Assembly: GCA_011389745.1 (NCBI GenBank)
Contig: JAABTQ010000013.1
Location: forward strand, 1-64,000
Reading direction: 5' to 3'
DNA: 64,000 bases
Source: Desulfobacteraceae bacterium
GTDB lineage: Bacteria; Desulfobacterota; Desulfobacteria; Desulfobacterales; SKZT01
The notes under the pieces were generated by a model, which ran no database searches, was not told the DNA's origin, and saw only the letters and a list, made by a program, of their open reading frames with translations. Made by a program: the position numbers and the translations under genes. Positions 1 to 64,000 of the stretch are shown here, piece by piece; within the stretch, counting starts at the first letter, position 1; each line of letters starts with the position of its first letter.

Positions 1-193
<193 letters not shown>

Positions 194-265
194 CAAATAT
201 AAAACTAAAACTGAACGTTTTGTTGTGCCTACAACAACGCAAATGTTTGTCACAATAAAATACCG

Positions 266-388
266 GATTTTCGGTGGCAATGGCGAAGAGGTAACACCCG
301 TACCCATCCCGAACACGGCAGTTAAGCTCTTCAGCGCCAATGGTACTGCTCGGGAAGCTGAGTGGGAGAGTAGGTCGCTGCCGAAAAT
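266..388 (+). rRNA. 5S rRNA
   Basis: The segment carries the 5S signatures CCCGAACACGG and GGGAGAGTAGG. Its two ends pair: GGATTTTCGG at 265-274 is the reverse complement of CCGAAAATCC at 381-390, forming helix I and the processing stem. It follows 23S in the usual rrn order and is closed by a terminator. Mature ends are estimated. Confidence 0.93.
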
Positions 389-403
389 CCCTTTATAAAG
401 TTA

Positions 404-440
404 ATGCCCATAGTAATAAGACTATGGGCATTTTTTATTT
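404..440 (+). terminator. rrn operon intrinsic terminator
   Basis: A perfect 11-bp stem (404-414 with 421-431) around the loop AATAAG is followed directly by a T-rich tract. It lies 15 bases after 5S and ends the rRNA operon. Confidence 0.9.
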
Positions 441-523
441 CGGCATTGTCAATATTTATCAAAGTAAAAGTCGACCACCGTTATGTTAAATCCTGATAAC
501 CTGCTTAAATCGAAAAATATCTT

Positions 524-1945
524 GTGATCCTGAACAAAAAACCTTCTCCAAAAAAATGGATTGTGTTCTCATTAGTAGCTGTTGCTGTATTTATGTCTAC
601 ATTGGATGGAAGTATTGTAAATGTTGCACTTCCGGTGATCATGCAAGATTTCAATGTATCGATGCATACCGTTGAGTGGGTTGTTGTGATTTATTTATTA
701 ACGGTTTCATCACTGCTGCTTCCTTTTGGAAGATTAAGCGATATCAGAGGCAGACGTTGGGTTTATTGCAGAGGATTTTTAATCTTTTCTGCCGGCTCTT
801 TTTTTTGTGGGATTGCCGATAATTCATCCTGGCTTATTGCTGCTCGTTCTTTTCAAGGTATTGGTGCAGCAATGCTAATGGCATGTTCTCCTGCACTTGT
901 GGTGGATATTTTTCCATCACAGGAAAGAGGAAAGGCATTAGGGATGGTTGGTACGGTGGTTGCTGCCGGATTGACAACAGGACCTGCTCTTGGAGGATTT
1001 CTGATTAAAACATTTTCATGGAATGCTATTTTTTATGTCAATATTCCTATTGGAATCATTGCTGGTGTAGTCGCCTTGGTTGTGCTGAAAGGAGGCCATG
1101 GAGATGTTGCAAGAGATGAGGATTTCGATTGGTCTGGATCATTTCTTTTAACCATTACACTTATTAGTTTTTTTCTTGCTCTTGTAAAAGCTCTTGACTG
1201 GGGTTTTAAGTCTTATGTCACTGTGTCTTTGATTGGTTTTTCAATGTTTTCCGGGGTCTTGTTGGTATTTTATGAAATTCGCAAGAAATATCCTGTTTTT
1301 GATCCTTCGTTATTGAGGATAAGAAGGTTTTGCTTACCGGTTCTTTCAGCATTAATTCTTTTTGCAGCCCTTTTTACCATTGTTTTTTTAATGCCATTTT
1401 ACCTTGTAAAACCTATGGAATATTCTATTGATCTGGCAGGATACACCATGGCGATTCCTTTTTTATGTTTGTTTTTTCTAAGCCCATTTTCCGGAGCTTT
1501 ATCTGATCGAATCGGTACGAGGGCTCTTTGCACTATAGGTATGGCGATTCTTGCATCGTCTTTGTTTTTAATGTCCGGGCTTTCTGCGTCTGCGTCTTTT
1601 TTGTCTGTAGCATGGCGGCTTATTCTCGCGGGTGTTGGGACTGCCATTTTTTTGCCGCCTAACAGCAGTATTGTAATGAGTGTTCTTCCTGCAAATCGCC
1701 GGGGAATTGCGTCGGGGACTGTAGCAACGGCTCGCAATATAGGAATGATGATTGGGGTTGCGCAGGCCGGATTAATTTTTAATACGGTTTTTAGGACAAA
1801 AAGTGGAGGTGAAACCTTGACAGTATACACTAAATCCATGGAACCATTTTTTATGGCTGCTTTTCAATATGCCATGCTTGCAGGTGCCTTTTTTGCTTGT
1901 TTAGGTGTTATTGTAGCATTTTTGCGAGGAGCTGACAAAAAATAA
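524..1945 (+). CDS. MFS multidrug exporter, DHA2 (14-TM) type
   Basis: This 473-residue inner-membrane protein is probably a proton-coupled drug or metabolite exporter. The first helix ends in the DHA2 signature, starting at Asp28 (DGSIVNVALP). MFS motif A is GRLSDIRGRR near residue 70, and the antiporter motif C is seen as GPALGGFL near 153. Length and hydrophobic pattern fit about 14 helices, as in EmrB and QacA. The start used is GTG at 524; there is no clear ribosome binding site, so a nearby TTG is possible. It stands alone after the rRNA operon with no EmrA-like adaptor beside it. The substrate cannot be told from sequence. Confidence 0.88.
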   Translation: MILNKKPSPKKWIVFSLVAVAVFMSTLDGSIVNVALPVIMQDFNVSMHTVEWVVVIYLLTVSSLLLPFGRLSDIRGRRWVYCRGFLIFSAGSFFCGIADNSSWLIAARSFQGIGAAMLMACSPALVVDIFPSQERGKALGMVGTVVAAGLTTGPALGGFLIKTFSWNAIFYVNIPIGIIAGVVALVVLKGGHGDVARDEDFDWSGSFLLTITLISFFLALVKALDWGFKSYVTVSLIGFSMFSGVLLVFYEIRKKYPVFDPSLLRIRRFCLPVLSALILFAALFTIVFLMPFYLVKPMEYSIDLAGYTMAIPFLCLFFLSPFSGALSDRIGTRALCTIGMAILASSLFLMSGLSASASFLSVAWRLILAGVGTAIFLPPNSSIVMSVLPANRRGIASGTVATARNIGMMIGVAQAGLIFNTVFRTKSGGETLTVYTKSMEPFFMAAFQYAMLAGAFFACLGVIVAFLRGADKK

Positions 1946-1955
1946 AGATTTGAGT

Positions 1956-1984
1956 TTGACAGAAAAACCTTTTTTAACGATAAA
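1956..1984 (+). promoter_or_regulatory. candidate sigma-70 promoter of the citrate synthase gene
   Basis: A perfect -35 TTGACA (1956-1961), a 17-bp spacer and GATAAA (1979-1984, 4 of 6 consensus) lie about 77 bases before the citrate synthase ATG. Read by eye only. Confidence 0.5.
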
Positions 1985-2060
1985 ACAGTTTGCATTTTGT
2001 TTAAACTATGTTGATAACCTTCTAAAGCCTTAAAAAACGATGGAGGCATAGGCGAAACAT

Positions 2061-3368
2061 ATGAAAAATGAAAACGGTTTTCAGGAAACCGCAAGTCTGA
2101 CTGTTGGAGGAAAAACTGTTCAATTACCTGTAATCATTGGTTCCGAGGGTGAAAGAGCAATTGATATTTCAAGTCTTCGTGAAAAAACAGGTTATATTAC
2201 ATTAGATCCGGGTTTGGGGAATACTGGTATATGTAAAAGTCAGATTACCTTTATGAATGGTGAAGAAGGTATTTTGCGCTACCGGGGAATACCTGTAGAT
2301 GAGCTGGCTGAACATTCTACCTTTGTCGAGACTGCATACCTGCTGATCAATGGTATTCTTCCAACAAGAATGCAGTTGAATAAATTTTCTGTGCAATTGA
2401 ATGATCAGTCTCTGGTTCATGAAGACATGAAAGGTTTTTATCAGAATATCCCGCCCCGTTCTCACCCCATGGGCATTCTTTCATCCATGGTCAATACACT
2501 GGAAAGCTTTTATCCGATATTAAAAACCACTACCAAAATAGAAGAAATTAACACTACGCTGACAAGAATCATTTCCAAGGTGCGCACTATGGCTGCCATG
2601 TCCTATAAAATTTCAAGGGGGCATAGGGTGGTATATCCCAGGCCAGATTTATGCTATTGCGGCAATTTTTTAAATATGATGTTCGATAGTCCTGTCAGAC
2701 CATATCAATTGGATAAAAGTGCCATAAAAGCGTTAAATGTTTTCTGGATACTTCATGCTGATCATGAACAGAATTGTTCGACATCCGCTGTAAGGTTGGT
2801 GGGAAGCGGACGTGTGAATGTTTATGCGGCCATATCTGCCGGGATCGCTGCGCTTTGGGGTCCGCTTCATGGTGGGGCAAACCAGGCCGTAATTGAAATG
2901 CTTGAGGCAATTCAGGCCAATGGTGGCAATATCTCTCCCTTTGTGGAACGTGCCAAAGATAAAAATGATCCTTATCGCCTGATGGGATTCGGGCACAGGG
3001 TTTACAAAGCCTATGATCCTCGAGCAAAAATCATCAATAAAACCGCACATGCACTCCTGGAAAAAATGCAAATCAGTGATCCTTTGCTTGATATTGCCCA
3101 AAAACTAGAGCAGGTAGCATTAAAGGATGATTATTTTATCGAGTATCGGCTTTATCCTAATGTGGATTTTTACAGCGGAATTGTGCTGAGAGCTTTGGGA
3201 ATCCCGACAAACATGTTTACGGTCATGTTTGCACTTGGGAGAATGCCGGGGTGGATTGCTCAATGGAAAGAAGATGCGGATGATCCCAATTGGCGACTTT
3301 ATCGGCCACGTCAAATTTATATAGGGCAAAACACAACCCATTACATTCCCATTGAAGAAAGAGTATGA
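2061..3368 (+). CDS. gltA: citrate (si)-synthase
   Basis: Condenses acetyl-CoA and oxaloacetate to citrate at the entry of the TCA cycle, in the cytoplasm. The 435-residue length matches bacterial hexameric type II enzymes (E. coli GltA is 427). The catalytic triad is present: His270 in WGPLHGGANQ, His312 in GFGHRVYK and Asp369 in YPNVDFYSG. ATG at 2061 is preceded by GGAGG at 2042-2046, a rather long spacing. It has its own candidate promoter and a hairpin after it, so it is probably monocistronic. Many relatives use an unrelated Re-citrate synthase; this is clearly the si type. A 2-methylcitrate synthase role is less likely because no prp genes are nearby. Confidence 0.93.
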   Translation: MKNENGFQETASLTVGGKTVQLPVIIGSEGERAIDISSLREKTGYITLDPGLGNTGICKSQITFMNGEEGILRYRGIPVDELAEHSTFVETAYLLINGILPTRMQLNKFSVQLNDQSLVHEDMKGFYQNIPPRSHPMGILSSMVNTLESFYPILKTTTKIEEINTTLTRIISKVRTMAAMSYKISRGHRVVYPRPDLCYCGNFLNMMFDSPVRPYQLDKSAIKALNVFWILHADHEQNCSTSAVRLVGSGRVNVYAAISAGIAALWGPLHGGANQAVIEMLEAIQANGGNISPFVERAKDKNDPYRLMGFGHRVYKAYDPRAKIINKTAHALLEKMQISDPLLDIAQKLEQVALKDDYFIEYRLYPNVDFYSGIVLRALGIPTNMFTVMFALGRMPGWIAQWKEDADDPNWRLYRPRQIYIGQNTTHYIPIEERV

Positions 3369-3410
3369 AACACTTTTATATAACAAGACAATTGCCTGAC
3401 TCAAAAATTT

Positions 3411-3444
3411 CCTGTCCTTGTGAAAAAGAGGAAGGGCTTTTTTT
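3411..3444 (+). terminator. probable terminator after citrate synthase
   Basis: CCTGTCCT (3411-3418) pairs with AGGAAGGG (3429-3436) with one mismatch and one G-U pair. A run of eight T follows after one C. It sits 43 bases after the citrate synthase stop. Confidence 0.5.
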
Positions 3445-3501
3445 GTGTAGGCGCTAACCACTTCATTTATTTTTTTAGCGTAAATTCTGCGACTATTTGA
3501 A

Positions 3502-3969
3502 ATGAAAAATGATTTCGATCGGATATGGAATACTGCATTGGGTTTTCTTGGGAGAAGAAACCACACAGCATTTGAATTAGAGCGAAAACTTTTACAACGC
3601 GGCTTTGATAAAAAAAATGTTCGAGAGATCATTTCAAAATGCAGTCAACTGCGTTTTGTTGATGATAATGTTACCGGGAAACTATATTTAAGTGAACTTA
3701 TCCGCAAAGGGTATGGTCCGCATCGTATCAGGTATGAGATGTACAAAAAGGGTCTTGGAAAGCAGCTTATTGATGAGCTGTTTATCGAAGAAAATGTTGA
3801 GAAAAATGAGCAATCTATGTGCGAAAAGGTTTTGGTGAAGAAAAATAAACTAATTCCTCCAGGTAAGAATCCAAAAAAACGGAAAGCTCTTTTACATCGT
3901 TTTCTTCTTTCCAGGGGTTTTTCCAGATCTGTTATTTTGGATCTGATCGGAAAAAATCATCCGGGTTGA
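3502..3969 (+). CDS. recX: regulatory protein RecX
   Basis: RecX family proteins bind RecA filaments and limit recombinase activity in the cytoplasm. The 155 residues show the three-helix repeat pattern of the family: an N-terminal A-x-x-x-L-x-x-R-x-x-T repeat (residues 12-30), LRFVDD near 50, then R-x-G-x-G-P-x-R-I near 68-76 and a last repeat with LLSRGFS. The length is normal. ATG at 3502 lacks a strong ribosome binding site. RecA is not next to it, which is common. The protein is Lys/Arg rich towards its end, consistent with the family. Confidence 0.85.
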   Translation: MKNDFDRIWNTALGFLGRRNHTAFELERKLLQRGFDKKNVREIISKCSQLRFVDDNVTGKLYLSELIRKGYGPHRIRYEMYKKGLGKQLIDELFIEENVEKNEQSMCEKVLVKKNKLIPPGKNPKKRKALLHRFLLSRGFSRSVILDLIGKNHPG

Positions 3970-3996
3970 ATGGTTTTAAAACGAACTGATTTTTCT

Positions 3997-4029
3997 CATT
4001 GAGCAGCCATACCCAAAAGCTGCTCAATG
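3997..4029. terminator. inverted repeat between convergent recX and usp genes
   Basis: A perfect 11-bp stem (3997-4007 with 4019-4029, CATTGAGCAGC arm) lies between two genes that converge. It has only weak T-richness on the plus side, so it is a likely bidirectional transcription barrier rather than a textbook terminator. Confidence 0.6.
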
Positions 4030-4040
4030 TAAATTTCTAT

Positions 4041-4487
4041 TTATATTGGTTCCACAGGTATTGTAACAACCGGTACCTTTGAATTTTTGACAATTTTTTC
4101 AGTAACGCTTCCGAATCGAAAGTTGCCCTTTTGGCCGCTGGTGGCCATCACAACCAAATCAACCTTTTCTATATCAATCAGTTTTAAAATTTCCTGGGCC
4201 GGATCACCGATCGCGATATGCTTGATATAAAGAGGGCAACTATTCAGATGATTTTCACAGGTCTGGTCTAAGCGTTTTTTTGCAGTTTTTTCTTCCCATT
4301 TAAGGATTTCCTTAATACGATCCTTTTCAAAATCACCATACCAGCCCGGGTGATTTGCCAGATCTTCGATCACATAAATGACATGTATTTCAGTACCATA
4401 TTTTTGAGTGAGTGATGTTACATAGGGAAGTGCTTTTTCCGCATTTCCCGAAAAATCCGTTGGCCAAAGAACTTTTTTAACATCCAT
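4041..4487 (-). CDS. universal stress protein, single UspA domain
   Basis: A 148-residue cytoplasmic Usp domain protein. It starts with the family's V-L-W-P-T-D-F-S strand-turn. Near the end it has the nucleotide-binding pattern G-x-x-G-(x)n-G-S (SGQKGNFRFGSV) followed by KVPVVTIP. This pattern marks the ATP-binding subfamily. The start is well set: AGGAGG at 4494-4499 lies 6 bases from the ATG. It is monocistronic and convergent with recX. A second, tandem Usp lies at 31148-32068. Confidence 0.9.
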   Translation of the reverse strand: MDVKKVLWPTDFSGNAEKALPYVTSLTQKYGTEIHVIYVIEDLANHPGWYGDFEKDRIKEILKWEEKTAKKRLDQTCENHLNSCPLYIKHIAIGDPAQEILKLIDIEKVDLVVMATSGQKGNFRFGSVTEKIVKNSKVPVVTIPVEPI

Positions 4488-4643
4488 GAAGATACCTCCT
4501 TGAGCATGGCAGTTTACAATCCAACTATGACTGACTATTCGACAATGTAAATATTATTTATAAAAATGCAACGCTTTTTTATATACTAGCAGTATGAAAA
4601 AGCGGTTGGTTTTTAGAAAATAAAGTCAACTAAAAACTTTTCA

Positions 4644-4671
4644 TTGAAAATTGCATAATTTTGTCTATTAT
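4644..4671 (+). promoter_or_regulatory. candidate sigma-70 promoter of the PopT/DUF368 gene
   Basis: TTGAAA (4644-4649), 16-bp spacer, TATTAT (4666-4671; 5 of 6 consensus), about 84 bases before the ATG at 4755. An imperfect palindrome at 4573-4603 (GCTTTTTT...GAAAAAGC) lies upstream and may be a regulatory site. Confidence 0.55.
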
Positions 4672-4754
4672 CTGCCATCGGGATTTGAGTCTGAAATTTT
4701 GCAATAGAATATCAATATTAAAAATCGGATAAAGAAGGATTGAGGAGATCACTT

Positions 4755-5717
4755 ATGGCGACTGATACTTCAACGCCCCGAACTGTTGGTGAATATTTTA
4801 TATTGGGTTTGAAAGGATTCTGTATGGGGGCAGCCGATGTGGTGCCGGGAGTATCAGGTGGAACAATGGCCTTTATTCTCGGAATTTATCAGGAATTGAT
4901 CAGTTCAATAAAATCTGTGGATACTAAGTTTTTCAGACTCCTTTTATCCGGCAGAGTCAAAGCCGCAATTGAATCTGTATCATGGAAATTTCTCGTGTCG
5001 GTTGCAGGCGGAATTTTTACGGCAATTTTTACCATCGCAAAGCTTTTGAGTTACCTTCTCCATACCTATCCTGTTTTTATATGGTCTTTCTTTTTTGGAC
5101 TGGTGCTGGCATCTGTGGCAACTATCTGTCTGGAGATTAAAAAATGGACTGTAAATGTAGTCATCGGGGTCATTTTTGGAACCGGCCTGGCTTTTTATGT
5201 GGTAGGACAGGTTCCGGTCTCTACTCCTGAGACCCCATGGTTTCTTTTTATAAGCGGGGCATTGGCCATATGTGCGATGATTCTTCCGGGTATTTCCGGG
5301 GCATTTATTCTAGTGCTTCTCGGCAAATACCATTTTGTTTTGGAAGCTGTAAATCAGAAAGATTTTGTCACTCTTGCGATAGTTGCCTCAGGTGCCGCTG
5401 TGGGACTTATTTCCTTTGTAAGACTGTTAAGCTGGCTTTTTAACAAATACCATGAAATGACCATTGCAATTTTGGTAGGACTGATGCTGGGGTCACTCAG
5501 AAAAATCTGGCCATGGAAGGAGGATTTACAAAGGTTTGCTAAGGATGCATCAGAAACGTTGATAATTTCCCAGGTGAATATGTGGCCGACTCAGTTTAAT
5601 TCCGAGGTTATAACAGCCATAGCGTTCATGGTTCTGGGTTTAATTGCTGTTATTTCGATTAATTGCATGGCCAAAAGCCAAAATCAAAAAACAGTATCAT
5701 CAAAAGAACAAAAATGA
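4755..5717 (+). CDS. DUF368 family polyprenyl-phosphate transporter (PopT-like)
   Basis: A polytopic inner-membrane protein of 320 residues. DUF368 proteins have been shown in other bacteria to recycle undecaprenyl phosphate across the membrane (PopT). The family's two related re-entrant motifs are visible: DVVPGVSGGTMAF near residue 26 and AMILPGISGAFIL near 170. This fits an internal inverted repeat. ATG at 4755 is chosen because GAGGAG (4742-4747) is 7 bases upstream; an in-frame TTG at 4740 overlaps that site. It is followed 12 bases later by rmlA, so both may feed the same lipid-linked polymer pathway. The transport role here is inferred from the family. Confidence 0.85.
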   Translation: MATDTSTPRTVGEYFILGLKGFCMGAADVVPGVSGGTMAFILGIYQELISSIKSVDTKFFRLLLSGRVKAAIESVSWKFLVSVAGGIFTAIFTIAKLLSYLLHTYPVFIWSFFFGLVLASVATICLEIKKWTVNVVIGVIFGTGLAFYVVGQVPVSTPETPWFLFISGALAICAMILPGISGAFILVLLGKYHFVLEAVNQKDFVTLAIVASGAAVGLISFVRLLSWLFNKYHEMTIAILVGLMLGSLRKIWPWKEDLQRFAKDASETLIISQVNMWPTQFNSEVITAIAFMVLGLIAVISINCMAKSQNQKTVSSKEQK

Positions 5718-5729
5718 TGGAGAGTTAAA

Positions 5730-6608
5730 ATGAAAGGTATTATTTTGGCCGGGGGTTCAGGGACAAGGCTTTATCCGATAACACGAGTAGTGAGTAAACA
5801 ACTACTTCCCGTGTATGACAAGCCTATGATTTACTACCCTTTATCAATTCTTATGCTATCAGGGATCAGGGAAATATTGATCATTTCAACACCTGTCGAT
5901 TTATCACTTTTTCAAAGACTTCTGGGTGATGGAAGTCAATTAGGGATGTCATTCTCTTATGCTTCTCAGCCGAGACCCGAAGGTTTGGCACAGGCGTTTA
6001 TTATCGGCAAAAAATTTATTGGGAATGGACCCGTGACTTTAATTTTGGGAGATAATATTTTCTATGGGCATAATCTTTCAGGAATTTTAAATGAAGCAAT
6101 GCAATTGGAAAAAGGGGGGATGATTTTCGGATATTTGGTTAGAGATCCCAAGCGTTATGGTGTGGTTCAGTTTGATGAGCAGGGAAATGTGCTTAGCATA
6201 GAGGAAAAGCCTAAACAGCCCAAATCCGAATATGCCGTGCCCGGCCTTTATGTCTATGATAATGATGTTATTGATATTGCTGAAAATCTTAAACCATCGG
6301 CTCGTGGGGAATTGGAAATTACTGATGTCAACTTGGAGTACCTTCGCAGAGGGCAGTTGAAGGTGAAGCTTTTAGGGCGAGGATTTGCATGGCTTGATAC
6401 GGGCACCCACAGAGCTCTGCAACAGGCCGCAAGTTTTGTCCAGGCCATTCAGAACCGGCAAGGATTAAAAATTTCATCAATTGAAGAAATTGCTTTTCGC
6501 AAAGGCTATATTGACAAAAAACAGCTAAAAAGGCTTGCTTGTGATATGGCACAAAATGATTACGGACGATACCTTTTGGAGCTGGCTTGCCAGCCGGATG
6601 AACAATAG
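5730..6608 (+). CDS. rfbA: glucose-1-phosphate thymidylyltransferase
   Basis: Makes dTDP-glucose from dTTP and glucose-1-phosphate, the first step to dTDP-rhamnose and other deoxysugars for surface polysaccharides. The 292-residue protein starts with the nucleotidyltransferase loop [13 protein letters not shown] and continues with [17 protein letters not shown], both typical of RmlA. EKPKQPKS near 160 and the C-terminal allosteric region are present, so it is the full-length type. GGAGAG lies just upstream of the ATG. The rest of the rml pathway (rfbB, C, D) is not in this window; its close link is to the DUF368 gene before it. Confidence 0.93.
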
Positions 6609-6623
6609 GGATGGATATATTCC

Positions 6624-6652
6624 TTGACACTCTATATGTTTAAGTCTAAATT
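6624..6652 (+). promoter_or_regulatory. candidate sigma-70 promoter of ileS-lspA
   Basis: Perfect TTGACA (6624-6629), 17-bp spacer, TAAATT (6647-6652; 4 of 6), 51 bases before the ileS ATG. No T-box-like leader is visible in the short space. Confidence 0.5.
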
Positions 6653-6703
6653 CTTTCAATTTACTGAAAAACAGAACTTTTCCGAAAACTTGGAGACTCT
6701 TTG

Positions 6704-9508
6704 ATGGATTATAAGAAAACCCTTAACCTTCCGACAACACAATTTCCAATGAAAGCTGATCTTGCCGGGCGTGAGCCGGAACAACTTAAACTATGGGATC
6801 AAATCGGGCTGTATGAGCAGATTAGAGAGGCTTCCAAAAACCGCGAATTATTTATTCTCCATGATGGTCCCCCTTATGCCAATGGCAACATTCATATCGG
6901 CACAGCCTTAAATAAAATATTGAAGGACATCGTTATTCGGTCATCCCAGATGTTTGGATACAACGCAGCTTACGTTCCCGGCTGGGATTGCCACGGGCTT
7001 CCTATAGAACATAATGTAGACAAAGAATTGGGTAAAGCAAAATTGAATATGACCCAATCCGATGTTAGGAAAAGATGCCGAAAGTATGCTGAGAAATTTG
7101 TTGACATTCAAAGAAAGGAATTTAAACGTCTTGGAGTGATGGGAGAATGGGAAAATCCATATCTGACCATGGCCTATGAATACGAAGCTGTTATTGCGAG
7201 GGAATGCTGCAAATTTGCCTTGGAGGGAAGCCTTTTTAGAAGTAAAAAGCCAATTTATTGGTGCAGTACTTGCCGAACAGCCCTGGCTGAAGCTGAAATC
7301 GAATATCATAATGAGATTTCACCTTCTATTTATGTAAAATTTCCTATGAAAGATTCCATAGTGGACCAATATCCGGCCCTTGCCGGAAAAAAGATCTCAG
7401 TAATCATTTGGACGACAACCCCCTGGACCATTCCGGCGAATCTTGCCATTTCGCTGCATCCGGATTTTGATTATGTGGCTGTGGATGTGGGAGGGGATGA
7501 GGTATATATTCTGGCTCAATATCTTATGGCCACGTGTATGGAACTATTCGGCATTGATCATTACTCTGTCATAGCGAAGATTGATGCCAAAAAAATTGAG
7601 AATAAGCGATGTCGCCACCCTCTTTATGATAGGGATTCTATTATTATTTTGGGCGATCATGTTACTCTGGATGCTGGTACTGGATGTGTCCATACAGCGC
7701 CGGGCCACGGACGTGAAGATTATGAGGTAGGACTGAATTACGGCATCGATGTATATTCCCCTGTTAAAGATGATGGGTGTTTTACCGATGATGTGGTCTT
7801 TTTTGAAGGCAAGTTTGTGTTCGATGCCAACCGGGACATTAATGCAAAACTTAAAGAAACCGGTATGCTCCTGGCAGAGGGTCGTCTTGATCACCAATAT
7901 CCCCATTGCTGGCGTTGTAAAAAGCCGGTTATTTTCAGAGCTACCCCCCAGTGGTTTATTTCCATGGAAAAAACCGGCCTTCGTCAAAAAGCATTAAAAG
8001 AAATTGACCGGGTCCAATGGATTCCTCATTGGGGGCGGGAGCGCATTTACGGAATGATTGAAAATCGGCCTGATTGGTGTGTTTCACGACAGCGAGCCTG
8101 GGGAGTACCGATTACGGTGTTTTATTGTGAAAATTGTGAGGCTACGCTAATGACTCCTGAGATTATGAATGTAATTTATAATCAGTTCGTTGAAAAAGGA
8201 GCCGATATCTGGTTCGATCTGGATACTTCCCATTGGATTCCCAAAGACATGGAGTGCAGCCGGTGCGGGCAAACTAAATTTAAAAAAGAAAACGATATCC
8301 TGGATGTCTGGTTTGATTCGGGTGTGAGCCACGCAGCTGTCCTCGAAGCCAGAGATTATTTAAGATGGCCCGCAGACCTTTATCTGGAAGGAAGCGACCA
8401 GCATCGGGGATGGTTTCACAGTTCACTTCTTACCGCCGTTGGGCTAAGAAATCAGGCACCTTATAAAACCGTGTTAACGCACGGATTTGTGGTGGATGAA
8501 GAAGGTAAGAAAATGTCAAAGTCCATCGGTAATGTTGTGGTACCCGAGGAAGTCATTAAAAAATATGGCGCGGAAATATTGCGTCTATGGGTTTCAGCAT
8601 CTGACTATAAAGATGATATTCGCATATCAGAAAAAATTTTAAAACAATTGAGTGATGCTTATCGTAGAATTCGAAACACCTGCCGCTTTTTGCTGGGAAA
8701 CCTCAATGATTTTGATCCTGAAAAAGATGCCGTCTCCTATGATCAGATGCCGGAAATTGATCGATTTGCGCTCCACAGGCTTCAGCAGTTGATTCAGAGG
8801 ACCCTTAAAGCATATGAACACTATGAGTTTCACATAATATACCATTCGCTGTTTAACTATTGTACCGTGGATCTTTCAGCTTTCTACCTTGATATCTTAA
8901 AAGATCGGCTTTATACATCACCCCCAAATTCTCTGGTGAGAAAAAGCTCACAAACGGTTCTTTATACTATTCTTGACGCTGTTGTCCGACTGATGGCGCC
9001 TGTAATGGTTTTTACTTCGGAGGAAATCTGGAAACACATGCCAGGGATAAAGGACAAAGAAAAAAGCGTTCATATGGCAAAGTTTCCTGATATCAATGGG
9101 GATTACATTGACGAACCGATGGCGGACAAATGGGAAAAACTTCGTGAAATCAGGGGTGAAGCGACCAAAGCCCTTGAGAAGGCAAGGATTGAAAAACAAA
9201 TCGGTCACCCTTTGAGTGCATCAGTTTCGATTTCGGTTCCGGAAAGCATTTATGACACATTGCTACCATATGTCGAAGAATTAAAAAGCCTTTTGATTGT
9301 TTCGGATGCTTTGTTGGTTAAAGATGAAAAACCGGAAAACGCTTTCAAAAGTGAAGAAGTTGAAGGTCTTTTTATCAAGGTTGAACCTGCCTCAGGCCAA
9401 AAGTGTGAACGCTGCTGGGTTCACCATCCGGATGTGGGAAAAGATGCACAGCACCCGGCCATTTGCCCTAAATGCCTTGATGCCTTAAAAGAGATTCAAG
9501 AGTTATAA
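6704..9508 (+). CDS. ileS: isoleucyl-tRNA synthetase
   Basis: Class I synthetase charging tRNA-Ile in the cytoplasm. From ATG 6704 it has 934 residues, the bacterial IleS1 length. The HIGH signature is HIGT at residues 64-67 ([13 protein letters not shown]), KMSKS is at 603-607, the CP1 editing domain has [14 protein letters not shown], and a C-terminal zinc finger is formed by CERCW and CPKC in the last 35 residues. ATG 6704 is preferred over the in-frame TTG at 6701 because GGAG (6692-6695) gives an 8-base spacing. It abuts lspA, a conserved pair. Nothing is missing or unusual. Confidence 0.97.
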
Positions 9509-10015
9509 ATGACGGTTTTAAGGTTCAGGGAAAAAAAATATTTCAGGCTGTTAATTGTTGCAGGGCTGGTAGTTGTTCTTGACCAAATCTCAAAGATGAT
9601 AATTTTCGACACATTGCCGCTTTATAGTTCTGTTTCGGTAATCCCCGGGTTTTTTAATATTACCCATATCCATAATCCTGGTGGTGCGTTTGGGTTTTTA
9701 GCCAATCATAGTGCTGTATGGCGCCATCTTGTATTCCTGTTTATTTCAAGCCTTGCCATTGTGTTGATCATCTATTATTACCATAAGACCCCGAAGACCC
9801 ATTTTTTATTATCCTGTGGTTTTGCCTTGATTCTGGGGGGGGCAATCGGAAATATGATCGATCGGGTTCGGTTGGGGGTTGTGATCGATTTTCTGGATGT
9901 TTATGTAGGTAATCTGCACTGGCCTGCATTTAATGTGGCGGACAGTGCCATCAGCATAGGCATAACTATTTTCATCTATCACCTTGTTTTTAATAAAATG
10001 CCTGACAAAATGTAG
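9509..10015 (+). CDS. lspA: lipoprotein signal peptidase (signal peptidase II)
   Basis: Aspartic protease of the inner membrane that cleaves signal peptides of prolipoproteins. It has 168 residues and four hydrophobic segments. Family motifs are all present: DQISK near residue 26, NPGGAFGFL, GGAIGNMIDR, VVIDFLDVYVG and FNVADSAI; the two catalytic aspartates lie in the last two. The ATG follows the ileS stop codon without any gap, so translation is probably coupled. Lipoproteins such as the LpoA-like product at 53940-55883 would be substrates. Confidence 0.96.
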   Translation: MTVLRFREKKYFRLLIVAGLVVVLDQISKMIIFDTLPLYSSVSVIPGFFNITHIHNPGGAFGFLANHSAVWRHLVFLFISSLAIVLIIYYYHKTPKTHFLLSCGFALILGGAIGNMIDRVRLGVVIDFLDVYVGNLHWPAFNVADSAISIGITIFIYHLVFNKMPDKM

Positions 10016-10083
10016 ACAATTCATTCCTGCACTAAACTGATGGATTTCTGAAATTGTCAGCCGGACCGGTGAAATCATAAAAA

Positions 10084-11565
10084 ATGACTGAAGTACTTTT
10101 TAAAGAACTTCAAAAAAAGCTTAAAAGCACTAAAATTGAAAATTTTCCACAAGTATTTTTAATCCATGGGGAAGAATTTTTATATAAAAGTGCTTTAGAT
10201 AAATTTGTAGACCTTTTGTTGCCTGAATCCTCCAAAACTTTAAATTTCGATCCTATGGATGGAAATAACGAAAATATTCCGAAAGCCATTGAGCGGGTCA
10301 ATACCTATTCGCTTATTCCGGGAAAGAAAATTGTGGCACTTCGTGATGCCAATGTTTTTTATACAAAAGATGATAAATGGGGCCTTTTTCAAAAAGCTAA
10401 AATTGAGGCAGAAAATAATGAAATGAAAAAGGCATCCGCGTATTTTATAAAATTTTTGAGCAACCTTGATCTCAATTTTGCGGATATTTACGGAGAAAAC
10501 AGATCCGAGCGGATGGGGGTCGACCCGAATGAAAACTTACGTTGGATGGATCAGGTTTTGGAGTATTGTCAAAGTAAAAACATGACTGTTACCAAAGAAT
10601 CGCTTGATTGGGTCGAAATTTTGATTCGAGCGATTGAAAAGGGATTTCCCCAGGGCCACTATCTGGCTATAACCACGGATATGGCCGGCAAAACGCACCG
10701 ATTGTATAAAACGATCAAGGAGAACGGTTGGATTATTGACTGTACAGTTCCTAAAGGAGATAAGAGGACAGATAAAATCCAGCAGGAATTGGTGTTAAAT
10801 GAGCGCATGAGGAGTATTCTTTCAAAAAGAGGCAAATCAATTGAAAAAGAGGCCTATCATGCTATGCTGGAAATGATCGGCTTTGATATTCGTGCTTTTG
10901 TAAACGAGTTGGAAAAACTGGTAAACTATCTGGGGGATCGGGAAACAATCACTTTTACGGATGTAAAAGAACTCTTAAAACGTACTCGCCAGGATCCGAT
11001 TTTTGAATTCACCAATGCCATAACCGACCGGAATATGGAATCGTCATTGTTTCTTTTAGAGTCCGTATTGTCGGCCGGAATGCATCCGCTTCAACTTTTG
11101 ACAGCCATGGCAAATCAAATCAGAAAATTGATCAATGTCAAAGGTTTTGTTGAAAATCCACTTGGGGCGGTTTGGCGTAAGGGTGCGACGTATAATTATT
11201 TTCAGAAAAATGTTATGTCTGCGCTGACACAATATGATCATCTCCTTCGAAATCGCCTTGTCGACTGGGAAGCCGATTTTGAAAAACAAAAAGAAAAAGG
11301 GAAAAATAGGAGCTCCAAAATAAAAGCCGGAGCCGGTTCTGACCTCTTTATCAATAAAAATTCCAAAAACCCTTATCCGACATATCAATTGTTAAAAAAA
11401 TCAGATCATTTTTCAATGGTTGATCTAAAAGCAGCATTACATGCCATAAAGGATGGGGATATGGCTATGAAATCAACGGGTCAAAATCCCAAGCGGGTGC
11501 TCGAAGATGTTATTTTCAAGATATGTGGAATCGCAACTATAAAACCATCAGAATCCATCCGATAA
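10084..11565 (+). CDS. holA: DNA polymerase III delta subunit, enlarged
   Basis: Clamp-loader subunit that opens the beta clamp. The N-terminus reads like HolA (VFLIHGEEFLYKSAL, then NTYSLIPGKKIVALRDA). Later segments match its AAA+ fold and collar (RLYKTIKENGWIIDC, FDIRAFVNELEKL, DPIFEFTNAI, HPLQLLTAMANQIRK). At 493 residues it is about 150 longer than E. coli HolA. The extra sequence falls near residues 98-188 and in a Lys-rich segment near 395-430. No good ribosome binding site precedes the ATG. It is followed after 19 bases by a small gene. The assignment is firm at the fold level; the effect of the extra segments is unknown. Confidence 0.82.
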   Translation: MTEVLFKELQKKLKSTKIENFPQVFLIHGEEFLYKSALDKFVDLLLPESSKTLNFDPMDGNNENIPKAIERVNTYSLIPGKKIVALRDANVFYTKDDKWGLFQKAKIEAENNEMKKASAYFIKFLSNLDLNFADIYGENRSERMGVDPNENLRWMDQVLEYCQSKNMTVTKESLDWVEILIRAIEKGFPQGHYLAITTDMAGKTHRLYKTIKENGWIIDCTVPKGDKRTDKIQQELVLNERMRSILSKRGKSIEKEAYHAMLEMIGFDIRAFVNELEKLVNYLGDRETITFTDVKELLKRTRQDPIFEFTNAITDRNMESSLFLLESVLSAGMHPLQLLTAMANQIRKLINVKGFVENPLGAVWRKGATYNYFQKNVMSALTQYDHLLRNRLVDWEADFEKQKEKGKNRSSKIKAGAGSDLFINKNSKNPYPTYQLLKKSDHFSMVDLKAALHAIKDGDMAMKSTGQNPKRVLEDVIFKICGIATIKPSESIR

Positions 11566-11584
11566 AAGCACGGAGGATAACTTC

Positions 11585-11794
11585 ATGGGATTTTTCAGGA
11601 AACAGCAGGAGCGAATGGCGATCAGGCTTTTGGCCTGGCAATATCAGCGAATGAATGCTGAGATTCCTCCCGTGGATCAGCTGGAAGCGCAGGCCTTTAA
11701 ATTGGTGGATGACGCTCATAAGATTGCCAGGGAAAGAGGTAAAAATGTGGTGGAGATTTTAAAGGATCTTGTGGAGGACATTAAAAAAAGATGA
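11585..11794 (+). CDS. small helical protein of unknown function
   Basis: A 69-residue, highly charged, probably all-helical protein that I do not recognise. It has a strong GGAGG (11572-11576) 8 bases before the ATG and starts 19 bases after holA, so it is very likely translated from the same mRNA. There is no signal peptide, membrane segment or cysteine. The C-terminal half (KLVDDAHKIARERG and on to KKR) looks like an amphipathic helix. Confidence 0.7.
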   Translation: MGFFRKQQERMAIRLLAWQYQRMNAEIPPVDQLEAQAFKLVDDAHKIARERGKNVVEILKDLVEDIKKR

Positions 11795-11912
11795 TCATTA
11801 CGATGATGAGTTGATAAAAATCAAATGCTGTGGTAGGCATCAAGTTCACTTAATTAAGGTGGTTCATTTTTTTATCTTTAGCCATTTTCATAAAATCAAA
11901 AAGGAGGTCGAC

Positions 11913-13085
11913 ATGCGAAAAGGTCTTTTTTTAGTGGTTGTGACTCTTGTAGTAGGGTTTATCTTTTCTCCTTGTACGTGGGGTGCGCCAAAAACAATTA
12001 AAATCGGAATTAATGCCCCAATCACAGGGGATATTCCCAAAGTTGGCGAAGGTACCAAGTATGCGGCCCAGATGTGGTTAGAGGATATTAAAGCTGCGGG
12101 AGGCCTGGATGTGGGTGGAACCAAATATCCTGTGGAGATTGTTATAGAAGATAATGAGGCCAAGGCCGAATCTGCGGTTACGACCAATTTGAAAATGATT
12201 ACGGAAGATGAAGTGCTTGTGATTGTGGGGCCTCAATCTTCCAAACAGGCGGTTCCTGCGGGTGATGTGGCCGAAAACTATGGTACGCCCATGATCAGTC
12301 CATGGTCCACAAACCCGGATACGACTAAAGATCGGCCGTTCGTGTTCAGGGGATGTTTCCTCGATCCGTTCCAGGGACCGGTTTTGGCTAACTTTATCAA
12401 GGAAGAATTCGGATTCACCAAAGCGGCGGTGCTCTACGATGTTGCCAGCGATTATCCCAAGGGGCTTGCCGAATATTTTAAAGAAGCGTGGGAAAAAATC
12501 AATGGTAAAGGAAGTGTTGTGGCTTTTGAAAGTTTCACAACCAAGGATGCGGATTTTAGTTCACAGCTGAGCAAAATTATCCGATCCGGAGCTGAGGTTC
12601 TTTTTACGCCCCAGTATTACAATGAGGTCGCGCTTATTGTGCAGCAGGCTCATGAACTTGGCTGGAGCAATCCCATTGTGGGAAGTGACTCCTGGGGGTC
12701 CGCCGAAACTGTGGAACTGTGTGGAAAAAATTGCTATGGACTTTTTTTCAGTACCCACTATGCCGCGGCAGGTGCAAAGGGTAAAACCCAGGAATTTATT
12801 GAAAGATATGAGAAAAAATATGGTTATGTTCCCGATGATGTTGCAGCGTTAACGTGGGATTCTTTAGGAATTGTTCAGGCGGCCATCCAGTCAACGGGTA
12901 GTTTGACTGGAAATATTGAAAAAGATCGCCAGAGTGTTAGAGATGCCATGGCAGGCGTCAAAGAGTATGAGGGTATTACCGGTAAAATGACCTTTACCGA
13001 GGAAGGTGATCCCATTAAGTGTGCTGTTATTGTAAGAATCAGCGAAAAGGGTGAGTTCGAGTTTTATAAATCCGTATGCCCATAA
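11913..13085 (+). CDS. branched-chain amino-acid-type ABC transporter substrate-binding protein (LivK family), cluster 1
   Basis: Periplasmic binding protein, 390 residues from ATG 11913, set by a perfect AAGGAGGT (11901-11908). The N-terminus is a signal peptide (MRKGLFLVVVTLVVGF... ending at CTWGA). The mature part begins IKIGINAPITGD, the usual Peripla_BP_6 opening, and contains VGPQSSKQAV and DVAALTWDSL. It is the first gene of a livKHMGF set. A terminator-like hairpin separates it from the permease genes, which should give more binding protein than permease. LivK-type proteins bind Leu/Ile/Val but many relatives bind aromatic acids, amides or other amino acids; the ligand is not determined. 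Confidence 0.9.
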   Translation: MRKGLFLVVVTLVVGFIFSPCTWGAPKTIKIGINAPITGDIPKVGEGTKYAAQMWLEDIKAAGGLDVGGTKYPVEIVIEDNEAKAESAVTTNLKMITEDEVLVIVGPQSSKQAVPAGDVAENYGTPMISPWSTNPDTTKDRPFVFRGCFLDPFQGPVLANFIKEEFGFTKAAVLYDVASDYPKGLAEYFKEAWEKINGKGSVVAFESFTTKDADFSSQLSKIIRSGAEVLFTPQYYNEVALIVQQAHELGWSNPIVGSDSWGSAETVELCGKNCYGLFFSTHYAAAGAKGKTQEFIERYEKKYGYVPDDVAALTWDSLGIVQAAIQSTGSLTGNIEKDRQSVRDAMAGVKEYEGITGKMTFTEEGDPIKCAVIVRISEKGEFEFYKSVCP

Positions 13086-13105
13086 CCATCAGGATATTAA
13101 TCATT

Positions 13106-13150
13106 AAGGCGGGCCTTGGGGAGATTGAATTTTCCGGGCTCGCCTTTTTT
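13106..13150 (+). terminator. intra-operon terminator between livK and livH, cluster 1
   Basis: AAGGCGGGCC (13106-13115) pairs with GGCTCGCCTT (13137-13146), all ten pairs including one G-U, followed by a T run. It lies 20 bases after the livK stop and 23 bases before livH. It probably lets only part of the transcripts continue into the permease genes. Confidence 0.8.
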
Positions 13151-13172
13151 AAAAAGTAAGGAGCATGCATAA

Positions 13173-14096
13173 ATGATATTTTTTCTCCAGAACCTGGTCA
13201 ACGCCCTGCAATGGGGAAGTTTTTATGCACTTATTGCACTGGGGTATTCCATGGTCTACGGTATTCTCATGCTCTTTAATTTCGCACATGGCGATATTTT
13301 CATGGTGGGAGCCTACATCGGTTTCGGTGTGGCTACGGGGCTTCTTGCTCTTGTTTCCACGGGCATGATTACAGCTCCTAACTGGATGATTCTGGTTTTA
13401 ACCATTCTTTTTTCGATGATTCTCACCTCATTTGTGGGCATGATTGTCGAACGGGTCGGATATCGTCCATTAAGAGATGCTCCGAGAGCTTCCGCTGCCA
13501 TCACGGGGTTGATGATCGGTATCATTCTGGAAACCGGAAACCTGATTCTTTTGGGAGCCCGAAGGGTCAGTTTCCCCGCATTGATCCAAACGGAAACCTA
13601 TAATCTTGGTGGTGTATATATAACCAATAAAAAGATCATGATCGTGGTAGTCTCGTTGGCGCTCATGCTGGCTCTTCATCAGTTTGTCCAACGAACCAAA
13701 TGGGGCATGGCCATGCGGGCCATGGCATATGATTATACGGTTGTCCCTTTGATGGGGGTTTCTATCAACACCATTGCAAGGCTCACGTTTGCCATCGGAT
13801 CGGCTCTTGCGGCTGCAGCGGGAATCCTTTTTGGTGTCGCTTATCCGGTGCTTGATCCTTATATGGGCATTGTTTTCGGATGGAAAGCTTTTGTAGCGGC
13901 GATTTTAGGGGGAAGAGGCTCTGTGCTTGGGGCTACGCTTGCCGGGTTTTTACTGGGGTTTATCGAAATTTTTGTTGCCATGATATTCCCATCAACATTA
14001 AGAGATCTGATTGCCTATTCGATCATTTTACTGATTTTGGTTTTTCGCCCCCACGGTTTTTTTGGAGAACCTTATAGCGCGAGATTGCGGTTATGA
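13173..14096 (+). CDS. livH: Liv-type ABC transporter permease LivH, cluster 1
   Basis: Integral inner-membrane permease of a HAAT-family importer, 307 residues with about eight hydrophobic helices. Typical features: ALQWGSFYALIALGYSMVYG near the start, NFAHGDIFMVGAY, and the coupling segment GGRGSVLGATLAGFLLG, which contacts the ATPase. AAGGAG (13158-13163) precedes the ATG. It forms a heterodimer with the LivM product that follows 47 bases later. Confidence 0.93.
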   Translation: MIFFLQNLVNALQWGSFYALIALGYSMVYGILMLFNFAHGDIFMVGAYIGFGVATGLLALVSTGMITAPNWMILVLTILFSMILTSFVGMIVERVGYRPLRDAPRASAAITGLMIGIILETGNLILLGARRVSFPALIQTETYNLGGVYITNKKIMIVVVSLALMLALHQFVQRTKWGMAMRAMAYDYTVVPLMGVSINTIARLTFAIGSALAAAAGILFGVAYPVLDPYMGIVFGWKAFVAAILGGRGSVLGATLAGFLLGFIEIFVAMIFPSTLRDLIAYSIILLILVFRPHGFFGEPYSARLRL

Positions 14097-14143
14097 TAAA
14101 GCTGGTTTTAACAACAATGATCAAATTGAGATGAGGATGCCAT

Positions 14144-15442
14144 ATGGCGGAAAATAACGGAGGTGGGTCCGTTTGGGTGCGAACCGGACAAATCCTGACA
14201 GCATTTTTTTCTCCGATTCCACTTCTCGGATGGCTTTCAGGTGCTGTCTTTGCCATATTTCTGGAGCATATCATCGGAAATTCATTGGCTGTTTTACTGG
14301 GGCTTCCCAAAATACCGGTGCTTTTCGGATTTGTTATTGCGCTTAAAGAACCCACCCTTATTCCCGGTGCAATAGCATATGTGTCTTTGATCTTCGTCAT
14401 TCCCATATGTATCATAGGTCGTTTGAGTTCGCCGGTTACCAACCTGGTTGCTGAAAAACTTCTAAAGCTTCCTTTGTTTTTTTCGGTGGTGTTTCATGTA
14501 GGAATTTTATACGGTGTTCTTCATTTCTGGTCCGATATTAGTCCTTACCGTGTACTGACTCTCAAACTCACCCTTATTGCGGTGATGATGACTCTCAGTT
14601 TAAATGTTATCAATGGATATATGGGAGAGTTTTCCTGTTCCCATCCGGGCTTTATGGCATTGGGAGCATACGCAGCTTCCGTGTTTTCACTGGTCTTTTT
14701 CACTAAAGACAGAATTTTCGGAGAACCGCTTCTTTCCCCTGTTCTTGGACCCTTCATGTTCCCATTGGCGCTCATTTTCGGTGGCATGGTGGCCGCGCTG
14801 GGAGCAATGGTAATCGCCATTCCATCCTTTAGAACCCGAGGTGATTACCTGGCCATAATTTCCCTGGCATTCATGTTTATTGTCAAAAGCATGATCGAGA
14901 ATTTAGAGGTGGTGGGAGGTCCAAGAGGATTGAGCAGCCAACCCAACTGGGCGAACCTCCCAACAGTTTTTATCTGGACTGTGCTTTGCATTTGGATTAT
15001 CAATAACTTTGTCCGGTCAACACTCGGCAAAGCCCTCAATGCGGTGCGTGACGATGAAATGGCCGCGGATGCCATGACCGTCAATACCCGGCGAACCAAG
15101 ATGGTGGCTTTTCTCTTTGCGGCTTTCTGGGCCGGAGTCAGCGGAGGACTTTTTGCCCACGTGCTTCGATACGTTAATCCTAGTACATTTGGACTTCAAA
15201 AGCTGGCCGAAGTGTTGGCAATGGTTTATTTTGGGGGATTGAATTCGGTTTATGGTTCGATTGTCGGAGCTGTCAGTTTAAGTATTTTAGGTGAAATGCT
15301 CAGGCCGCTGGAGATTTACAAATGGATTTTTATCCCATTACTGCTGATTCTGGTGATGATTTATCGTCCAACCGGCTTGATTGCTTTCAAAGAGTTCGAT
15401 GTCCGAAGTATTGTTCATCCAAGAAAAAGGGATAAGGAATAG
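14144..15442 (+). CDS. livM: Liv-type ABC transporter permease LivM, cluster 1
   Basis: Second permease subunit, 432 residues. The first 130 residues form an extra hydrophobic N-terminal part like that of E. coli LivM and unlike the shorter cluster 2 protein (335 residues). Conserved core: LSLNVINGYMGEFSCSHPGF, then TRGDYLAIISLAFMFI and the EAA-like loop GGLNSVYGSIVGAV. A weak ribosome binding site precedes the ATG at 14144. It is followed 6 bases later by livG. Confidence 0.92.
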   Translation: MAENNGGGSVWVRTGQILTAFFSPIPLLGWLSGAVFAIFLEHIIGNSLAVLLGLPKIPVLFGFVIALKEPTLIPGAIAYVSLIFVIPICIIGRLSSPVTNLVAEKLLKLPLFFSVVFHVGILYGVLHFWSDISPYRVLTLKLTLIAVMMTLSLNVINGYMGEFSCSHPGFMALGAYAASVFSLVFFTKDRIFGEPLLSPVLGPFMFPLALIFGGMVAALGAMVIAIPSFRTRGDYLAIISLAFMFIVKSMIENLEVVGGPRGLSSQPNWANLPTVFIWTVLCIWIINNFVRSTLGKALNAVRDDEMAADAMTVNTRRTKMVAFLFAAFWAGVSGGLFAHVLRYVNPSTFGLQKLAEVLAMVYFGGLNSVYGSIVGAVSLSILGEMLRPLEIYKWIFIPLLLILVMIYRPTGLIAFKEFDVRSIVHPRKRDKE

Positions 15443-15448
15443 GGTTTA

Positions 15449-16219
15449 ATGCCGCTTCTGGAAGTTAAAAATATGAGTCACGATTTTGGTGGACTCAGGG
15501 CTGTGAGCGACTATAATTTGGTTATTGAACCCGGACAGGTCAGAGGGCTTATCGGTCCCAATGGTGCGGGTAAAACCACTGTTTTTAATTTGCTGACCGG
15601 TGTCTATCGACCTACTGAAGGCGAGATTTTACTTGAGGGAAAAAACATCGTGGGACTTCAACCCTATCAGATCGCTTCAATGGGTCTGGGGCGTACTTTT
15701 CAGGAGCTTAGACTTTGGCGCCATATGACTGTTTTGGAGCATGTGAAAATGGCCCGTTATTCAAAATTGGGTTATGGGTTGATTGGAGCTTTTTTGGGCA
15801 CACCAAAACGGCATCGTAAAGAGGCGGATAATGAATCAAAGGCTTATGCACTTTTGGAAATGCTCGGAATTTTGCAATTGGCGGATCAGGTGGTGACCAA
15901 TCTTCCTTACGGCGCCCAACGCAGAGTCGAAATGGCCCGTGCTCTTGCCATGGAACCTAAAATTCTTTTCCTGGATGAGCCTACAGCCGGAATGAATCCG
16001 GAAGAGTTGATCCAAATGATGAAGATTATCCGGGAAATCAAGGATCGATTTGGCTTGGCAATCTTTTTGATCGAACATAGATTGCGAATGGTTATGGAAC
16101 TTTGTGAAGTTATACAAACGCTTGTTTTTGGAAAAGTGATCGCTGAGGGTAATCCTGAGCAAATTCAGAAAAATCCCAAAGTCATTGATGCATATTTAGG
16201 TACGGAGACAGTGGAGTGA
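15449..16219 (+). CDS. livG: Liv-type ABC transporter ATPase LivG, cluster 1
   Basis: Cytoplasmic ABC ATPase, 256 residues. Walker A is GPNGAGKTT near residue 36. The ABC signature is atypical: NLPYGAQRRVEMARAL replaces LSxGQ with PYGAQ, as is normal in LivG. Walker B is ILFLDEPTAG and the H-loop is LIEHR. The next gene, livF, overlaps its stop codon, so the two ATPase subunits are translationally coupled. Confidence 0.94.
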   Translation: MPLLEVKNMSHDFGGLRAVSDYNLVIEPGQVRGLIGPNGAGKTTVFNLLTGVYRPTEGEILLEGKNIVGLQPYQIASMGLGRTFQELRLWRHMTVLEHVKMARYSKLGYGLIGAFLGTPKRHRKEADNESKAYALLEMLGILQLADQVVTNLPYGAQRRVEMARALAMEPKILFLDEPTAGMNPEELIQMMKIIREIKDRFGLAIFLIEHRLRMVMELCEVIQTLVFGKVIAEGNPEQIQKNPKVIDAYLGTETVE

Positions 16220-16935
16220 TGTTACTTTCTGTGGAAAACCTCAGCGTATCTTATGGAAAAATTCGGGCACTTCAGGGAATCAATTTCAATATTGATGAAG
16301 GAGAGATTGTTTCGATCATTGGTGCAAACGGCGCTGGAAAAAGTACCACGCTCCGGGCCATTTCCCGTATGGTTCCGGTAGAGCCGGGTACTAAAATGAT
16401 TTACCAGGATCAGGATCTTCTGACATATACGGCAGACAAAGTGGTCAGCCGGTTGGGAATATCACATGTTCCTGAAGGAAGACGACTTTTCGGTAATTTG
16501 ACGGTTATGGAAAACCTGCAGCTGGCCACTTTTGCCAGAAAAGATCGTGATAAAATTCAAGCGGACCTTAAACGGGTATTTGAAATTTTTCCAAGGCTTG
16601 ATGAGCGACGTGAGCAAAAGTCCGGCACCCTGAGTGGTGGAGAACAGCAGATGCTCGCAATCGGAAGGGCTTTTATGAGTGGGAGAAAAATCATGTTGCT
16701 GGATGAACCGTCCATGGGTTTGGCCCCGCTGTTGATGCTCAATGTTTTTGAAGCACTCAAAGAAATCAACCGGGAGGATGCCACCACTATTCTGCTGGTG
16801 GAACAAAATGCCCGCCTGGCCCTGCAATTTGCAAGAAGAGGGTATGTGCTTGAAAGCGGCAATCTTGTATTGGAGGGTTCTTCAAACGAACTGCTGGAAA
16901 ACCCCGAGGTTAAAAAGGCTTACCTTGGCGGATAG
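16219..16935 (+). CDS. livF: Liv-type ABC transporter ATPase LivF, cluster 1
   Basis: Second ATPase, 238 residues. Walker A GANGAGKST, ABC signature LSGGEQQMLAIGRA, Walker B IMLLDEPSMGLAP and LVEQNA as H-loop region are typical of LivF. ATG 16219 is chosen because it overlaps the livG TGA (TGATG) with GGAG just upstream; an in-frame GTG at 16216 is less likely. It closes cluster 1; argC follows 105 bases later. Confidence 0.94.
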   Translation: MLLSVENLSVSYGKIRALQGINFNIDEGEIVSIIGANGAGKSTTLRAISRMVPVEPGTKMIYQDQDLLTYTADKVVSRLGISHVPEGRRLFGNLTVMENLQLATFARKDRDKIQADLKRVFEIFPRLDERREQKSGTLSGGEQQMLAIGRAFMSGRKIMLLDEPSMGLAPLLMLNVFEALKEINREDATTILLVEQNARLALQFARRGYVLESGNLVLEGSSNELLENPEVKKAYLGG

Positions 16936-17040
16936 CTTGCGATAATCTCCTTGAAAATAGATTAAACCTCTGCTAAGCACTCCTTTTAATTTGGATTTGA
17001 TCGTTTCTTAAAAAATTTAAATGCAAAACACGGAGGAATA

Positions 17041-18078
17041 ATGATCCGAGTTGCGGTTGTGGGAGCCACTGGTTACGCGGGTGCGGAACTGGTCAGGATA
17101 TTAGCCGGACATCCTGGTGTTAAACTTGCTGCTTTGACCTCCCGCCGGCATTCGGGAAAGATATTTTCCAATGTGTATCCTTCCATGGCCGGGCTTGTGG
17201 ATATGCCATGTGAGGAGTTTTCCGCGGAAAGTCTTGCCGAAAGTGTTGATCTTGTTTTTATGGCGCTTCCCCATAAATTGCCCATGGAGATAGTACCTGT
17301 ATTAATAAAAAAGGGAGTACGGGTTGTAGACCTTTCTGCTGACTTCCGGTTTTCAGATATTGCTCAGTACGAAAAACACTATCAACCGCATACCTGTCCG
17401 GAGTTATTAAAAAAGGCTGTTTACGGCCTCTCGGAAGTGTATACCGAAAAAATCAGGTCAGCCGATATTATTGGAAATCCGGGTTGTTATCCCACCAGTA
17501 CGCTTCTTCCTCTGATACCGTTGATCAAAGCTGAATTCATAGAGACAAAAAGAATTATTGTCGATTCAAAATCAGGCGTAAGTGGGGCAGGCAGGTCACC
17601 TTCACTGACCACACATCATTGTGAAGTGAACGAATCTTTCAAAGCATATAAAGTGGCAAACCACAGGCATAATCCGGAAATTGATGAAGTGCTGAGCCGG
17701 GAGGCCGACAAACCGGTGCATGTTACCTTTGTTCCTCATCTTGTTCCCATGACCCGGGGAATGGAAACAACCATTTATGCCTCCTTGAAAAAGCAGACTA
17801 GCACAGAACAAATCAGGAGTTGTATCCGGGAATTTTATAAGGGACGTCCTTTTGTTCGGCTAAGGGTCGAGGGTACCGCCGCCGATACCCTTCATGTCAA
17901 GGGAACAAATTTCTGTGATATCAGTATCCATGCAGATGAGGCCGCCAAACTGGTTGTTCTGACTTCTGCCATAGATAACCTGGTCAAAGGTGCTGCAGGG
18001 CAGGCTGTTCAGAATATGAATATCATGCTGGGATTGGATGAAACCCTTGGGCTGATGGCAGTTCCCTTTCCGCTTTAG
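17041..18078 (+). CDS. argC: N-acetyl-gamma-glutamyl-phosphate reductase
   Basis: NADPH-dependent reductase of arginine biosynthesis, 345 residues. The N-terminal Rossmann motif is GATGYAGAELVRIL. The active-site cysteine is Cys149 in GNPGCYPTS. The HRHNPEID segment near 209 carries the conserved histidine. CGGAGG directly before the ATG sets the start. No other arg gene is present; it stands between two Liv transporters and 33 bases before the ACT protein. Linking a biosynthetic arg gene with importers may reflect amino-acid supply control, but that is inference. Confidence 0.95.
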   Translation: MIRVAVVGATGYAGAELVRILAGHPGVKLAALTSRRHSGKIFSNVYPSMAGLVDMPCEEFSAESLAESVDLVFMALPHKLPMEIVPVLIKKGVRVVDLSADFRFSDIAQYEKHYQPHTCPELLKKAVYGLSEVYTEKIRSADIIGNPGCYPTSTLLPLIPLIKAEFIETKRIIVDSKSGVSGAGRSPSLTTHHCEVNESFKAYKVANHRHNPEIDEVLSREADKPVHVTFVPHLVPMTRGMETTIYASLKKQTSTEQIRSCIREFYKGRPFVRLRVEGTAADTLHVKGTNFCDISIHADEAAKLVVLTSAIDNLVKGAAGQAVQNMNIMLGLDETLGLMAVPFPL

Positions 18079-18111
18079 ACAATATGCGGGTCACCATTTT
18101 CAGGAGGCGCC

Positions 18112-18549
18112 ATGAATTTGAAAATAGAGCAGATATCCATATTTATTGAAAACAGATCCGGACGGATAGCTCTGATTACATCGGCATTAGGGGATGCGGG
18201 GGTCAATATACGTGCCATGTCTTTAGCCGATACATCGGATTTTGGTATACTTCGCCTGATTGTCAATGATGTTGAAAAAGCTGTGGATGTACTCAAGCAT
18301 AAAGGGTTTACGGTTCGTTTATCGCCTGTTGTAGCCGTTGAAATTAAAGATCGACCCGGGGAACTCGGGCGTTTTCTTACTGATCTTGAAGAGGCCGGGC
18401 TCAATGTGGAATATATGTACGCATTTGTTCAAAAAAGTGGTGAGCATGCGGTGGTTATATTCCGGTTTGAGGATTTGGACCATGCCGTCGAAGTCATACA
18501 ACGGGGCGATAGGGTTGTCCTGAGTCGTGAAATGGTATTGAGCTTATAA
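18112..18549 (+). CDS. double ACT-domain amino-acid-binding protein
   Basis: A 145-residue protein made of two ACT domains in tandem (about 5-70 and 72-140). Each shows the ligand-loop pattern: ENRSGRIALITSALGDAGV in the first and KDRPGELGRFLTDLEEAGL in the second. There is no catalytic or DNA-binding domain, so it is a stand-alone small-molecule sensor. AGGAGG precedes the ATG. Proteins of this type commonly neighbour PaaK-like ligases and Liv importers in deltaproteobacteria; both are present here. The ligand is probably an amino acid; the partner it controls is unknown. Confidence 0.88.
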   Translation: MNLKIEQISIFIENRSGRIALITSALGDAGVNIRAMSLADTSDFGILRLIVNDVEKAVDVLKHKGFTVRLSPVVAVEIKDRPGELGRFLTDLEEAGLNVEYMYAFVQKSGEHAVVIFRFEDLDHAVEVIQRGDRVVLSREMVLSL

Positions 18550-18617
18550 GGTGAATTCTGTTTTCATTCTCGAAGTTTCCTTACACATTAATTTTATTAA
18601 ATAAAGGAGGAAAGCCA

Positions 18618-19769
18618 GTGAGACGAAGTATTGTTTTTACAACGGTTATGACTGTAGTTTGCCTGTTTTTCGCGGCAAACCTTTGTGCGGAGTCCGATGA
18701 GTATCGTGTGGGGTGTGCTTTTGCTGTTACGGGAGCTGCATCTTGGCTAGGCGAACCACAGAAAAACACAGTTGAAATGCTTGCAAAAGAAATCAATGAT
18801 GCAGGCGGCATCAACGGAAAAAAATTGGTACTTTATATTGAGGATACACAGGGGGACAATACCCGGGCGGTAAACGCGGTCAAAAAACTCATTCAAAAAA
18901 ACAAGGTGTCCGTCATTATTGGTCCTTCCAGAAGCGGTACCGCCATGGCGGCGATTCCTGTTGCAGAAGCTGCCGGGATTCCGATGATTTCATGTGCCTC
19001 GGCTGAGATCCAGCTGGAACCAATCGATCAGCGCACAAATATCTTCAAGGTGGCACCCAACGACAGCGATGCTATCCGTATTATTTATGATCATATTGTT
19101 GCCAGAGGCATAAAAAAAGTCGGTATTATTACGGGAACTACCGGGTTTGGAGCGGCTGGGCGAACCCTGATGCTTGAAATGGCACCGGAGTATGAGCTGG
19201 AGATTATAGCGGATGAAACCTATAGTCCTGCTGACACGGACATGACGGCTCAATTGATCAATATCAGAAACAAAGGGGCGGAAGCCATAATCAATTGGTC
19301 TATTGTGCCGGCCCAGTCTATTGTTCCACAAAATATCAGACAACTTAAAATAGATATTCCCTTTTATCAAAGCCACGGTTTCTGCAATGTCAAGTACGCC
19401 GCCTCAGCTGGTGAGTCAGCGGAGGGCACTATTTTTCCTTGCGGAAGAATACTGGCAGTGGACACATTGCCTGATGATAATCGCCAAAAACCTGTATTGC
19501 ATGATTATAAAACCAAATATGAAGAACAGTTCAAAGATCATGTGAGCACATTCGGTGGTCATGCTTATGATTCTCTTCTTCTTGTGGTGGATGCTTTGAA
19601 AGCTGTTGGCGATGACCCAAAAAAAATAAGAGATTATCTGGAAAATGCCAAATTCATAGGTACCGGCGGTGTATTTCAATTTTCTCCTACGGATCATTGT
19701 GGTCTTGACAAGACCGCTTTTGAAATGCTGACGGTTAAGGATGGAAAATTCGTTGTTCTGGGTCAATAA
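18618..19769 (+). CDS. branched-chain amino-acid-type substrate-binding protein (LivK family), cluster 2
   Basis: Periplasmic binding protein of 383 residues with GTG start at 18618, set by AAGGAGG (18604-18610). A signal peptide ends near ANLCA-ES. The mature part has YRVGCAFAVTGAASWLGEP and DTQGDNTRAVNAVKKLI, a Peripla_BP_6 pattern. It is clearly divergent from the cluster 1 binding protein, so ligand choice probably differs. A strong terminator follows before the permease genes. Confidence 0.9.
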   Translation: MRRSIVFTTVMTVVCLFFAANLCAESDEYRVGCAFAVTGAASWLGEPQKNTVEMLAKEINDAGGINGKKLVLYIEDTQGDNTRAVNAVKKLIQKNKVSVIIGPSRSGTAMAAIPVAEAAGIPMISCASAEIQLEPIDQRTNIFKVAPNDSDAIRIIYDHIVARGIKKVGIITGTTGFGAAGRTLMLEMAPEYELEIIADETYSPADTDMTAQLINIRNKGAEAIINWSIVPAQSIVPQNIRQLKIDIPFYQSHGFCNVKYAASAGESAEGTIFPCGRILAVDTLPDDNRQKPVLHDYKTKYEEQFKDHVSTFGGHAYDSLLLVVDALKAVGDDPKKIRDYLENAKFIGTGGVFQFSPTDHCGLDKTAFEMLTVKDGKFVVLGQ

Positions 19770-19791
19770 CTTCTGAAACTTGATTTCAAAC

Positions 19792-19819
19792 AAGTGGGGG
19801 AAAACTCCCCCACTTTTTT
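19792..19819 (+). terminator. intra-operon terminator between livK and livH, cluster 2
   Basis: A perfect 9-bp GC-rich stem (19792-19800 with 19807-19815) with loop AAAACT is followed by TTTT. It is stronger than its counterpart in cluster 1 and lies 22 bases before livH. Confidence 0.88.
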
Positions 19820-19840
19820 ATGTGCGGTGACTAAAAAAAT

Positions 19841-20743
19841 ATGAGTTCAGGTGGAAGTTTTACGGATTTGCTCCAGTTTATTTTTATGGGGCTTCAGCGG
19901 GGAAGTATTTATGCCATGGTCGCCATGGGGTTTAACATGATTTATAATTCCACCGGAATTATAAATTTAGCCCAGGGAGAATTTGTGGTGCTAGGAGGGT
20001 TGATGATGGTTTCTTTGACCATGAGCGCCAATATTTCTCTTCCGCTTGCTTTTGTAATAACAGTGTTTTTTGTCACAATTGTGGGAATACTCATGGAACG
20101 TTTCACAATTAATCCTGTAAAACCACCCACCGTGATGAGGCTCATTATTATTACCGTTGCTGTTTCCATCCTATTAAAAGGTTCGGCCATGTGTTTTTGG
20201 GGTAAGGAATCCCATTATATGAAACACTTTTCCGGCACAGAGCCTTTCGAAATCATGGGTGCCACAATTCTTCCGCAAACCCTTTGGATTTTTGGTATTT
20301 TGATTATTATTGTCGCTGCGTTTATATATTTTTTCAATTTCACCATGACCGGCAAAAGCATGAGAGCATGTTCGATTAATCGGGATGCAGCCCGTCTAGC
20401 AGGCATCAATGATCGTAAGATGGTCATGCTGTCTTTTGCGTTATCGGCAGGAATCGGAGCAATCGCGGGCATTATCGTGACTCCGATTATCCAGATGGAT
20501 TACAGCAGAGGGGCGCTGTTGGGCATAAAAGGATTTGGGGCCGCCGTGGTTGGTGGCTTAGGAAACAGTATCGGGGCGGTTGTGGCCGGACTTCTTGTGG
20601 GAATTTTGGAGGCACTTGGCGGCGGGTATATTTCCTCACATTACATGGATGCTTTTGCCTTATTGATTTTGTTAATCGTTTTGTTCATTCGCCCCAGCGG
20701 TATTTTCGGAAGCCGTGAAGCCTCAAGATTGAAAGAGTTTTAA
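19841..20743 (+). CDS. livH: Liv-type ABC transporter permease LivH, cluster 2
   Basis: Inner-membrane permease of 300 residues. It has GLQRGSIYAMVAMGFNMIYN near the start, NLAQGEFVVLGG, and the coupling region GLGNSIGAVVAGLLVGILEA. The ribosome binding site is weak. It lies just after the strong terminator, so its expression depends on readthrough or an unseen promoter. Partner of the LivM that follows after 5 bases. Confidence 0.92.
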   Translation: MSSGGSFTDLLQFIFMGLQRGSIYAMVAMGFNMIYNSTGIINLAQGEFVVLGGLMMVSLTMSANISLPLAFVITVFFVTIVGILMERFTINPVKPPTVMRLIIITVAVSILLKGSAMCFWGKESHYMKHFSGTEPFEIMGATILPQTLWIFGILIIIVAAFIYFFNFTMTGKSMRACSINRDAARLAGINDRKMVMLSFALSAGIGAIAGIIVTPIIQMDYSRGALLGIKGFGAAVVGGLGNSIGAVVAGLLVGILEALGGGYISSHYMDAFALLILLIVLFIRPSGIFGSREASRLKEF

Positions 20744-20748
20744 AAGAT

Positions 20749-21756
20749 ATGGCCCAAAGAGATTATTTCGGTCTCATCATTGTAGCTGTGATTGTCACTC
20801 TGATTCCCAGGCTGATTGAAAACGAGTACTATATCGGTATACTGGTATTTACGGCATTGAATTGTCTTACCTGCATGGGACTTTGTCTTTTGATGGGATA
20901 TGCAGGCCAGATTTCTTTAGGGCATTCCGCATTTTATGGAATAGGTGCATATGCTACCGGAATATTGACCGTCACATTAGCGTGGTCACCGTGGATAGCC
21001 TTGGGGGCGGGGGCTTGTTTTGCTGCTTTGGTAGCTGTTGTTGTGGGGGTGCCTTCCTTGCGGCTTAAAGGCCATTACCTGGCCATGGCCACCCTGGGAT
21101 TTGGCGCAATTGTCCATATTGTTTTTGTGGCAGCGGTGGATTTGACCGGAGGTCCCAATGGAATCGCAAGAATTCCGCATTTAGATTTATTTGGCATTGA
21201 ATTGAGCACGGATAAAAGTTTTTTTTATTTTAGCTGGGCCGTGGTGATTCTCGGGCTTTTTTTTGCCTTGAATTTGATTCATTCCCGTGTGGGACGAGGA
21301 TTGAGAGCCATTCATGGCAGTCAGGATGCGGCCGGTTCGCTGGGCGTCAATACTGCACGGTATAAAATTCAAATATTTATATTAAGCGCGGTTTATGCCT
21401 CAGTTGCGGGAAGCTTATATGCCAGTTTTGTCAATTATATTGACCCTGGTCCTTTTGATGTAATGCACTCGGTTTTGCTGGTGACCATGGTGGCGGTGGG
21501 AGGCATGCATAATATTTGGGGGGCGTTGATCGGTGCGGTGCTCCTTTCAATTCTTCCTGAATTCCTTTCAGAGCTTTCCGATTATTTCGGTGGGGTGGGA
21601 ATATCCTACAATCCTGATTATGATATGTTAATTTACGGCGGGATTCTTCTTGCCATTATGCTGTTTTTACCCGGGGGGTTGGTGGAGGGTATTCGAAATT
21701 TTTTGCGATTTTCCTTTAATGCAGTGGCTAAGATAAAAAGAAGGGCTTTTTCCTGA
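20749..21756 (+). CDS. livM: Liv-type ABC transporter permease LivM, cluster 2
   Basis: Second permease, 335 residues, without the long N-terminal part of the cluster 1 LivM. The core LLMGYAGQISLGHSAFYGIG and RLKGHYLAMATLGFG are typical, as is VGGMHNIWGALIGAVLLS in the coupling loop. Its stop codon is followed at once by the GTG of livG. Confidence 0.92.
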   Translation: MAQRDYFGLIIVAVIVTLIPRLIENEYYIGILVFTALNCLTCMGLCLLMGYAGQISLGHSAFYGIGAYATGILTVTLAWSPWIALGAGACFAALVAVVVGVPSLRLKGHYLAMATLGFGAIVHIVFVAAVDLTGGPNGIARIPHLDLFGIELSTDKSFFYFSWAVVILGLFFALNLIHSRVGRGLRAIHGSQDAAGSLGVNTARYKIQIFILSAVYASVAGSLYASFVNYIDPGPFDVMHSVLLVTMVAVGGMHNIWGALIGAVLLSILPEFLSELSDYFGGVGISYNPDYDMLIYGGILLAIMLFLPGGLVEGIRNFLRFSFNAVAKIKRRAFS

Positions 21757-22518
21757 GTGGCTGAATCGATTCTGGAGCTTAAAAATCTGTGTAAATATTT
21801 TGGAGGCGTAGTTGCTGTAGACCATTTGAATATTATGGTGGAACATGGCAAGATTATATCCATTATCGGACCCAATGGCGCTGGAAAGACAACAATTTTC
21901 AACCTGATCACCGGCTTTGTTAAACCCTCTTCCGGAAATATCTTTTATGACGGCAAAGAAATCAACGGTCTGAAACCCTATCTGATTGCCAAAATGCAAA
22001 TTGCCCGCACCTTTCAAAATGTTCAGATTTTTCCGCAAATGACTGTTTTGGAAAATGTGATGGTTGGGCGTCATGTCATGTCCCGGTCAGGTTTTATGTT
22101 TTCGACACTGCTTCCACCTGTTTTTCGAACAGAGGAAAAAAAAATCAGAGAAGATGCCAAGCAATGTCTCGAAATTGTCGGAATTTCGCATTTTGCTCAA
22201 TATACCGCCGGAAGCCTTCCATTGGGAACCCAAAGACAACTTGAAATCGCTCGGGCATTGGCTGTGGAACCAAAACTCATTTTGTTCGATGAACCGGCAT
22301 CAGGTCTTAATACCCGGGAGACTCTGAACATGGGAAAGCTGATAGAAAAAATCAAAGAAATGAAAATCACGGTCGTGCTGGTGGAACATGATATGGAGTT
22401 GGTAATGGATATTTCAGACAAGGTGAATGTCGTTAATTTCGGAAGATGTATTGCAAGCGGTGATCCATTCGAAATACAATCCGATCCAGGTGTCATTGCC
22501 GCATATCTGGGAGGATAA
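21757..22518 (+). CDS. livG: Liv-type ABC transporter ATPase LivG, cluster 2
   Basis: ABC ATPase of 253 residues with a GTG start at 21757 abutting the livM stop. Walker A GPNGAGKTT, LivG-type signature SLPLGTQRQLEIARAL, Walker B LILFDEPASGL and LVEHDMELVM are in the expected order. The signature lacks the classical LSGGQ, as in other LivG proteins. Confidence 0.93.
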   Translation: MAESILELKNLCKYFGGVVAVDHLNIMVEHGKIISIIGPNGAGKTTIFNLITGFVKPSSGNIFYDGKEINGLKPYLIAKMQIARTFQNVQIFPQMTVLENVMVGRHVMSRSGFMFSTLLPPVFRTEEKKIREDAKQCLEIVGISHFAQYTAGSLPLGTQRQLEIARALAVEPKLILFDEPASGLNTRETLNMGKLIEKIKEMKITVVLVEHDMELVMDISDKVNVVNFGRCIASGDPFEIQSDPGVIAAYLGG

Positions 22519-22537
22519 GGAGAATCATTAAACATTT

Positions 22538-23275
22538 ATGCTGCGTCTGGTCAATGTCAATAGTTATTACAGTCTGGTGCATGTTCTGAGAAATCTGTCT
22601 CTGCATGTTTATAAAGGGGAGATAGTGACCCTGATCGGAGCCAATGGCGCAGGTAAGTCTACGACCCTTCGCTCCATTAGCGGTCTTCACCCTGTCAAAG
22701 AGGGTAAAATATATTTTAAGGATATCGATATTACCAATAAACCCACTGAACAACTCGTTAAACTCGGTATTGCCCATGTTCCGGAAGGTCGGCAGATTTT
22801 TTGGCCCATGACCGTTATGGATAATTTGGAATTGGGCGGCTTTCTTATTTGTAAAAATCACGGAAAAAAGCAGCTCAAAAAAAGCATCGATGAAATGTAC
22901 GAGCTTTTTCCGATTCTTAAACAACGGCAAAATCAGTATGCCGGAACCTTAAGCGGTGGTGAACAGCAGATGCTGGCCATTGCCATGGCCCTGATGACAA
23001 AACCCGAGTTCATTTTGCTGGACGAACCCTCCATGGGGCTTGCCCCTTTGATCATCAGAGAAATTTTCAGGGTGATATCAGAACTGAAAATTGAAACCGG
23101 CCTGACGGTTTTGCTGGTGGAGCAAAATGCCAACGCTGCCCTTAGGATTGCTGATCGCGGATATGTGATGGAGACGGGCAAGATTATTCTTGAACAGGAT
23201 GCTTCGTCTCTCTTAAAAAACCAGGAGGTTAAAAGAGCTTACTTAGGTCGGGATAAGCGCGAAATATGGGAGTGA
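22538..23275 (+). CDS. livF: Liv-type ABC transporter ATPase LivF, cluster 2
   Basis: ABC ATPase of 245 residues. Walker A GANGAGKST, signature LSGGEQQMLAIAMA, Walker B FILLDEPSMGLAP, H-loop region LVEQNA. AAGGAG lies upstream of the ATG. It completes the second importer and is followed 31 bases later by the PaaK-like gene, probably in the same transcript. Confidence 0.93.
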   Translation: MLRLVNVNSYYSLVHVLRNLSLHVYKGEIVTLIGANGAGKSTTLRSISGLHPVKEGKIYFKDIDITNKPTEQLVKLGIAHVPEGRQIFWPMTVMDNLELGGFLICKNHGKKQLKKSIDEMYELFPILKQRQNQYAGTLSGGEQQMLAIAMALMTKPEFILLDEPSMGLAPLIIREIFRVISELKIETGLTVLLVEQNANAALRIADRGYVMETGKIILEQDASSLLKNQEVKRAYLGRDKREIWE

Positions 23276-23306
23276 TTTCAATACAAGCTTTAACCCATAA
23301 GGAAAA

Positions 23307-24635
23307 ATGACCATGCAATGCTGGGATAACAAAAATGAATGTATGGACAGGGCTGAGATCGAGCAGCTTCAGCTCGAAAGGCTTCAGGCCACGTTAAACC
23401 GTGTTTATAAGAATGTAAGTCATTATCGCCATCTGTTCAGACAGATCGATTTTTTGCCTGAAGATTTGAATAGTCTCGATAAACTCTCCGAGCTCCCTCT
23501 GACAACTCGGCAGGATCTGATGGATAACTATCCTTACGGAATGTTTGCGGTTCCCTTGCGTGAAGTGGTGCGGATTCTGGCACCGGCCCTGACTTTGGAT
23601 AAGCCTATGGTTACCGGTTTTACGACAAACGATCTGGATCGTTGGGCGGAACTGATGGCAAGGAACTTGACGGCTGTAGGTGTGGGAAAAGATGATGTGG
23701 TTCAAATTTCTCTTAATTTTGGAATGGTGACAGGCCCATTCGGTGTGCAGCTCGGGGCGGAGAGAATCGGGGCATCTGTAATCCCCGTATCCGGTGGAAA
23801 TCCGTTTCACCAGTTAAAGATCATGAGAGATTTTCGCACAACGACCCTGGTTTCCATACCGACATTTGCCATGCAACTGGCTCGCACCATGGAGTCCGCA
23901 GGAATCGATTCAAAAATGCTTTCTTTAAAATATGGTGTTTTCGGTTCCGAGCCATGGCCCGAGGATATGCGAAAAAGGTTAGAAGAATCTTTGCACATAA
24001 CTGCAACGGATGGTTATGGACTCACGGAGGTTTTCGGTCCCGGAGTGGCCTGGGAATGTCCTGAAAAAAACGGACTTCATATACCTGAAGACCATTTTAT
24101 TCCTGAAATCATCGATCCTGTTTCATTAAAGCCTCAACCGTCAGGGATGGAAGGGGAATTGGTTATCACCACATTAACCAAGGAAGCTTTTCCGTTAATA
24201 CGATTCAGAACCGGCGATATTACTAAAATCGATAACTCAGCATGTGCTTGTGGAAGAACACACAGCCGTATTGATCGTATTTTTAAAAGAAGTGACGATA
24301 TCATTGCTATGCGGGGTACGAGTATTATTCCGGGGCAAATCGGTCTTGTCCTGGAAAGAATAAACCAGGTTGTCCCCCATTATCAGCTTGTTGTGGAAAG
24401 AAAAGATCACCAGGACCAATTACTTGTGATGGTAGAGATTTCAGACCGGTTTTTTTTCGATGAAATGAAAAAACAGCGCAGATTTGTAGAAAGACTGCAC
24501 AGGGAATTGTCTGAGTTTTTAGGATGGGAAGTCTCGGTAAAGCTGGTGGAACCGGGTACCTTTGAGCATTCCCTGATTGTCGTGGATAAAAGACAATTTT
24601 ATTTTCATTCAAGGGATCTTGACATAACCGCCTGA
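23307..24635 (+). CDS. phenylacetate-CoA ligase family protein, probably catalytically inactive
   Basis: The 442 residues align by eye with PaaK-type AMP-forming aryl-CoA ligases along their length: RVYKNVSHYRHLF at the start, FTTNDLDRWAELMARNL, GASVIPVSGGNP, YGLTEVFGPGVAWEC, PLIRFRTGDIT and CGRTHSRIDRI. Two catalytic motifs are replaced. The ATP P-loop, SSGTTGKP in active relatives, reads APALTLDKP (residues about 92-100). The C-terminal segment EPGT-PRSEGKAKRV, which brings the catalytic lysine, reads EPGTFEHSLIVVDKR. The frame is intact, so this is not a simple pseudogene. It follows cluster 2 livF and may be a binding or regulatory protein. The loss of activity is inferred. Confidence 0.8.
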   Translation: MTMQCWDNKNECMDRAEIEQLQLERLQATLNRVYKNVSHYRHLFRQIDFLPEDLNSLDKLSELPLTTRQDLMDNYPYGMFAVPLREVVRILAPALTLDKPMVTGFTTNDLDRWAELMARNLTAVGVGKDDVVQISLNFGMVTGPFGVQLGAERIGASVIPVSGGNPFHQLKIMRDFRTTTLVSIPTFAMQLARTMESAGIDSKMLSLKYGVFGSEPWPEDMRKRLEESLHITATDGYGLTEVFGPGVAWECPEKNGLHIPEDHFIPEIIDPVSLKPQPSGMEGELVITTLTKEAFPLIRFRTGDITKIDNSACACGRTHSRIDRIFKRSDDIIAMRGTSIIPGQIGLVLERINQVVPHYQLVVERKDHQDQLLVMVEISDRFFFDEMKKQRRFVERLHRELSEFLGWEVSVKLVEPGTFEHSLIVVDKRQFYFHSRDLDITA

Positions 24636-24721
24636 TTGAACTATTAAGACTTTTCTTATTCTGTGAAAGGTGACCAATATTTTCGTTAAATCGATAACAA
24701 ACTCAGGAAAGGAGAGAGTAA

Positions 24722-25630
24722 ATGACCGCAAAATTAATTAAGGGAACCGAGATTCGGGAAGAAATTCTTGAAGAAATCACTAGAGAAGTAAAAGAAATCA
24801 AGGAAAAACATGGTGTTGTTCCAGGGCTTGTGACGATTTTGGTGGGCAAAAGTCCAGCCTCGATATCCTATGTGACTTTAAAAATCCAGACTGCCCACAG
24901 AGTGGGATTCAAAGAGGTTCAGGAAGACCAGCCCGATACTATTTCCGAAGCGGATCTTCTGGCACTGATCGACAAATACAATAAGGATGAATCCATCAAC
25001 GGTATTCTGGTTCAGCTTCCTCTTCCCAAACATATTGACGAGAAAAAAGTGTTGAATGCTATCGACCCTGATAAAGATGTTGACGGTTTTCATCCGGTAA
25101 ATGTCGGGCGTTTGATGATTGGTGGAAAAGAGGTGAAATTTCCGCCTTGCACTCCTTATGGTATTCAGGAGATGATTATCCGGGCAGGTGTTGAAACCAA
25201 AGGTGCCGAAGTTGTTGTTGTCGGACGGTCAAACATTGTCGGCAAACCCATTGCCAATATGATGGTTCAAAAAGGGCCGGGTGCTAACTCCACAGTTACT
25301 ATCGTACACACCGGAACCAAGGATCTGGCAGGCCACTGCAAACGTGCGGATATCCTTATCGTTGCCGCCGGCGTGCCGGATTTGGTCAAACCCGAATGGA
25401 TCAAACCCGGGGCTTGTGTAATCGATGTGGGTGTTAACAGGGTTGGCGAAAAAATCAGCGAAAAGACCGGAAAAAAGATTGCTATACTCAAAGGCGATGT
25501 TGATTTTGATAAGGCTAAGGAAATTGCCGGATCGATTACCCCTGTTCCGGGTGGTGTCGGTCCTATGACGATCACTATGCTGATGTTAAACACCTTGAAA
25601 TCACTCAAGTTCAAGTTGGGTATTGCCTGA
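24722..25630 (+). CDS. folD: bifunctional methylene-THF dehydrogenase / methenyl-THF cyclohydrolase
   Basis: Interconverts methylene-, methenyl- and formyl-tetrahydrofolate in the cytoplasm; it serves purine supply and, in many anaerobes, the methyl branch of the Wood-Ljungdahl pathway. It has 302 residues. The catalytic lysine is Lys54 in SYVTLKIQT. Other signatures: VQLPLPKHID, DVDGFHPVN, the NAD(P) motif VVGRSNIVGKPIA and PGGVGPMTI. The segment GANSTVTIVHTGTKDL is a little longer than in E. coli FolD. GGAGAG precedes the ATG. A hairpin follows the gene. Confidence 0.95.
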   Translation: MTAKLIKGTEIREEILEEITREVKEIKEKHGVVPGLVTILVGKSPASISYVTLKIQTAHRVGFKEVQEDQPDTISEADLLALIDKYNKDESINGILVQLPLPKHIDEKKVLNAIDPDKDVDGFHPVNVGRLMIGGKEVKFPPCTPYGIQEMIIRAGVETKGAEVVVVGRSNIVGKPIANMMVQKGPGANSTVTIVHTGTKDLAGHCKRADILIVAAGVPDLVKPEWIKPGACVIDVGVNRVGEKISEKTGKKIAILKGDVDFDKAKEIAGSITPVPGGVGPMTITMLMLNTLKSLKFKLGIA

Positions 25631-25646
25631 TATTTTACTTATCTTC

Positions 25647-25672
25647 CCCTTTCCGGTATTTGCCGGAAAGGG
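25647..25672 (+). terminator. hairpin after folD
   Basis: A perfect 10-bp stem (CCCTTTCCGG at 25647-25656 with 25663-25672) with a 6-base loop lies 16 bases after folD. The downstream tract is only weakly T-rich, so termination is probable but not certain. Confidence 0.65.
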
Positions 25673-25940
25673 AAAGTCTATCTTTGTAGTAATTGATGTT
25701 GCTTTATTAAAACCTGTAAATTCAATAGGTTTTACCATATTATCCTTCCTGATAAATCCATTTAATGATGTTTCTCGTTAAACTTAATACTTGACATATC
25801 CGGTTTTTGCGTGTTAGTAAGCTCAAAAATCCATGAGTTGGTGTTTTTATAAGTCATCAAAAGTTTCTTTATTTTATTGATTTCTTTTCTGCTTAACACC
25901 CGAAAACTTAAAATAACTTATAACTCCAATGAGGAAAATG
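25673..25940 (+). other. AT-rich intergenic region before the M23 gene
   Basis: No open frame of note. It contains a 7-bp inverted repeat (AAAACCT near 25709 with AGGTTTT) and a perfect TTGACA at 25791-25796 with only a poor -10 behind it. It probably holds the promoter of the M23 peptidase gene. Confidence 0.4.
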
Positions 25941-26867
25941 ATGTCTAGAAACATTTCTTTTCTTGTTTTAAACAGTACCTGTTCTTTGCTCAAGCAGTTC
26001 ACGGTTTCCAAATCTTTTATAATTGGGGGTGTTGCCATTTTTCTAACCGGCCTTTTAGGAGTCGGATATATCTTATATGATTATGTTAACATACAAAAAG
26101 CCTTATACGAAAAGACAGAGCTGGAAAGAAAATTGGCTGCGAAGACAGATGAGATTTCTAGTCAAAGAAAGCAAATCCAGACCTTAGGCTCAAAAATCAA
26201 TCTTTTAAAATCAGAAATAGACGAACTTAATCAAATTGAAAAAAAGATCAGGGAAATTGCCAACCTCGAAAATGAAGATGAACAAGACGGGGTCTTTGGG
26301 ATCGGAGGTCCCTTGTCTGAGGATTTAGATACTGAAATTGCGCTGGAGGAAACCCATAATGAACTCATTCGCCAAATGCACCAGAAGGTTCAATACATAG
26401 AACTGGCAGCTTTAAATCAAAAAGACAGTTTCGAGTCACTGTTTGACTCTTTGGAAAAGCAAATAAGTGTGATGGCCTCAACTCCCACCATTCGTCCCAC
26501 AAAAGGATTTATAACCTCACCTTTTGGTTACCGAAAATCTCCATTTACCGGATTTCGTGATTTTCACTATGGACTGGATATAGGCGCAAAAATCGGAACG
26601 CCGATTAAATCTTCTGCCGATGGTACGGTAACTTTTGCCGGAAAACAAGGGTCTCTTGGAAACCTTGTCATTATCGATCATGGGCATGGTATGGTTACCC
26701 GTTACGGACATCTGAACAAAATATTAATCAATCGCGGCGATTTTGTAAAAAGAGGTGAAATTATTGGTGAAGTCGGCAATACGGGACGGTCTACGGGATC
26801 ACACCTTCATTACGAGGTTCATTTAAATGGTGTGCCGGTCAACCCGCGAAAATATATGATGAATTGA
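25941..26867 (+). CDS. membrane-anchored M23 (LytM-type) peptidase
   Basis: Envelope protein of 308 residues. A short cytoplasmic tail is followed by a transmembrane helix (about 26-46), then a coiled coil (about 55-100), then a C-terminal LytM/M23 domain. All zinc ligands and catalytic residues are present: His209 and Asp213 in HYGLD, and His288 and His290 in HLHYEV. It should therefore cut peptidoglycan peptides, unlike inactive LytM regulators such as EnvC. ATG 25941 is preferred to 25929 and 25938 because GAGG at 25931 then has a 6-base spacing. It is convergent with the next gene. Confidence 0.88.
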   Translation: MSRNISFLVLNSTCSLLKQFTVSKSFIIGGVAIFLTGLLGVGYILYDYVNIQKALYEKTELERKLAAKTDEISSQRKQIQTLGSKINLLKSEIDELNQIEKKIREIANLENEDEQDGVFGIGGPLSEDLDTEIALEETHNELIRQMHQKVQYIELAALNQKDSFESLFDSLEKQISVMASTPTIRPTKGFITSPFGYRKSPFTGFRDFHYGLDIGAKIGTPIKSSADGTVTFAGKQGSLGNLVIIDHGHGMVTRYGHLNKILINRGDFVKRGEIIGEVGNTGRSTGSHLHYEVHLNGVPVNPRKYMMN

Positions 26868-26937
26868 TTGATACTGCAGGTTGGGCCTCTTTTATTTTTC
26901 GTAAACAATTCTGATGAACTCGCAAAAAGCATAAAAT

Positions 26938-28131
26938 TCATATTTTTTTACCTAATTTGGAAGTAACAAAAGGTAATTTACGATTCATCTGATCAATTTC
27001 TTCTTGTTCCAGCCGGTTTATTCCGTCGATATGATGAAACATTATATTTTGGAGTTCGGGATGATAAAATCGCAATAGACTGTAACTGGGTACTGATTGA
27101 AAACCTCGCCTTACCTTATGGTCGCCCCCGGCCCCCGGATTGTAATTTTGGATACCATGTTTAATAGCCCATTGGATAGGTTGGTAGTAACAAATATTGA
27201 AATGAAGCGCATCAAATTTTTTATGACATCCCCAGTAACGTCCATAAAGTTGATCTTTTTTGACAACAAATAAAGCCATCCCTGAAGGAGTTTGCCAGTT
27301 CGGTTTTTCAAAACCGCACACCATAACCAGGCGGTGGCGGTAAGTGTCGTACAAACCCTTGAAAAAATCCCCGGTTAAATACTTACAGCCCCATGGACCA
27401 AATTTTTCGTTGGTGTTAACATAATACTTATACATCAAAGATAGAAAATTCATCGGAATTTCATCGCCGGAATAGGTTTTTAGTAAAAACCCCTGTTTTT
27501 CCATGGCTGATTGTTCTCGACGAATATTTTTGCGTTGGTTGGAATTAAACTGTGCAAGAAAATCATCGAAGGATTTAAAACCCCGATTTTTCCAGATAAA
27601 GCTTTGATGTGCCCAACTCTTATACCCAAGAGGTTCCAAAAGATCTTTCCAGTCTGGTTCCACAAATAAAAAATGGGATCCGGAAAGTCTATGCTCGATG
27701 CAAAAATGGTCGATTGAGTTTACCATCAAGCGGGTCATTTTAGCTTTGTCAATGCCGGGTACGATTAAAAAGCGATATCCCACAACCGGCGTCACAGGGC
27801 TCATGCCGACCATTTTAGGGTAATATTGAATACCCAACCGGGAAGCAATCTCTGCCCATAAATAATCATAAACAAATTCGCCTTCACTGTGGATTTTGAT
27901 GTACAACGGTGCACCGGCTACCAGTTTTTTTCCTGACCAAACGGTCAAATGATTGGGAATCCAGCCGGTTTTTTCAGTTATACTTCCGGAAACTTCCATC
28001 TGATGAAGCCAGTCCCATTCCAGAAAGGGAGTTTTGAGATTGTGGGCAATATTATCCCATTGATGACGGTCAATGGAAGCCATCCTGTTTTTCCAGGAAA
28101 TGTGAAACTCCTGTTTTTTTATTACGTTCAT
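26938..28131 (-). CDS. GNAT/FemAB-like protein of the peptidogalycan-biosynthesis family (DUF482, COG3146)
   Basis: A cytoplasmic protein of about 397 residues from the ATG at 28131. It carries the family hallmarks: TPFLEWDWLHQMEVSGS near the start, YDYLWAEIA, SNQRKNIRREQ, YGRYWGC and the C-terminal NPGAGGDHKVRRGF. The last motif is strongly conserved in COG3146. The fold is an acyl-CoA N-acyltransferase, but the substrate is not known. An upstream in-frame TTG at 28188 would add 19 residues; neither start has a clear ribosome binding site. It converges with the M23 gene, hinting at but not proving a cell-wall role. Confidence 0.8.
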   Translation of the reverse strand: MNVIKKQEFHISWKNRMASIDRHQWDNIAHNLKTPFLEWDWLHQMEVSGSITEKTGWIPNHLTVWSGKKLVAGAPLYIKIHSEGEFVYDYLWAEIASRLGIQYYPKMVGMSPVTPVVGYRFLIVPGIDKAKMTRLMVNSIDHFCIEHRLSGSHFLFVEPDWKDLLEPLGYKSWAHQSFIWKNRGFKSFDDFLAQFNSNQRKNIRREQSAMEKQGFLLKTYSGDEIPMNFLSLMYKYYVNTNEKFGPWGCKYLTGDFFKGLYDTYRHRLVMVCGFEKPNWQTPSGMALFVVKKDQLYGRYWGCHKKFDALHFNICYYQPIQWAIKHGIQNYNPGAGGDHKVRRGFQSVPSYSLLRFYHPELQNIMFHHIDGINRLEQEEIDQMNRKLPFVTSKLGKKI

Positions 28132-28349
28132 AAAATTAAAAGGGTATAGAGATAATTTGATTTTTAATACTTTCAAAGCTATTATCAAAAACAGTGAGCA
28201 GATGCCACTGATAAAATCCGTTAAAGGCTTCGCACAGCCAAAAATGTATATGACTATTGAAGTCCTGTAATTACCGGAACCATTATTTCCATGGGATATT
28301 GGAAAGAATGAAAGGCCGATTTGAACCTAAAGGATTAAAGGAGGATCAA

Positions 28350-29354
28350 ATGACAGTAACAAAAAGCTTCAAGGCAATGGTGGTGGAAGAAAAGGAGAAC
28401 AATCAATTTACAAGAAAAATTACTGAAAAATCTTTGGAAGATCTTCCCCAGGGCGATGTTCTGGTAAAGGTACAATACTCTTCACTGAATTACAAGGATG
28501 CCTTGTCTGCTATCGGCAATAAAGGGGTTACGCGAAACTATCCTCATACTCCCGGAATAGACGCTGCGGGAGTTGTGGAAGAAAGCCGTGACCCTAACTT
28601 CAAATCCGGAGATGAAGTCATTGTAACCAGCTATGATCTGGGCATGAATACTTCCGGAGGATTTGGACAATATATTCGGGTGCCTGCCGAATGGGTGGTT
28701 CCCATGCCTGATGGTATTACTGCCCGTGAAAGCATGATCTATGGAACTGCCGGTTTTACGGCGGCGCTGTCTGTTTATCAGCTAATGGAGCATTTTGTTT
28801 CCCCTGAAAAAGGAGATGTGCTGGTGTCGGGCGCAACAGGTGGTGTGGGGGGTATTGCGGTTTCGATTCTTTCCAAAATTGGATATTCTGTGACGGCGAT
28901 CAACGGGCTCACGGATCAATCGGATTATTTAAAAGGTATTGGCGCCAAATCGGTAATAAGCATTGAGGATGCCGCCGACAAAAGCGGAAAGCCTTTGCTC
29001 AAAGCAAAGTGGGCGGGAAGCATTGATACGGTCGGCGGTGACATTCTGGCGACATCCATTAAATCAACCGCTCCCGGGGGAGCTGTGACCTGTTGCGGCA
29101 ATGCGGCATCTCCTGAGTTACCTATCAATGTTTTTCCATTCATTCTTCGTGGCATTTCCTTGATTGGTATCGATTCTCAAAATTGTCCCATGACTGTTCG
29201 TAAAAAAATGTGGGAAAAACTCGCACATGATTGGAGAATTCCGCAGTTTGAAAAACTGGTTTCGGAAATTACCATAGATCAATTAGATCAGAGGATCGAT
29301 ATGATGATGCAAAGAAAACACAGAGGGCGCACCGTTGTAAGGCTCATATCGTAA
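28350..29354 (+). CDS. YhdH/YhfP family acrylyl-CoA reductase-like oxidoreductase
   Basis: Medium-chain dehydrogenase of 334 residues, cytoplasmic, NADPH-dependent. The start at 28350 is set by AAAGGAGGA just upstream; earlier in-frame starts have none. YSSLNYKDALSAIG, TPGIDAAGVVEES, MIYGTAGFTAALSVYQL and the nucleotide motif VSGATGGVGGIAVSIL match AcuI/YhdH. AcuI reduces acryloyl-CoA to propionyl-CoA; other members act as quinone or enone reductases, so the substrate is open. There is no adjacent DMSP or propionate gene. Confidence 0.85.
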   Translation: MTVTKSFKAMVVEEKENNQFTRKITEKSLEDLPQGDVLVKVQYSSLNYKDALSAIGNKGVTRNYPHTPGIDAAGVVEESRDPNFKSGDEVIVTSYDLGMNTSGGFGQYIRVPAEWVVPMPDGITARESMIYGTAGFTAALSVYQLMEHFVSPEKGDVLVSGATGGVGGIAVSILSKIGYSVTAINGLTDQSDYLKGIGAKSVISIEDAADKSGKPLLKAKWAGSIDTVGGDILATSIKSTAPGGAVTCCGNAASPELPINVFPFILRGISLIGIDSQNCPMTVRKKMWEKLAHDWRIPQFEKLVSEITIDQLDQRIDMMMQRKHRGRTVVRLIS

Positions 29355-29406
29355 AGTGGGATCAAAGCCGGGGTGAAACCCGCATTCCAGGCCGGTTTGA
29401 AACGAA

Positions 29407-29581
29407 AGATTCTTCCTCGGCCAACGATTGTGTGCCAAATAACAATTGGCGATGTCGGCCTCCTCAGAATGACGGCAGCAAGAGGATTCGTCATTCTGAG
29501 GGAGCGACTCCCAGCGGCTTGTTGGTTAAAAAGAAAATATTTTCCGGTATGTAAGTTGAAATCACGGCGCCCGAAGAATCT
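29407..29581. repeat. MITE-like palindromic intergenic element
   Basis: Outer arms AGATTCTTC (29407-29415) and GAAGAATCT (29573-29581) are perfect inverted repeats. Near the middle lies a 12-bp perfect inverted pair, CCTCAGAATGAC (29462-29473) and GTCATTCTGAGG (29490-29501). The sequence GTCATTCTGAGGGAGCGA resembles the core of dispersed palindromic repeats known from many anaerobic bacteria. No open frame with a transposase is inside. It is more GC-rich than the surrounding spacers. Only one copy is in the window. Confidence 0.6.
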
Positions 29582-29649
29582 GGGTGAAGATCGGCAGGGA
29601 TGATAAAGAGTGAAAAGTGAAAGAACAAGACCAAATTCGGAGGTCTGCT

Positions 29650-30120
29650 ATGGAAAATACGGCCAAGGCTGTGATGCAAACCCGGTTTACAACACTTTCG
29701 CCGGATCAAACAATCAAGGAAGCTGTCAGGATATTACAAAGTGCTTCAAAAGAATATGGTCGGCGGGTATTCGGCATGATGGTCATCGATGAAGAAGACA
29801 AACTGGTGGGCATGCTGTCCATGTATGACATATTTATATTTTTGCGCCCAAAGCATATTGAGATATGGGGAGAGATGGATGATATCGACGTGGCGGGTTT
29901 GATTGAAAACGCTTTAGCGCGTGCGGCCACCATAAGGGTAGGGGATATTATGACCACCGGATCGATTTCCATTACACCGGATACCAATCTGATGATGATC
30001 GTGGATATTATGATCAAAAAGCATGTGAGAAGACTTCCTGTTCTGGATGGTAAGGAAATCATCGGTATCGTTTTCATTTCAGATGTGTTTGACTACCTGT
30101 TGGAAAAATTTATGGAATAA
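29650..30120 (+). CDS. CBS-pair protein
   Basis: A 156-residue cytoplasmic protein consisting of one Bateman module (two CBS domains, about 8-70 and 95-155). The CBS pattern is visible in TLSPDQTIKEAVRIL with VGMLSMYDI, and SITPDTNLMMIVDIM with IGIVFISDV. Such modules bind adenine nucleotides (AMP, ATP, SAM). ATG 29650 has GGAGG (29639-29643) 6 bases upstream. It is followed after 17 bases by a four-CBS protein with a nearly identical translation start region. Confidence 0.88.
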   Translation: MENTAKAVMQTRFTTLSPDQTIKEAVRILQSASKEYGRRVFGMMVIDEEDKLVGMLSMYDIFIFLRPKHIEIWGEMDDIDVAGLIENALARAATIRVGDIMTTGSISITPDTNLMMIVDIMIKKHVRRLPVLDGKEIIGIVFISDVFDYLLEKFME

Positions 30121-30137
30121 CCGACCGGAGGTTTGCT

Positions 30138-31037
30138 ATGGCCGTTGTCACAAGAAAAAATGTATTGACTGGTGTTAGGGTCAGGGATGCGATGAGGCGG
30201 CAGGTCGTCAAAATTAATACGAATGAACCACTGGATCAATGTATCCGGCATGCAATTAAATACAAGGTCAATGCCCTATTGGTTACAAATGCAGATGGCC
30301 ATGCCGTGGGAGTTGTTTCAAAAACTGATCTGATGGGTGCCTTCTATGCGGGTTTTTCACTGGATCTTACCATTGAAACGATCATGGTCGGTCCACCGGT
30401 TTGTTGCCATCCGGATGATCCCCTGGAAAAATCCCTTGAATCTATGAAATCATTTGGGATCCATCGGCTTTATGTTACTGATGATGACGGTAAATCCGTT
30501 ATCGGGGTTTTGGCTTATCCGGACATAGTGGGTCTGTTGTACCGGCTTTGCAGGAAGTGCAAGAAAAATCTGACATTCAAAAAAAAAGGTGAATTACCGG
30601 ACTTTGGCGAGGAGCACATCCGGGCAAAAGAAGTTATGAGTCTTTCGGTAACGGCACATGGTACTCAAGAACCCCTTTTTGATATTATGGAAACTTTGTC
30701 TGCATATCGTTTCGGGGCGGTATTGATCCGGGACAGCCAAAAACTTCCCGTGGGTGTGGTTTCAAAGACCGACCTGATTATTGCCTATCGACACGGTATT
30801 TCAGCCGATATGCCTGCTGAGACTATCATGAAATCTCCGGTGCGTAGTTGTGGGATTGATGATTTTCTCCTAAAAATCATTCAGCAGATGATTTTTTCGG
30901 ATGTTCACCGGCTGTTTGTCCAAAGCGAAGACTCTGGTGATATTGTAGGAGTCATTTCCCTCACCGATGCCGCCCTGGTCCGTTCAGGCTCTTGCAGGGC
31001 ATGCACTGCCAGCCGGTTTTTGACTCATAGGGGGTAA
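30138..31037 (+). CDS. protein with four CBS domains
   Basis: Two Bateman modules in 299 residues (about 12-135 and 165-290), separated by a Cys-rich linker with CRKCKKN. The CBS repeats end in VGVVSKTDLM, IGVLAYPDI, VGVVSKTDLI and VGVISLTDA. A second Cys pair (CRAC) lies near the C-terminus. The leader ACCGGAGGTTTGCTATGG is almost the same as that of the preceding CBS gene, suggesting gene duplication. It probably senses adenylate charge; the cysteines could add redox or metal sensing. There is no effector domain. Confidence 0.87.
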   Translation: MAVVTRKNVLTGVRVRDAMRRQVVKINTNEPLDQCIRHAIKYKVNALLVTNADGHAVGVVSKTDLMGAFYAGFSLDLTIETIMVGPPVCCHPDDPLEKSLESMKSFGIHRLYVTDDDGKSVIGVLAYPDIVGLLYRLCRKCKKNLTFKKKGELPDFGEEHIRAKEVMSLSVTAHGTQEPLFDIMETLSAYRFGAVLIRDSQKLPVGVVSKTDLIIAYRHGISADMPAETIMKSPVRSCGIDDFLLKIIQQMIFSDVHRLFVQSEDSGDIVGVISLTDAALVRSGSCRACTASRFLTHRG

Positions 31038-31095
31038 TTTAAATTCTTATCCGCACAAGGTTCAGGAAGAAATATCCACAAATAGCTTAGTATAC

Positions 31096-31127
31096 GAGCG
31101 TAGCGGATAGCCACGAACGCCACGCTC
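31096..31127. terminator. hairpin between the convergent CBS and usp genes
   Basis: GAGCGTAGCG (31096-31105) pairs with CGCCACGCTC (31118-31127) with one mismatch. No T tract follows on either strand, so it is at best a weak bidirectional terminator. Confidence 0.4.
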
Positions 31128-31147
31128 CATGTAACGGCCCGGAAAGA

Positions 31148-32068
31148 TTAACCTTTGCTGTCAGAAACCGGTCTTACCGAAAGAACCGGACAGGGGGCTT
31201 GTCTTGCAACACGATCGGTGGTGGAGCCGAGAAAAAGGGTTTCAACCAGACCGTGGCCTCTTACGCCAAGTGTGATCAAATCGATATTGTTTTGTTTGGC
31301 GTATTCAACGATTTTTTCATCCGCACGCCCTTCAAAAAGGGCTGTTTTAGGAAAACACCAGTTTCTGGCATCTTCCGGAACCAAATGTTCGAGTTTTTTA
31401 CCTATAAGTTCTTTTAGTTCCATTTGATAGCTTTTTTCAGCATCTTTGACAGTTTTTGATAAGTGTTGATAGGCGGAAGGTTCCATCACATGAACCAGAT
31501 GAAGTTCTGCCTCAAATTCCTGAGCAAAGCTAAGGGCATAACTTAATGCATGTGTGGAATCCGAAGAAAAATCACATCCTACCATGATTTTTTTCAAACG
31601 AAATTCGATATGTTTCGGTTGCTTGTCGGATTGTTCGGGACTTCGCATTACCAGTATGGGGCATGAAATGGTTCGCATCAGTTCTTCGGTGACCGATCCC
31701 AATACCAGTCGTTTCAATCCTGAGCGGCCGTGGCTCGCCGAAATAACCAAATCGATATGCTTTTCTTCCACATGCTTGGAAATTTCAGAAACTGTTGGCC
31801 CTATGATAATCAGCGGCTGCCAATCAATATCTTCACCTCTGGTCAGATCGCCAAGGGTGGTTTCCGCCTGACTGATAATCTGATTTTGTTGTTCCATAGG
31901 GTCCAGGTGCGCCTCCGCATAAATGGCCATAGAGGGAATATCAACCACATGACACAAATAAAGCCGGGATCCAAATTCCTTGGCAAGAGCTATACCGTAG
32001 TCGATGGTTTGATTGGAAAATATCGACAAATCAGTAAGACACATAATGTTTTTTAGATTTGGTCTCAT
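31148..32068 (-). CDS. tandem universal stress protein (two Usp domains)
   Basis: Cytoplasmic protein of 306 residues with two UspA domains (about 5-150 and 160-300). The ATP-binding pattern is seen twice: SHGRSGLKRLVLGSVTEEL and GVRGHGLVETLFLGSTTDRV. Both end with the family's CP-x-L strand (CPILVMR and CPVLSVR). ATG 32068 is preferred over 32074 because AGGAGGG at 32076-32082 then has a 7-base spacing. A good promoter with an overlapping palindrome lies upstream. It converges with the CBS genes, which also bind adenine nucleotides. Confidence 0.9.
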   Translation of the reverse strand: MRPNLKNIMCLTDLSIFSNQTIDYGIALAKEFGSRLYLCHVVDIPSMAIYAEAHLDPMEQQNQIISQAETTLGDLTRGEDIDWQPLIIIGPTVSEISKHVEEKHIDLVISASHGRSGLKRLVLGSVTEELMRTISCPILVMRSPEQSDKQPKHIEFRLKKIMVGCDFSSDSTHALSYALSFAQEFEAELHLVHVMEPSAYQHLSKTVKDAEKSYQMELKELIGKKLEHLVPEDARNWCFPKTALFEGRADEKIVEYAKQNNIDLITLGVRGHGLVETLFLGSTTDRVARQAPCPVLSVRPVSDSKG

Positions 32069-32143
32069 GACCATACCCTCCTAATTTTTTTTAATATTTT
32101 TAAGACGTGGGACGAACATGATGAAATGATTTTATTTTTATTC

Positions 32144-32172
32144 ATCATAGGAAAAAAGAAAATGTTGGTCAA
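32144..32172 (-). promoter_or_regulatory. sigma-70-like promoter of the tandem usp gene with an overlapping palindrome
   Basis: On the minus strand TTGACC (32167-32172), exact 17-bp spacer, TATGAT (32144-32149; 5 of 6). The -35 box lies inside the palindrome ATGTTGGTCAACAT (32162-32175), a likely operator. A second inverted repeat (ATGATGAA 32118-32125 with 32141-32148) falls in the early leader. Confidence 0.6.
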
Positions 32173-32175
32173 CAT

Positions 32176-32733
32176 GTACCTCGGAGTGGGAGATGAAATA
32201 TTTTATAGTAAATAGGTCAACCTCCCAATTGTCAGAATACTGCTTATACCCCATATGAACATTTTTTTGGGTGTATCCCGACAAAATTGTTTTATATGTG
32301 GCTCTAAAGACCAAAATGTTAATTAGGGTGTCGCATGTTTCTTTTGGATCATTTACCCAAAGCCAAAAATATGTCTTCGGCCGGAAAATACCAGTATCCG
32401 CATAAGATGGGTTCTATATGAGGCTCTGCATACAAAAGATTATTACTGAATTCGGGCTCATGGCGCAATGGTTTATTAAAAGCAATGGATTGTATTTGGA
32501 AAGACAAAACAAGTAGCGGACGAGGTTTAATTTCTGCATGATTCATGATGAAGTGGAAATTTGAAAATAAGGTGCTGATAGTTTTCTGGGATCATATAGG
32601 ATGTATTTTTTATATTAATAATACTGATCTTTGTGTGGTTTTGGCTTTTTTTCCTGCCTTTACACGGAACAGGATGCTTGAATATTGGATTATGGGCTTT
32701 TCAGGATTAGGAGGACTTATTGAATTGGTATGA
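32176..32733. other. long intergenic region without a supported gene
   Basis: About 560 bases with AT-rich stretches. A 65-codon frame on the minus strand (32349-32546) and a 62-codon frame on the plus strand (32545-32733) exist, but neither has a ribosome binding site or recognisable product. The plus frame ends right before the ATG of the next gene. It may hold the promoter of the HETLH gene. Confidence 0.35.
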
Positions 32734-34140
32734 ATGTTGCTAGTGCTATTTGGCATGAGCTATTTTAATACACAACACCATAAACTGATTTTGTGCTTTC
32801 TTATTTTAGGTATCTTTATAACGGTATTGTTCTTCCCGCTCAAGGGTGCAGATGCAAAAGTGGCTGATGGCTCAGTGATATATCAGGATCTTACTGATGG
32901 GATCGTAGCGCTTTGTATTTACCACGTTAAAAACGGACAGACAATTGTTCGCATTTTTTCCGGTACCGAACTTAAAACACACCCTTCTATTCACATGGAA
33001 GGTTATATTTCGGGTGTTGTTTTGCTCAGTACAAGTTCCATTGAGGCAAGCGTTGCCGGTCGTCCACTGCGCAAGGTGCCAATTCAGACCGACGGCTCCC
33101 TTGATTTGACAAAATACGGTAAATTTGAATCTGATGTACTCAAAGTCGCCTTTCGCAATGCTGAACATTCTGATTTTGACTTTGACCGAATGAGCCATTT
33201 TGCGGGGAAGTACGCGTGGTTCCCGACGGTGCCTGGTGATCCGGTCAGTACACAAAACCGTTTCAGCATCATCCTAAAGGATTCAAGACAATCCTTGGAG
33301 ATACCGGTTTTTCATACCGAAACCATACAACTTACTTTGGTTTTCTCGGAACCTGACAATATCCAATACAAAATGGATTTCCGTTATTCCGGAAACGATC
33401 CGGAGCAGTTTGAAATCCGCGATTTTGAAACTCGTGTGAGGGCAATTGCTGAAGGTGTTCGGGCGGTGGAATCAATTTTGGGCCAGGAACTGGTCACTTC
33501 GGTCAATCTCCTTGAATATGATGGCATCTATAATGCCTTAACCTGTGACGGACGTAATGAAATCTGGTTTTATACCGACATATTTTGGAAGGAATCTCCT
33601 GAGGAATTACGTACCATAGCTGAACATGAAACGCTTCACATTTTTGTCGATCAGGGCCGATTAACAAAAAATACCGATCTGCGGGAGCTATTTGCTGACC
33701 TGAGAGGTATGGACGATCTATCCATGGATAGATTTGCCCTCATAACAACAGGGGTATTCCCATCAGGTGCTCGTCGAACTGATAGCAAAACCCCGGATCA
33801 TATTCTCTTTGCATTTATCAACGAAATGAATTTTTTCAAAGGCAAGAAAGGCGGACACAGCCGAGATAGCCTGGAAGAATTCTGTGTGTCTTTTTTGCAC
33901 ACTTTAATGTATCCTGACAACCTTGATCATAATTTGAAAAGTCCTGTAATTTTACCGGGTGGAGACCTTCATATCCTGAGTACCAATAATCAGATGTCAT
34001 TATTAGCCGACTATTTAATGGTTATTGAAAAACTGATGAACGCTGCCGGTGCAAATCCTGCGGGGAAAATCATGGAAGCCTTTTTACGGGACCGTTTGGA
34101 AAAAACCAGGCCGTTAAATAACGGAGTGGCCTCAAAATAG
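32734..34140 (+). CDS. putative exported zinc metallopeptidase-like protein (HETLH motif)
   Basis: I do not recognise the family. The 468-residue protein has an N-terminal hydrophobic segment (about 17-36) that may be a signal anchor. Residues 60-230 look beta-rich. At 298-302 lies HETLH, an exact HExxH zinc motif, in the helix TIAEHETLHIFVD. Glu318 in ELFAD, 16 residues after the motif, or Glu381/382 in EEFCVSFLH could be the third ligand, as in gluzincins. The C-terminus is helical. The start is uncertain: ATG 32734 has no ribosome binding site, and ATG 32755 is an alternative. The neighbours give no functional clue. Confidence 0.65.
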   Translation: MLLVLFGMSYFNTQHHKLILCFLILGIFITVLFFPLKGADAKVADGSVIYQDLTDGIVALCIYHVKNGQTIVRIFSGTELKTHPSIHMEGYISGVVLLSTSSIEASVAGRPLRKVPIQTDGSLDLTKYGKFESDVLKVAFRNAEHSDFDFDRMSHFAGKYAWFPTVPGDPVSTQNRFSIILKDSRQSLEIPVFHTETIQLTLVFSEPDNIQYKMDFRYSGNDPEQFEIRDFETRVRAIAEGVRAVESILGQELVTSVNLLEYDGIYNALTCDGRNEIWFYTDIFWKESPEELRTIAEHETLHIFVDQGRLTKNTDLRELFADLRGMDDLSMDRFALITTGVFPSGARRTDSKTPDHILFAFINEMNFFKGKKGGHSRDSLEEFCVSFLHTLMYPDNLDHNLKSPVILPGGDLHILSTNNQMSLLADYLMVIEKLMNAAGANPAGKIMEAFLRDRLEKTRPLNNGVASK

Positions 34141-34498
34141 TCCTGCCTGCGTTGGAAAATCTGAACTACCGGATTTCCCTTATTTTTTATCCTGATCTTT
34201 TGTCCTTATTATCGCTGCTACGCGACCCGAATTTCCCTCTTAACCACATTGTTTTTCCTTTTTTTTTGTTTTTGGGTTCTCCTTTTTTTGGGTTATTTAT
34301 ATGGGGGTACCAGAATTCGGAAATACATGCTTGAGTTTATTTACGTAAACCTTTCGGCTCCCTACTATAAACTATAAATAAAGCGCCGGCACTTGTAAGA
34401 ATAAGAGGACAAAAACCAGAATCGCTTTGTTATCATAAAAACCGGCGGTAAGGTAATCAAAGCATAAATAATTTAAAAACTGAAAAAGGAGAATGATC
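34141..34498 (+). other. intergenic region with a T-rich tract
   Basis: Contains a low-complexity T-rich tract (about 34251-34300) and a short palindrome GTTTATTTACGTAAAC near 34336. A 60-codon frame over the T tract is rich in Phe and Leu only because of composition. It is probably the 3' end of the preceding transcript and the promoter of the PRC-barrel gene. Confidence 0.35.
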
Positions 34499-34987
34499 AT
34501 GAAAAAAGTAAGTGTAATGTTTATCGCATTGTTATTTATTACATTTTTGGCAGGAGCAGCTTTTGCTGGTGATATGAAAGGTGAAAAGGGTGCACAGAAG
34601 TCCGATGATATGAGAGGTGAAAAAGGTGCATATCAGTCCATGGATACGATCCGGGCCAGCGAGTTTATCGGAAAAGATGTTAATAACCAACAAAATGAAA
34701 ACATCGGATCCATTAGCGATATTTTAATCGACCAAGCAGGAAACGCTCAGTATTTTATAATCTCCAAAGGCGGACTTATGGGCATAGGTGCTGATTTGAT
34801 ACCTATCCCCTTTAAGGCAAAAAATTTCAGTTTACAAGATGACGCTGTAACCTTAACCATGGATAAACAACAGTGGGAGGAAGCACCCACCTTTAGTTCC
34901 GGGGAATGGGATACGATAGGTGACCAGGGATTTCGCGATAAAGTTCATGGTTATTATGGAATCGAAAAAGACAAAAAAAATTATTAA
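34499..34987 (+). CDS. exported PRC-barrel domain protein
   Basis: A 162-residue protein with a clear signal peptide (residues 1-21, ending GAAFA). A duplicated octapeptide-like unit follows (DMKGEKGA, then DMRGEKGA), and then a PRC-barrel domain (about 48-130) with IRASEFIGKDVNN, IGSISDILID and IPIPFKAKNF. PRC-barrel proteins of this layout are periplasmic and appear under stress. ATG 34499 is preferred over 34493 because AAGGAG (34486-34491) then has a 7-base spacing. The exact role is unknown. Confidence 0.85.
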   Translation: MKKVSVMFIALLFITFLAGAAFAGDMKGEKGAQKSDDMRGEKGAYQSMDTIRASEFIGKDVNNQQNENIGSISDILIDQAGNAQYFIISKGGLMGIGADLIPIPFKAKNFSLQDDAVTLTMDKQQWEEAPTFSSGEWDTIGDQGFRDKVHGYYGIEKDKKNY

Positions 34988-35417
34988 GAATGTAAATAAG
35001 AAGAGCATAAGCAGCAATAACAGGAAAATATAAGGTACCGATATAAATAAAATCCTTTTTGCTGGACATTGACGGCTTGGCTGATGAATCGCCAAGCCGT
35101 CAAAAATCAGTCTTTATTTCCCGCTATGTATTTCTTGTCCCACAACCCAAACCACAGGATTCAGATGATTAAATTTAATTCGCTAATCCAATTCCACAGG
35201 ATTACAGCATGATTTTTATTACTTTTTTACCGACCTTCTTTCCTTAAAATCCCGACCATTGCAATTTTTATCTCTCCATGTATAATGATCCACATTATCG
35301 ATTGAATTTTTCTTGCATGAATCTTTCTACCATATATGATCGTCTATATTAAAAAAAGAACATCTGAAAAGTGTTTCTGGGGTGGAATCAATATCTTTCC
35401 AGGGAAAGGACAAGGCC
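34988..35417 (+). other. intergenic region with a strong hairpin
   Basis: Apart from the hairpin at 35070-35102, nothing coding is visible in these 430 AT-rich bases. Confidence 0.4.
35070..35102. terminator. 12-bp perfect hairpin after the PRC-barrel gene
   Basis: TGACGGCTTGGC (35070-35081) pairs perfectly with 35091-35102 around a 9-base loop. It is followed by AAAATCAG and then TTTATTT. It is a probable terminator of the PRC-barrel transcript with a delayed T tract. Confidence 0.6.
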
Positions 35418-36431
35418 ATGCAAAAAGAAGCAATGCTTTATGAAAAGCTGGAAAAAGAAGATGTCCAGTGTTTTTTGTGCAATCACAACTGTACCATAAA
35501 ACCCTCTAAATTCGGAATCTGCGGCATGCGGGAAAATATTGACGGAGTTCTTTACACCTACGCCTACGGGCAGGTTATTGCCGCCAATGTCGATCCTGTC
35601 GAAAAAAAACCTCTCTACCACTTTCTGCCGGGGTCGAATTCTTTTTCCATTGCGACTGCGGGATGCAATTTTCAATGCGATTTTTGTCAAAATTGGCAGA
35701 TCTCACAGGTTTCGAGAAAAAAAGATAAAAACCTGTCCGGTCATACGCTGTTACCGGAGGACGCTGTCGCTAAAGCCGTAAAACACGGTTGCAAAAGCAT
35801 ATCTTACACATACACCGAACCGACGATATTTTTTGAATATGCCTTTGAGATTGCCCGGCTTGCAAGGGAAAAAGGGATTTTAAACATATTTGTAACCAAT
35901 GGTTTCATGTCCTTGAAAGCCCTGGATGTTATCCGTCCTTATCTTGATGCCTGTAATGTGGACCTGAAGTCTTTCAGCGATGAATTTTACAAAAAAATTT
36001 GCAAAGGAAGTCTTCAACCGGTGCTTGATTCCATTGAATATATGCGCAAAATTGGTATCTGGGTGGAAGTGACCACCTTGGTAGTGCCCGGGGCCAATGA
36101 CTCAGACAAGGAATTATCGGGTATTGCCAATTTTATTGCTAGTATCGACCCGGATATTCCGTGGCATATCAGTCGGTTTCATCCTGATTTTAAATTTACG
36201 GATACCGATCCCACACCTGTCGAGACCCTTGAAAAAGCGGAGTTTATCGGGCATAAAGCCGGTCTTCGTTTTATATATCTTGGAAATGTTTCCGGGGATA
36301 AAGACACCATTTGTCCGAAATGCAAAAAAGTGTTGATTTCCCGGAAAGGATATTCGATAGGCCGGCCTGAGATTAAGCAGGGCCTGTGCGCTTTTTGCAG
36401 TGCCCCTGTTCCAGGCGTGTGGAAATCGTGA
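35418..36431 (+). CDS. amrS: AmmeMemoRadiSam system radical SAM enzyme
   Basis: Radical SAM protein of 337 residues, cytoplasmic. It has an N-terminal Cys cluster (CFLCNHNC and CGMR), the 4Fe-4S motif CNFQCDFCQNW, YTYTEPTIFFEY and NVDLKSFSDEFY. The C-terminal zinc-like part is CPKCKKVLISRKGY with CAFCSAPVPGVW. This layout is AmrS. ATG 35418 has AAAGGA 7 bases upstream; an in-frame GTG at 35382 is weaker. Its usual partners AmmeMemoRadiSam A and B are not here. The substrate of the system is not established. The ACS-GNAT gene follows 68 bases later. Confidence 0.9.
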   Translation: MQKEAMLYEKLEKEDVQCFLCNHNCTIKPSKFGICGMRENIDGVLYTYAYGQVIAANVDPVEKKPLYHFLPGSNSFSIATAGCNFQCDFCQNWQISQVSRKKDKNLSGHTLLPEDAVAKAVKHGCKSISYTYTEPTIFFEYAFEIARLAREKGILNIFVTNGFMSLKALDVIRPYLDACNVDLKSFSDEFYKKICKGSLQPVLDSIEYMRKIGIWVEVTTLVVPGANDSDKELSGIANFIASIDPDIPWHISRFHPDFKFTDTDPTPVETLEKAEFIGHKAGLRFIYLGNVSGDKDTICPKCKKVLISRKGYSIGRPEIKQGLCAFCSAPVPGVWKS

Positions 36432-36499
36432 TCGGACCTCAAATATTTCCGGATGGAAAAAACCTGAACATCAGGTGAAACCAAAAAGGAGGATTTAGT

Positions 36500-39208
36500 A
36501 TGGGTTTGTACAACCTGGATAAAATTTTTTCGCCAAAATCCATCGCAATTATCGGAGCAAGCGAAAAGCCAAACACCGTGGGAGAGGCGCTTGTCAGAAA
36601 TCTTGTCCATGGCGGCGCGAATGTGAATCTTTACCCCGTTAACCCCAATTATAGTGAAATTCAAGGGTTAAGGGCATATCAATCTCTGACGGATATCAAT
36701 CAGGAGGTAGATCTTGCGCTGATCGCAACACCCATTGCCACGGTGCCCGACATTGCTGAGGAGTGTGTGAAAAACGGTGTGGGCGGTGCGATCATCATTT
36801 CGGCCGGCGGTAAGGAGACCGGCGAAAATGGTCGTGAAATCGAACAAAAAATTTTACAGATCGCCTATGATGGAGGTCTGCGTATTGTCGGTCCCAATTG
36901 TTTGGGAGTAATATTGCCTGGAAAAAAAATCAATGCCAGCTTTGCCGCTGATATGCCCCGTTCGGGAAATCTGGCTTTTATCTCTCAAAGCGGAGCCATA
37001 TGCACGGCAATTCTCGACCTGGCATTCAAGGAACAGATCGGTTTCAGCCATTTTGTGAGTATCGGCTCCATGCTCGATGTTGATTTCGGGGACATGATCG
37101 ACTATCTGGGAAATGATCCTCAAACCAAAAGTATTCTTTTATATATTGAAAATCTGACCAATTTCAGAAAGTTCATGAGTGCGGCACGGGCAGTTTCCCG
37201 GGTCAAACCTATAGTCGTACTCAAATCCGGCCGCAGCGCTGCCGGGGCCAAAGCAGCCGCTTCGCACACCGGGGCAATGGCGGGTGAAGATGCTGTTTAT
37301 GATGCGGCTTTTAAGCGCACAGGTGTGGTTCGGGTGGATACGATACAGGATCTTTTCGACTGTGCGGAGCTGATGGCCAAACAACCTCGACCGACCGGAA
37401 AACGCCTGGCCATCATTACCAATGGCGGTGGTCCAGGTGTTATGGCTACCGATGCGCTCGCCCAATACGAAGTCGATCCGGAGCCTCTGGATGACGAAAT
37501 CATTGGAAGGTTAAATGAAGTGCTACCAGCCTTCTGGAGCCGAAACAATCCCATTGATATTCTGGGAGATGCCTCGCCGGAACGATTTGCCAAAGCCATC
37601 GAAATTTGCATTGAATCGAAAAAATTCGATGGCCTCATGGTAATTCTTGCTCCTCAGGCCCTTACCAAACCGGAGAATGTGGCCCAAAAATTAACCGAAA
37701 TCATGAAGCATAAGAATTTCCCCATTTTCGCCACTTGGATTGGCGGAAGAGATATGGCCAGGGGAATTGAAATGTTAAATAATGCGGGTGTGCCCACCTA
37801 TGAAACACCTGAACGTGCAATCAAAGCTTTTTTTTATATGTATAATTACTCCAGAAACCTCGATTTATTAAATGAAATCCCTCCCAAGCTTCCAGGGGAT
37901 TTAAGCTTTGACCGCAATGCCGCCGAAGAAAAAATAAAAAAGGGGCTGGAGCATCATAATCAATTTCTCGAAGAAACCGCATCAAAGGAGATTTTGGCTG
38001 CCTATGGTTTTCCCGTCAATGAAACAAAGATTGCCAGGGAAAAAGAGGAGGCTGTTTCCATCGCCGACAGCATAGGATATCCCGTGGTCTTAAAAATTCT
38101 ATCACCGGATATTACCCATAAGACTGACGCTCAGGGTGTTCAACTCGACTTGATGGATGCCGACCATGTTCAAAAGGCCTATGACAAAATCATGGAAGGT
38201 GCCCAAAATTATAAGGCTGATGCCCGAATTAGCGGGGTGACGGTTCAGGCCATGATCAACCGCCCTGATATGGAGCTTCTGGTAGGCGCCAAAAAAGATC
38301 CGAATTTCGGACCTGTCATTCTTTTCGGGATGGGAGGTATTTACACGGAAATCTTTAAAGACCGTGCTATCGGGCTTCCTCCCATGAACCGTTTGATTGT
38401 TCAGAGGCTGCTGGAGCAGACCCGTGTCTATAAGATACTCAAAGGATACCGCGGACGTCCCGGAGTTAACATGGGCCACCTCGAAGAGCTTATCCTGAGG
38501 CTTGCCCAACTCATGGTGGATTTTCCCGAGATAAAAGAACTGGACATGAACCCGGTGATTGTTAAAAATAGTGAACTTTTCGCTATCGATGCCAGGATCC
38601 TTCTGGAAAAAACTTCGGTCAAATCCCCCATGCACCTGGTGATCAGTCCTTATCCGGAGCAATATGAATTTCACCTTGAAACTGCTTCTGGAATGTCTCT
38701 TTTTGTTCGCCCCATTAAACCCGAGGATGCCGAACTATTTGTTGAACTTTTTAATACATTATCGCCAACAAGTATCTATTATCGTTTTTTCAGGGCCATG
38801 AAACAGCTTTCTCATAAAATGCTGGCCCGTTTTACCCAGGTGGACTATGATCGTGAAATTTCCATGGTGGCCATCGATGGCGGCCGTGGCAAAGAAAAAA
38901 TGATTGGCGTCTCACAGGTTTTTATCCACCCGGATGGAAAACACGGGGAATTTTCTATTCTGGTAGGCGATCCATGGCATGGTAAGGGAGTCGGTGCAAA
39001 ACTTCTCGAGCACGTATTAAAAATTTCCAAGCAAAGAGGTCTTTTAAATGTATGGGGAACAGTACTTCGGGAAAATATCAATATGCTGGCCCTGGGCAGA
39101 AAACTGGGGTTTAAAACCAAGTGGTCAAGCGACGGGTTGGAATGCGATTTGAATATCAATTTAAAAGAAACCCACTTTGAAGATATTCAAGTCGGTGGGC
39201 ATTTTTGA
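36500..39208 (+). CDS. bifunctional ADP-forming acyl-CoA synthetase / GNAT acetyltransferase
   Basis: A 902-residue fusion. Order: CoA-binding domain (about 8-130; FSPKSIAIIGASEKPNTVG), succinyl-CoA-synthetase-like domain (150-450) with the candidate phospho-histidine His256 in SHTGAMAGED, ATP-grasp domain (480-700; ILAAYGFPVNETKIA, YPVVLKILSPDITHKTD), and a C-terminal GNAT domain (740-895; GEFSILVGDPWHGKGVGAKL). Either it makes acetyl-CoA with ADP/ATP, or it acts as a protein lysine acetyltransferase like Pat/YfiQ. In classical Pat the synthetase part is inactive; here His256 is present, so activity is possible. AAAAAGGAGGA precedes the ATG. Confidence 0.92.
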   Translation: MGLYNLDKIFSPKSIAIIGASEKPNTVGEALVRNLVHGGANVNLYPVNPNYSEIQGLRAYQSLTDINQEVDLALIATPIATVPDIAEECVKNGVGGAIIISAGGKETGENGREIEQKILQIAYDGGLRIVGPNCLGVILPGKKINASFAADMPRSGNLAFISQSGAICTAILDLAFKEQIGFSHFVSIGSMLDVDFGDMIDYLGNDPQTKSILLYIENLTNFRKFMSAARAVSRVKPIVVLKSGRSAAGAKAAASHTGAMAGEDAVYDAAFKRTGVVRVDTIQDLFDCAELMAKQPRPTGKRLAIITNGGGPGVMATDALAQYEVDPEPLDDEIIGRLNEVLPAFWSRNNPIDILGDASPERFAKAIEICIESKKFDGLMVILAPQALTKPENVAQKLTEIMKHKNFPIFATWIGGRDMARGIEMLNNAGVPTYETPERAIKAFFYMYNYSRNLDLLNEIPPKLPGDLSFDRNAAEEKIKKGLEHHNQFLEETASKEILAAYGFPVNETKIAREKEEAVSIADSIGYPVVLKILSPDITHKTDAQGVQLDLMDADHVQKAYDKIMEGAQNYKADARISGVTVQAMINRPDMELLVGAKKDPNFGPVILFGMGGIYTEIFKDRAIGLPPMNRLIVQRLLEQTRVYKILKGYRGRPGVNMGHLEELILRLAQLMVDFPEIKELDMNPVIVKNSELFAIDARILLEKTSVKSPMHLVISPYPEQYEFHLETASGMSLFVRPIKPEDAELFVELFNTLSPTSIYYRFFRAMKQLSHKMLARFTQVDYDREISMVAIDGGRGKEKMIGVSQVFIHPDGKHGEFSILVGDPWHGKGVGAKLLEHVLKISKQRGLLNVWGTVLRENINMLALGRKLGFKTKWSSDGLECDLNINLKETHFEDIQVGGHF

Positions 39209-39261
39209 TTCTAATGTCATTTTGAGGGAATCATTTTTTTGACCGTTTTACGGAGTATCTT

Positions 39262-40791
39262 ATGAAGATAGGCATTAATCGATCCTCGACTGAAATCACG
39301 AGCAGCAACGAAACCAGGAATGTCAATTACCCGGTCGTAAAAAGACCATTTGTCTTTTTTACCAGTCTTCTTTTTGTGATCATGGTCATGCTTGCATATA
39401 ACCTTGCATTTACTGTTCCGGTTTTTGCCCAGGCCAATGAGGGGGCAAGCGCAGAGGAAGAAAAAGTACAGTTTCCACCGTCAAAAGACAGACCTTCCCA
39501 AGCTCCAACCAGGATTGATGTCAAGCCCCTTGCCCGCGACCATGACATCAGGGAAAGGCTCAAAGACATTCTGAAGGCCACGGAGTGGTTCATGGCTCCG
39601 GAGGTGCGTGTAATTGACGGGGTGGTTTTTCTTGAGGGCATGACAGAGACCGAAGAGTTCAAAAAATGGGCTGGAGATCTGGCACGTAACACACAAGATG
39701 TCGTTGCGGTGGTCAATCAAATCGAATTAAAGGAACCTTATTTATGGGATTTTCAACCGGCTTTTAACAGCTTGCGCGAACAGTGGCGAGGCATCTTACG
39801 AGGATCACCATTTATATTATTCGGATTGCTTATTCTTGCCGTTGCCTTGGGGGTCGCCCGGCTTTCCAACCGTCTTGCCCGAATTTCTCTTCGCCGCAGA
39901 GACATCAATGCGTTATTGCAGGATGTTATTGCGCGAGGTGTAGGTCTGGTTGTTTTTCTGGTGGGATTGTATATCGTTTTCCAGGTAGCCGGATTGACGA
40001 CCGTGGCTCTCACGGTAATGGGAGGTACCGGTCTGCTGGGTATTGTTCTGGGTATTGCTTTCCGGGACATCACAGAGAACCTTCTGGCCAGCATTTTCCT
40101 GAGTCTTCAAAATCCGTTCCGGAACGGTGATTTGATTGAGATTGCAGGGATTGAAGGGTTCGTGCAGACGCTGACAATCCGTGCCACGGTCCTCATGACA
40201 CCCGATGGTAACCATGTACAGATCCCCAACGCCACAGTTTATAAAAGCAATATTCACAACTATACCAGCAATCCCAACCGCCGTTCGGAGTTCACGGTGG
40301 GAATCGGGTACGATGACAATGTTCAGTCCGCGCAGGAAATGGTCCTGAAAATCCTGGCGGACCATCCAGTGGTTCTGAAGGAGCCGGAGCCCTGGGTCCT
40401 TGTGGACAATTTAGGTAAGTCTACCGTAGACCTGCGGATTTTCTTCTGGATAGACGGCGGTCAGCACAGCATTTTCAAGGTAAAGTCGTCTGTTATTCGA
40501 CTGGTCAAGCGTGCTTTTCAGGATGCGGGAATTTCCATGCCGGATGAAGCACGGGAAATGATTTTTCCCGAAGGAGTTCCGGTCAGGATGATCGAGCCGA
40601 AAAGACCTGAAGAGGGACGCACCATGCCAATTCACACAAAGGTCCCTCAGGCTTTAGGGGAATCCGCGATGATTTCCACTGATGGGGAAGGGGGGTTTCG
40701 CAGTGATGTCGGTGAAATTCAGGAACAGGCGCGTCGATCCCGAACACCGGAAGAAGGGCAAAACCTTCTGAAGCCGTCGTCCGCATCCTGA
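39262..40791 (+). CDS. MscS-family mechanosensitive channel with an N-terminal BON-like domain
   Basis: Inner-membrane osmotic safety channel of 509 residues. After a hydrophobic N-terminal segment (about 30-55) comes a periplasmic BON-like domain (about 95-155; EVRVIDGVVFLEGMTETEE and DVVAVVNQIEL). Then follow three helices, with the pore helix VMGGTGLLGIVLGIAFRD (near 253-270), and the MscS beta domain with PFRNGDLIEIAGIEGFV and LMTPDGNHVQIPNATVY. The C-terminal tail is polar. GGAG (39252-39255) sets the start. It is followed by a LapA-like gene, a sensor kinase and an HD-GYP regulator in the same direction. Confidence 0.88.
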   Translation: MKIGINRSSTEITSSNETRNVNYPVVKRPFVFFTSLLFVIMVMLAYNLAFTVPVFAQANEGASAEEEKVQFPPSKDRPSQAPTRIDVKPLARDHDIRERLKDILKATEWFMAPEVRVIDGVVFLEGMTETEEFKKWAGDLARNTQDVVAVVNQIELKEPYLWDFQPAFNSLREQWRGILRGSPFILFGLLILAVALGVARLSNRLARISLRRRDINALLQDVIARGVGLVVFLVGLYIVFQVAGLTTVALTVMGGTGLLGIVLGIAFRDITENLLASIFLSLQNPFRNGDLIEIAGIEGFVQTLTIRATVLMTPDGNHVQIPNATVYKSNIHNYTSNPNRRSEFTVGIGYDDNVQSAQEMVLKILADHPVVLKEPEPWVLVDNLGKSTVDLRIFFWIDGGQHSIFKVKSSVIRLVKRAFQDAGISMPDEAREMIFPEGVPVRMIEPKRPEEGRTMPIHTKVPQALGESAMISTDGEGGFRSDVGEIQEQARRSRTPEEGQNLLKPSSAS

Positions 40792-40832
40792 TAGCTAATG
40801 CCTGATTGCTTAATTTAGGAGAAATATATCTT

Positions 40833-41045
40833 ATGAAAAAATTGAAAATTATTCTGATTATAACTTTCAGTATTGCAATAGCCCTGCTTATTTTACAAAA
40901 CACCGCCAGGGTCCAGGCACATTTCCTCTGGTTTACCGCTGAGGTTTCGATTATTGTATTACTATTTTTTACAGCCGTTGGCGCTTTTATTTTGGGCCTG
41001 GTTGTGGCATTGCTTAAAAAGAATAATGTCAAACCCAAACCATGA
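40833..41045 (+). CDS. small LapA/DUF1049-like membrane protein
   Basis: A 70-residue protein with two hydrophobic helices (about 5-20 and 34-56), the layout of LapA-domain proteins: a QNTARVQAHFLWF turn between helices and a Lys-rich tail. The ATG at 40833 has TAGGAG (40816-40821) upstream; an earlier in-frame ATG at 40806 has none. Its stop codon overlaps the ATG of the hybrid kinase (ATGA), so the two are translationally coupled. In E. coli the LapA-type protein works with LapB in LPS control; that role is not shown here. Confidence 0.82.
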   Translation: MKKLKIILIITFSIAIALLILQNTARVQAHFLWFTAEVSIIVLLFFTAVGAFILGLVVALLKKNNVKPKP

Positions 41046-44000
41046 GCAAACGAAAATTTAAAAGATCCCTCGTTGGGCTCTTTTTCACGATTTTTTGGGT
41101 AACCTGGCTGATGCTGGGGTCTCCGGTTTCCGCCGGGGAGCCCCTGAGAGTAAAAATCGGTGTGCTTGCCAAAAGGGGAGTCGAACAATGCCTTGTGCAA
41201 TGGAGCCCCACTGCGGATTATCTTTCCCATAAAATAGACGGCGTTTCCTTTGAAATCGTTCCTTTGGACTATGACCGCATCAACCCGGCCGCTGAAAATG
41301 CTGAGGTCGACTTTGTTCTGGCCAACCCAGCCAATTATGTCACCATGGAAAACTGGTATGGTGCCATTCGCATTGCTACATTGAAGAACCGCTGTTTGGA
41401 TGAAAGCTGTGTCAAATACGGCGGTGTGATTTTCCGTCTGAACAAACGGGATGACATTCGAGATATAGAGGATTTAAAAGGAAAAAGCTTCATGGCCGCA
41501 GATGAGCATTCGTTTGGAGGCTGGATAAGCGTCTGGCGGGAGTTGAAGGAACAAGGTGTAGATCCCTATCGGGATTTCTCAGGGCTCCGTTTTGGGGGCG
41601 ATCACGACAGAGTTGTTTACGCGGTCCGTGACGGACTGGTCGATGCCGGATGCGTGCGCACCGACATTCTGGAACAAATGGCTGCCGAGGGAAAGATTGA
41701 AATAAATGATTTTACGGTCATAAAATGGCCAGGGAATGATAGTCCCGATTTTCCGTTTTTTCGTTCGACACGTGTGTACCCCGAGTGGCCCATGGCCAGG
41801 CTTCCGGGTGCATCAGAAAACCTTGCGGAGCTGGTTACGGTCGCCTTGCTCCAGATGCCTTCCCATTCAGATGCCGCAAAAGCTGGAAAAAATATGGGTT
41901 GGACTATTCCCCTGAACTATCAGCCGGTTCATGAATGTTTGCGTTATCTCAAGCTGGGTCCTTATAAGGAACTGGGGAAAATCACGCCGAAGGACATTAT
42001 CCAACAATACGGGCATTGGCTTATTTTCGCGGGGGTAGCGTTTGTTTTGATAATTGTTTTTACCGGAGTTGTCCTGAGACTTAACGATCATATCGAGGAG
42101 TCCAAGACAAGACTTGCCGAGGAAGTGGAAGAGCGGCGCAAAACCGATGAGGCGTTAAAGGATGCCAAAAAGATCGCTGAGGAAGCTACCCGGGCGAAAA
42201 GCGAATTTCTTGCCAACATGAGTCATGAAATTCGAACACCCATGAACGGTGTTATTGCCGCGGCCGAACTGGCCATGAACGAACAGCTTTCCCCCAAGGT
42301 TACCCACTTCATTAAGATTATCCTGACCAGCGCGCATTCATTGCTGGGGCTGATCAACGACATCCTGGATTTTTCCAAAATAGAGGCGGGAAAACTCACC
42401 ATTGAATCCCGTCCGTTCAGGCTGGATGAAATAGTTGACCGTGTGGTGGAACTTTTTTTCAACAGCGCTTCTGCCAAGCGGATCGAACTTCTGGTGGATA
42501 TCGATCCGAAGGTTCCCCGGTCCCTTATCGGGGATCCTCTTCGCCTCCAGCAGATATTGACCAACCTGGTGGGAAACGCCGTAAAGTTTACGGAAAAGGG
42601 AGGATTCATACTTATCGGTGCAAAGGCTTCGGATCTTTTGGACAAAAAGGTTGAGCTTTACATGTGGGTGAAAGACACAGGCGTCGGCATTTCCGGGGAT
42701 TATCTCATAAATTTGTTCGAGCCTTTTACCCAGGCTGATGGCTCCGACACCCGCCGCTACGAGGGTACCGGGCTGGGGCTGAGCATATGCAAACGTCTCG
42801 TTGAGATGATGGATGGCCGGATTTGGGTGGAGAGTGAACCTGGGAAGGGCAGCACGTTTTTTTTTACCGTACAATTAGAAAGCCCTTCGCAAGAGCCTGT
42901 AAGAGTATTCTCACCGCCACCGGAGCTTAAATTTCTTCATGTGCTGGTTGTAGACGATTGTGAGGAAAGCCGGCTTATTATCACCAATTACCTGGAAACG
43001 TTCGGATTTACGGTTGAAGTCGCCGAATCCGGGAAAAAAGCACTGACAATGTTTGAAAACAGGAAAAAACAGGGAACTCCTTTCAACCTGGTACTGATCG
43101 ACTGGCTCATGCCGGAAATAGATGGCCTGGAAGTTTCAAGGCGAATCCGGGAAAAAAATGCCGCCGCCCCACCGATTATCATGATGACTGCATTCGGAAC
43201 CGACATGGAAAAAACCGAGGCAGAAAAAATCGGCATCCAGGGATTTTTGATCAAGCCCATCTATCAGTCCACCCTGTTTAACGCGATCATGGATGCTTTC
43301 GGAAAAGAAAAGCACAAAAAATTGCGCCCTCAAAGCCGGCTTATGACCGATGCCACAGTTTACAAGATGCGGTTGAAAGGGTTCCGGGTCCTTGTGGTGG
43401 AAGACAATCCTACCAACCGAGAAATTGCCGTAGCCATCCTGGAAAGTGCCGGAATAATCCCTGATACGGCGATAAACGGACGCGAAGCCGTGGAAAAAGT
43501 TTTTAAAAATAAGTACGATGCCATCCTGATGGACATTCAAATGCCGGAAATGAACGGGTATCAGGCAACGCGAAAAATTCGAGCGGATTTATCCATGATC
43601 GATCTTCCCATAATTGCCATGACCGCCCATGCCATGAGGGGAGACGAGGAAAAGTGTATGGCTGCGGGTATGGATGGTTACGTTCCCAAGCCGGTGGACC
43701 AGTCCAGGCTCTTTCAACTTTTGTGGAGACTGCTTAAAAACAGGTGCCCGGTTCCGGAGGCGAAGCCGCTTACCTTCGAATCCGAAACAGAGGCCGGGGT
43801 GTCAGGGCTAAGCGGAGGGGCACTTCCCGACAAGGTTCCCGGAATCAACATTCGTGAGGCTCTCGAAAGTCTGAGTTTGAATCCCGAAATTTACCGGAGT
43901 ATTCTTTCCAGTTTTCGCAAAAACAGCCTTGATATTGTCCAATCCATTCGCAAGGCAATAGAAGAAAAGGATACGGAGCAAATTGTCGCTCTGTCCCACA

Positions 44001-44419
44001 TGCTAAAGGGAAGCAGTGGTAACATCGGAGCCCGTGATTTAGAATGTGCGGCAAAGGAGCTGGAGGCCGCTGTTCTGAAGAACTCCGACTGGTCTCTAAA
44101 ACCGGCGGCGAAAATGGTCGAGGAGGCGCTCAACATTGTTCTGAACTCCATTTCAGGCCTGGAGAACACTGGCGATGTTCAACCGATCAAGGATAGTTCC
44201 GCTTCAACCCTTGACAATGGTCGTTTCGTTGACATGTTAAACGAGCTGGCTGAGGCCTTGCGACGCGCGGACCCCGAGGAAATCAACCGTATACATTCCT
44301 GTCTGAAAGGGTCGGCACTTTGGAAAAAAAATTCCGAGTTAGATCGCCTGATCGAGCAATACCATTACCATGAGGCCCTCGAAATTTTGACTACCTTGGT
44401 TTTAAGTTTTAAGTTTTAG
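41042..44419 (+). CDS. hybrid sensor histidine kinase with periplasmic PhnD-like ligand domain
   Basis: 1125 residues in this order: signal anchor (about 12-33), periplasmic phosphonate-binding-like domain (36-300; starts [20 protein letters not shown]), transmembrane helix (about 322-343), coiled linker, HisKA with His395 ([15 protein letters not shown]), HATPase_c ([34 protein letters not shown]), receiver 1 with Asp687 ([12 protein letters not shown]), receiver 2 with Asp831 ([12 protein letters not shown]) and an Hpt domain with His986 ([10 protein letters not shown]). A further Hpt-like helical segment ends the protein. PhnD-type sensor domains occur in TtrS, the tetrathionate sensor, so a sulfur oxyanion, phosphonate or similar anion is a plausible ligand. 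Confidence 0.93.
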
Positions 44420-44429
44420 GATAATGCAC

Positions 44430-45488
44430 ATGGAAAAAGAACGCGATCTTATTCTGATCGTTGATGATCATCCCACCAACATCGACCTTTTGGTCAGCAC
44501 CCTGACGAACGACTATCGGCTGGGTGTAAGTATTAATGGTCCAAGAGCCCTGGATTACGTATCAAGGCAAAAGCCGGATATCATATTGCTGGACATCATG
44601 ATGCCGGGGATGAACGGGTTTGAGGTCTGCAGCCGTTTGAAAGCCGATCCCGAGACTCGCGACATACCCATTATTTTCATCACGGCGGTCGATGATGCTT
44701 CCCGGAAAATTAAAGGTTTCGAGTTGGGCGCAGTCGATTATATTACCAAACCATTTCTGGCTGAAGAGGTTCGGGAAAGGGTGCGGACGCACCTGGCTCT
44801 TAAATCCATGCGGGAGCAACTTGCGGACCGAAATGTCAATCTCGAGTTGATGGTCAGGGAAAAAACCATTGAGTTGGAAAAAATGCTGGAAGCGACCATT
44901 TCAACCATTACCCTGATGGCTGAAACCAGGGATCCGTATACTTCCGGCCACCAGCAGCGAGTAGCCGACCTGGCATGCGCCATTGCAAAACACATGGGAC
45001 TGCCGAAGAATATAATGCGGACCGTGGAACTGGCGGGTATCCTTCATGACATCGGTAAGATCAGGGTGCCGACATCTGTGATGAATCGTCCCGGACGTCT
45101 TCTGGAAGCCGAGCAGGAACTGTTGAAAATTCATCCGGAGGTGGGTTACAAGCTTTTGAAAAGAATTCCGTTTACAATGCCTGTGGCTGATATTGTGTTC
45201 CAGCACCATGAGCGCATGGACGGCTCCGGGTATCCATGTGGCCTTAAGGGTGACCAGATTCTTTTAGAAGCCCGGATTATTGCTGTTGCCGACGTCACCG
45301 AAGCCCAAAGCTCATACCGTCCATACCGCCCGGCTCTGGGAATTGAGGTTGCTCTTGAAGAGATCTCCAAAAACAGCGGAAAATTTTATGATCCTCAAGT
45401 TGTGGAGGCCTGCCTGACTCTTTTCAGGGAAGGCCTTTTCAGTTTCGGCGAAGACAGTCGTATCCGGGACCCTGGGCATATCCAGTGA
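44430..45488 (+). CDS. response regulator with HD-GYP c-di-GMP phosphodiesterase domain
   Basis: 352 residues: an N-terminal receiver with Asp55 (IILLDIMMPGMNGFEV), a short coiled linker and an HD-GYP domain with His206-Asp207 (GILHDIGKI), HHERMDGSGYPCGL and ADVTEA. The HD and GYP residues that bind metal and cut cyclic di-GMP are present. In the usual ADVYDAL segment the protein reads ADVTEAQSS, a variant. It starts 10 bases after the hybrid kinase, its probable phosphate donor through the Hpt domain. ATG 44424 is an alternative start. Confidence 0.92.
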   Translation: MEKERDLILIVDDHPTNIDLLVSTLTNDYRLGVSINGPRALDYVSRQKPDIILLDIMMPGMNGFEVCSRLKADPETRDIPIIFITAVDDASRKIKGFELGAVDYITKPFLAEEVRERVRTHLALKSMREQLADRNVNLELMVREKTIELEKMLEATISTITLMAETRDPYTSGHQQRVADLACAIAKHMGLPKNIMRTVELAGILHDIGKIRVPTSVMNRPGRLLEAEQELLKIHPEVGYKLLKRIPFTMPVADIVFQHHERMDGSGYPCGLKGDQILLEARIIAVADVTEAQSSYRPYRPALGIEVALEEISKNSGKFYDPQVVEACLTLFREGLFSFGEDSRIRDPGHIQ

Positions 45489-45558
45489 CTATTGACGAAA
45501 CTCTGTGAAATGTAAAGACAAAATGAATTCTAGTCGGATTTCAGTAAAGAAAAAAAAT

Positions 45559-46578
45559 CTACAAAACATTTAAACTAGATGTAATGATTGTCTGGAAAAA
45601 CGAAATAATGGAAAAATCAGGGGCAAAAAATTCCACAACATATTTCGAGGCGGTAAAAACAATGATAGAAGTCAGCATCCACTTGATGGCCCGTGCCGGA
45701 ACGAATTTTTGAAAACGCGCCCCCAGATACATGCCGGCCATCCCGCCAATTCCGAAAAGCAGCCCAAGAAGCCAGTCCGGAGCAACGGACATACCAGGAT
45801 ATAATGGAGCAATGGCCTGATAAAATCCAACACCCGCTATAGATGTGACAAATGTCCCCATCAGCGCCGCTCCAGCCACCGTGTATACAGGAAGATGAAA
45901 AAAAGAAACAAAAAAGGGCGCTATAATGGAACCTCCTCCGATACCGTATATGCCGCCCACAATTCCGACAATAATACTCAAGGAAAATATTCCCCAGATG
46001 GGAAAGTTAAATTCTTCTCCATAAAATGTGTAGCCGATTCTTTTAAAATTAAATTCAGTTACCTGAACCGCAGGAAGGGGATCTTTTCCGGCAAGTTCAA
46101 ACTGTGCCGCTTCTTTACGGTATTGACTCACCAATTGCTGAAAACGTTGTTCGCTTGAGGCTTTGTTCATGTTTTTTGTGCCTCTGCGAAGCAGATCGAG
46201 CAGCATCCTGACACCGATATATAAAAGCACACCGGAAGCAAAAAGCTTGAACATTTTGGGATCAGGAAGATAAGCGACCCGCACGATGGCACCAATAAAT
46301 ACCCCGGGAAGTGTTCCAACGATAACAACCCATGTTAACGGCCATACCATGCGGCCCTCGCGAAAATATCGGTATACGCCGCTGGGAATGGCCACAATGT
46401 TGAATAACTGGTTGGTGGCACTTACTGAGGGATGGGTGTATCCCAGAAAGGACATTTGAAAAGGCAATATCAGAAACGCACCGGATACGCCCCCCATGGA
46501 TGTGAAAAATGAAATGACAAAAGCCACCAAAGGCGGAATCCACAGTGATACCTCTATGCCCGCTGTCTCAAAATACAT
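45559..46578 (-). CDS. TauE/SafE family sulfite/organosulfonate-type exporter
   Basis: Inner-membrane protein of 339 residues with about eight helices and the two family repeats: FFTSMGGVSGAFLILPFQM near residue 25 and GIVGGIYGIGGGSIIAPF near 212. A cytoplasmic loop of about 70 charged residues separates the two halves (about 130-195). AGGAGG precedes the ATG. TauE/SafE proteins export sulfite, sulfoacetate or related anions. In a sulfur-metabolising anaerobe this fits, but the substrate is not proven. It is monocistronic and divergent from csp. Confidence 0.87.
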   Translation of the reverse strand: MYFETAGIEVSLWIPPLVAFVISFFTSMGGVSGAFLILPFQMSFLGYTHPSVSATNQLFNIVAIPSGVYRYFREGRMVWPLTWVVIVGTLPGVFIGAIVRVAYLPDPKMFKLFASGVLLYIGVRMLLDLLRRGTKNMNKASSEQRFQQLVSQYRKEAAQFELAGKDPLPAVQVTEFNFKRIGYTFYGEEFNFPIWGIFSLSIIVGIVGGIYGIGGGSIIAPFFVSFFHLPVYTVAGAALMGTFVTSIAGVGFYQAIAPLYPGMSVAPDWLLGLLFGIGGMAGMYLGARFQKFVPARAIKWMLTSIIVFTASKYVVEFFAPDFSIISFFQTIITSSLNVL

Positions 46579-46963
46579 GGCGCCTCCTGTGCTTATATGG
46601 TTTATTTAATAGACACGAAAAAAATAATAACCGTGTTGATAAAAAATTATCATAACAAGTATCTGGTGTCAACGAATTTGAAAGGCATTATCATCTCTTG
46701 ACAAAAAAATATTTTGTATATATAGGCTTTTTGAAGAAGATTTTAGATCAATCCGACCATTATACCTAAGAGGGCGGGAAACAAAGCAGAAAAGAGACCA
46801 AAATATTTTTCTAAAAACCTTATAAGTACCACAATCAATAGAAGGCAAGTAATTTGAAAGCCTGTTTCGTTCTTAAGGTTAATCCATTTGTCAAACCAGT
46901 TCTTTTGATGGTGGCAACCTGAAGCATGAAACACCGAAACATTTTTAAAAGGAGGGTGCCACT
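46579..46963. other. intergenic region between divergent tauE-like and csp genes
   Basis: It contains a plus-strand TTGACA (46698-46703) followed by TATATATAGG (46717-46726), a likely csp promoter that would give a leader of about 230 bases. A 63-codon minus frame (46743-46934) encodes a hydrophobic peptide but lacks a ribosome binding site. Confidence 0.4.
46698..46726 (+). promoter_or_regulatory. candidate promoter of the cold-shock gene with a long leader
   Basis: Perfect -35 TTGACA (46698-46703). The -10 is TATATA (46719-46724, 15-bp spacer) or TATAGG (46721-46726, 17-bp spacer). The start codon is more than 230 bases downstream. Long 5' leaders are usual for cspA-type mRNAs. Confidence 0.45.
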
Positions 46964-47164
46964 ATGGCAAACGGCGTCGTGAAATGGTTTAGTGAAAAAA
47001 AAGGTTACGGTTTTATTGAACAAGAGGACGGTCCTGATGTCTTTGTTCATTATTCCGGAATTGAGGGAAACGGTTTTAAATGCCTATACGAGGGAAACCG
47101 TGTTACCTTTGATATAGAAGAAGGTAAAAAAGGGCCTACGGCTGTTAATGTTATTGTAGAATAA
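46964..47164 (+). CDS. cold-shock domain protein
   Basis: A single cold-shock domain of 66 residues that binds single-stranded RNA and DNA. RNP1 is KKGYGFIEQ (residues 12-20) and RNP2 is DVFVHY (26-31). It starts with [15 protein letters not shown], the usual pattern. AAAAGGAGGG lies before the ATG, giving a very strong ribosome binding site. It is slightly unusual in HYSGIEG where most have HFSAI. It is monocistronic. Confidence 0.95.
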
Positions 47165-47233
47165 ACCGGCCAAAAATTGAAAAGGGGTATTTCTTTTTTA
47201 TAGCTCTGGCTCTTCTTATGGCATTGGGAGAGC

Positions 47234-47362
47234 CTATTTCCTAATCCATTGGCCGATGGAAAATCTTTCATATCCGCAGGCAAAGCCTATCATTTTTTGA
47301 TACTCCCATTCAATCATGCGATAAGTTCCTAATCTGATTCCTGAGTTTTTAATGCTTGTCAT
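47234..47362 (-). CDS. possible 42-residue small protein
   Basis: A short minus-strand frame with AAGAGG (47370-47375) 7 bases before its ATG. The predicted peptide is rich in aromatics (WEYQKMIGFACGYERF) and does not look like composition noise. A TTGAAA-N16-TATATA pair (47378-47405) lies directly upstream but so close that the transcript would start inside the ribosome binding site. I do not recognise the peptide. It could also be the remnant of a larger gene. Confidence 0.3.
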   Translation of the reverse strand: MTSIKNSGIRLGTYRMIEWEYQKMIGFACGYERFSIGQWIRK

Positions 47363-47536
47363 TCCAAAACCTCTTAGTATATATACTGTTGTGCAATTTT
47401 TTCAATACCTATCAATGAATAGTGCTGAAAAGCTTCACCTTATGTACGGCCCTCGCGGAAATAACATAATGTGAAGATGTCGGAGTTCTTAAGAGGTCAT
47501 TTGGTAAAATGAAAACTGATATTATAAGGATTTGAA

Positions 47537-49108
47537 ATGATTACCTTGTTGGATTATGGCGCTGGTAATGTCCGGAGCGTGATCAATGCCATTGAAAGCC
47601 TTGGTGAAAAAGTTAAAATTGTTGAAAGTATCGAAGATATTTTATCAGCGGAAAAATTAGTATTTCCTGGAGTCGGCAACTTTATCAGCATGATTCGCAT
47701 TTTGCAGAACAAGAATTATTGCGAGCCCATAAAGGAATTTCTGAATTCCGGTCGTCCCTTCCTGGGAATTTGCCTGGGCTTGCAGGCGCTTTTCGAGGAA
47801 AGTGAAGAGGCCCCCGGAGCAAGGGGATTGGGGATATTTCGCGGCAAGGTCATGCGTTTTGATATCGATCTTTCAGTTCCCCATATCGGATGGAACGGAA
47901 TAAATATCAAAAAGCCTTCACGGATATTTTCAGGCCTTTCAGGAATGGAAAAGCTGTATTTCGTGCATTCATATCATGTTGTACCTGAAGACAGACAAGT
48001 GGTGTTGACCACTACCAATTATGGGATCGAATTTGTCAGCAGCGTTCAGCAGGGCAATATTATTGCCACGCAGTTTCATCCGGAAAAAAGCGGGAAAACA
48101 GGCATTCAACTCCTAAAAAATTTTATTCAAACCGATCTTCCGGAAACGCTTCCGCCGGAAATTTCTTTAAAAACACATATTGCCAAAAGGATAATTGCCT
48201 GTCTGGATGTACGCGCAAACGATCAAGGGGATCTGGTGGTAACCAAAGGAGATCGCTACGATGTTCGGGAAAACGGAAATGTGCGAAACCTGGGAAAACC
48301 TGTAGAGATGGCCGGCAAATACTATCAGGAAGGTGCGGATGAGATTGTCTTTTTAAATATCACGGGTTTCAGAGATTTTCCTCTTGAAGATATCCCTATG
48401 CTTGAGGTTTTGAAACAGACATCCTTAAATGTATTTGTCCCGCTGACTATTGGCGGTGGTATCCGCGATTACATGGATAAAAATGGTAAACACTATTCAT
48501 CATTGGATGTGGTCTCGGAATACTTTCGTTCCGGAGCCGACAAGATATCAATTGGAAGTGATGCTGTTTTGATCGTGGAGGATTATCTGAAAACCCAAAA
48601 AGCAACCGGCCTAAGTTCGATCGAGCGGATTTCACAGGTATATGGCAATCAGGCGGTGGTTATTTCCATCGATCCGAAACGGGTGTATGTTAAATCTCCC
48701 AATGGAATAAGGCACAATGTGATAGAAACCCAATTTCCCGGACCTGAAGGAGAAGTTTATTGCTGGTATCAATGTACAATCAAGGGAGGGCGGGAAGGCA
48801 GACAAGTTGATGCGGTGACCATGGCGCAGGTTTGTGAAAAACTTGGGGCAGGGGAGATTCTGCTGAATTGTATTGATCGGGATGGTACCAACATGGGTTT
48901 TGATCTTGAATTGATCAATGCCGTGAAATCTGCTGTATCAATACCTGTCATCGCCTCAAGCGGCGCCGGTTGCGAGGCTCACTTTTATGAGGTTTTTTCC
49001 CGGACAGATGCTGAATCTGCATTGGCAGCGGGTATTTTTCACCGGGAAGAACTTTCAGTAAAAGCGGTTAAGGACTACCTGAAAGGCAAGGTGGAAATTC
49101 GGGTTTAA
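47537..49108 (+). CDS. bifunctional imidazole glycerol phosphate synthase (HisH-HisF fusion, HIS7 type)
   Basis: A 523-residue fusion of glutaminase and cyclase that makes imidazole glycerol phosphate and AICAR in histidine synthesis. HisH part (1-205): YGAGNVRSV, catalytic Cys79 in GICLGLQAL, and His181 with Glu183 in QFHPEKSG. HisF part (about 212-523): Asp224 in IACLDVR, Asp379 in ISIDPKRVYV, GEILLNCIDRDG and PVIASSGAG. The cyclase carries the extra loops of eukaryotic HIS7: MDKNGKHYSSLDVVSEYFRS and GEVYCWYQCTIKGGRE. Bacteria usually have separate hisH and hisF. AAGGA precedes the ATG. No other his gene is near. Confidence 0.92.
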   Translation: MITLLDYGAGNVRSVINAIESLGEKVKIVESIEDILSAEKLVFPGVGNFISMIRILQNKNYCEPIKEFLNSGRPFLGICLGLQALFEESEEAPGARGLGIFRGKVMRFDIDLSVPHIGWNGINIKKPSRIFSGLSGMEKLYFVHSYHVVPEDRQVVLTTTNYGIEFVSSVQQGNIIATQFHPEKSGKTGIQLLKNFIQTDLPETLPPEISLKTHIAKRIIACLDVRANDQGDLVVTKGDRYDVRENGNVRNLGKPVEMAGKYYQEGADEIVFLNITGFRDFPLEDIPMLEVLKQTSLNVFVPLTIGGGIRDYMDKNGKHYSSLDVVSEYFRSGADKISIGSDAVLIVEDYLKTQKATGLSSIERISQVYGNQAVVISIDPKRVYVKSPNGIRHNVIETQFPGPEGEVYCWYQCTIKGGREGRQVDAVTMAQVCEKLGAGEILLNCIDRDGTNMGFDLELINAVKSAVSIPVIASSGAGCEAHFYEVFSRTDAESALAAGIFHREELSVKAVKDYLKGKVEIRV

Positions 49109-49165
49109 AGTTAGCGGTTATGGGGGAAAGCGATTGATTCAAATACCGGGATAGCAAATGGCTCA

Positions 49166-50356
49166 TTAAGTCGTAATCATCTCCAGTTCCCTGCGGTTTT
49201 TTTCAAGTTCTTTGAGACGGGCCTGGTCGTTTTGATGATAGATGGCTTCGGCTTCTTTAAGTTCTTCGTATTCCATGTCCCATTGAGCGCCTGTGGCGAC
49301 CCGATTACCTATCAGGGCTGCATAACGACCCAGAACTTTATTGCCGCCCTCGATGCTTTCAACGATCATGATCATAGACTGAGTGACCTTGGCAACTCCG
49401 GAGCAAATCTGGGAGACATTGTCTATGGCGACTTTCATATGACTTGCGCCTTCAGAGAATTTTTCAACCATATTAACATGAAGATGGCCTCTTTCCCGAA
49501 AATCATTAATCAGTTTTCTGTAGCTTTTTAAAGCGGACTGATAATTGACATTCATATCAATGCTGGTTTTGTGTTTAAATTCCTGGCTTTGGCTGTCTCG
49601 CAAGGCCATTTCAAGATGGTCTCTGGCCTTTTCCACTTCGGGAAACCGATCATTTAATGGGTTCAATGATTGGTGAAGCGCAATTAATTCCTTTAATTGG
49701 AATTCCAGGTCATGGCTTGTCTGAACTTGATTATAGTAGGCCTTGCGATCTGAATGAATCTGATCCGTATATGAGTCGCTGACATCGGTCAGATTCTTGA
49801 CGATATTGTCCACCTCCATTACCGTGTTTAGAAGCCCCTCATTCAGATATTTAAGATTGGAAATATATCGGTCGATCATGGTGCGAAACTCTGAAAGGGC
49901 TATCTCGCCGGGCTCCCTGGGGACCTCTTTTTTAATGGCTTCAAAGTCGGTGTAGGTTTCTATTTTCTGGCGAATCAAACCCATGTATAAAAGCGCTTTT
50001 CGGATAAGCCCATATTTGACTGGTCTTTGCTTTTCAACCGGGACTTTTTCCTCTATAATTTTTTTCGTGCGGGCTGCCACAAGGGTTTTGAGTCCTTCTT
50101 CAATGAGCTTGATTTCCTCAACTATTTTTTCAAGGTGAGTGGAATTGAAATTGGATGATTTGATTTCCTCATAAAATCCGCTTTCTTTCCCGGAATTATC
50201 GGAGTTGTCGGTTGCCCGGCTTTCAGGCAAGCCTGCTTCCCACAATCGCCCGATAGGGTTCACAGGCCGGTATGATTTGCTGTATTGGGTAACAATTTTG
50301 TCCACTTCCTCGGAAATTTTTATCAGCTGTCCGGATTTTTTTTGATGATCATCCAC
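49166..50356 (-). CDS. coiled-coil protein of unknown function
   Basis: A 396-residue, mostly helical, soluble protein that I do not recognise. No signal peptide or membrane segment is seen. Acidic and basic heptad-like stretches run through most of it (for example KIVEEIKLIEEGLKTL and RLKELEKNRRELEM at the end). The GTG start at 50356 has GAGGAAA upstream; an ATG close by is out of frame. It converges with hisHF. The length and helical bundle look recall TelA-like or chemoreceptor-type coiled coils, but no specific motif supports either. Confidence 0.75.
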   Translation of the reverse strand: MDDHQKKSGQLIKISEEVDKIVTQYSKSYRPVNPIGRLWEAGLPESRATDNSDNSGKESGFYEEIKSSNFNSTHLEKIVEEIKLIEEGLKTLVAARTKKIIEEKVPVEKQRPVKYGLIRKALLYMGLIRQKIETYTDFEAIKKEVPREPGEIALSEFRTMIDRYISNLKYLNEGLLNTVMEVDNIVKNLTDVSDSYTDQIHSDRKAYYNQVQTSHDLEFQLKELIALHQSLNPLNDRFPEVEKARDHLEMALRDSQSQEFKHKTSIDMNVNYQSALKSYRKLINDFRERGHLHVNMVEKFSEGASHMKVAIDNVSQICSGVAKVTQSMIMIVESIEGGNKVLGRYAALIGNRVATGAQWDMEYEELKEAEAIYHQNDQARLKELEKNRRELEMITT

Positions 50357-50700
50357 AATTGTTTCCTCAAATTCTTAAAAGAAAAAAGTCAGTTTTCAGG
50401 TTTTCGTTCAAGGCCGGGGTGATTATAGATATAAATATAGCGCAAACAATATGGTTAGGTCAAATGGGGTCAGATAAAAAAATAAAATATCTTCTGATTG
50501 TAACTGATTACGGGGAGAATATCTTAAATTGACATGGTATATTTTCTTATTTATTCTGACTCTTGTTCTTGATCAGAATAGGATTGAGCAGGATCAAGGG
50601 CACAGGATTAAGAGAGCCAAGTAATGAGGGAGTATTTCATTTTTCTTGAGTCCGATATGGCTGTTTTTTCAAGTTCGAATTAACTTCATAGGCAAGCATA
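50357..50700 (+). other. intergenic region before the small zinc-ribbon gene
   Basis: Holds a candidate promoter (50529-50557). A stretch around 50461-50480 (AAATGGGGTCAGATAAAA) resembles half of the GGGGTCAGA palindromes seen in REP-type elements, but without a partner arm. No gene is supported. Confidence 0.35.
50529..50557 (+). promoter_or_regulatory. candidate sigma-70 promoter of the zinc-ribbon gene
   Basis: Perfect TTGACA (50529-50534), exact 17-bp spacer, TATTCT (50552-50557; 4 of 6), about 145 bases before the ATG. Confidence 0.45.
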
Positions 50701-50982
50701 ATGATGGGAAAACATTCCGGTGATTCAACAAAAGTTTGCCCTGTGTGCGGCGCAAGCGAAACAGACAGCTGTTTGGACTTGGAAAAGCTCGGGGTAAGAA
50801 GTCTTAATTCCAACCATGAATCCGTTTGTCCCGTATGCGGAGGAGATTATGCCCTGATTGTGTGGATTGGGTCATACAAAATGTGCGAGCTGTGCGCTCA
50901 AAACAAAGAGCAGGCGATTCGTATCCTCAAGCATAAGCACAACAAAAAATTAAACAGGATTTTGGCGGAACTCGATCGTTGA
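50701..50982 (+). CDS. small zinc-ribbon protein of unknown function
   Basis: A 93-residue protein with three Cys pairs: CPVCGAS (residues 13-16), CPVCGGD (near 43) and CELC (near 62), enough for one or two zinc ribbons. The C-terminal 30 residues are a basic helix (KHKHNKKLNRILAELDR). No catalytic domain is visible. ATG 50701 and 50704 are both possible; neither has a strong ribosome binding site. A hairpin follows, shared with the convergent PxxKW gene. Confidence 0.7.
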   Translation: MMGKHSGDSTKVCPVCGASETDSCLDLEKLGVRSLNSNHESVCPVCGGDYALIVWIGSYKMCELCAQNKEQAIRILKHKHNKKLNRILAELDR

Positions 50983-50995
50983 TTTTTTAAAAAAT

Positions 50996-51031
50996 AACCC
51001 CGCCCTGTGTCTTTAATGTCAAAGCGGGGTT
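50996..51031. terminator. hairpin between convergent Cys-rich protein genes
   Basis: AACCCCGC (50996-51003) pairs perfectly with GCGGGGTT (51024-51031). No strong T run follows on the plus side. It is probably a shared terminator for two convergent genes. Confidence 0.55.
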
Positions 51032-51056
51032 TGTCGAATGCGATCGAAGCGAAAAA

Positions 51057-51338
51057 TTATTTTCGTTTACTCAGACGTTTGGAAGCTTTCAACGGATTGA
51101 TTTTGGCCTCTGCGGCAGCGGCAGCGGTTATATGAGAGGCCATATTACACCGGCCGTTTTTCCATTTCAATGCAGGCTCCGGAAATGATTGGCAATACCA
51201 TCCGCCGGAAACCTCAACCTTTCGGTTACAAGCCTCACAATATTCTACGACCTCATGACAAAATCCGCCACTATAGGAACAACCTTTTGGGGTCATTAAA
51301 GGACATTCTTTACCATTGCGAACAGTTGTACAAATCAT
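51057..51338 (-). CDS. PxxKW family cysteine-rich protein
   Basis: A 93-residue cytoplasmic protein with eight cysteines and the family's naming motif in PALKWKNGRCNMA. The Cys spacing (CTTVRNGKECP, GCSYSGGFC, CEAC, YCQSF) matches this family, which is known mainly from deltaproteobacteria and has no established function. The C-terminal tail is Ala- and Lys-rich. AAGAGGT precedes the ATG. A terminator-like hairpin lies in its leader, which is odd (51375-51402). Confidence 0.85.
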   Translation of the reverse strand: MICTTVRNGKECPLMTPKGCSYSGGFCHEVVEYCEACNRKVEVSGGWYCQSFPEPALKWKNGRCNMASHITAAAAAEAKINPLKASKRLSKRK

Positions 51339-51374
51339 TTTAAATACCTCTTAAAAATTTAATTATGTTGAATT

Positions 51375-51402
51375 AAAAAAAAAGCCTGGCAAACGACCAG
51401 GC
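51375..51402 (-). terminator. minus-strand intrinsic terminator in the PxxKW leader
   Basis: On the minus strand GCCTGG (51397-51402) pairs with CCAGGC (51384-51389) and is followed by nine T (51375-51383). It is a well-formed terminator pointing at the PxxKW gene 37 bases away. No minus-strand gene lies upstream. A second hairpin (TTTGATA at 51405-51411 with 51418-51424) is next to it. Confidence 0.65.
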
Positions 51403-51558
51403 AGTTTGATATTTTACTATCAAATTAACTCACGAATTATAATCAAAAAGATTGATTTTGTCAAGAAAAAAAGTATATATTTGAAATACGTGCCTTTTTC
51501 GTCATTGGCAAAGCATGACGAACTCCGGCTATCATTTTGGTTTATGGAAAGAAAAAAT

Positions 51559-52533
51559 ATGCTTAAAGAAGAAGCGAAAGAGGTTTTAAGAATTGAGGCT
51601 GAGGGCATTCTAAGGCTCATTGAACGAATTGATGACCGGTTTACCGAGATGGTGGAACTGATATATAACAGCAAAGGTCGTGTCATTGTCGGAGGCATCG
51701 GAAAATCCGGAATTGTGGGAAGAAAAATCGTTGCCACTTTAAACAGCACGGGCACAAGAGCGTTGTTTCTTCACCCAGTCGAGGCCATGCACGGTGACCT
51801 GGGAATTGTCAGTCAGGATGATGTATTTCTCGCGCTTTCCAACAGCGGTGAAACAGATGAGTTGAATATCCTTATACCGAGCATTCAACAGATTGGATGC
51901 AAGGTGATTGCTCTTACGGGAAACCTGAATTCCACATTAGCAAAATCAAGCGATGTGGTCATCGATGTTGGTGTGGCGCGTGAAGCATGCCCTATGGGTC
52001 TGGCGCCGACCGCCAGCACAACGGCTCTGTTGGCGATGGGTGATGCTTTGGCTGTGGTGTTGATCAAAAAACGGCATTTTAATACGGGTGATTTCAAGCG
52101 CATCCATCCTGGCGGAGCTCTTGGCCATAGACTGTCAAGCAGTGTAAAAGATATCATGCTTGTTGGTAAACATGTCCCCATGGTTCGGATAGGGACACCC
52201 CTGGAACAAGCGGTCATTGAGATGGACCGTCCAAATCTGGGAGTTACTTTTGTGGTGGATGATCATTCCCGTTTGTGCGGTATTATTACTGATGGGGACA
52301 TACGCAGGTTAATCGTTCAGGAAAAAACGATTAGTGATTACATTGTAGAGGAGGTCATGACGCAAACTCCTTTAAACATCGGGCCTGAAGCTCCGGCTTA
52401 CGATGCGCTTAACCTCATGGAGCAGTATCAAATCACTGTGTTACCGATTATCGAAGATGACATGACGGTTACAGGGATATTGCACCTGCACGATATTTTG
52501 GGTAAAGGTGAATTTAAGTTTAATGGACGGTAG
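51559..52533 (+). CDS. kdsD: arabinose-5-phosphate isomerase (KpsF/GutQ family)
   Basis: Converts ribulose-5-phosphate to arabinose-5-phosphate, the first step to KDO for LPS. From ATG 51559 it has 324 residues: an N-terminal SIS domain (about 25-170; GIGKSGIVGRKI, STGTRALFLHP, ISNSGETDELN-like ALSNSGETDEL, EACPMGLAPTASTT) and two CBS domains (about 195-320; FVVDDHSRLCGIITDGDIRR). ATG 51559 has GGAAAG 7 bases upstream; earlier in-frame ATGs (51544, 51406) would add sequence foreign to the family. It is followed by the PFK gene after 38 bases. Confidence 0.92.
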   Translation: MLKEEAKEVLRIEAEGILRLIERIDDRFTEMVELIYNSKGRVIVGGIGKSGIVGRKIVATLNSTGTRALFLHPVEAMHGDLGIVSQDDVFLALSNSGETDELNILIPSIQQIGCKVIALTGNLNSTLAKSSDVVIDVGVAREACPMGLAPTASTTALLAMGDALAVVLIKKRHFNTGDFKRIHPGGALGHRLSSSVKDIMLVGKHVPMVRIGTPLEQAVIEMDRPNLGVTFVVDDHSRLCGIITDGDIRRLIVQEKTISDYIVEEVMTQTPLNIGPEAPAYDALNLMEQYQITVLPIIEDDMTVTGILHLHDILGKGEFKFNGR

Positions 52534-52571
52534 CTTTCTAAAAAAAAATACAATGAAATGAATGGAACAAA

Positions 52572-53915
52572 ATGGACTTGAAATCAATTCCGACCCAAAT
52601 CCTGACCTTGGGTGTTGCGACAATTAAGTCGCCTATCCGGCGAAAAAATCAGACCCCTGACGAAAAACGTTTTGTGTCAGATTCTTCAAGAGTACTTATT
52701 GATGTAAATTTGGCTACCCTGGAAAGGATGATCGAGGAAAAAATGACGATTCCATCCTTTGAAATAGGGGGACCGCGATCGCAGATCTATTTTGATCCCA
52801 GCAAGGTCAAATGTGCCCTGGTCACTTGCGGTGGGTTATGCCCCGGACTTAATGACATTATTCGTGCCATTGTTTTGGAACTTTATTTTGGCTATGGAAC
52901 GAAAAATGTTCTGGGTATCCGTTATGGTCTGCAAGGTTTTATACCCAAGTATGGTCATGAATTAATGGAACTGACGCCTCTTTCTGTGGGACATATTCTG
53001 GAGATGGGAGGTACTATTCTTGGCTCTTCCCGAGGTCCACAGTCCATCGAAGAAATTGTCGACAGTCTCATGCGCATGAATATCGGTATCCTTTTTATGA
53101 TCGGCGGAGATGGTACTCTCAAGGCAGCATCAAAAATAGCCGATGTTATTCTGGAACGAAATCTGAAGATAAGTGTTGTCGGCATTCCTAAAACAATCGA
53201 TAATGATATTTATATGGTTTCACGTTCTTTTGGATTCGATACGGCGGTGGAAGTTGCCACGCAAGCCCTGGTAGGCGCCCATAATGAAGCAGCGGGTTAT
53301 CCTAACGGTATTGGATTGATTAAACTCATGGGGCGTCACTCAGGATTTATCGCGGCCACTGCCGCCCTGGCTCAGCAGGTGGTTAACTTTGTTCTTATTC
53401 CGGAAGTCGATATTGATCTGGAAGGACCAAATGGTTTTTTGACATCCCTGGAAAAACGGTTGCAAGAACGAGAGCATGCCGTGGTACTTGTTGCTGAAGG
53501 AGCCGGCCAAAATTTTTTTTTAAATTACAACCAGGAAACCGATCCATCCGGAAATTTACGTTTGAATGACATCGGACTTTTCTTAAAAGATGCCATTACC
53601 TCCTATTTTGATAAAAAGCAGATACCGATCTCGCTCAAATATATCGATCCAAGCTATATTATCAGGAGTCTTCCCGCCAATGCCAATGATCATGCTTTCT
53701 GCAGCTTTTTGGGAAGGGATGCGGTTCATGCGGCAATGGCAGGAAAAACCAAGATGCTTGTTGGAAATATCAATGGCCATTTTGTTCATGTACCCCTGGA
53801 GGCCACCGCGGGAAAAAGAAAGCAGGTGGACCCACAGGGAAAACTCTGGCTCAATGTATTGGACGCAACAGGCCAGGGATCATTGGTTAACAGTATACAT
53901 GCTCATCAATCCTGA
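52572..53915 (+). CDS. 6-phosphofructokinase, PfkA family, long (plant/trypanosome-like) type
   Basis: Phosphorylates fructose-6-phosphate in glycolysis. The 447 residues are longer than E. coli PfkA (320). Motifs: TCGGLCPGLNDIIRAIV, GTILGSSRGPQ, GGDGT with Gly181, PKTIDNDI with Lys207 and catalytic Asp210, and MGRHSGFIAA. Gly181 (GGDG) speaks for ATP rather than pyrophosphate as donor, while Lys207 is the residue of pyrophosphate enzymes. This G/K mix is known from ATP-dependent enzymes of plants and trypanosomes. ATP use is the better guess. A weak ribosome binding site precedes the ATG. Confidence 0.9.
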   Translation: MDLKSIPTQILTLGVATIKSPIRRKNQTPDEKRFVSDSSRVLIDVNLATLERMIEEKMTIPSFEIGGPRSQIYFDPSKVKCALVTCGGLCPGLNDIIRAIVLELYFGYGTKNVLGIRYGLQGFIPKYGHELMELTPLSVGHILEMGGTILGSSRGPQSIEEIVDSLMRMNIGILFMIGGDGTLKAASKIADVILERNLKISVVGIPKTIDNDIYMVSRSFGFDTAVEVATQALVGAHNEAAGYPNGIGLIKLMGRHSGFIAATAALAQQVVNFVLIPEVDIDLEGPNGFLTSLEKRLQEREHAVVLVAEGAGQNFFLNYNQETDPSGNLRLNDIGLFLKDAITSYFDKKQIPISLKYIDPSYIIRSLPANANDHAFCSFLGRDAVHAAMAGKTKMLVGNINGHFVHVPLEATAGKRKQVDPQGKLWLNVLDATGQGSLVNSIHAHQS

Positions 53916-53939
53916 GTATTTTAAAAATGCCATATAGGA

Positions 53940-55883
53940 TTATGGTTGTTTTAGTTCCACAAAACGCTTATTTTTAATGCAAAGAATATAAGCACCTTTT
54001 TGGGCTTCACCGGTTTGGTCAAAAGATGTATCCCCCGTGATGCCCGGAAAATCGGTAACTTGAGTCAGTGCATCTTTAAGCTGGCTTCTGTATATAATAT
54101 TGTTTTGAGTCAGAACCTCCATTAGCAGCATGGCGGTGTCATAAGCCACGGCTTCGATAAATCCAGGTGCTTGGCCATAGGTCGCCTGAAATTCATTTAC
54201 AAATGATCGAACCCGCGGATTGCTGCTGCCGGCAAAAAAACCGTCTGTCAATATGGCTTTTTGTGAATAGTCACCCACCAGGCGGATAAAGTTTTCCGAG
54301 TGCCAAAGATTGGTGCCGAGTATATAGGCTCCTGAAATATCATAGTAAGACAATTGAGGAATAATCATGCCGACCTTGACCGGAGAATCAGGTATAAAAA
54401 TGGCACCAAAATCAGCAGAGGGTTTGCCGCCCTCATGTGCCCTATAATCAGGCCCATATTGCTCATAGGTGTGTATGAAATCTTCAAGACTTTGTGCCAG
54501 CACGGTGTCGGATATATCCCTGAAAAGCCCGGATAACTTTTTGATAGGGCCTTTAAAATCGGTTATGGTCACATCATAAGATTCAGAACCTACAACAATA
54601 CCCCCTTGGAGAACTACTTCATCCCAGAACAGATTCATATGTGTGGTTCCGTATTTTTCCTTAGGGTAAAAGATTGCAAATCGCTTAATTCCCAGTGAAT
54701 TGACAAGAAAAGAAACCACGGATTTAATCTGCATTTGAGGGGTAAGAAAATTTCTAAACACATAGTCACCTTGTTCGGTGATTTTATCCGCGAGGGTTAG
54801 GGTAATGATCGGTACCTTTTGATTTTGGGCTTCTTCAGCAGCCGTTTCCGCATTGATCATGGGACCAATTATGGCGGCAACCTGTTCGGATGCCAGTTCT
54901 GCCGTGGCCCGGGCTGTCTGTTCCCGATCAGATCCGGAATCACGAATGACTGCGCTAATTCCCGGAGTTTTGTACATGGAGCCAAATTGAGCTATGGCAA
55001 ATTCGATCCCTGTCCAGGCCTTTTGTCCTAATTGCTCATACTTACCGCTTAAAGGCAGGAGAACTCCGATAGTGTAACGGCCATTATCAGTTGGTTGTTG
55101 AATCGTATCGATCCAATTTTTTGCCTTAGGTGCTTCTTTGTGGGCTGGAAATTTGTTTATGAACTCAGTGAAAGTCGATAATGCCTGAGCTATGTTTCCC
55201 GCCTCGAACTGGTTCAGACCCAATAGGTACATGATATCCCCTTTGGGAAAAGTGTCATCCATTCCTTCTAACATAGATTCAATTGTTTCAGGGGAAATCA
55301 GGCCAATACCGGATTTGATTTTTTCCAGTACAGGACCTTTATCGGATTCCGAGGCGATTTTCAGGGCTGTGGCATACAGTTTTATTGCATGCTCCGGTTT
55401 ACCGGATTTAAGATATGCATCGCCAACAATCAGATATACCCGTATGGGATAGGTTCCCTGGGATGACCTTTCAAAAAGCTCGGATGCCTGCTTTATTGTT
55501 TGCTGATAATTTTTTTCTGATAGGTAGGTATCTAAAATTTCAATCCTTGCCTCATTGGCAAGACGACTTCGCGGATGTCTTGCCACAATCCCTTCGAAAA
55601 ACCGGCGCGCATCACTGAAATTTTCTGTCTTTTTGTGGATTAAACCATTTTTCATCATGGCCATGGCGGTTTCCTGCGTATCAGGAAACTTAAATATCAA
55701 TTCGTTATATGTTCGAATTGCCTCATCATATTTTCCGGCTTTAAATTGTTGATCGCCTTTTTTCAATAACTCCGAGGGAAGACTGTATGTGGCAGGTATG
55801 TCCCCTATCATAGGCTTGGGAATACATGATGCCATAAAAAAGAGGGCTACCATTGCTGCAAGAGAAAATCTAAGAAATTTCAT
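53940..55883 (-). CDS. LpoA-like lipoprotein: TPR region plus periplasmic-binding-protein fold
   Basis: A 647-residue exported lipoprotein. The signal peptide ends in the lipobox-like MASC, with Cys19 as the lipid site. Residues 35-260 are TPR-like (GDQQFKAGKYDEAIRTYNEL, AMMKNGLIHKKTENFSDA). From about 275 a Peripla_BP_6 fold starts with YTIGVLLPLSGKYEQLGQKA and ends near 640. This architecture is that of penicillin-binding protein activator LpoA; a ligand-sensing role is also possible. It is the last gene of a minus-strand operon after the MCE gene (35-base gap). Confidence 0.88.
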   Translation of the reverse strand: MKFLRFSLAAMVALFFMASCIPKPMIGDIPATYSLPSELLKKGDQQFKAGKYDEAIRTYNELIFKFPDTQETAMAMMKNGLIHKKTENFSDARRFFEGIVARHPRSRLANEARIEILDTYLSEKNYQQTIKQASELFERSSQGTYPIRVYLIVGDAYLKSGKPEHAIKLYATALKIASESDKGPVLEKIKSGIGLISPETIESMLEGMDDTFPKGDIMYLLGLNQFEAGNIAQALSTFTEFINKFPAHKEAPKAKNWIDTIQQPTDNGRYTIGVLLPLSGKYEQLGQKAWTGIEFAIAQFGSMYKTPGISAVIRDSGSDREQTARATAELASEQVAAIIGPMINAETAAEEAQNQKVPIITLTLADKITEQGDYVFRNFLTPQMQIKSVVSFLVNSLGIKRFAIFYPKEKYGTTHMNLFWDEVVLQGGIVVGSESYDVTITDFKGPIKKLSGLFRDISDTVLAQSLEDFIHTYEQYGPDYRAHEGGKPSADFGAIFIPDSPVKVGMIIPQLSYYDISGAYILGTNLWHSENFIRLVGDYSQKAILTDGFFAGSSNPRVRSFVNEFQATYGQAPGFIEAVAYDTAMLLMEVLTQNNIIYRSQLKDALTQVTDFPGITGDTSFDQTGEAQKGAYILCIKNKRFVELKQP

Positions 55884-55918
55884 GTGATAAAAACCCTAAT
55901 TCCTTTAACGTACTGAAT

Positions 55919-56653
55919 TTAAATGTTGTCTGAATGGAAACCGCCTTCCTCCATCAATTTTTTCCATTCCTCTGCTTCCTTTTTATGCCCCATCCGGTCC
56001 AGTTCTTTGATCAATTCTTCGATTTTTTTACGAATTTCCGGACCTTTTTCTTCCATGAAATGCTTGATATGTTCCTGGGCAGTTTTATTGAGATCAATGA
56101 ACAAGGTTTCGATGTCCTGGTACAATTGATGAGCTTTTGGGGAATTTAACACACTGTCAATATTTTGTTTTAAAGCTTCCAGAGTTTTGGAAAGGTTATT
56201 AGTGATTTCGCTGAAACAACCCACACGAGTTTTAACCATAAATATCAGTTCACTGTCTTCCCCATTGACAAAGGCACCTGAAGCCAGTTTAGGAAATTTA
56301 TAGGGATCATGGTCTTTGCAATAGCCGACCAGAATACCCGGAGGTTTTCCCGTGGATTCATTTGAGATAACAAAGAGTGCATTTTGTCGAAGATGTTCAG
56401 CCTGTTTGGAATCGATCTTTAATAAGACAGGGACATCTGATTGCTGATCAGCTTGAATCTTTTGTACAGAACCAATTTGAATACCCTTGTATTCCACAGG
56501 GCTTTGTCCATAAAGTCCCTTGGCAGTGGGAAATATTACTGTGATTTTGACCCCCTGGATATCCCGGATCAAATAAATTCCGCCCATGGCTGCGCTGATG
56601 ATGATCAGAATGGTAAAAACCATCAAAAGAAGCAGTTTATTTTTTTTTACCAT
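55919..56653 (-). CDS. MCE/MlaD-domain membrane protein
   Basis: A 244-residue protein with an N-terminal membrane anchor (about 7-28), one MCE domain (35-130; VIFPTAKGLYGQSPVEYKGI, the usual opening with GIQIGSV) and a long C-terminal helical region ending in a charged coiled coil. MCE proteins carry lipids between membranes, usually with an MlaE/MlaF ABC unit. None is nearby, so this is an orphan MCE. GGGGTGA lies before the ATG. It sits between mazG and the LpoA-like gene. Confidence 0.86.
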   Translation of the reverse strand: MVKKNKLLLLMVFTILIIISAAMGGIYLIRDIQGVKITVIFPTAKGLYGQSPVEYKGIQIGSVQKIQADQQSDVPVLLKIDSKQAEHLRQNALFVISNESTGKPPGILVGYCKDHDPYKFPKLASGAFVNGEDSELIFMVKTRVGCFSEITNNLSKTLEALKQNIDSVLNSPKAHQLYQDIETLFIDLNKTAQEHIKHFMEEKGPEIRKKIEELIKELDRMGHKKEAEEWKKLMEEGGFHSDNI

Positions 56654-56671
56654 AAATCACCCCGATGAGTT

Positions 56672-57520
56672 TTAGTCTTGAAATTTTTGTTTGGCCTTCT
56701 CCCACAATTGGTTCATTTCAATCTTAGTGGCAGAATCCATATGCCTTCCCTCTTTTGAAAATTCAGTCTCCATAAACTTAAAACGTTTTTCAAATTTGTT
56801 TATGGATTCGGCAAGGGCAGTTTCCGGATGTATTCCCGCGAATCTGGCTACGTTCATGAGTGTGAACAAAACATCACCAAACTCCAGAGACTTTTTACGC
56901 TGGTTTGTTTCCTTTTCGGGATCAGAATCCACCTCAATTTTAAATTCCTTCCATTCTTCTTCCGCTTTGGCCATAACTCCGCTGATGTCGTCCCAGTCGA
57001 ATCCGGTGCGAGCGGCCCGTTCGGATATCTGATAAGCCCGCATCAAGGCAGGAAGGCTTTTAGGGACAGAACTCAAAACAGATGTGGAGGGGGCATCGCT
57101 TTTCTCGGTTTGTTTGATATGATGCCATTGTTTCCTGACAGCTTCAACATTTTCAACCCTGGTATCGCCAAAAACATGGGGATGACGGCGAAGCATCTTT
57201 TCAGTAACCTTACCGATGACTTCTTCAAGATCGAACTTACCTTTTTCTTTATAAATGGAGGTAATGAACAAAATATGAAAAAATACATCTCCCAGTTCTT
57301 CACAAACATTATCGGTTTCGTTGCGGATAATGGCTTCCACAAGCTCATACATTTCTTCGATAAGATATATGGACATGGAACCGGGTGTCTGTTTTTGATC
57401 CCACGGACAGCCGTTTTTTCCTCTAAGGGTCTCAATAAGGTTAATCAATTGATTAATTTTATTCAACACCCCAAATTCATTCGAAGTTATTTCCGGTGAG
57501 TTTAATTGCGGACATTCCAC
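56672..57520 (-). CDS. mazG: nucleoside triphosphate pyrophosphohydrolase MazG
   Basis: Hydrolyses (d)NTPs to NMP and pyrophosphate for nucleotide-pool cleaning. The 282 residues hold two MazG domains. The first has LRGKNGCPWDQKQT and the metal motif EEMYELVEAI with EELGDVFFHILF. The second has FDWDDISGVMAKAEEEWKEF and LEFGDVLFTLMNVARF. The GTG start at 57520 overlaps the end of cvpA by 19 bases. The N-terminal 20 residues are a weak extension, so a start further in is possible. It is co-transcribed with cvpA and the MCE gene. Confidence 0.93.
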   Translation of the reverse strand: MECPQLNSPEITSNEFGVLNKINQLINLIETLRGKNGCPWDQKQTPGSMSIYLIEEMYELVEAIIRNETDNVCEELGDVFFHILFITSIYKEKGKFDLEEVIGKVTEKMLRRHPHVFGDTRVENVEAVRKQWHHIKQTEKSDAPSTSVLSSVPKSLPALMRAYQISERAARTGFDWDDISGVMAKAEEEWKEFKIEVDSDPEKETNQRKKSLEFGDVLFTLMNVARFAGIHPETALAESINKFEKRFKFMETEFSKEGRHMDSATKIEMNQLWEKAKQKFQD

Positions 57521-58029
57521 GCTTTTTTAATATCCTCAAGTTTTGCGGTATAGGCTTGCTTCATTTCAATTGAGATAACCTGGGCCAGCTTTTCTGAAAT
57601 TACGGAAACGTGGGGGGAGAGGAGTGATGTTTTGATAATCGGTGCTCCTTTTGGAAGAAAGGCTGTTAAAACCACCAGAATTATCGATGCAATCAAAACC
57701 GACTTGCCGAAACCCAGTGAAGCCCCTAAGAAGCGGTCCATCCACCCCAGAGATGCAACATGCATCAAGTATTTGATGATTACTCCCAGAATACTGATCA
57801 AGAAAAAAATAATACAAAAAATCAGCATAAAACTTAAAATATTGAGAAAAGGGACATTTGTGATCCAATCCTCCAAAATTTCCGAAACCAAAGGATAATA
57901 ACTGTAAGCAGCGAAAAAACCTGCAAAAACCCCGACAATGGAGGATATTTCTTTAACCATTCCTCTGAAGATACCCCGTATTAACCCATAACCTAATATA
58001 ATAATGATGACGATATCCAATGGATTCAT
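57502..58029 (-). CDS. CvpA family membrane protein
   Basis: A 175-residue inner-membrane protein with four hydrophobic segments. It begins PLDIVIIIILGYGLIRGI with RGMVKEISSIVG, the CvpA opening, and has LGWMDRFLGASLGFGKS near 100, the family's most conserved part. ATG 58029 is preferred over a GTG at 58044 because it starts at the family's usual position. CvpA proteins affect colicin production, biofilm and bile tolerance in other bacteria; the mechanism is unknown. It is the first gene of the minus-strand operon and divergent from phoH. Confidence 0.88.
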   Translation of the reverse strand: MNPLDIVIIIILGYGLIRGIFRGMVKEISSIVGVFAGFFAAYSYYPLVSEILEDWITNVPFLNILSFMLIFCIIFFLISILGVIIKYLMHVASLGWMDRFLGASLGFGKSVLIASIILVVLTAFLPKGAPIIKTSLLSPHVSVISEKLAQVISIEMKQAYTAKLEDIKKAWNVRN

Positions 58030-58249
58030 GTCTGATTGTTCCACAACTAAAATACATTATAAAAATATGAAGTGTCAGCCTCAATGGCTATTTTTGATCA
58101 GAAAATTAAAATATTAAAAATATCAGAGGGTATAAACACCGTCAAGGTCTTTTTCAGTTTGCAAAATTTCATAAAAAATCGTATTTGCAATGGTTTAAAA
58201 GTTTATGATATATGTTGACACTTTAACAATTCTTCCGAAAGAAGGGCAA

Positions 58250-59233
58250 ATGGAGGAAAAAGCAGAGCCAAAACAAATCAAGTTGTCGTTTTCCGACAAT
58301 GAGCTTATTCGACACCTTTTCGGTGAACACAACAGCAATTTGAAACGAATCGCCGATTCAATCGATGTGGATATCCATGCGAGGGGAAACAACATCTTTA
58401 TCAGCGGTGACCCCGTGACAGCCGGTCTTGCACAGAATATTCTTCAGCAGTTATATGGATTGCTTGAGCAAAAATATCCGATCTATCCAAGGGATATTGA
58501 ATACGCAATAAAGCTGTTAAGCAGTGATGACCGACTTAAATTAAAAGATTTTTTTCTTGATTCGGTTTATATTACATCCAAAAAACATACGATTACTCCA
58601 AAAAACCGTGCGCAAAAGGAATATATCGATGCTATCCGAAATTATGATATCGTTTTCGGTATTGGTCCGGCCGGGACGGGAAAAACCTATTTAGCAATGG
58701 CTATGGCTGTTGCAGCGCTTACCAAAGGTCAGATCAGCCGGATCATTCTTACAAGGCCGGCCGTAGAGGCAGGCGAAGCGCTTGGTTTTTTACCGGGGGA
58801 CCTCGCGGAAAAGGTGGATCCGTATTTACGTCCTTTGTATGACGCCCTTCATGATATGATGAAATTTGAAAAAGTTGCCGCCCTGATGGAAAAAGGGATT
58901 ATTGAAGTCGCTCCCATTGCGTTTATGCGCGGGCGAACTTTGAACGACTCTCTGGTCATTCTTGATGAAGCCCAAAACACCACATCTGAACAAATGAAAA
59001 GGTTTTTGACACGTCTTGGATTTAATTCAAAAGCTGTGATCACGGGAGATATTACACAGATTGATCTTCCATCCGAAAAAACCTCGGGACTCGTTGAAAG
59101 CAAAAATATTCTCCAAAATATCAAAGGCATCAAGTTCGTTTTTTTTAGTAAAACCGATGTCGTTCGGCATAAACTGGTGCAAGATATTATCGATGCCTAT
59201 GAAAAGCTTGATCAACAAAAGATAAAAAAATAA
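58250..59233 (+). CDS. phoH: PhoH family ATPase
   Basis: Cytoplasmic P-loop ATPase of 327 residues with a short N-terminal KH-like part. Walker A is GPAGTGKT (139-146), followed by LTRPAVEAGEALGFLPGDL and Walker B VILDEAQNTT, then GDITQIDLP. All are the PhoH hallmarks. It is linked to RNA handling and sits in the conserved phoH-pgpH-ybeY cluster. The start is either ATG 58250 or ATG 58205, which adds 15 residues; AAGGG lies close to the former. Confidence 0.94.
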   Translation: MEEKAEPKQIKLSFSDNELIRHLFGEHNSNLKRIADSIDVDIHARGNNIFISGDPVTAGLAQNILQQLYGLLEQKYPIYPRDIEYAIKLLSSDDRLKLKDFFLDSVYITSKKHTITPKNRAQKEYIDAIRNYDIVFGIGPAGTGKTYLAMAMAVAALTKGQISRIILTRPAVEAGEALGFLPGDLAEKVDPYLRPLYDALHDMMKFEKVAALMEKGIIEVAPIAFMRGRTLNDSLVILDEAQNTTSEQMKRFLTRLGFNSKAVITGDITQIDLPSEKTSGLVESKNILQNIKGIKFVFFSKTDVVRHKLVQDIIDAYEKLDQQKIKK

Positions 59234-59302
59234 CTCCTCCGATTTTATATAAAGAATTTGGGAAAACCAAATCATAAAGGGTGAAGGAGGAATTTTTCAA
59301 CT

Positions 59303-61714
59303 ATGTTTAAAGAAAAAAGAAAAAAGAAAATTTCAGATTGGTTCAGTACCAGTCCATATATACGGTGGATAATTTTGCTGTTAGTCACCGCGATTTTTAT
59401 CCTAATGTTTTATCCTTCACTTGGGGGTGTCCGTCACGGCTATGTTGTGGGCGATATTGCCCAAAGAAATATGAAAGCCCCAAAGGATTTTTGGGTCGAG
59501 GATAAAGAAGCCACGGTTGATAAACAAAAAATTGCCGTCGATAAAGTCCTGACGGTTTATGATTTGAATCAAGCCCTTTTACCCCGTTTAACTCAGAGCA
59601 TATTTGATGCTTTTTCAGAAATGAATGCTCTGATTGTCTCAGAGGAAACCTTTTCCAGGCAAGATACCTTAAACGATCAGGATAATATCGAAGCGCAGGT
59701 TCAAAAAGAAAAAACGCCGGTTTCCAAAGAACTTTGGGATAAGAAAGAGGAGTTTGAGCAAAAAATCGGAATCACTGTAAGGGATCAGGATTATTCTTTG
59801 TTGGAAAAAGAGCGTTTTTCGATAGATATAGCTGAAAAAATCATATCCGTGATCAGCGAAATTTATCAAAACGGTGTGGTTGCCAATCAGGAGCTTTTAC
59901 TCGGTGAGTCGGACAAAGGGATCATTGTCAGAAATCTGAGTTCCACAAATGAAAAAAATGAAAAAGAGCTGGATCGTTTTTATGGGTTGAATCAGGCCAA
60001 AAATATGGTGAAGATCATGGCTGAACAGCCCTTGAAAGGTGAGGATCAGAATCTGAACAAACTGATTGTCGGTTTTTCCCAGCGACTTATTCAACCCAAT
60101 ATCACACTTAACCGAATTGAGACTGAATCACGTAAGAGAAAAGCCGCTGAATCAGTCCATCCCATAATGTTTAAGATCAAAGCCGGTGAGATGCTCCTTC
60201 GGGAAGGCGATCGGGTCACTGAGTATCATTTACAAAAGATCGAGGCTTTGCAGTCAAAGACCAGCAAAAAAAACCTGTACGCCACCAGCATCGGGGCGAC
60301 AGCTCTCTTCGGGGTGTTTTTAATGGTGCTTTATTTACTCAATTTACACCATAATAGTCTTACCTCTGGAAATCACAATAAAAACCTTCTTTTTTTGGCT
60401 TCGATTCTGGTTGTGTTCATTCTTATTGCAAAAGTTTCGGCTTCCATAGTCGATATACTGCCAAGTAATCTCACGTATTCCCTGTCTTCGGAATCAATTG
60501 TCTATGGTGTTCCCATTGCTTCAGGAGCTATGGTCATCTGTTTATTCATGGGGGTTGAAATAGCGGTTGCTTTTGCCTTGCTTATTTCTGTTTGCGCCAC
60601 GGTTATTTTTAACAACCAGTTCGACCTTTTCATATATTATTTCCTAAACAGCGCCATGGGGGTTTATTGGGTCAGGCACTGCCGGGAAAGAAAAGTTTTT
60701 GCAATGGCCGGACTTCAATTGGCGCTATTAAATATGTTGCTGGTAAGTTTTATCGGTTTGGTACATGGAGATTTTCTAAGCCTTTCATTTTTATGGAACT
60801 TAACATTTGCATTTTTTGGAGGCATCGGTGCCGGCATTTTAACTTCCGGCATAGCCCCATTATTTGAGACACTATTTGGTTATGCCACCGACATCACGCT
60901 ATTAGAACTGGCCAACCTGGAGCGTCCCATTCTTCGTCGTCTCATGATTGAAGCCCCCGGTACATACCATCATTCCATGATTGTCGGTTCACTGGTCGAG
61001 GCCGCTGCCTCGGATATAGGTGCAAATCCCCTTTTGGCAAAAGTATGCGGATATTACCATGATATCGGAAAGGTAAAAAAACCGTTGTATTTTATTGAAA
61101 ATCAATCCAACTCTAAAAATCTTCATGATAAACTCGCTCCTTCCATGTCACGAAGAATACTCATAGCCCACGTGAAAGACGGCGTTGAAATGGCTGGGGT
61201 ACATAATTTGCCTCACGTGGTCCGGGCGACCATAGAGCAGCACCATGGCACCAGTCTTATTCGATATTTTTTTGACAAGGCTGTCAGGCTTCAGGGAGAA
61301 AAGTCCGTTAAAGCCGATGATTACAGATATCCAGGCCCTAATCCTCAGACAAGGGAGGCCGGTCTTGTTATGCTCGCCGACGTGGTCGAGGCTGCATCCA
61401 GAACCCTTGACAACCCTACACCCTCCCGTATCCAGGGTTTGGTCCAAAACCTCATTAATAAAATATTCTCCGACGGGCAATTAAATGATTGCGAACTGAC
61501 ATTAAAAGATCTGCACAGTATTGCTAAAAGTTTTAATAAAATATTAAACGGCATACATCATCATCGGGTAGAATATGCCGAATCTTCGGCCAGGGGAAAC
61601 GGGAAAAGTAAAAATGGAAGTTCTGATCAGCAACAGGCAAAAGAAAAGAAAGATAGCAATCGGGAAAATACGGAAGATGGCTCGGGACATCTTAAACGCC
61701 TTGGATTGTCATGA
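59303..61714 (+). CDS. 7TM-HD family c-di-AMP phosphodiesterase-like protein (PgpH/YqfF)
   Basis: An 803-residue inner-membrane protein: N-terminal helix (about 20-38), extracytoplasmic 7TMR-HDED domain (50-320), seven helices (about 325-530), cytoplasmic HD domain (550-715) and a polar, Ser/Gln-rich tail. The HD motif is intact: TYHHSMIVGSLVEAAA, YYHDIGKVKKPLYF, EQHHGTSLIRYF and LADVVEAASRTL. In Firmicutes PgpH degrades cyclic di-AMP. AAGGAGGA lies before the ATG. Its last 101 bases overlap ybeY in another frame. Confidence 0.93.
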   Translation: MFKEKRKKKISDWFSTSPYIRWIILLLVTAIFILMFYPSLGGVRHGYVVGDIAQRNMKAPKDFWVEDKEATVDKQKIAVDKVLTVYDLNQALLPRLTQSIFDAFSEMNALIVSEETFSRQDTLNDQDNIEAQVQKEKTPVSKELWDKKEEFEQKIGITVRDQDYSLLEKERFSIDIAEKIISVISEIYQNGVVANQELLLGESDKGIIVRNLSSTNEKNEKELDRFYGLNQAKNMVKIMAEQPLKGEDQNLNKLIVGFSQRLIQPNITLNRIETESRKRKAAESVHPIMFKIKAGEMLLREGDRVTEYHLQKIEALQSKTSKKNLYATSIGATALFGVFLMVLYLLNLHHNSLTSGNHNKNLLFLASILVVFILIAKVSASIVDILPSNLTYSLSSESIVYGVPIASGAMVICLFMGVEIAVAFALLISVCATVIFNNQFDLFIYYFLNSAMGVYWVRHCRERKVFAMAGLQLALLNMLLVSFIGLVHGDFLSLSFLWNLTFAFFGGIGAGILTSGIAPLFETLFGYATDITLLELANLERPILRRLMIEAPGTYHHSMIVGSLVEAAASDIGANPLLAKVCGYYHDIGKVKKPLYFIENQSNSKNLHDKLAPSMSRRILIAHVKDGVEMAGVHNLPHVVRATIEQHHGTSLIRYFFDKAVRLQGEKSVKADDYRYPGPNPQTREAGLVMLADVVEAASRTLDNPTPSRIQGLVQNLINKIFSDGQLNDCELTLKDLHSIAKSFNKILNGIHHHRVEYAESSARGNGKSKNGSSDQQQAKEKKDSNRENTEDGSGHLKRLGLS

Positions 61715-62054
61715 TGTTCAATTATCGATCTTGATTACTGACGACAGGGAGATTGCGGAACTCAACAGACAATATCTGGATCGAACAGGTCCGACAAATG
61801 TGATTGCCTTTCCCATGAGGGAAGGCGAGTTTTCCGATATTGCCCCTGAGATATTGGGAGATGTGGTCATTTCCATTGAAACAACCGAGAGAGAGGCCAG
61901 GGAAGGTAACATGGAATTGGAAACAAGGTTCTGTGAACTGCTGATTCATGGAATTCTTCATTTACTTGGTTTTGATCATGAAAATGATGAGCAGCAGGCC
62001 CGTGAAATGGAAGAAAAAAGCCGGGTATTGCTGGTGTCGATTCAGAAGGGTTAA
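61614..62054 (+). CDS. ybeY: endoribonuclease YbeY
   Basis: Zinc-dependent RNase for 16S rRNA maturation and 70S quality control, 146 residues. The zinc signature is HGILHLLGFDHEND (H-x3-H-x5-H), preceded by TNVIAFPM and LGDVVIS. The ATG 61614 lies inside pgpH, overlapping it by 101 bases; an earlier in-frame ATG at 61575 would add 13 residues not usual for the family. It belongs to the conserved phoH-pgpH-ybeY run. Confidence 0.93.
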   Translation: MEVLISNRQKKRKIAIGKIRKMARDILNALDCHDVQLSILITDDREIAELNRQYLDRTGPTNVIAFPMREGEFSDIAPEILGDVVISIETTEREAREGNMELETRFCELLIHGILHLLGFDHENDEQQAREMEEKSRVLLVSIQKG

Positions 62055-62111
62055 ACTGAACCATTTGTTTCATCGGGTCGATCTAAAAGTAAAAAATCGG
62101 AAAAACGGATA

Positions 62112-62588
62112 ATGCAGGTTATCATTATTTCAACTTCTCTGTCACAAACCCATGAATTTGGAAAAATAATCGGTGCAAGGCTTAAGCCCGGCACTGTGAT
62201 ACGTTTGATCGGTGATTTGGGTAGCGGAAAAACATCCATTGTGCAGGGAATTGCACAGGGTCTTGATGTTTCACCCCGGTATTATATTACAAGCCCGTCT
62301 TTTACACTGATTAATGAGTATCCCGGTCGCCACACTTTCTATCATGTCGATCTTTACCGGCTTGGGGATACGGTGGATTTCGAAGATATCGGACTTCTGG
62401 ATATTCTTTTCGATGACGGTGTTGTGGCAATCGAATGGGCTGAAAAGCTTACTGAAGAACTGAAAAATGTTTTAACTATTCATTTGAGTATACTGGATGA
62501 CCAATCAAGAAAAATTCATATCATTTCATCTGAACCTGAAATCATAGATGTTTTAAAAAAACTTGAAAATCAGAATAAATTTCATTAA
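62112..62588 (+). CDS. tsaE: tRNA N6-threonylcarbamoyladenosine synthesis ATPase TsaE
   Basis: P-loop ATPase required for t6A37 tRNA modification with TsaB, TsaC and TsaD. It has 158 residues: Walker A GDLGSGKTS near residue 35, then SPSFTLINEY, FYHVDLYRLGD and AIEWAEKL, all of the TsaE family. It lies 57 bases after ybeY and is probably in the same transcript. The partners tsaB and tsaD are not in the window. Confidence 0.94.
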   Translation: MQVIIISTSLSQTHEFGKIIGARLKPGTVIRLIGDLGSGKTSIVQGIAQGLDVSPRYYITSPSFTLINEYPGRHTFYHVDLYRLGDTVDFEDIGLLDILFDDGVVAIEWAEKLTEELKNVLTIHLSILDDQSRKIHIISSEPEIIDVLKKLENQNKFH

Positions 62589-62757
62589 AAGAAGATTTTT
62601 TAAAAAAGAGAGAAAAATTGATATGCTGCATGGTGTGGAAAAGATTGGTATTTGTCGTGGTATAAGATTTTTTTGTTAATTCAGGAACAGATGAAATCAT
62701 AAATCATTTTCGAACTTTTCCCCAAAATTCTCAGGTCTTGTTCTTCAAGGAGTAAAA

Positions 62758-63978
62758 ATGGCACTTATTGTTAAAAAATTTGGCGGAACTTCAGTGGGTA
62801 ACCTGGCCAAAATAAGGAATGTGGCCAACCGCGTTATCAAATCTTACGATCAGGGCAATAATGTGGTAGTCATTTTATCGGCGATGGCCGGCGTTACAGA
62901 TGGATTGATCAAACTTGCAAAACAGATAACGGATACCCCGCAGAAACGAGAACTGGATGCCTTGATGGCTACAGGTGAGCAGACCACGGCGGCGCTTTTA
63001 GCCATTATACTTCAGTCCATGGGTTACAAGGCTCAATCGTTGTTGGGTTTTCAAGCGGAGGTTCGTACTGATTGTGCATTCGGGAATGCCCGGATTATAG
63101 ATATAGGCGCCAATCGGATAAAAACGTTGCTTGAAAACCGGTATATCGTGGTGGTGGCCGGTTTCCAGGGTAGTGATCTGGAAGGTAACATTACCACTTT
63201 GGGACGGGGTGGTTCGGATACTTCCGCAGTGGCCATAGCCGCCGCGCTTAAAGCGGATTGTTGTGAAATTTATACCGATGTTGACGGCGTTTACACCGCG
63301 GATCCCAATATCTGCAAGCATGCAAGGAAACTGGAAAAAATCACGTTTGATGAAATGCTTGAAATGGCCAGTCTGGGTGCGAAGGTGCTTCAGATCCGTT
63401 CTGTGGAATTTGCCAAGAAATATGATGTCCCCGTGCATGTAAGATCATCATTTTCCGAAGAGGAGGGAACCATGGTTATTAGTGAAGAAAATGGAATGGA
63501 ACGTTTGATTGTCACTGGTGTTACTTATAAAAAAGATGAAGCGCGCATTACAATGAAAAAAGTACCGGACCAGCCCGGTATTGCCGCAAAGATTTTTACA
63601 CCCATCGCCGGGGCCGGCATTAACGTGGACATGATTATCCAAAACACGCGCCAGGGCGGTCAGACAGACCTGACATTCACCGTACCCAGAGATGATTTTA
63701 AGCACGCTATGGAGATTGGAAGAAGTGTGGCAAAGGAGATCAGCGCTGAAGATGTCATCGGAGATGATGGGATCGCAAAGGTTTCGGTTACCGGTGTAGG
63801 GATGAAAAATCACTCGGGAGTGGCCTCCAAGATGTTTTCCACGCTGGCCAGTGAAAATATTAACATATTGTTGATCAGCACATCTGAGATTCGAATCTCG
63901 TGCATTGTTGCTGAAAAACATGTAGAGCTGGCGGTTCGTGCCCTTCACACGGCTTTCGGCCTTGACAAAACAGAATAG
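62758..63978 (+). CDS. lysC: aspartate kinase
   Basis: Phosphorylates aspartate, the first step to lysine, threonine and methionine. The 406-residue monofunctional type begins with [19 protein letters not shown] and has the catalytic [31 protein letters not shown] and [11 protein letters not shown]. Two C-terminal ACT domains (about 265-400; [20 protein letters not shown] and [19 protein letters not shown]) should bind lysine and/or threonine for feedback control. AAGGAG sets the ATG. It is complete, ending 22 bases before the end of the window. Confidence 0.96.
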
Positions 63979-64000
63979 TGTTCTTTGAAGGCTATGAAAG

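Follow-up and report, generated by a model that had tools for sequence, protein, structure and literature searches.

Ordinary imidazole-glycerol-phosphate (IGP) synthase, as in T. maritima and E. coli, is encoded by separate hisH and hisF genes, and all histidine-making eukaryotes reportedly rely on the fused gene, HIS7. Bacterial fusions have also been published: three bifunctional HisHF sequences were reported in two delta-proteobacteria, their shared insertions were noted, they joined plants in the tree, and a plant-to-bacteria transfer was proposed (Fani et al., 2007; PMC1963479). In 2024, HisHF was described in two Archaeoglobales, about 70% identical to the HisHF of sulfate reducers (PMC11237513). 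A 2021 paper (PMC8305728) left two origins for HIS7: the genes became fused in the ancestor of eukaryotes, or the fused gene was acquired from "a (still unknown) prokaryote". With a broad set of bacterial HIS7-type genes and an unfused intermediate able to root the tree, the choice between these origins becomes testable. Here we analyzed such a gene in a 64,000-nucleotide stretch of DNA from a Desulfobacteraceae bacterium (contig JAABTQ010000013.1, assembly GCA_011389745.1; hereafter, the window). A sequence-only reading of the window had identified a HIS7-type HisHF in a bacterium, rightly so; the novelty that it implied was overstated, since HisHF with these insertions had been described from bacteria in 2007 and HisHF from archaea in 2024 (PMC1963479; PMC11237513). 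What is new here is the breadth of the fused gene in the window's phylum (65 of 395 sampled genomes), its rare occurrence in two other phyla, and an unfused intermediate in a class of the same phylum, class f31.

The gene is a single frame of 523 codons, ATG to stop, with no internal stops. Its cyclase insertions were mapped by alignment with ten ordinary split HisF proteins, from which it differs at five sites. The features are as follows.

47526..47530, + strand: Shine-Dalgarno-like AAGGA, 6 bases 5' of the hisHF ATG (motif match only).
47537..49108, + strand: hisHF, predicted bifunctional IGP synthase, 523 aa (frame read, NCBIfam, PDB match, AlphaFold2 model).
47537..48130, + strand: HisH glutaminase domain, residues 1-198, with Cys79, His181 and Glu183 (TIGR01855 and PF00117).
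48131..48178, + strand: linker, residues 199-214, the gap separating the HisH and HisF domain matches.
48179..49105, + strand: HisF cyclase domain, residues 215-523, with Asp224 and Asp379 and gate residues Arg218, Glu269, Lys336 and Glu440 (TIGR00735 and PF00977).
48212..48274, + strand: insertion region I1, residues 226-246, in the beta1-alpha1 loop (by alignment; also in yeast and unfused f31 HisF).
48377..48385, + strand: insertion I2, residues 281-283 (limited to fused proteins and yeast).
48479..48511, + strand: insertion I3, residues 315-325, KNGKHYSSLDV (limited to fused proteins and yeast).
48572..48607, + strand: insertion I4, residues 346-357 (fused proteins, yeast and f31 HisF).
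48698..48751, + strand: insertion I5, residues 388-405, 5' of the CWYQCTIKGGRE strand (fused proteins, yeast and f31 HisF; a shorter version in Halobacteriota HisF).

As the sequence-only reading had claimed, one frame holds a complete glutaminase followed by a complete cyclase, and both exceed their curated NCBIfam cut-offs (TIGR01855 on residues 1-198, 220 bits vs. 105; TIGR00735 on residues 215-518, 307 bits vs. 294.6). The active-site residues it named were also correct: C79, H181, E183, D224 and D379 correspond to C83, H193, E195, D245 and D404 of yeast HIS7, and are invariant when the window protein is aligned with yeast HIS7 and two distantly related bacterial proteins. Also conserved are R218, E269, K336 and E440 of the ammonia gate, plus K237, and the counterparts of yeast R239, K258, E293, K360 and E465 are invariant among the same four proteins; all ten catalytic and gate residues are retained in the window protein. 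A PDB search matched yeast HIS7 (1jvn) to residues 3-516 at 572.7 bits, while no single-domain HisF or HisH scored above 168, the best being a lone HisF at 167.7 bits. An AlphaFold2 model (pLDDT 89.7, pTM 0.90) returned yeast HIS7 entries as its top PDB structures, at a TM of 0.90.

The window protein thus shares with yeast HIS7 (PDB 1jvn, 1ox4-1ox6) its domain order, 54% identity by alignment, the catalytic and gate residues, all five insertions and the predicted fold; it differs in that its HisH part is without several short yeast-specific stretches, its linker is shorter and its host is a bacterium. With ordinary IGP synthase it has the domains and chemistry in common, but there the genes are separate and without HIS7-type insertions, and identity between the window protein and the solved single-domain proteins is about 33-39%. 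Since the match to yeast HIS7 runs end to end, the ten residues are kept, the model superimposes at a TM of 0.90, and no second HisH or full HisF was found in the genome, we infer with high confidence that the protein functions as a bifunctional, HIS7-type IGP synthase. In such an enzyme, the N-terminal domain would free ammonia from glutamine, the ammonia would travel through the barrel to the cyclase, and the C-terminal domain would consume it in converting PRFAR to IGP and AICAR.

In a profile search of the genome, which is 99.92% complete, no further HisH scored above the family cut-off and no other full HisF turned up, so the suggested check for separate hisH and hisF genes found none. 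Because of this, hisHF very probably supplies the whole IGP synthase step in this genome. The gene had been said to have no his neighbours, which holds for the adjacent genes: these encode a cold-shock protein, a TauE/SafE permease, a 396-aa protein and an SIS/CBS sugar-phosphate isomerase. The cold-shock domain protein (66 aa; 46964-47164, + strand) lies upstream of hisHF, and the window itself starts at an rRNA operon, its positions 1-386 being the end of the 23S rRNA plus the 5S rRNA. Base composition gave no signal of a recent foreign arrival (gene GC 44.3% vs. 43.2% for the window). That two genes were joined by a sequencing or assembly error has a negligible chance, considering that 79 distinct fused relatives lie on other contigs and that the HisHF of a sister species is 81% identical to the window protein.

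The loops likened to HIS7 in the sequence-only reading were confirmed as five cyclase insertions, and yeast HIS7 fills all five sites; the third of the motifs it cited, GEILLNCIDRDG, is a strand common to all HisF and no insertion. Its statement that bacterial HisF lacks these loops holds for ordinary HisF; it fails for the fused proteins of the phylum and for three unfused HisF proteins that carry part of the set, since I1, I4 and I5 are present in the unfused f31 HisF. Therefore, insertions so far taken as marks of bifunctional proteins can exist without fusion.

Fused genes in the window's phylum were spread over 27 of 108 families, the 65 genomes comprising 62 with the gene whole, two with it cut short and one with it as two pieces in one frame. 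Outside the phylum, the fused gene occurred in 2/247 genomes of the phylum around Methanothrix and in 2/198 of the phylum around a Thermodesulfovibrionales genome. Named close relatives of the window protein came from Desulfobacteraceae and Desulfobulbaceae. In the two Halobacteriota-like genomes, which are probably those of the published Archaeoglobales HisHF (PMC11237513), the fused gene is 68-70% identical to the window protein and sits inside the bacterial fused group, which suggests transfer from bacteria. A search of plasmids gave, among the best matches listed, ordinary split genes only, while two scans of viral contigs for eukaryotic relatives gave none that was usable, and PDB gave yeast HIS7 only. 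In two close relatives (G001 and G002), a short HisF-like protein (L088, L089) occurs beside the fused HisHF and scores 281-283 bits against TIGR00735 (cut-off 294.55); it was not found in the window's genome. One relative has a linker ~50 residues longer than the others (L128:4254-5999, a 582-aa frame), and another lies in an 869-aa open frame (L141:3150-5756, - strand) with ~345 in-frame codons 5' of HisH, a candidate extension only.

Matches from Clostridia and Chloroflexi that looked full-length proved to span two genes, lacking the insertions and often separated by one stop codon; in eight clostridial loci (L016, L017, L018, L020-L024), hisH and hisF share a reading frame interrupted by a single stop, one mutation short of fusion. 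Neighbouring genes of this kind illustrate how easily fusion might occur, and the bacterial and eukaryotic fusions could conceivably be independent events. We consider this very doubtful: both have the five insertions at matching sites, the window protein and yeast HIS7 are 54% identical from end to end, the fused genes and yeast form one clade at 100/100 support, and the clostridial pairs are without the insertions.

The unfused form bears more directly on how the gene was assembled. In class f31 (n = 3 genomes), a stand-alone HisF of ~297 residues was found in 3/3 genomes; it is 52-54% identical to the window cyclase by BLAST, and I2 and I3 are absent from it. A separate HisH was present on another contig in two of the three genomes, and none was found in the third, which is 80% complete (HisF loci L123, L124, L125; HisH loci L126, L202; hisF is not adjacent to hisH). 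HisF trees placed f31 as sister to the fused genes plus yeast with support of 100/99, and with all insertion columns removed, the fused-plus-yeast group and the same group joined by f31 were each recovered at 100/100. In the HisH tree, the f31 protein clustered with its ordinary counterparts from Geobacter and Nitrospira, and the clade of fused HisH sequences, at 100/99, did not include it. This place among stand-alone HisH speaks against f31 being a fused gene that came apart, since a product of fission should have a fused-type HisH unless that one had been lost and another recruited. Fission would require that a fused gene lost its HisH part along with I2 and I3, two exact losses, and that an ordinary HisH was then gained; in addition, all three genomes of the class agree, and f31 stays outside the fused genes at 100/100 without the insertion columns. 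Forcing f31 inside the fused genes cost 42-47 log-likelihood units (AU p from 0.017 to 0.08), and as three of the four nested placements tried gave p of 0.056, 0.060 and 0.08, the AU tests brought no firm rejection of fission, which we regard as improbable. HisF from Halobacteriota, which branches next below f31, has part of I1 and a short loop that resembles I5 and ends in CWFECSxYGGR, suggesting an earlier grade of assembly. As judged from these sequences, then, the f31 form points to stepwise assembly of HisHF in prokaryotes.

Trees of fused and split forms, proposed as a check by the sequence-only reading, gathered the fused group with yeast HIS7 and not with ordinary HisF. Yeast was the single eukaryotic sequence included, and it is on this one eukaryote that the 100/100 clade of fused genes plus yeast, apart from split HisH and HisF, is based. 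When ordinary HisF served as the root, the best trees put yeast among bacterial fused genes, with support of 98/83, 98/94 and 99/99, depending on the data set, for the branch that leaves some bacterial lineages outside. However, the first-branching bacterial lineage varied among data sets, the tree rooted on f31 left yeast at an unresolved fork, and AU tests of one bacterial fused clade with yeast outside gave p of 0.362, 0.319, 0.263 and 0.357, with no rejection. For these reasons, the nesting of yeast is a lead and no result. The long branch of yeast would more likely pull it outward, yet the best trees place it inside.

Two directions of transfer had been offered for the window gene, as the bacterial source of the eukaryotic one or as an arrival from a eukaryote-like lineage. 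The first is favoured, in a general form only: the window gene itself is one of many and sits well within the bacterial fused group. Since the fused gene is widespread in the phylum, and since a HisF that is unfused yet bears three of the five insertions branches just outside all fused genes and yeast, a prokaryotic origin is favoured. We think it probable, short of proof, that the HIS7 family was assembled stepwise in prokaryotes and then passed to eukaryotes. HisF would first have gained I1, I4 and I5 while unfused, as in class f31; I2 and I3 would then have been gained and HisH fused to HisF; the fused gene would have dispersed through Desulfobacterota-like and Nitrospirota-like bacteria and some archaea of the Archaeoglobales type, and would also have reached eukaryotes to become HIS7.

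The reading of Fani et al. (2007) concerned the same kind of fused gene, with HIS7-type insertions and in the same broad bacterial group, delta-proteobacteria; there, three sequences were read as a gift from plants, whereas the wider sample of fused genomes and the unfused intermediate presented here favour a prokaryotic origin. Under that earlier proposal, HIS7 was fused in eukaryotes, entered the window's phylum by one transfer (e.g., from a plant or alga) and then spread. It draws on the tree of that paper (PMC1963479), where the three bacterial sequences grouped with plants, and a single bacterial clade with yeast outside survives our AU tests. However, the 2007 tree held only those three bacterial sequences; fused genes in the phylum are diverse and occur across 27 of its 108 sampled families; an unfused HisF accompanied by an ordinary HisH, in the same phylum, is sister to all fused genes plus yeast; and yeast is nested within bacteria in our best trees with ordinary HisF as the root. 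We rate transfer from a eukaryote as possible but rather unlikely: both the unfused intermediate and the wide bacterial distribution of the family weaken it.

A second enzyme of the pathway may be relevant to the direction of transfer. The HisA gene of the window's genome (G000, L002; contig C9:2-361), putatively of the eukaryotic type, is cut by the contig end, and its remaining 119 residues score 139.6 bits against TIGR02129 (hisA_euk; cut-off 229.3) over 109/255 positions; bacterial HisA models gave at most 40 bits. Its best PDB matches were 9fcf and 2agk, which we take to be plant HISN3 and yeast HIS6. Within the phylum, 33 TIGR02129 relatives pass the curated cut-off. TIGR02129 was found in 34/395 genomes, 24 of which also carry fused HisHF (Fisher p = 1e-13 by genome; 10/15 families, p = 3e-4; both uncorrected for shared ancestry). 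To judge by this co-occurrence, two consecutive steps of the pathway may have a common history, and a second eukaryotic-type enzyme in company with HisHF also lends some weight to transfer from eukaryotes. The HisA tree gave no direction, as its outgroup branch was very long (AU p = 0.167). Returning to a prokaryotic origin, it seems to us an even bet that the HIS7 of eukaryotes, and perhaps their type of HisA (HIS6/HISN3) with it, came from a Desulfobacterota-like lineage and that grades of its assembly survive in living prokaryotes, running from Halobacteriota HisF (I5-like loop and part of I1) through f31 (three insertions) to the fused protein (five).

As a further observation on the window's genome, the only candidate for IGPD (hisB) is a 642-aa frame directly before hisC (L213:112-2037, + strand, contig C14); it starts with a HAD phosphatase domain at the N-terminus and matches IGPD in two places, both weak and divergent.
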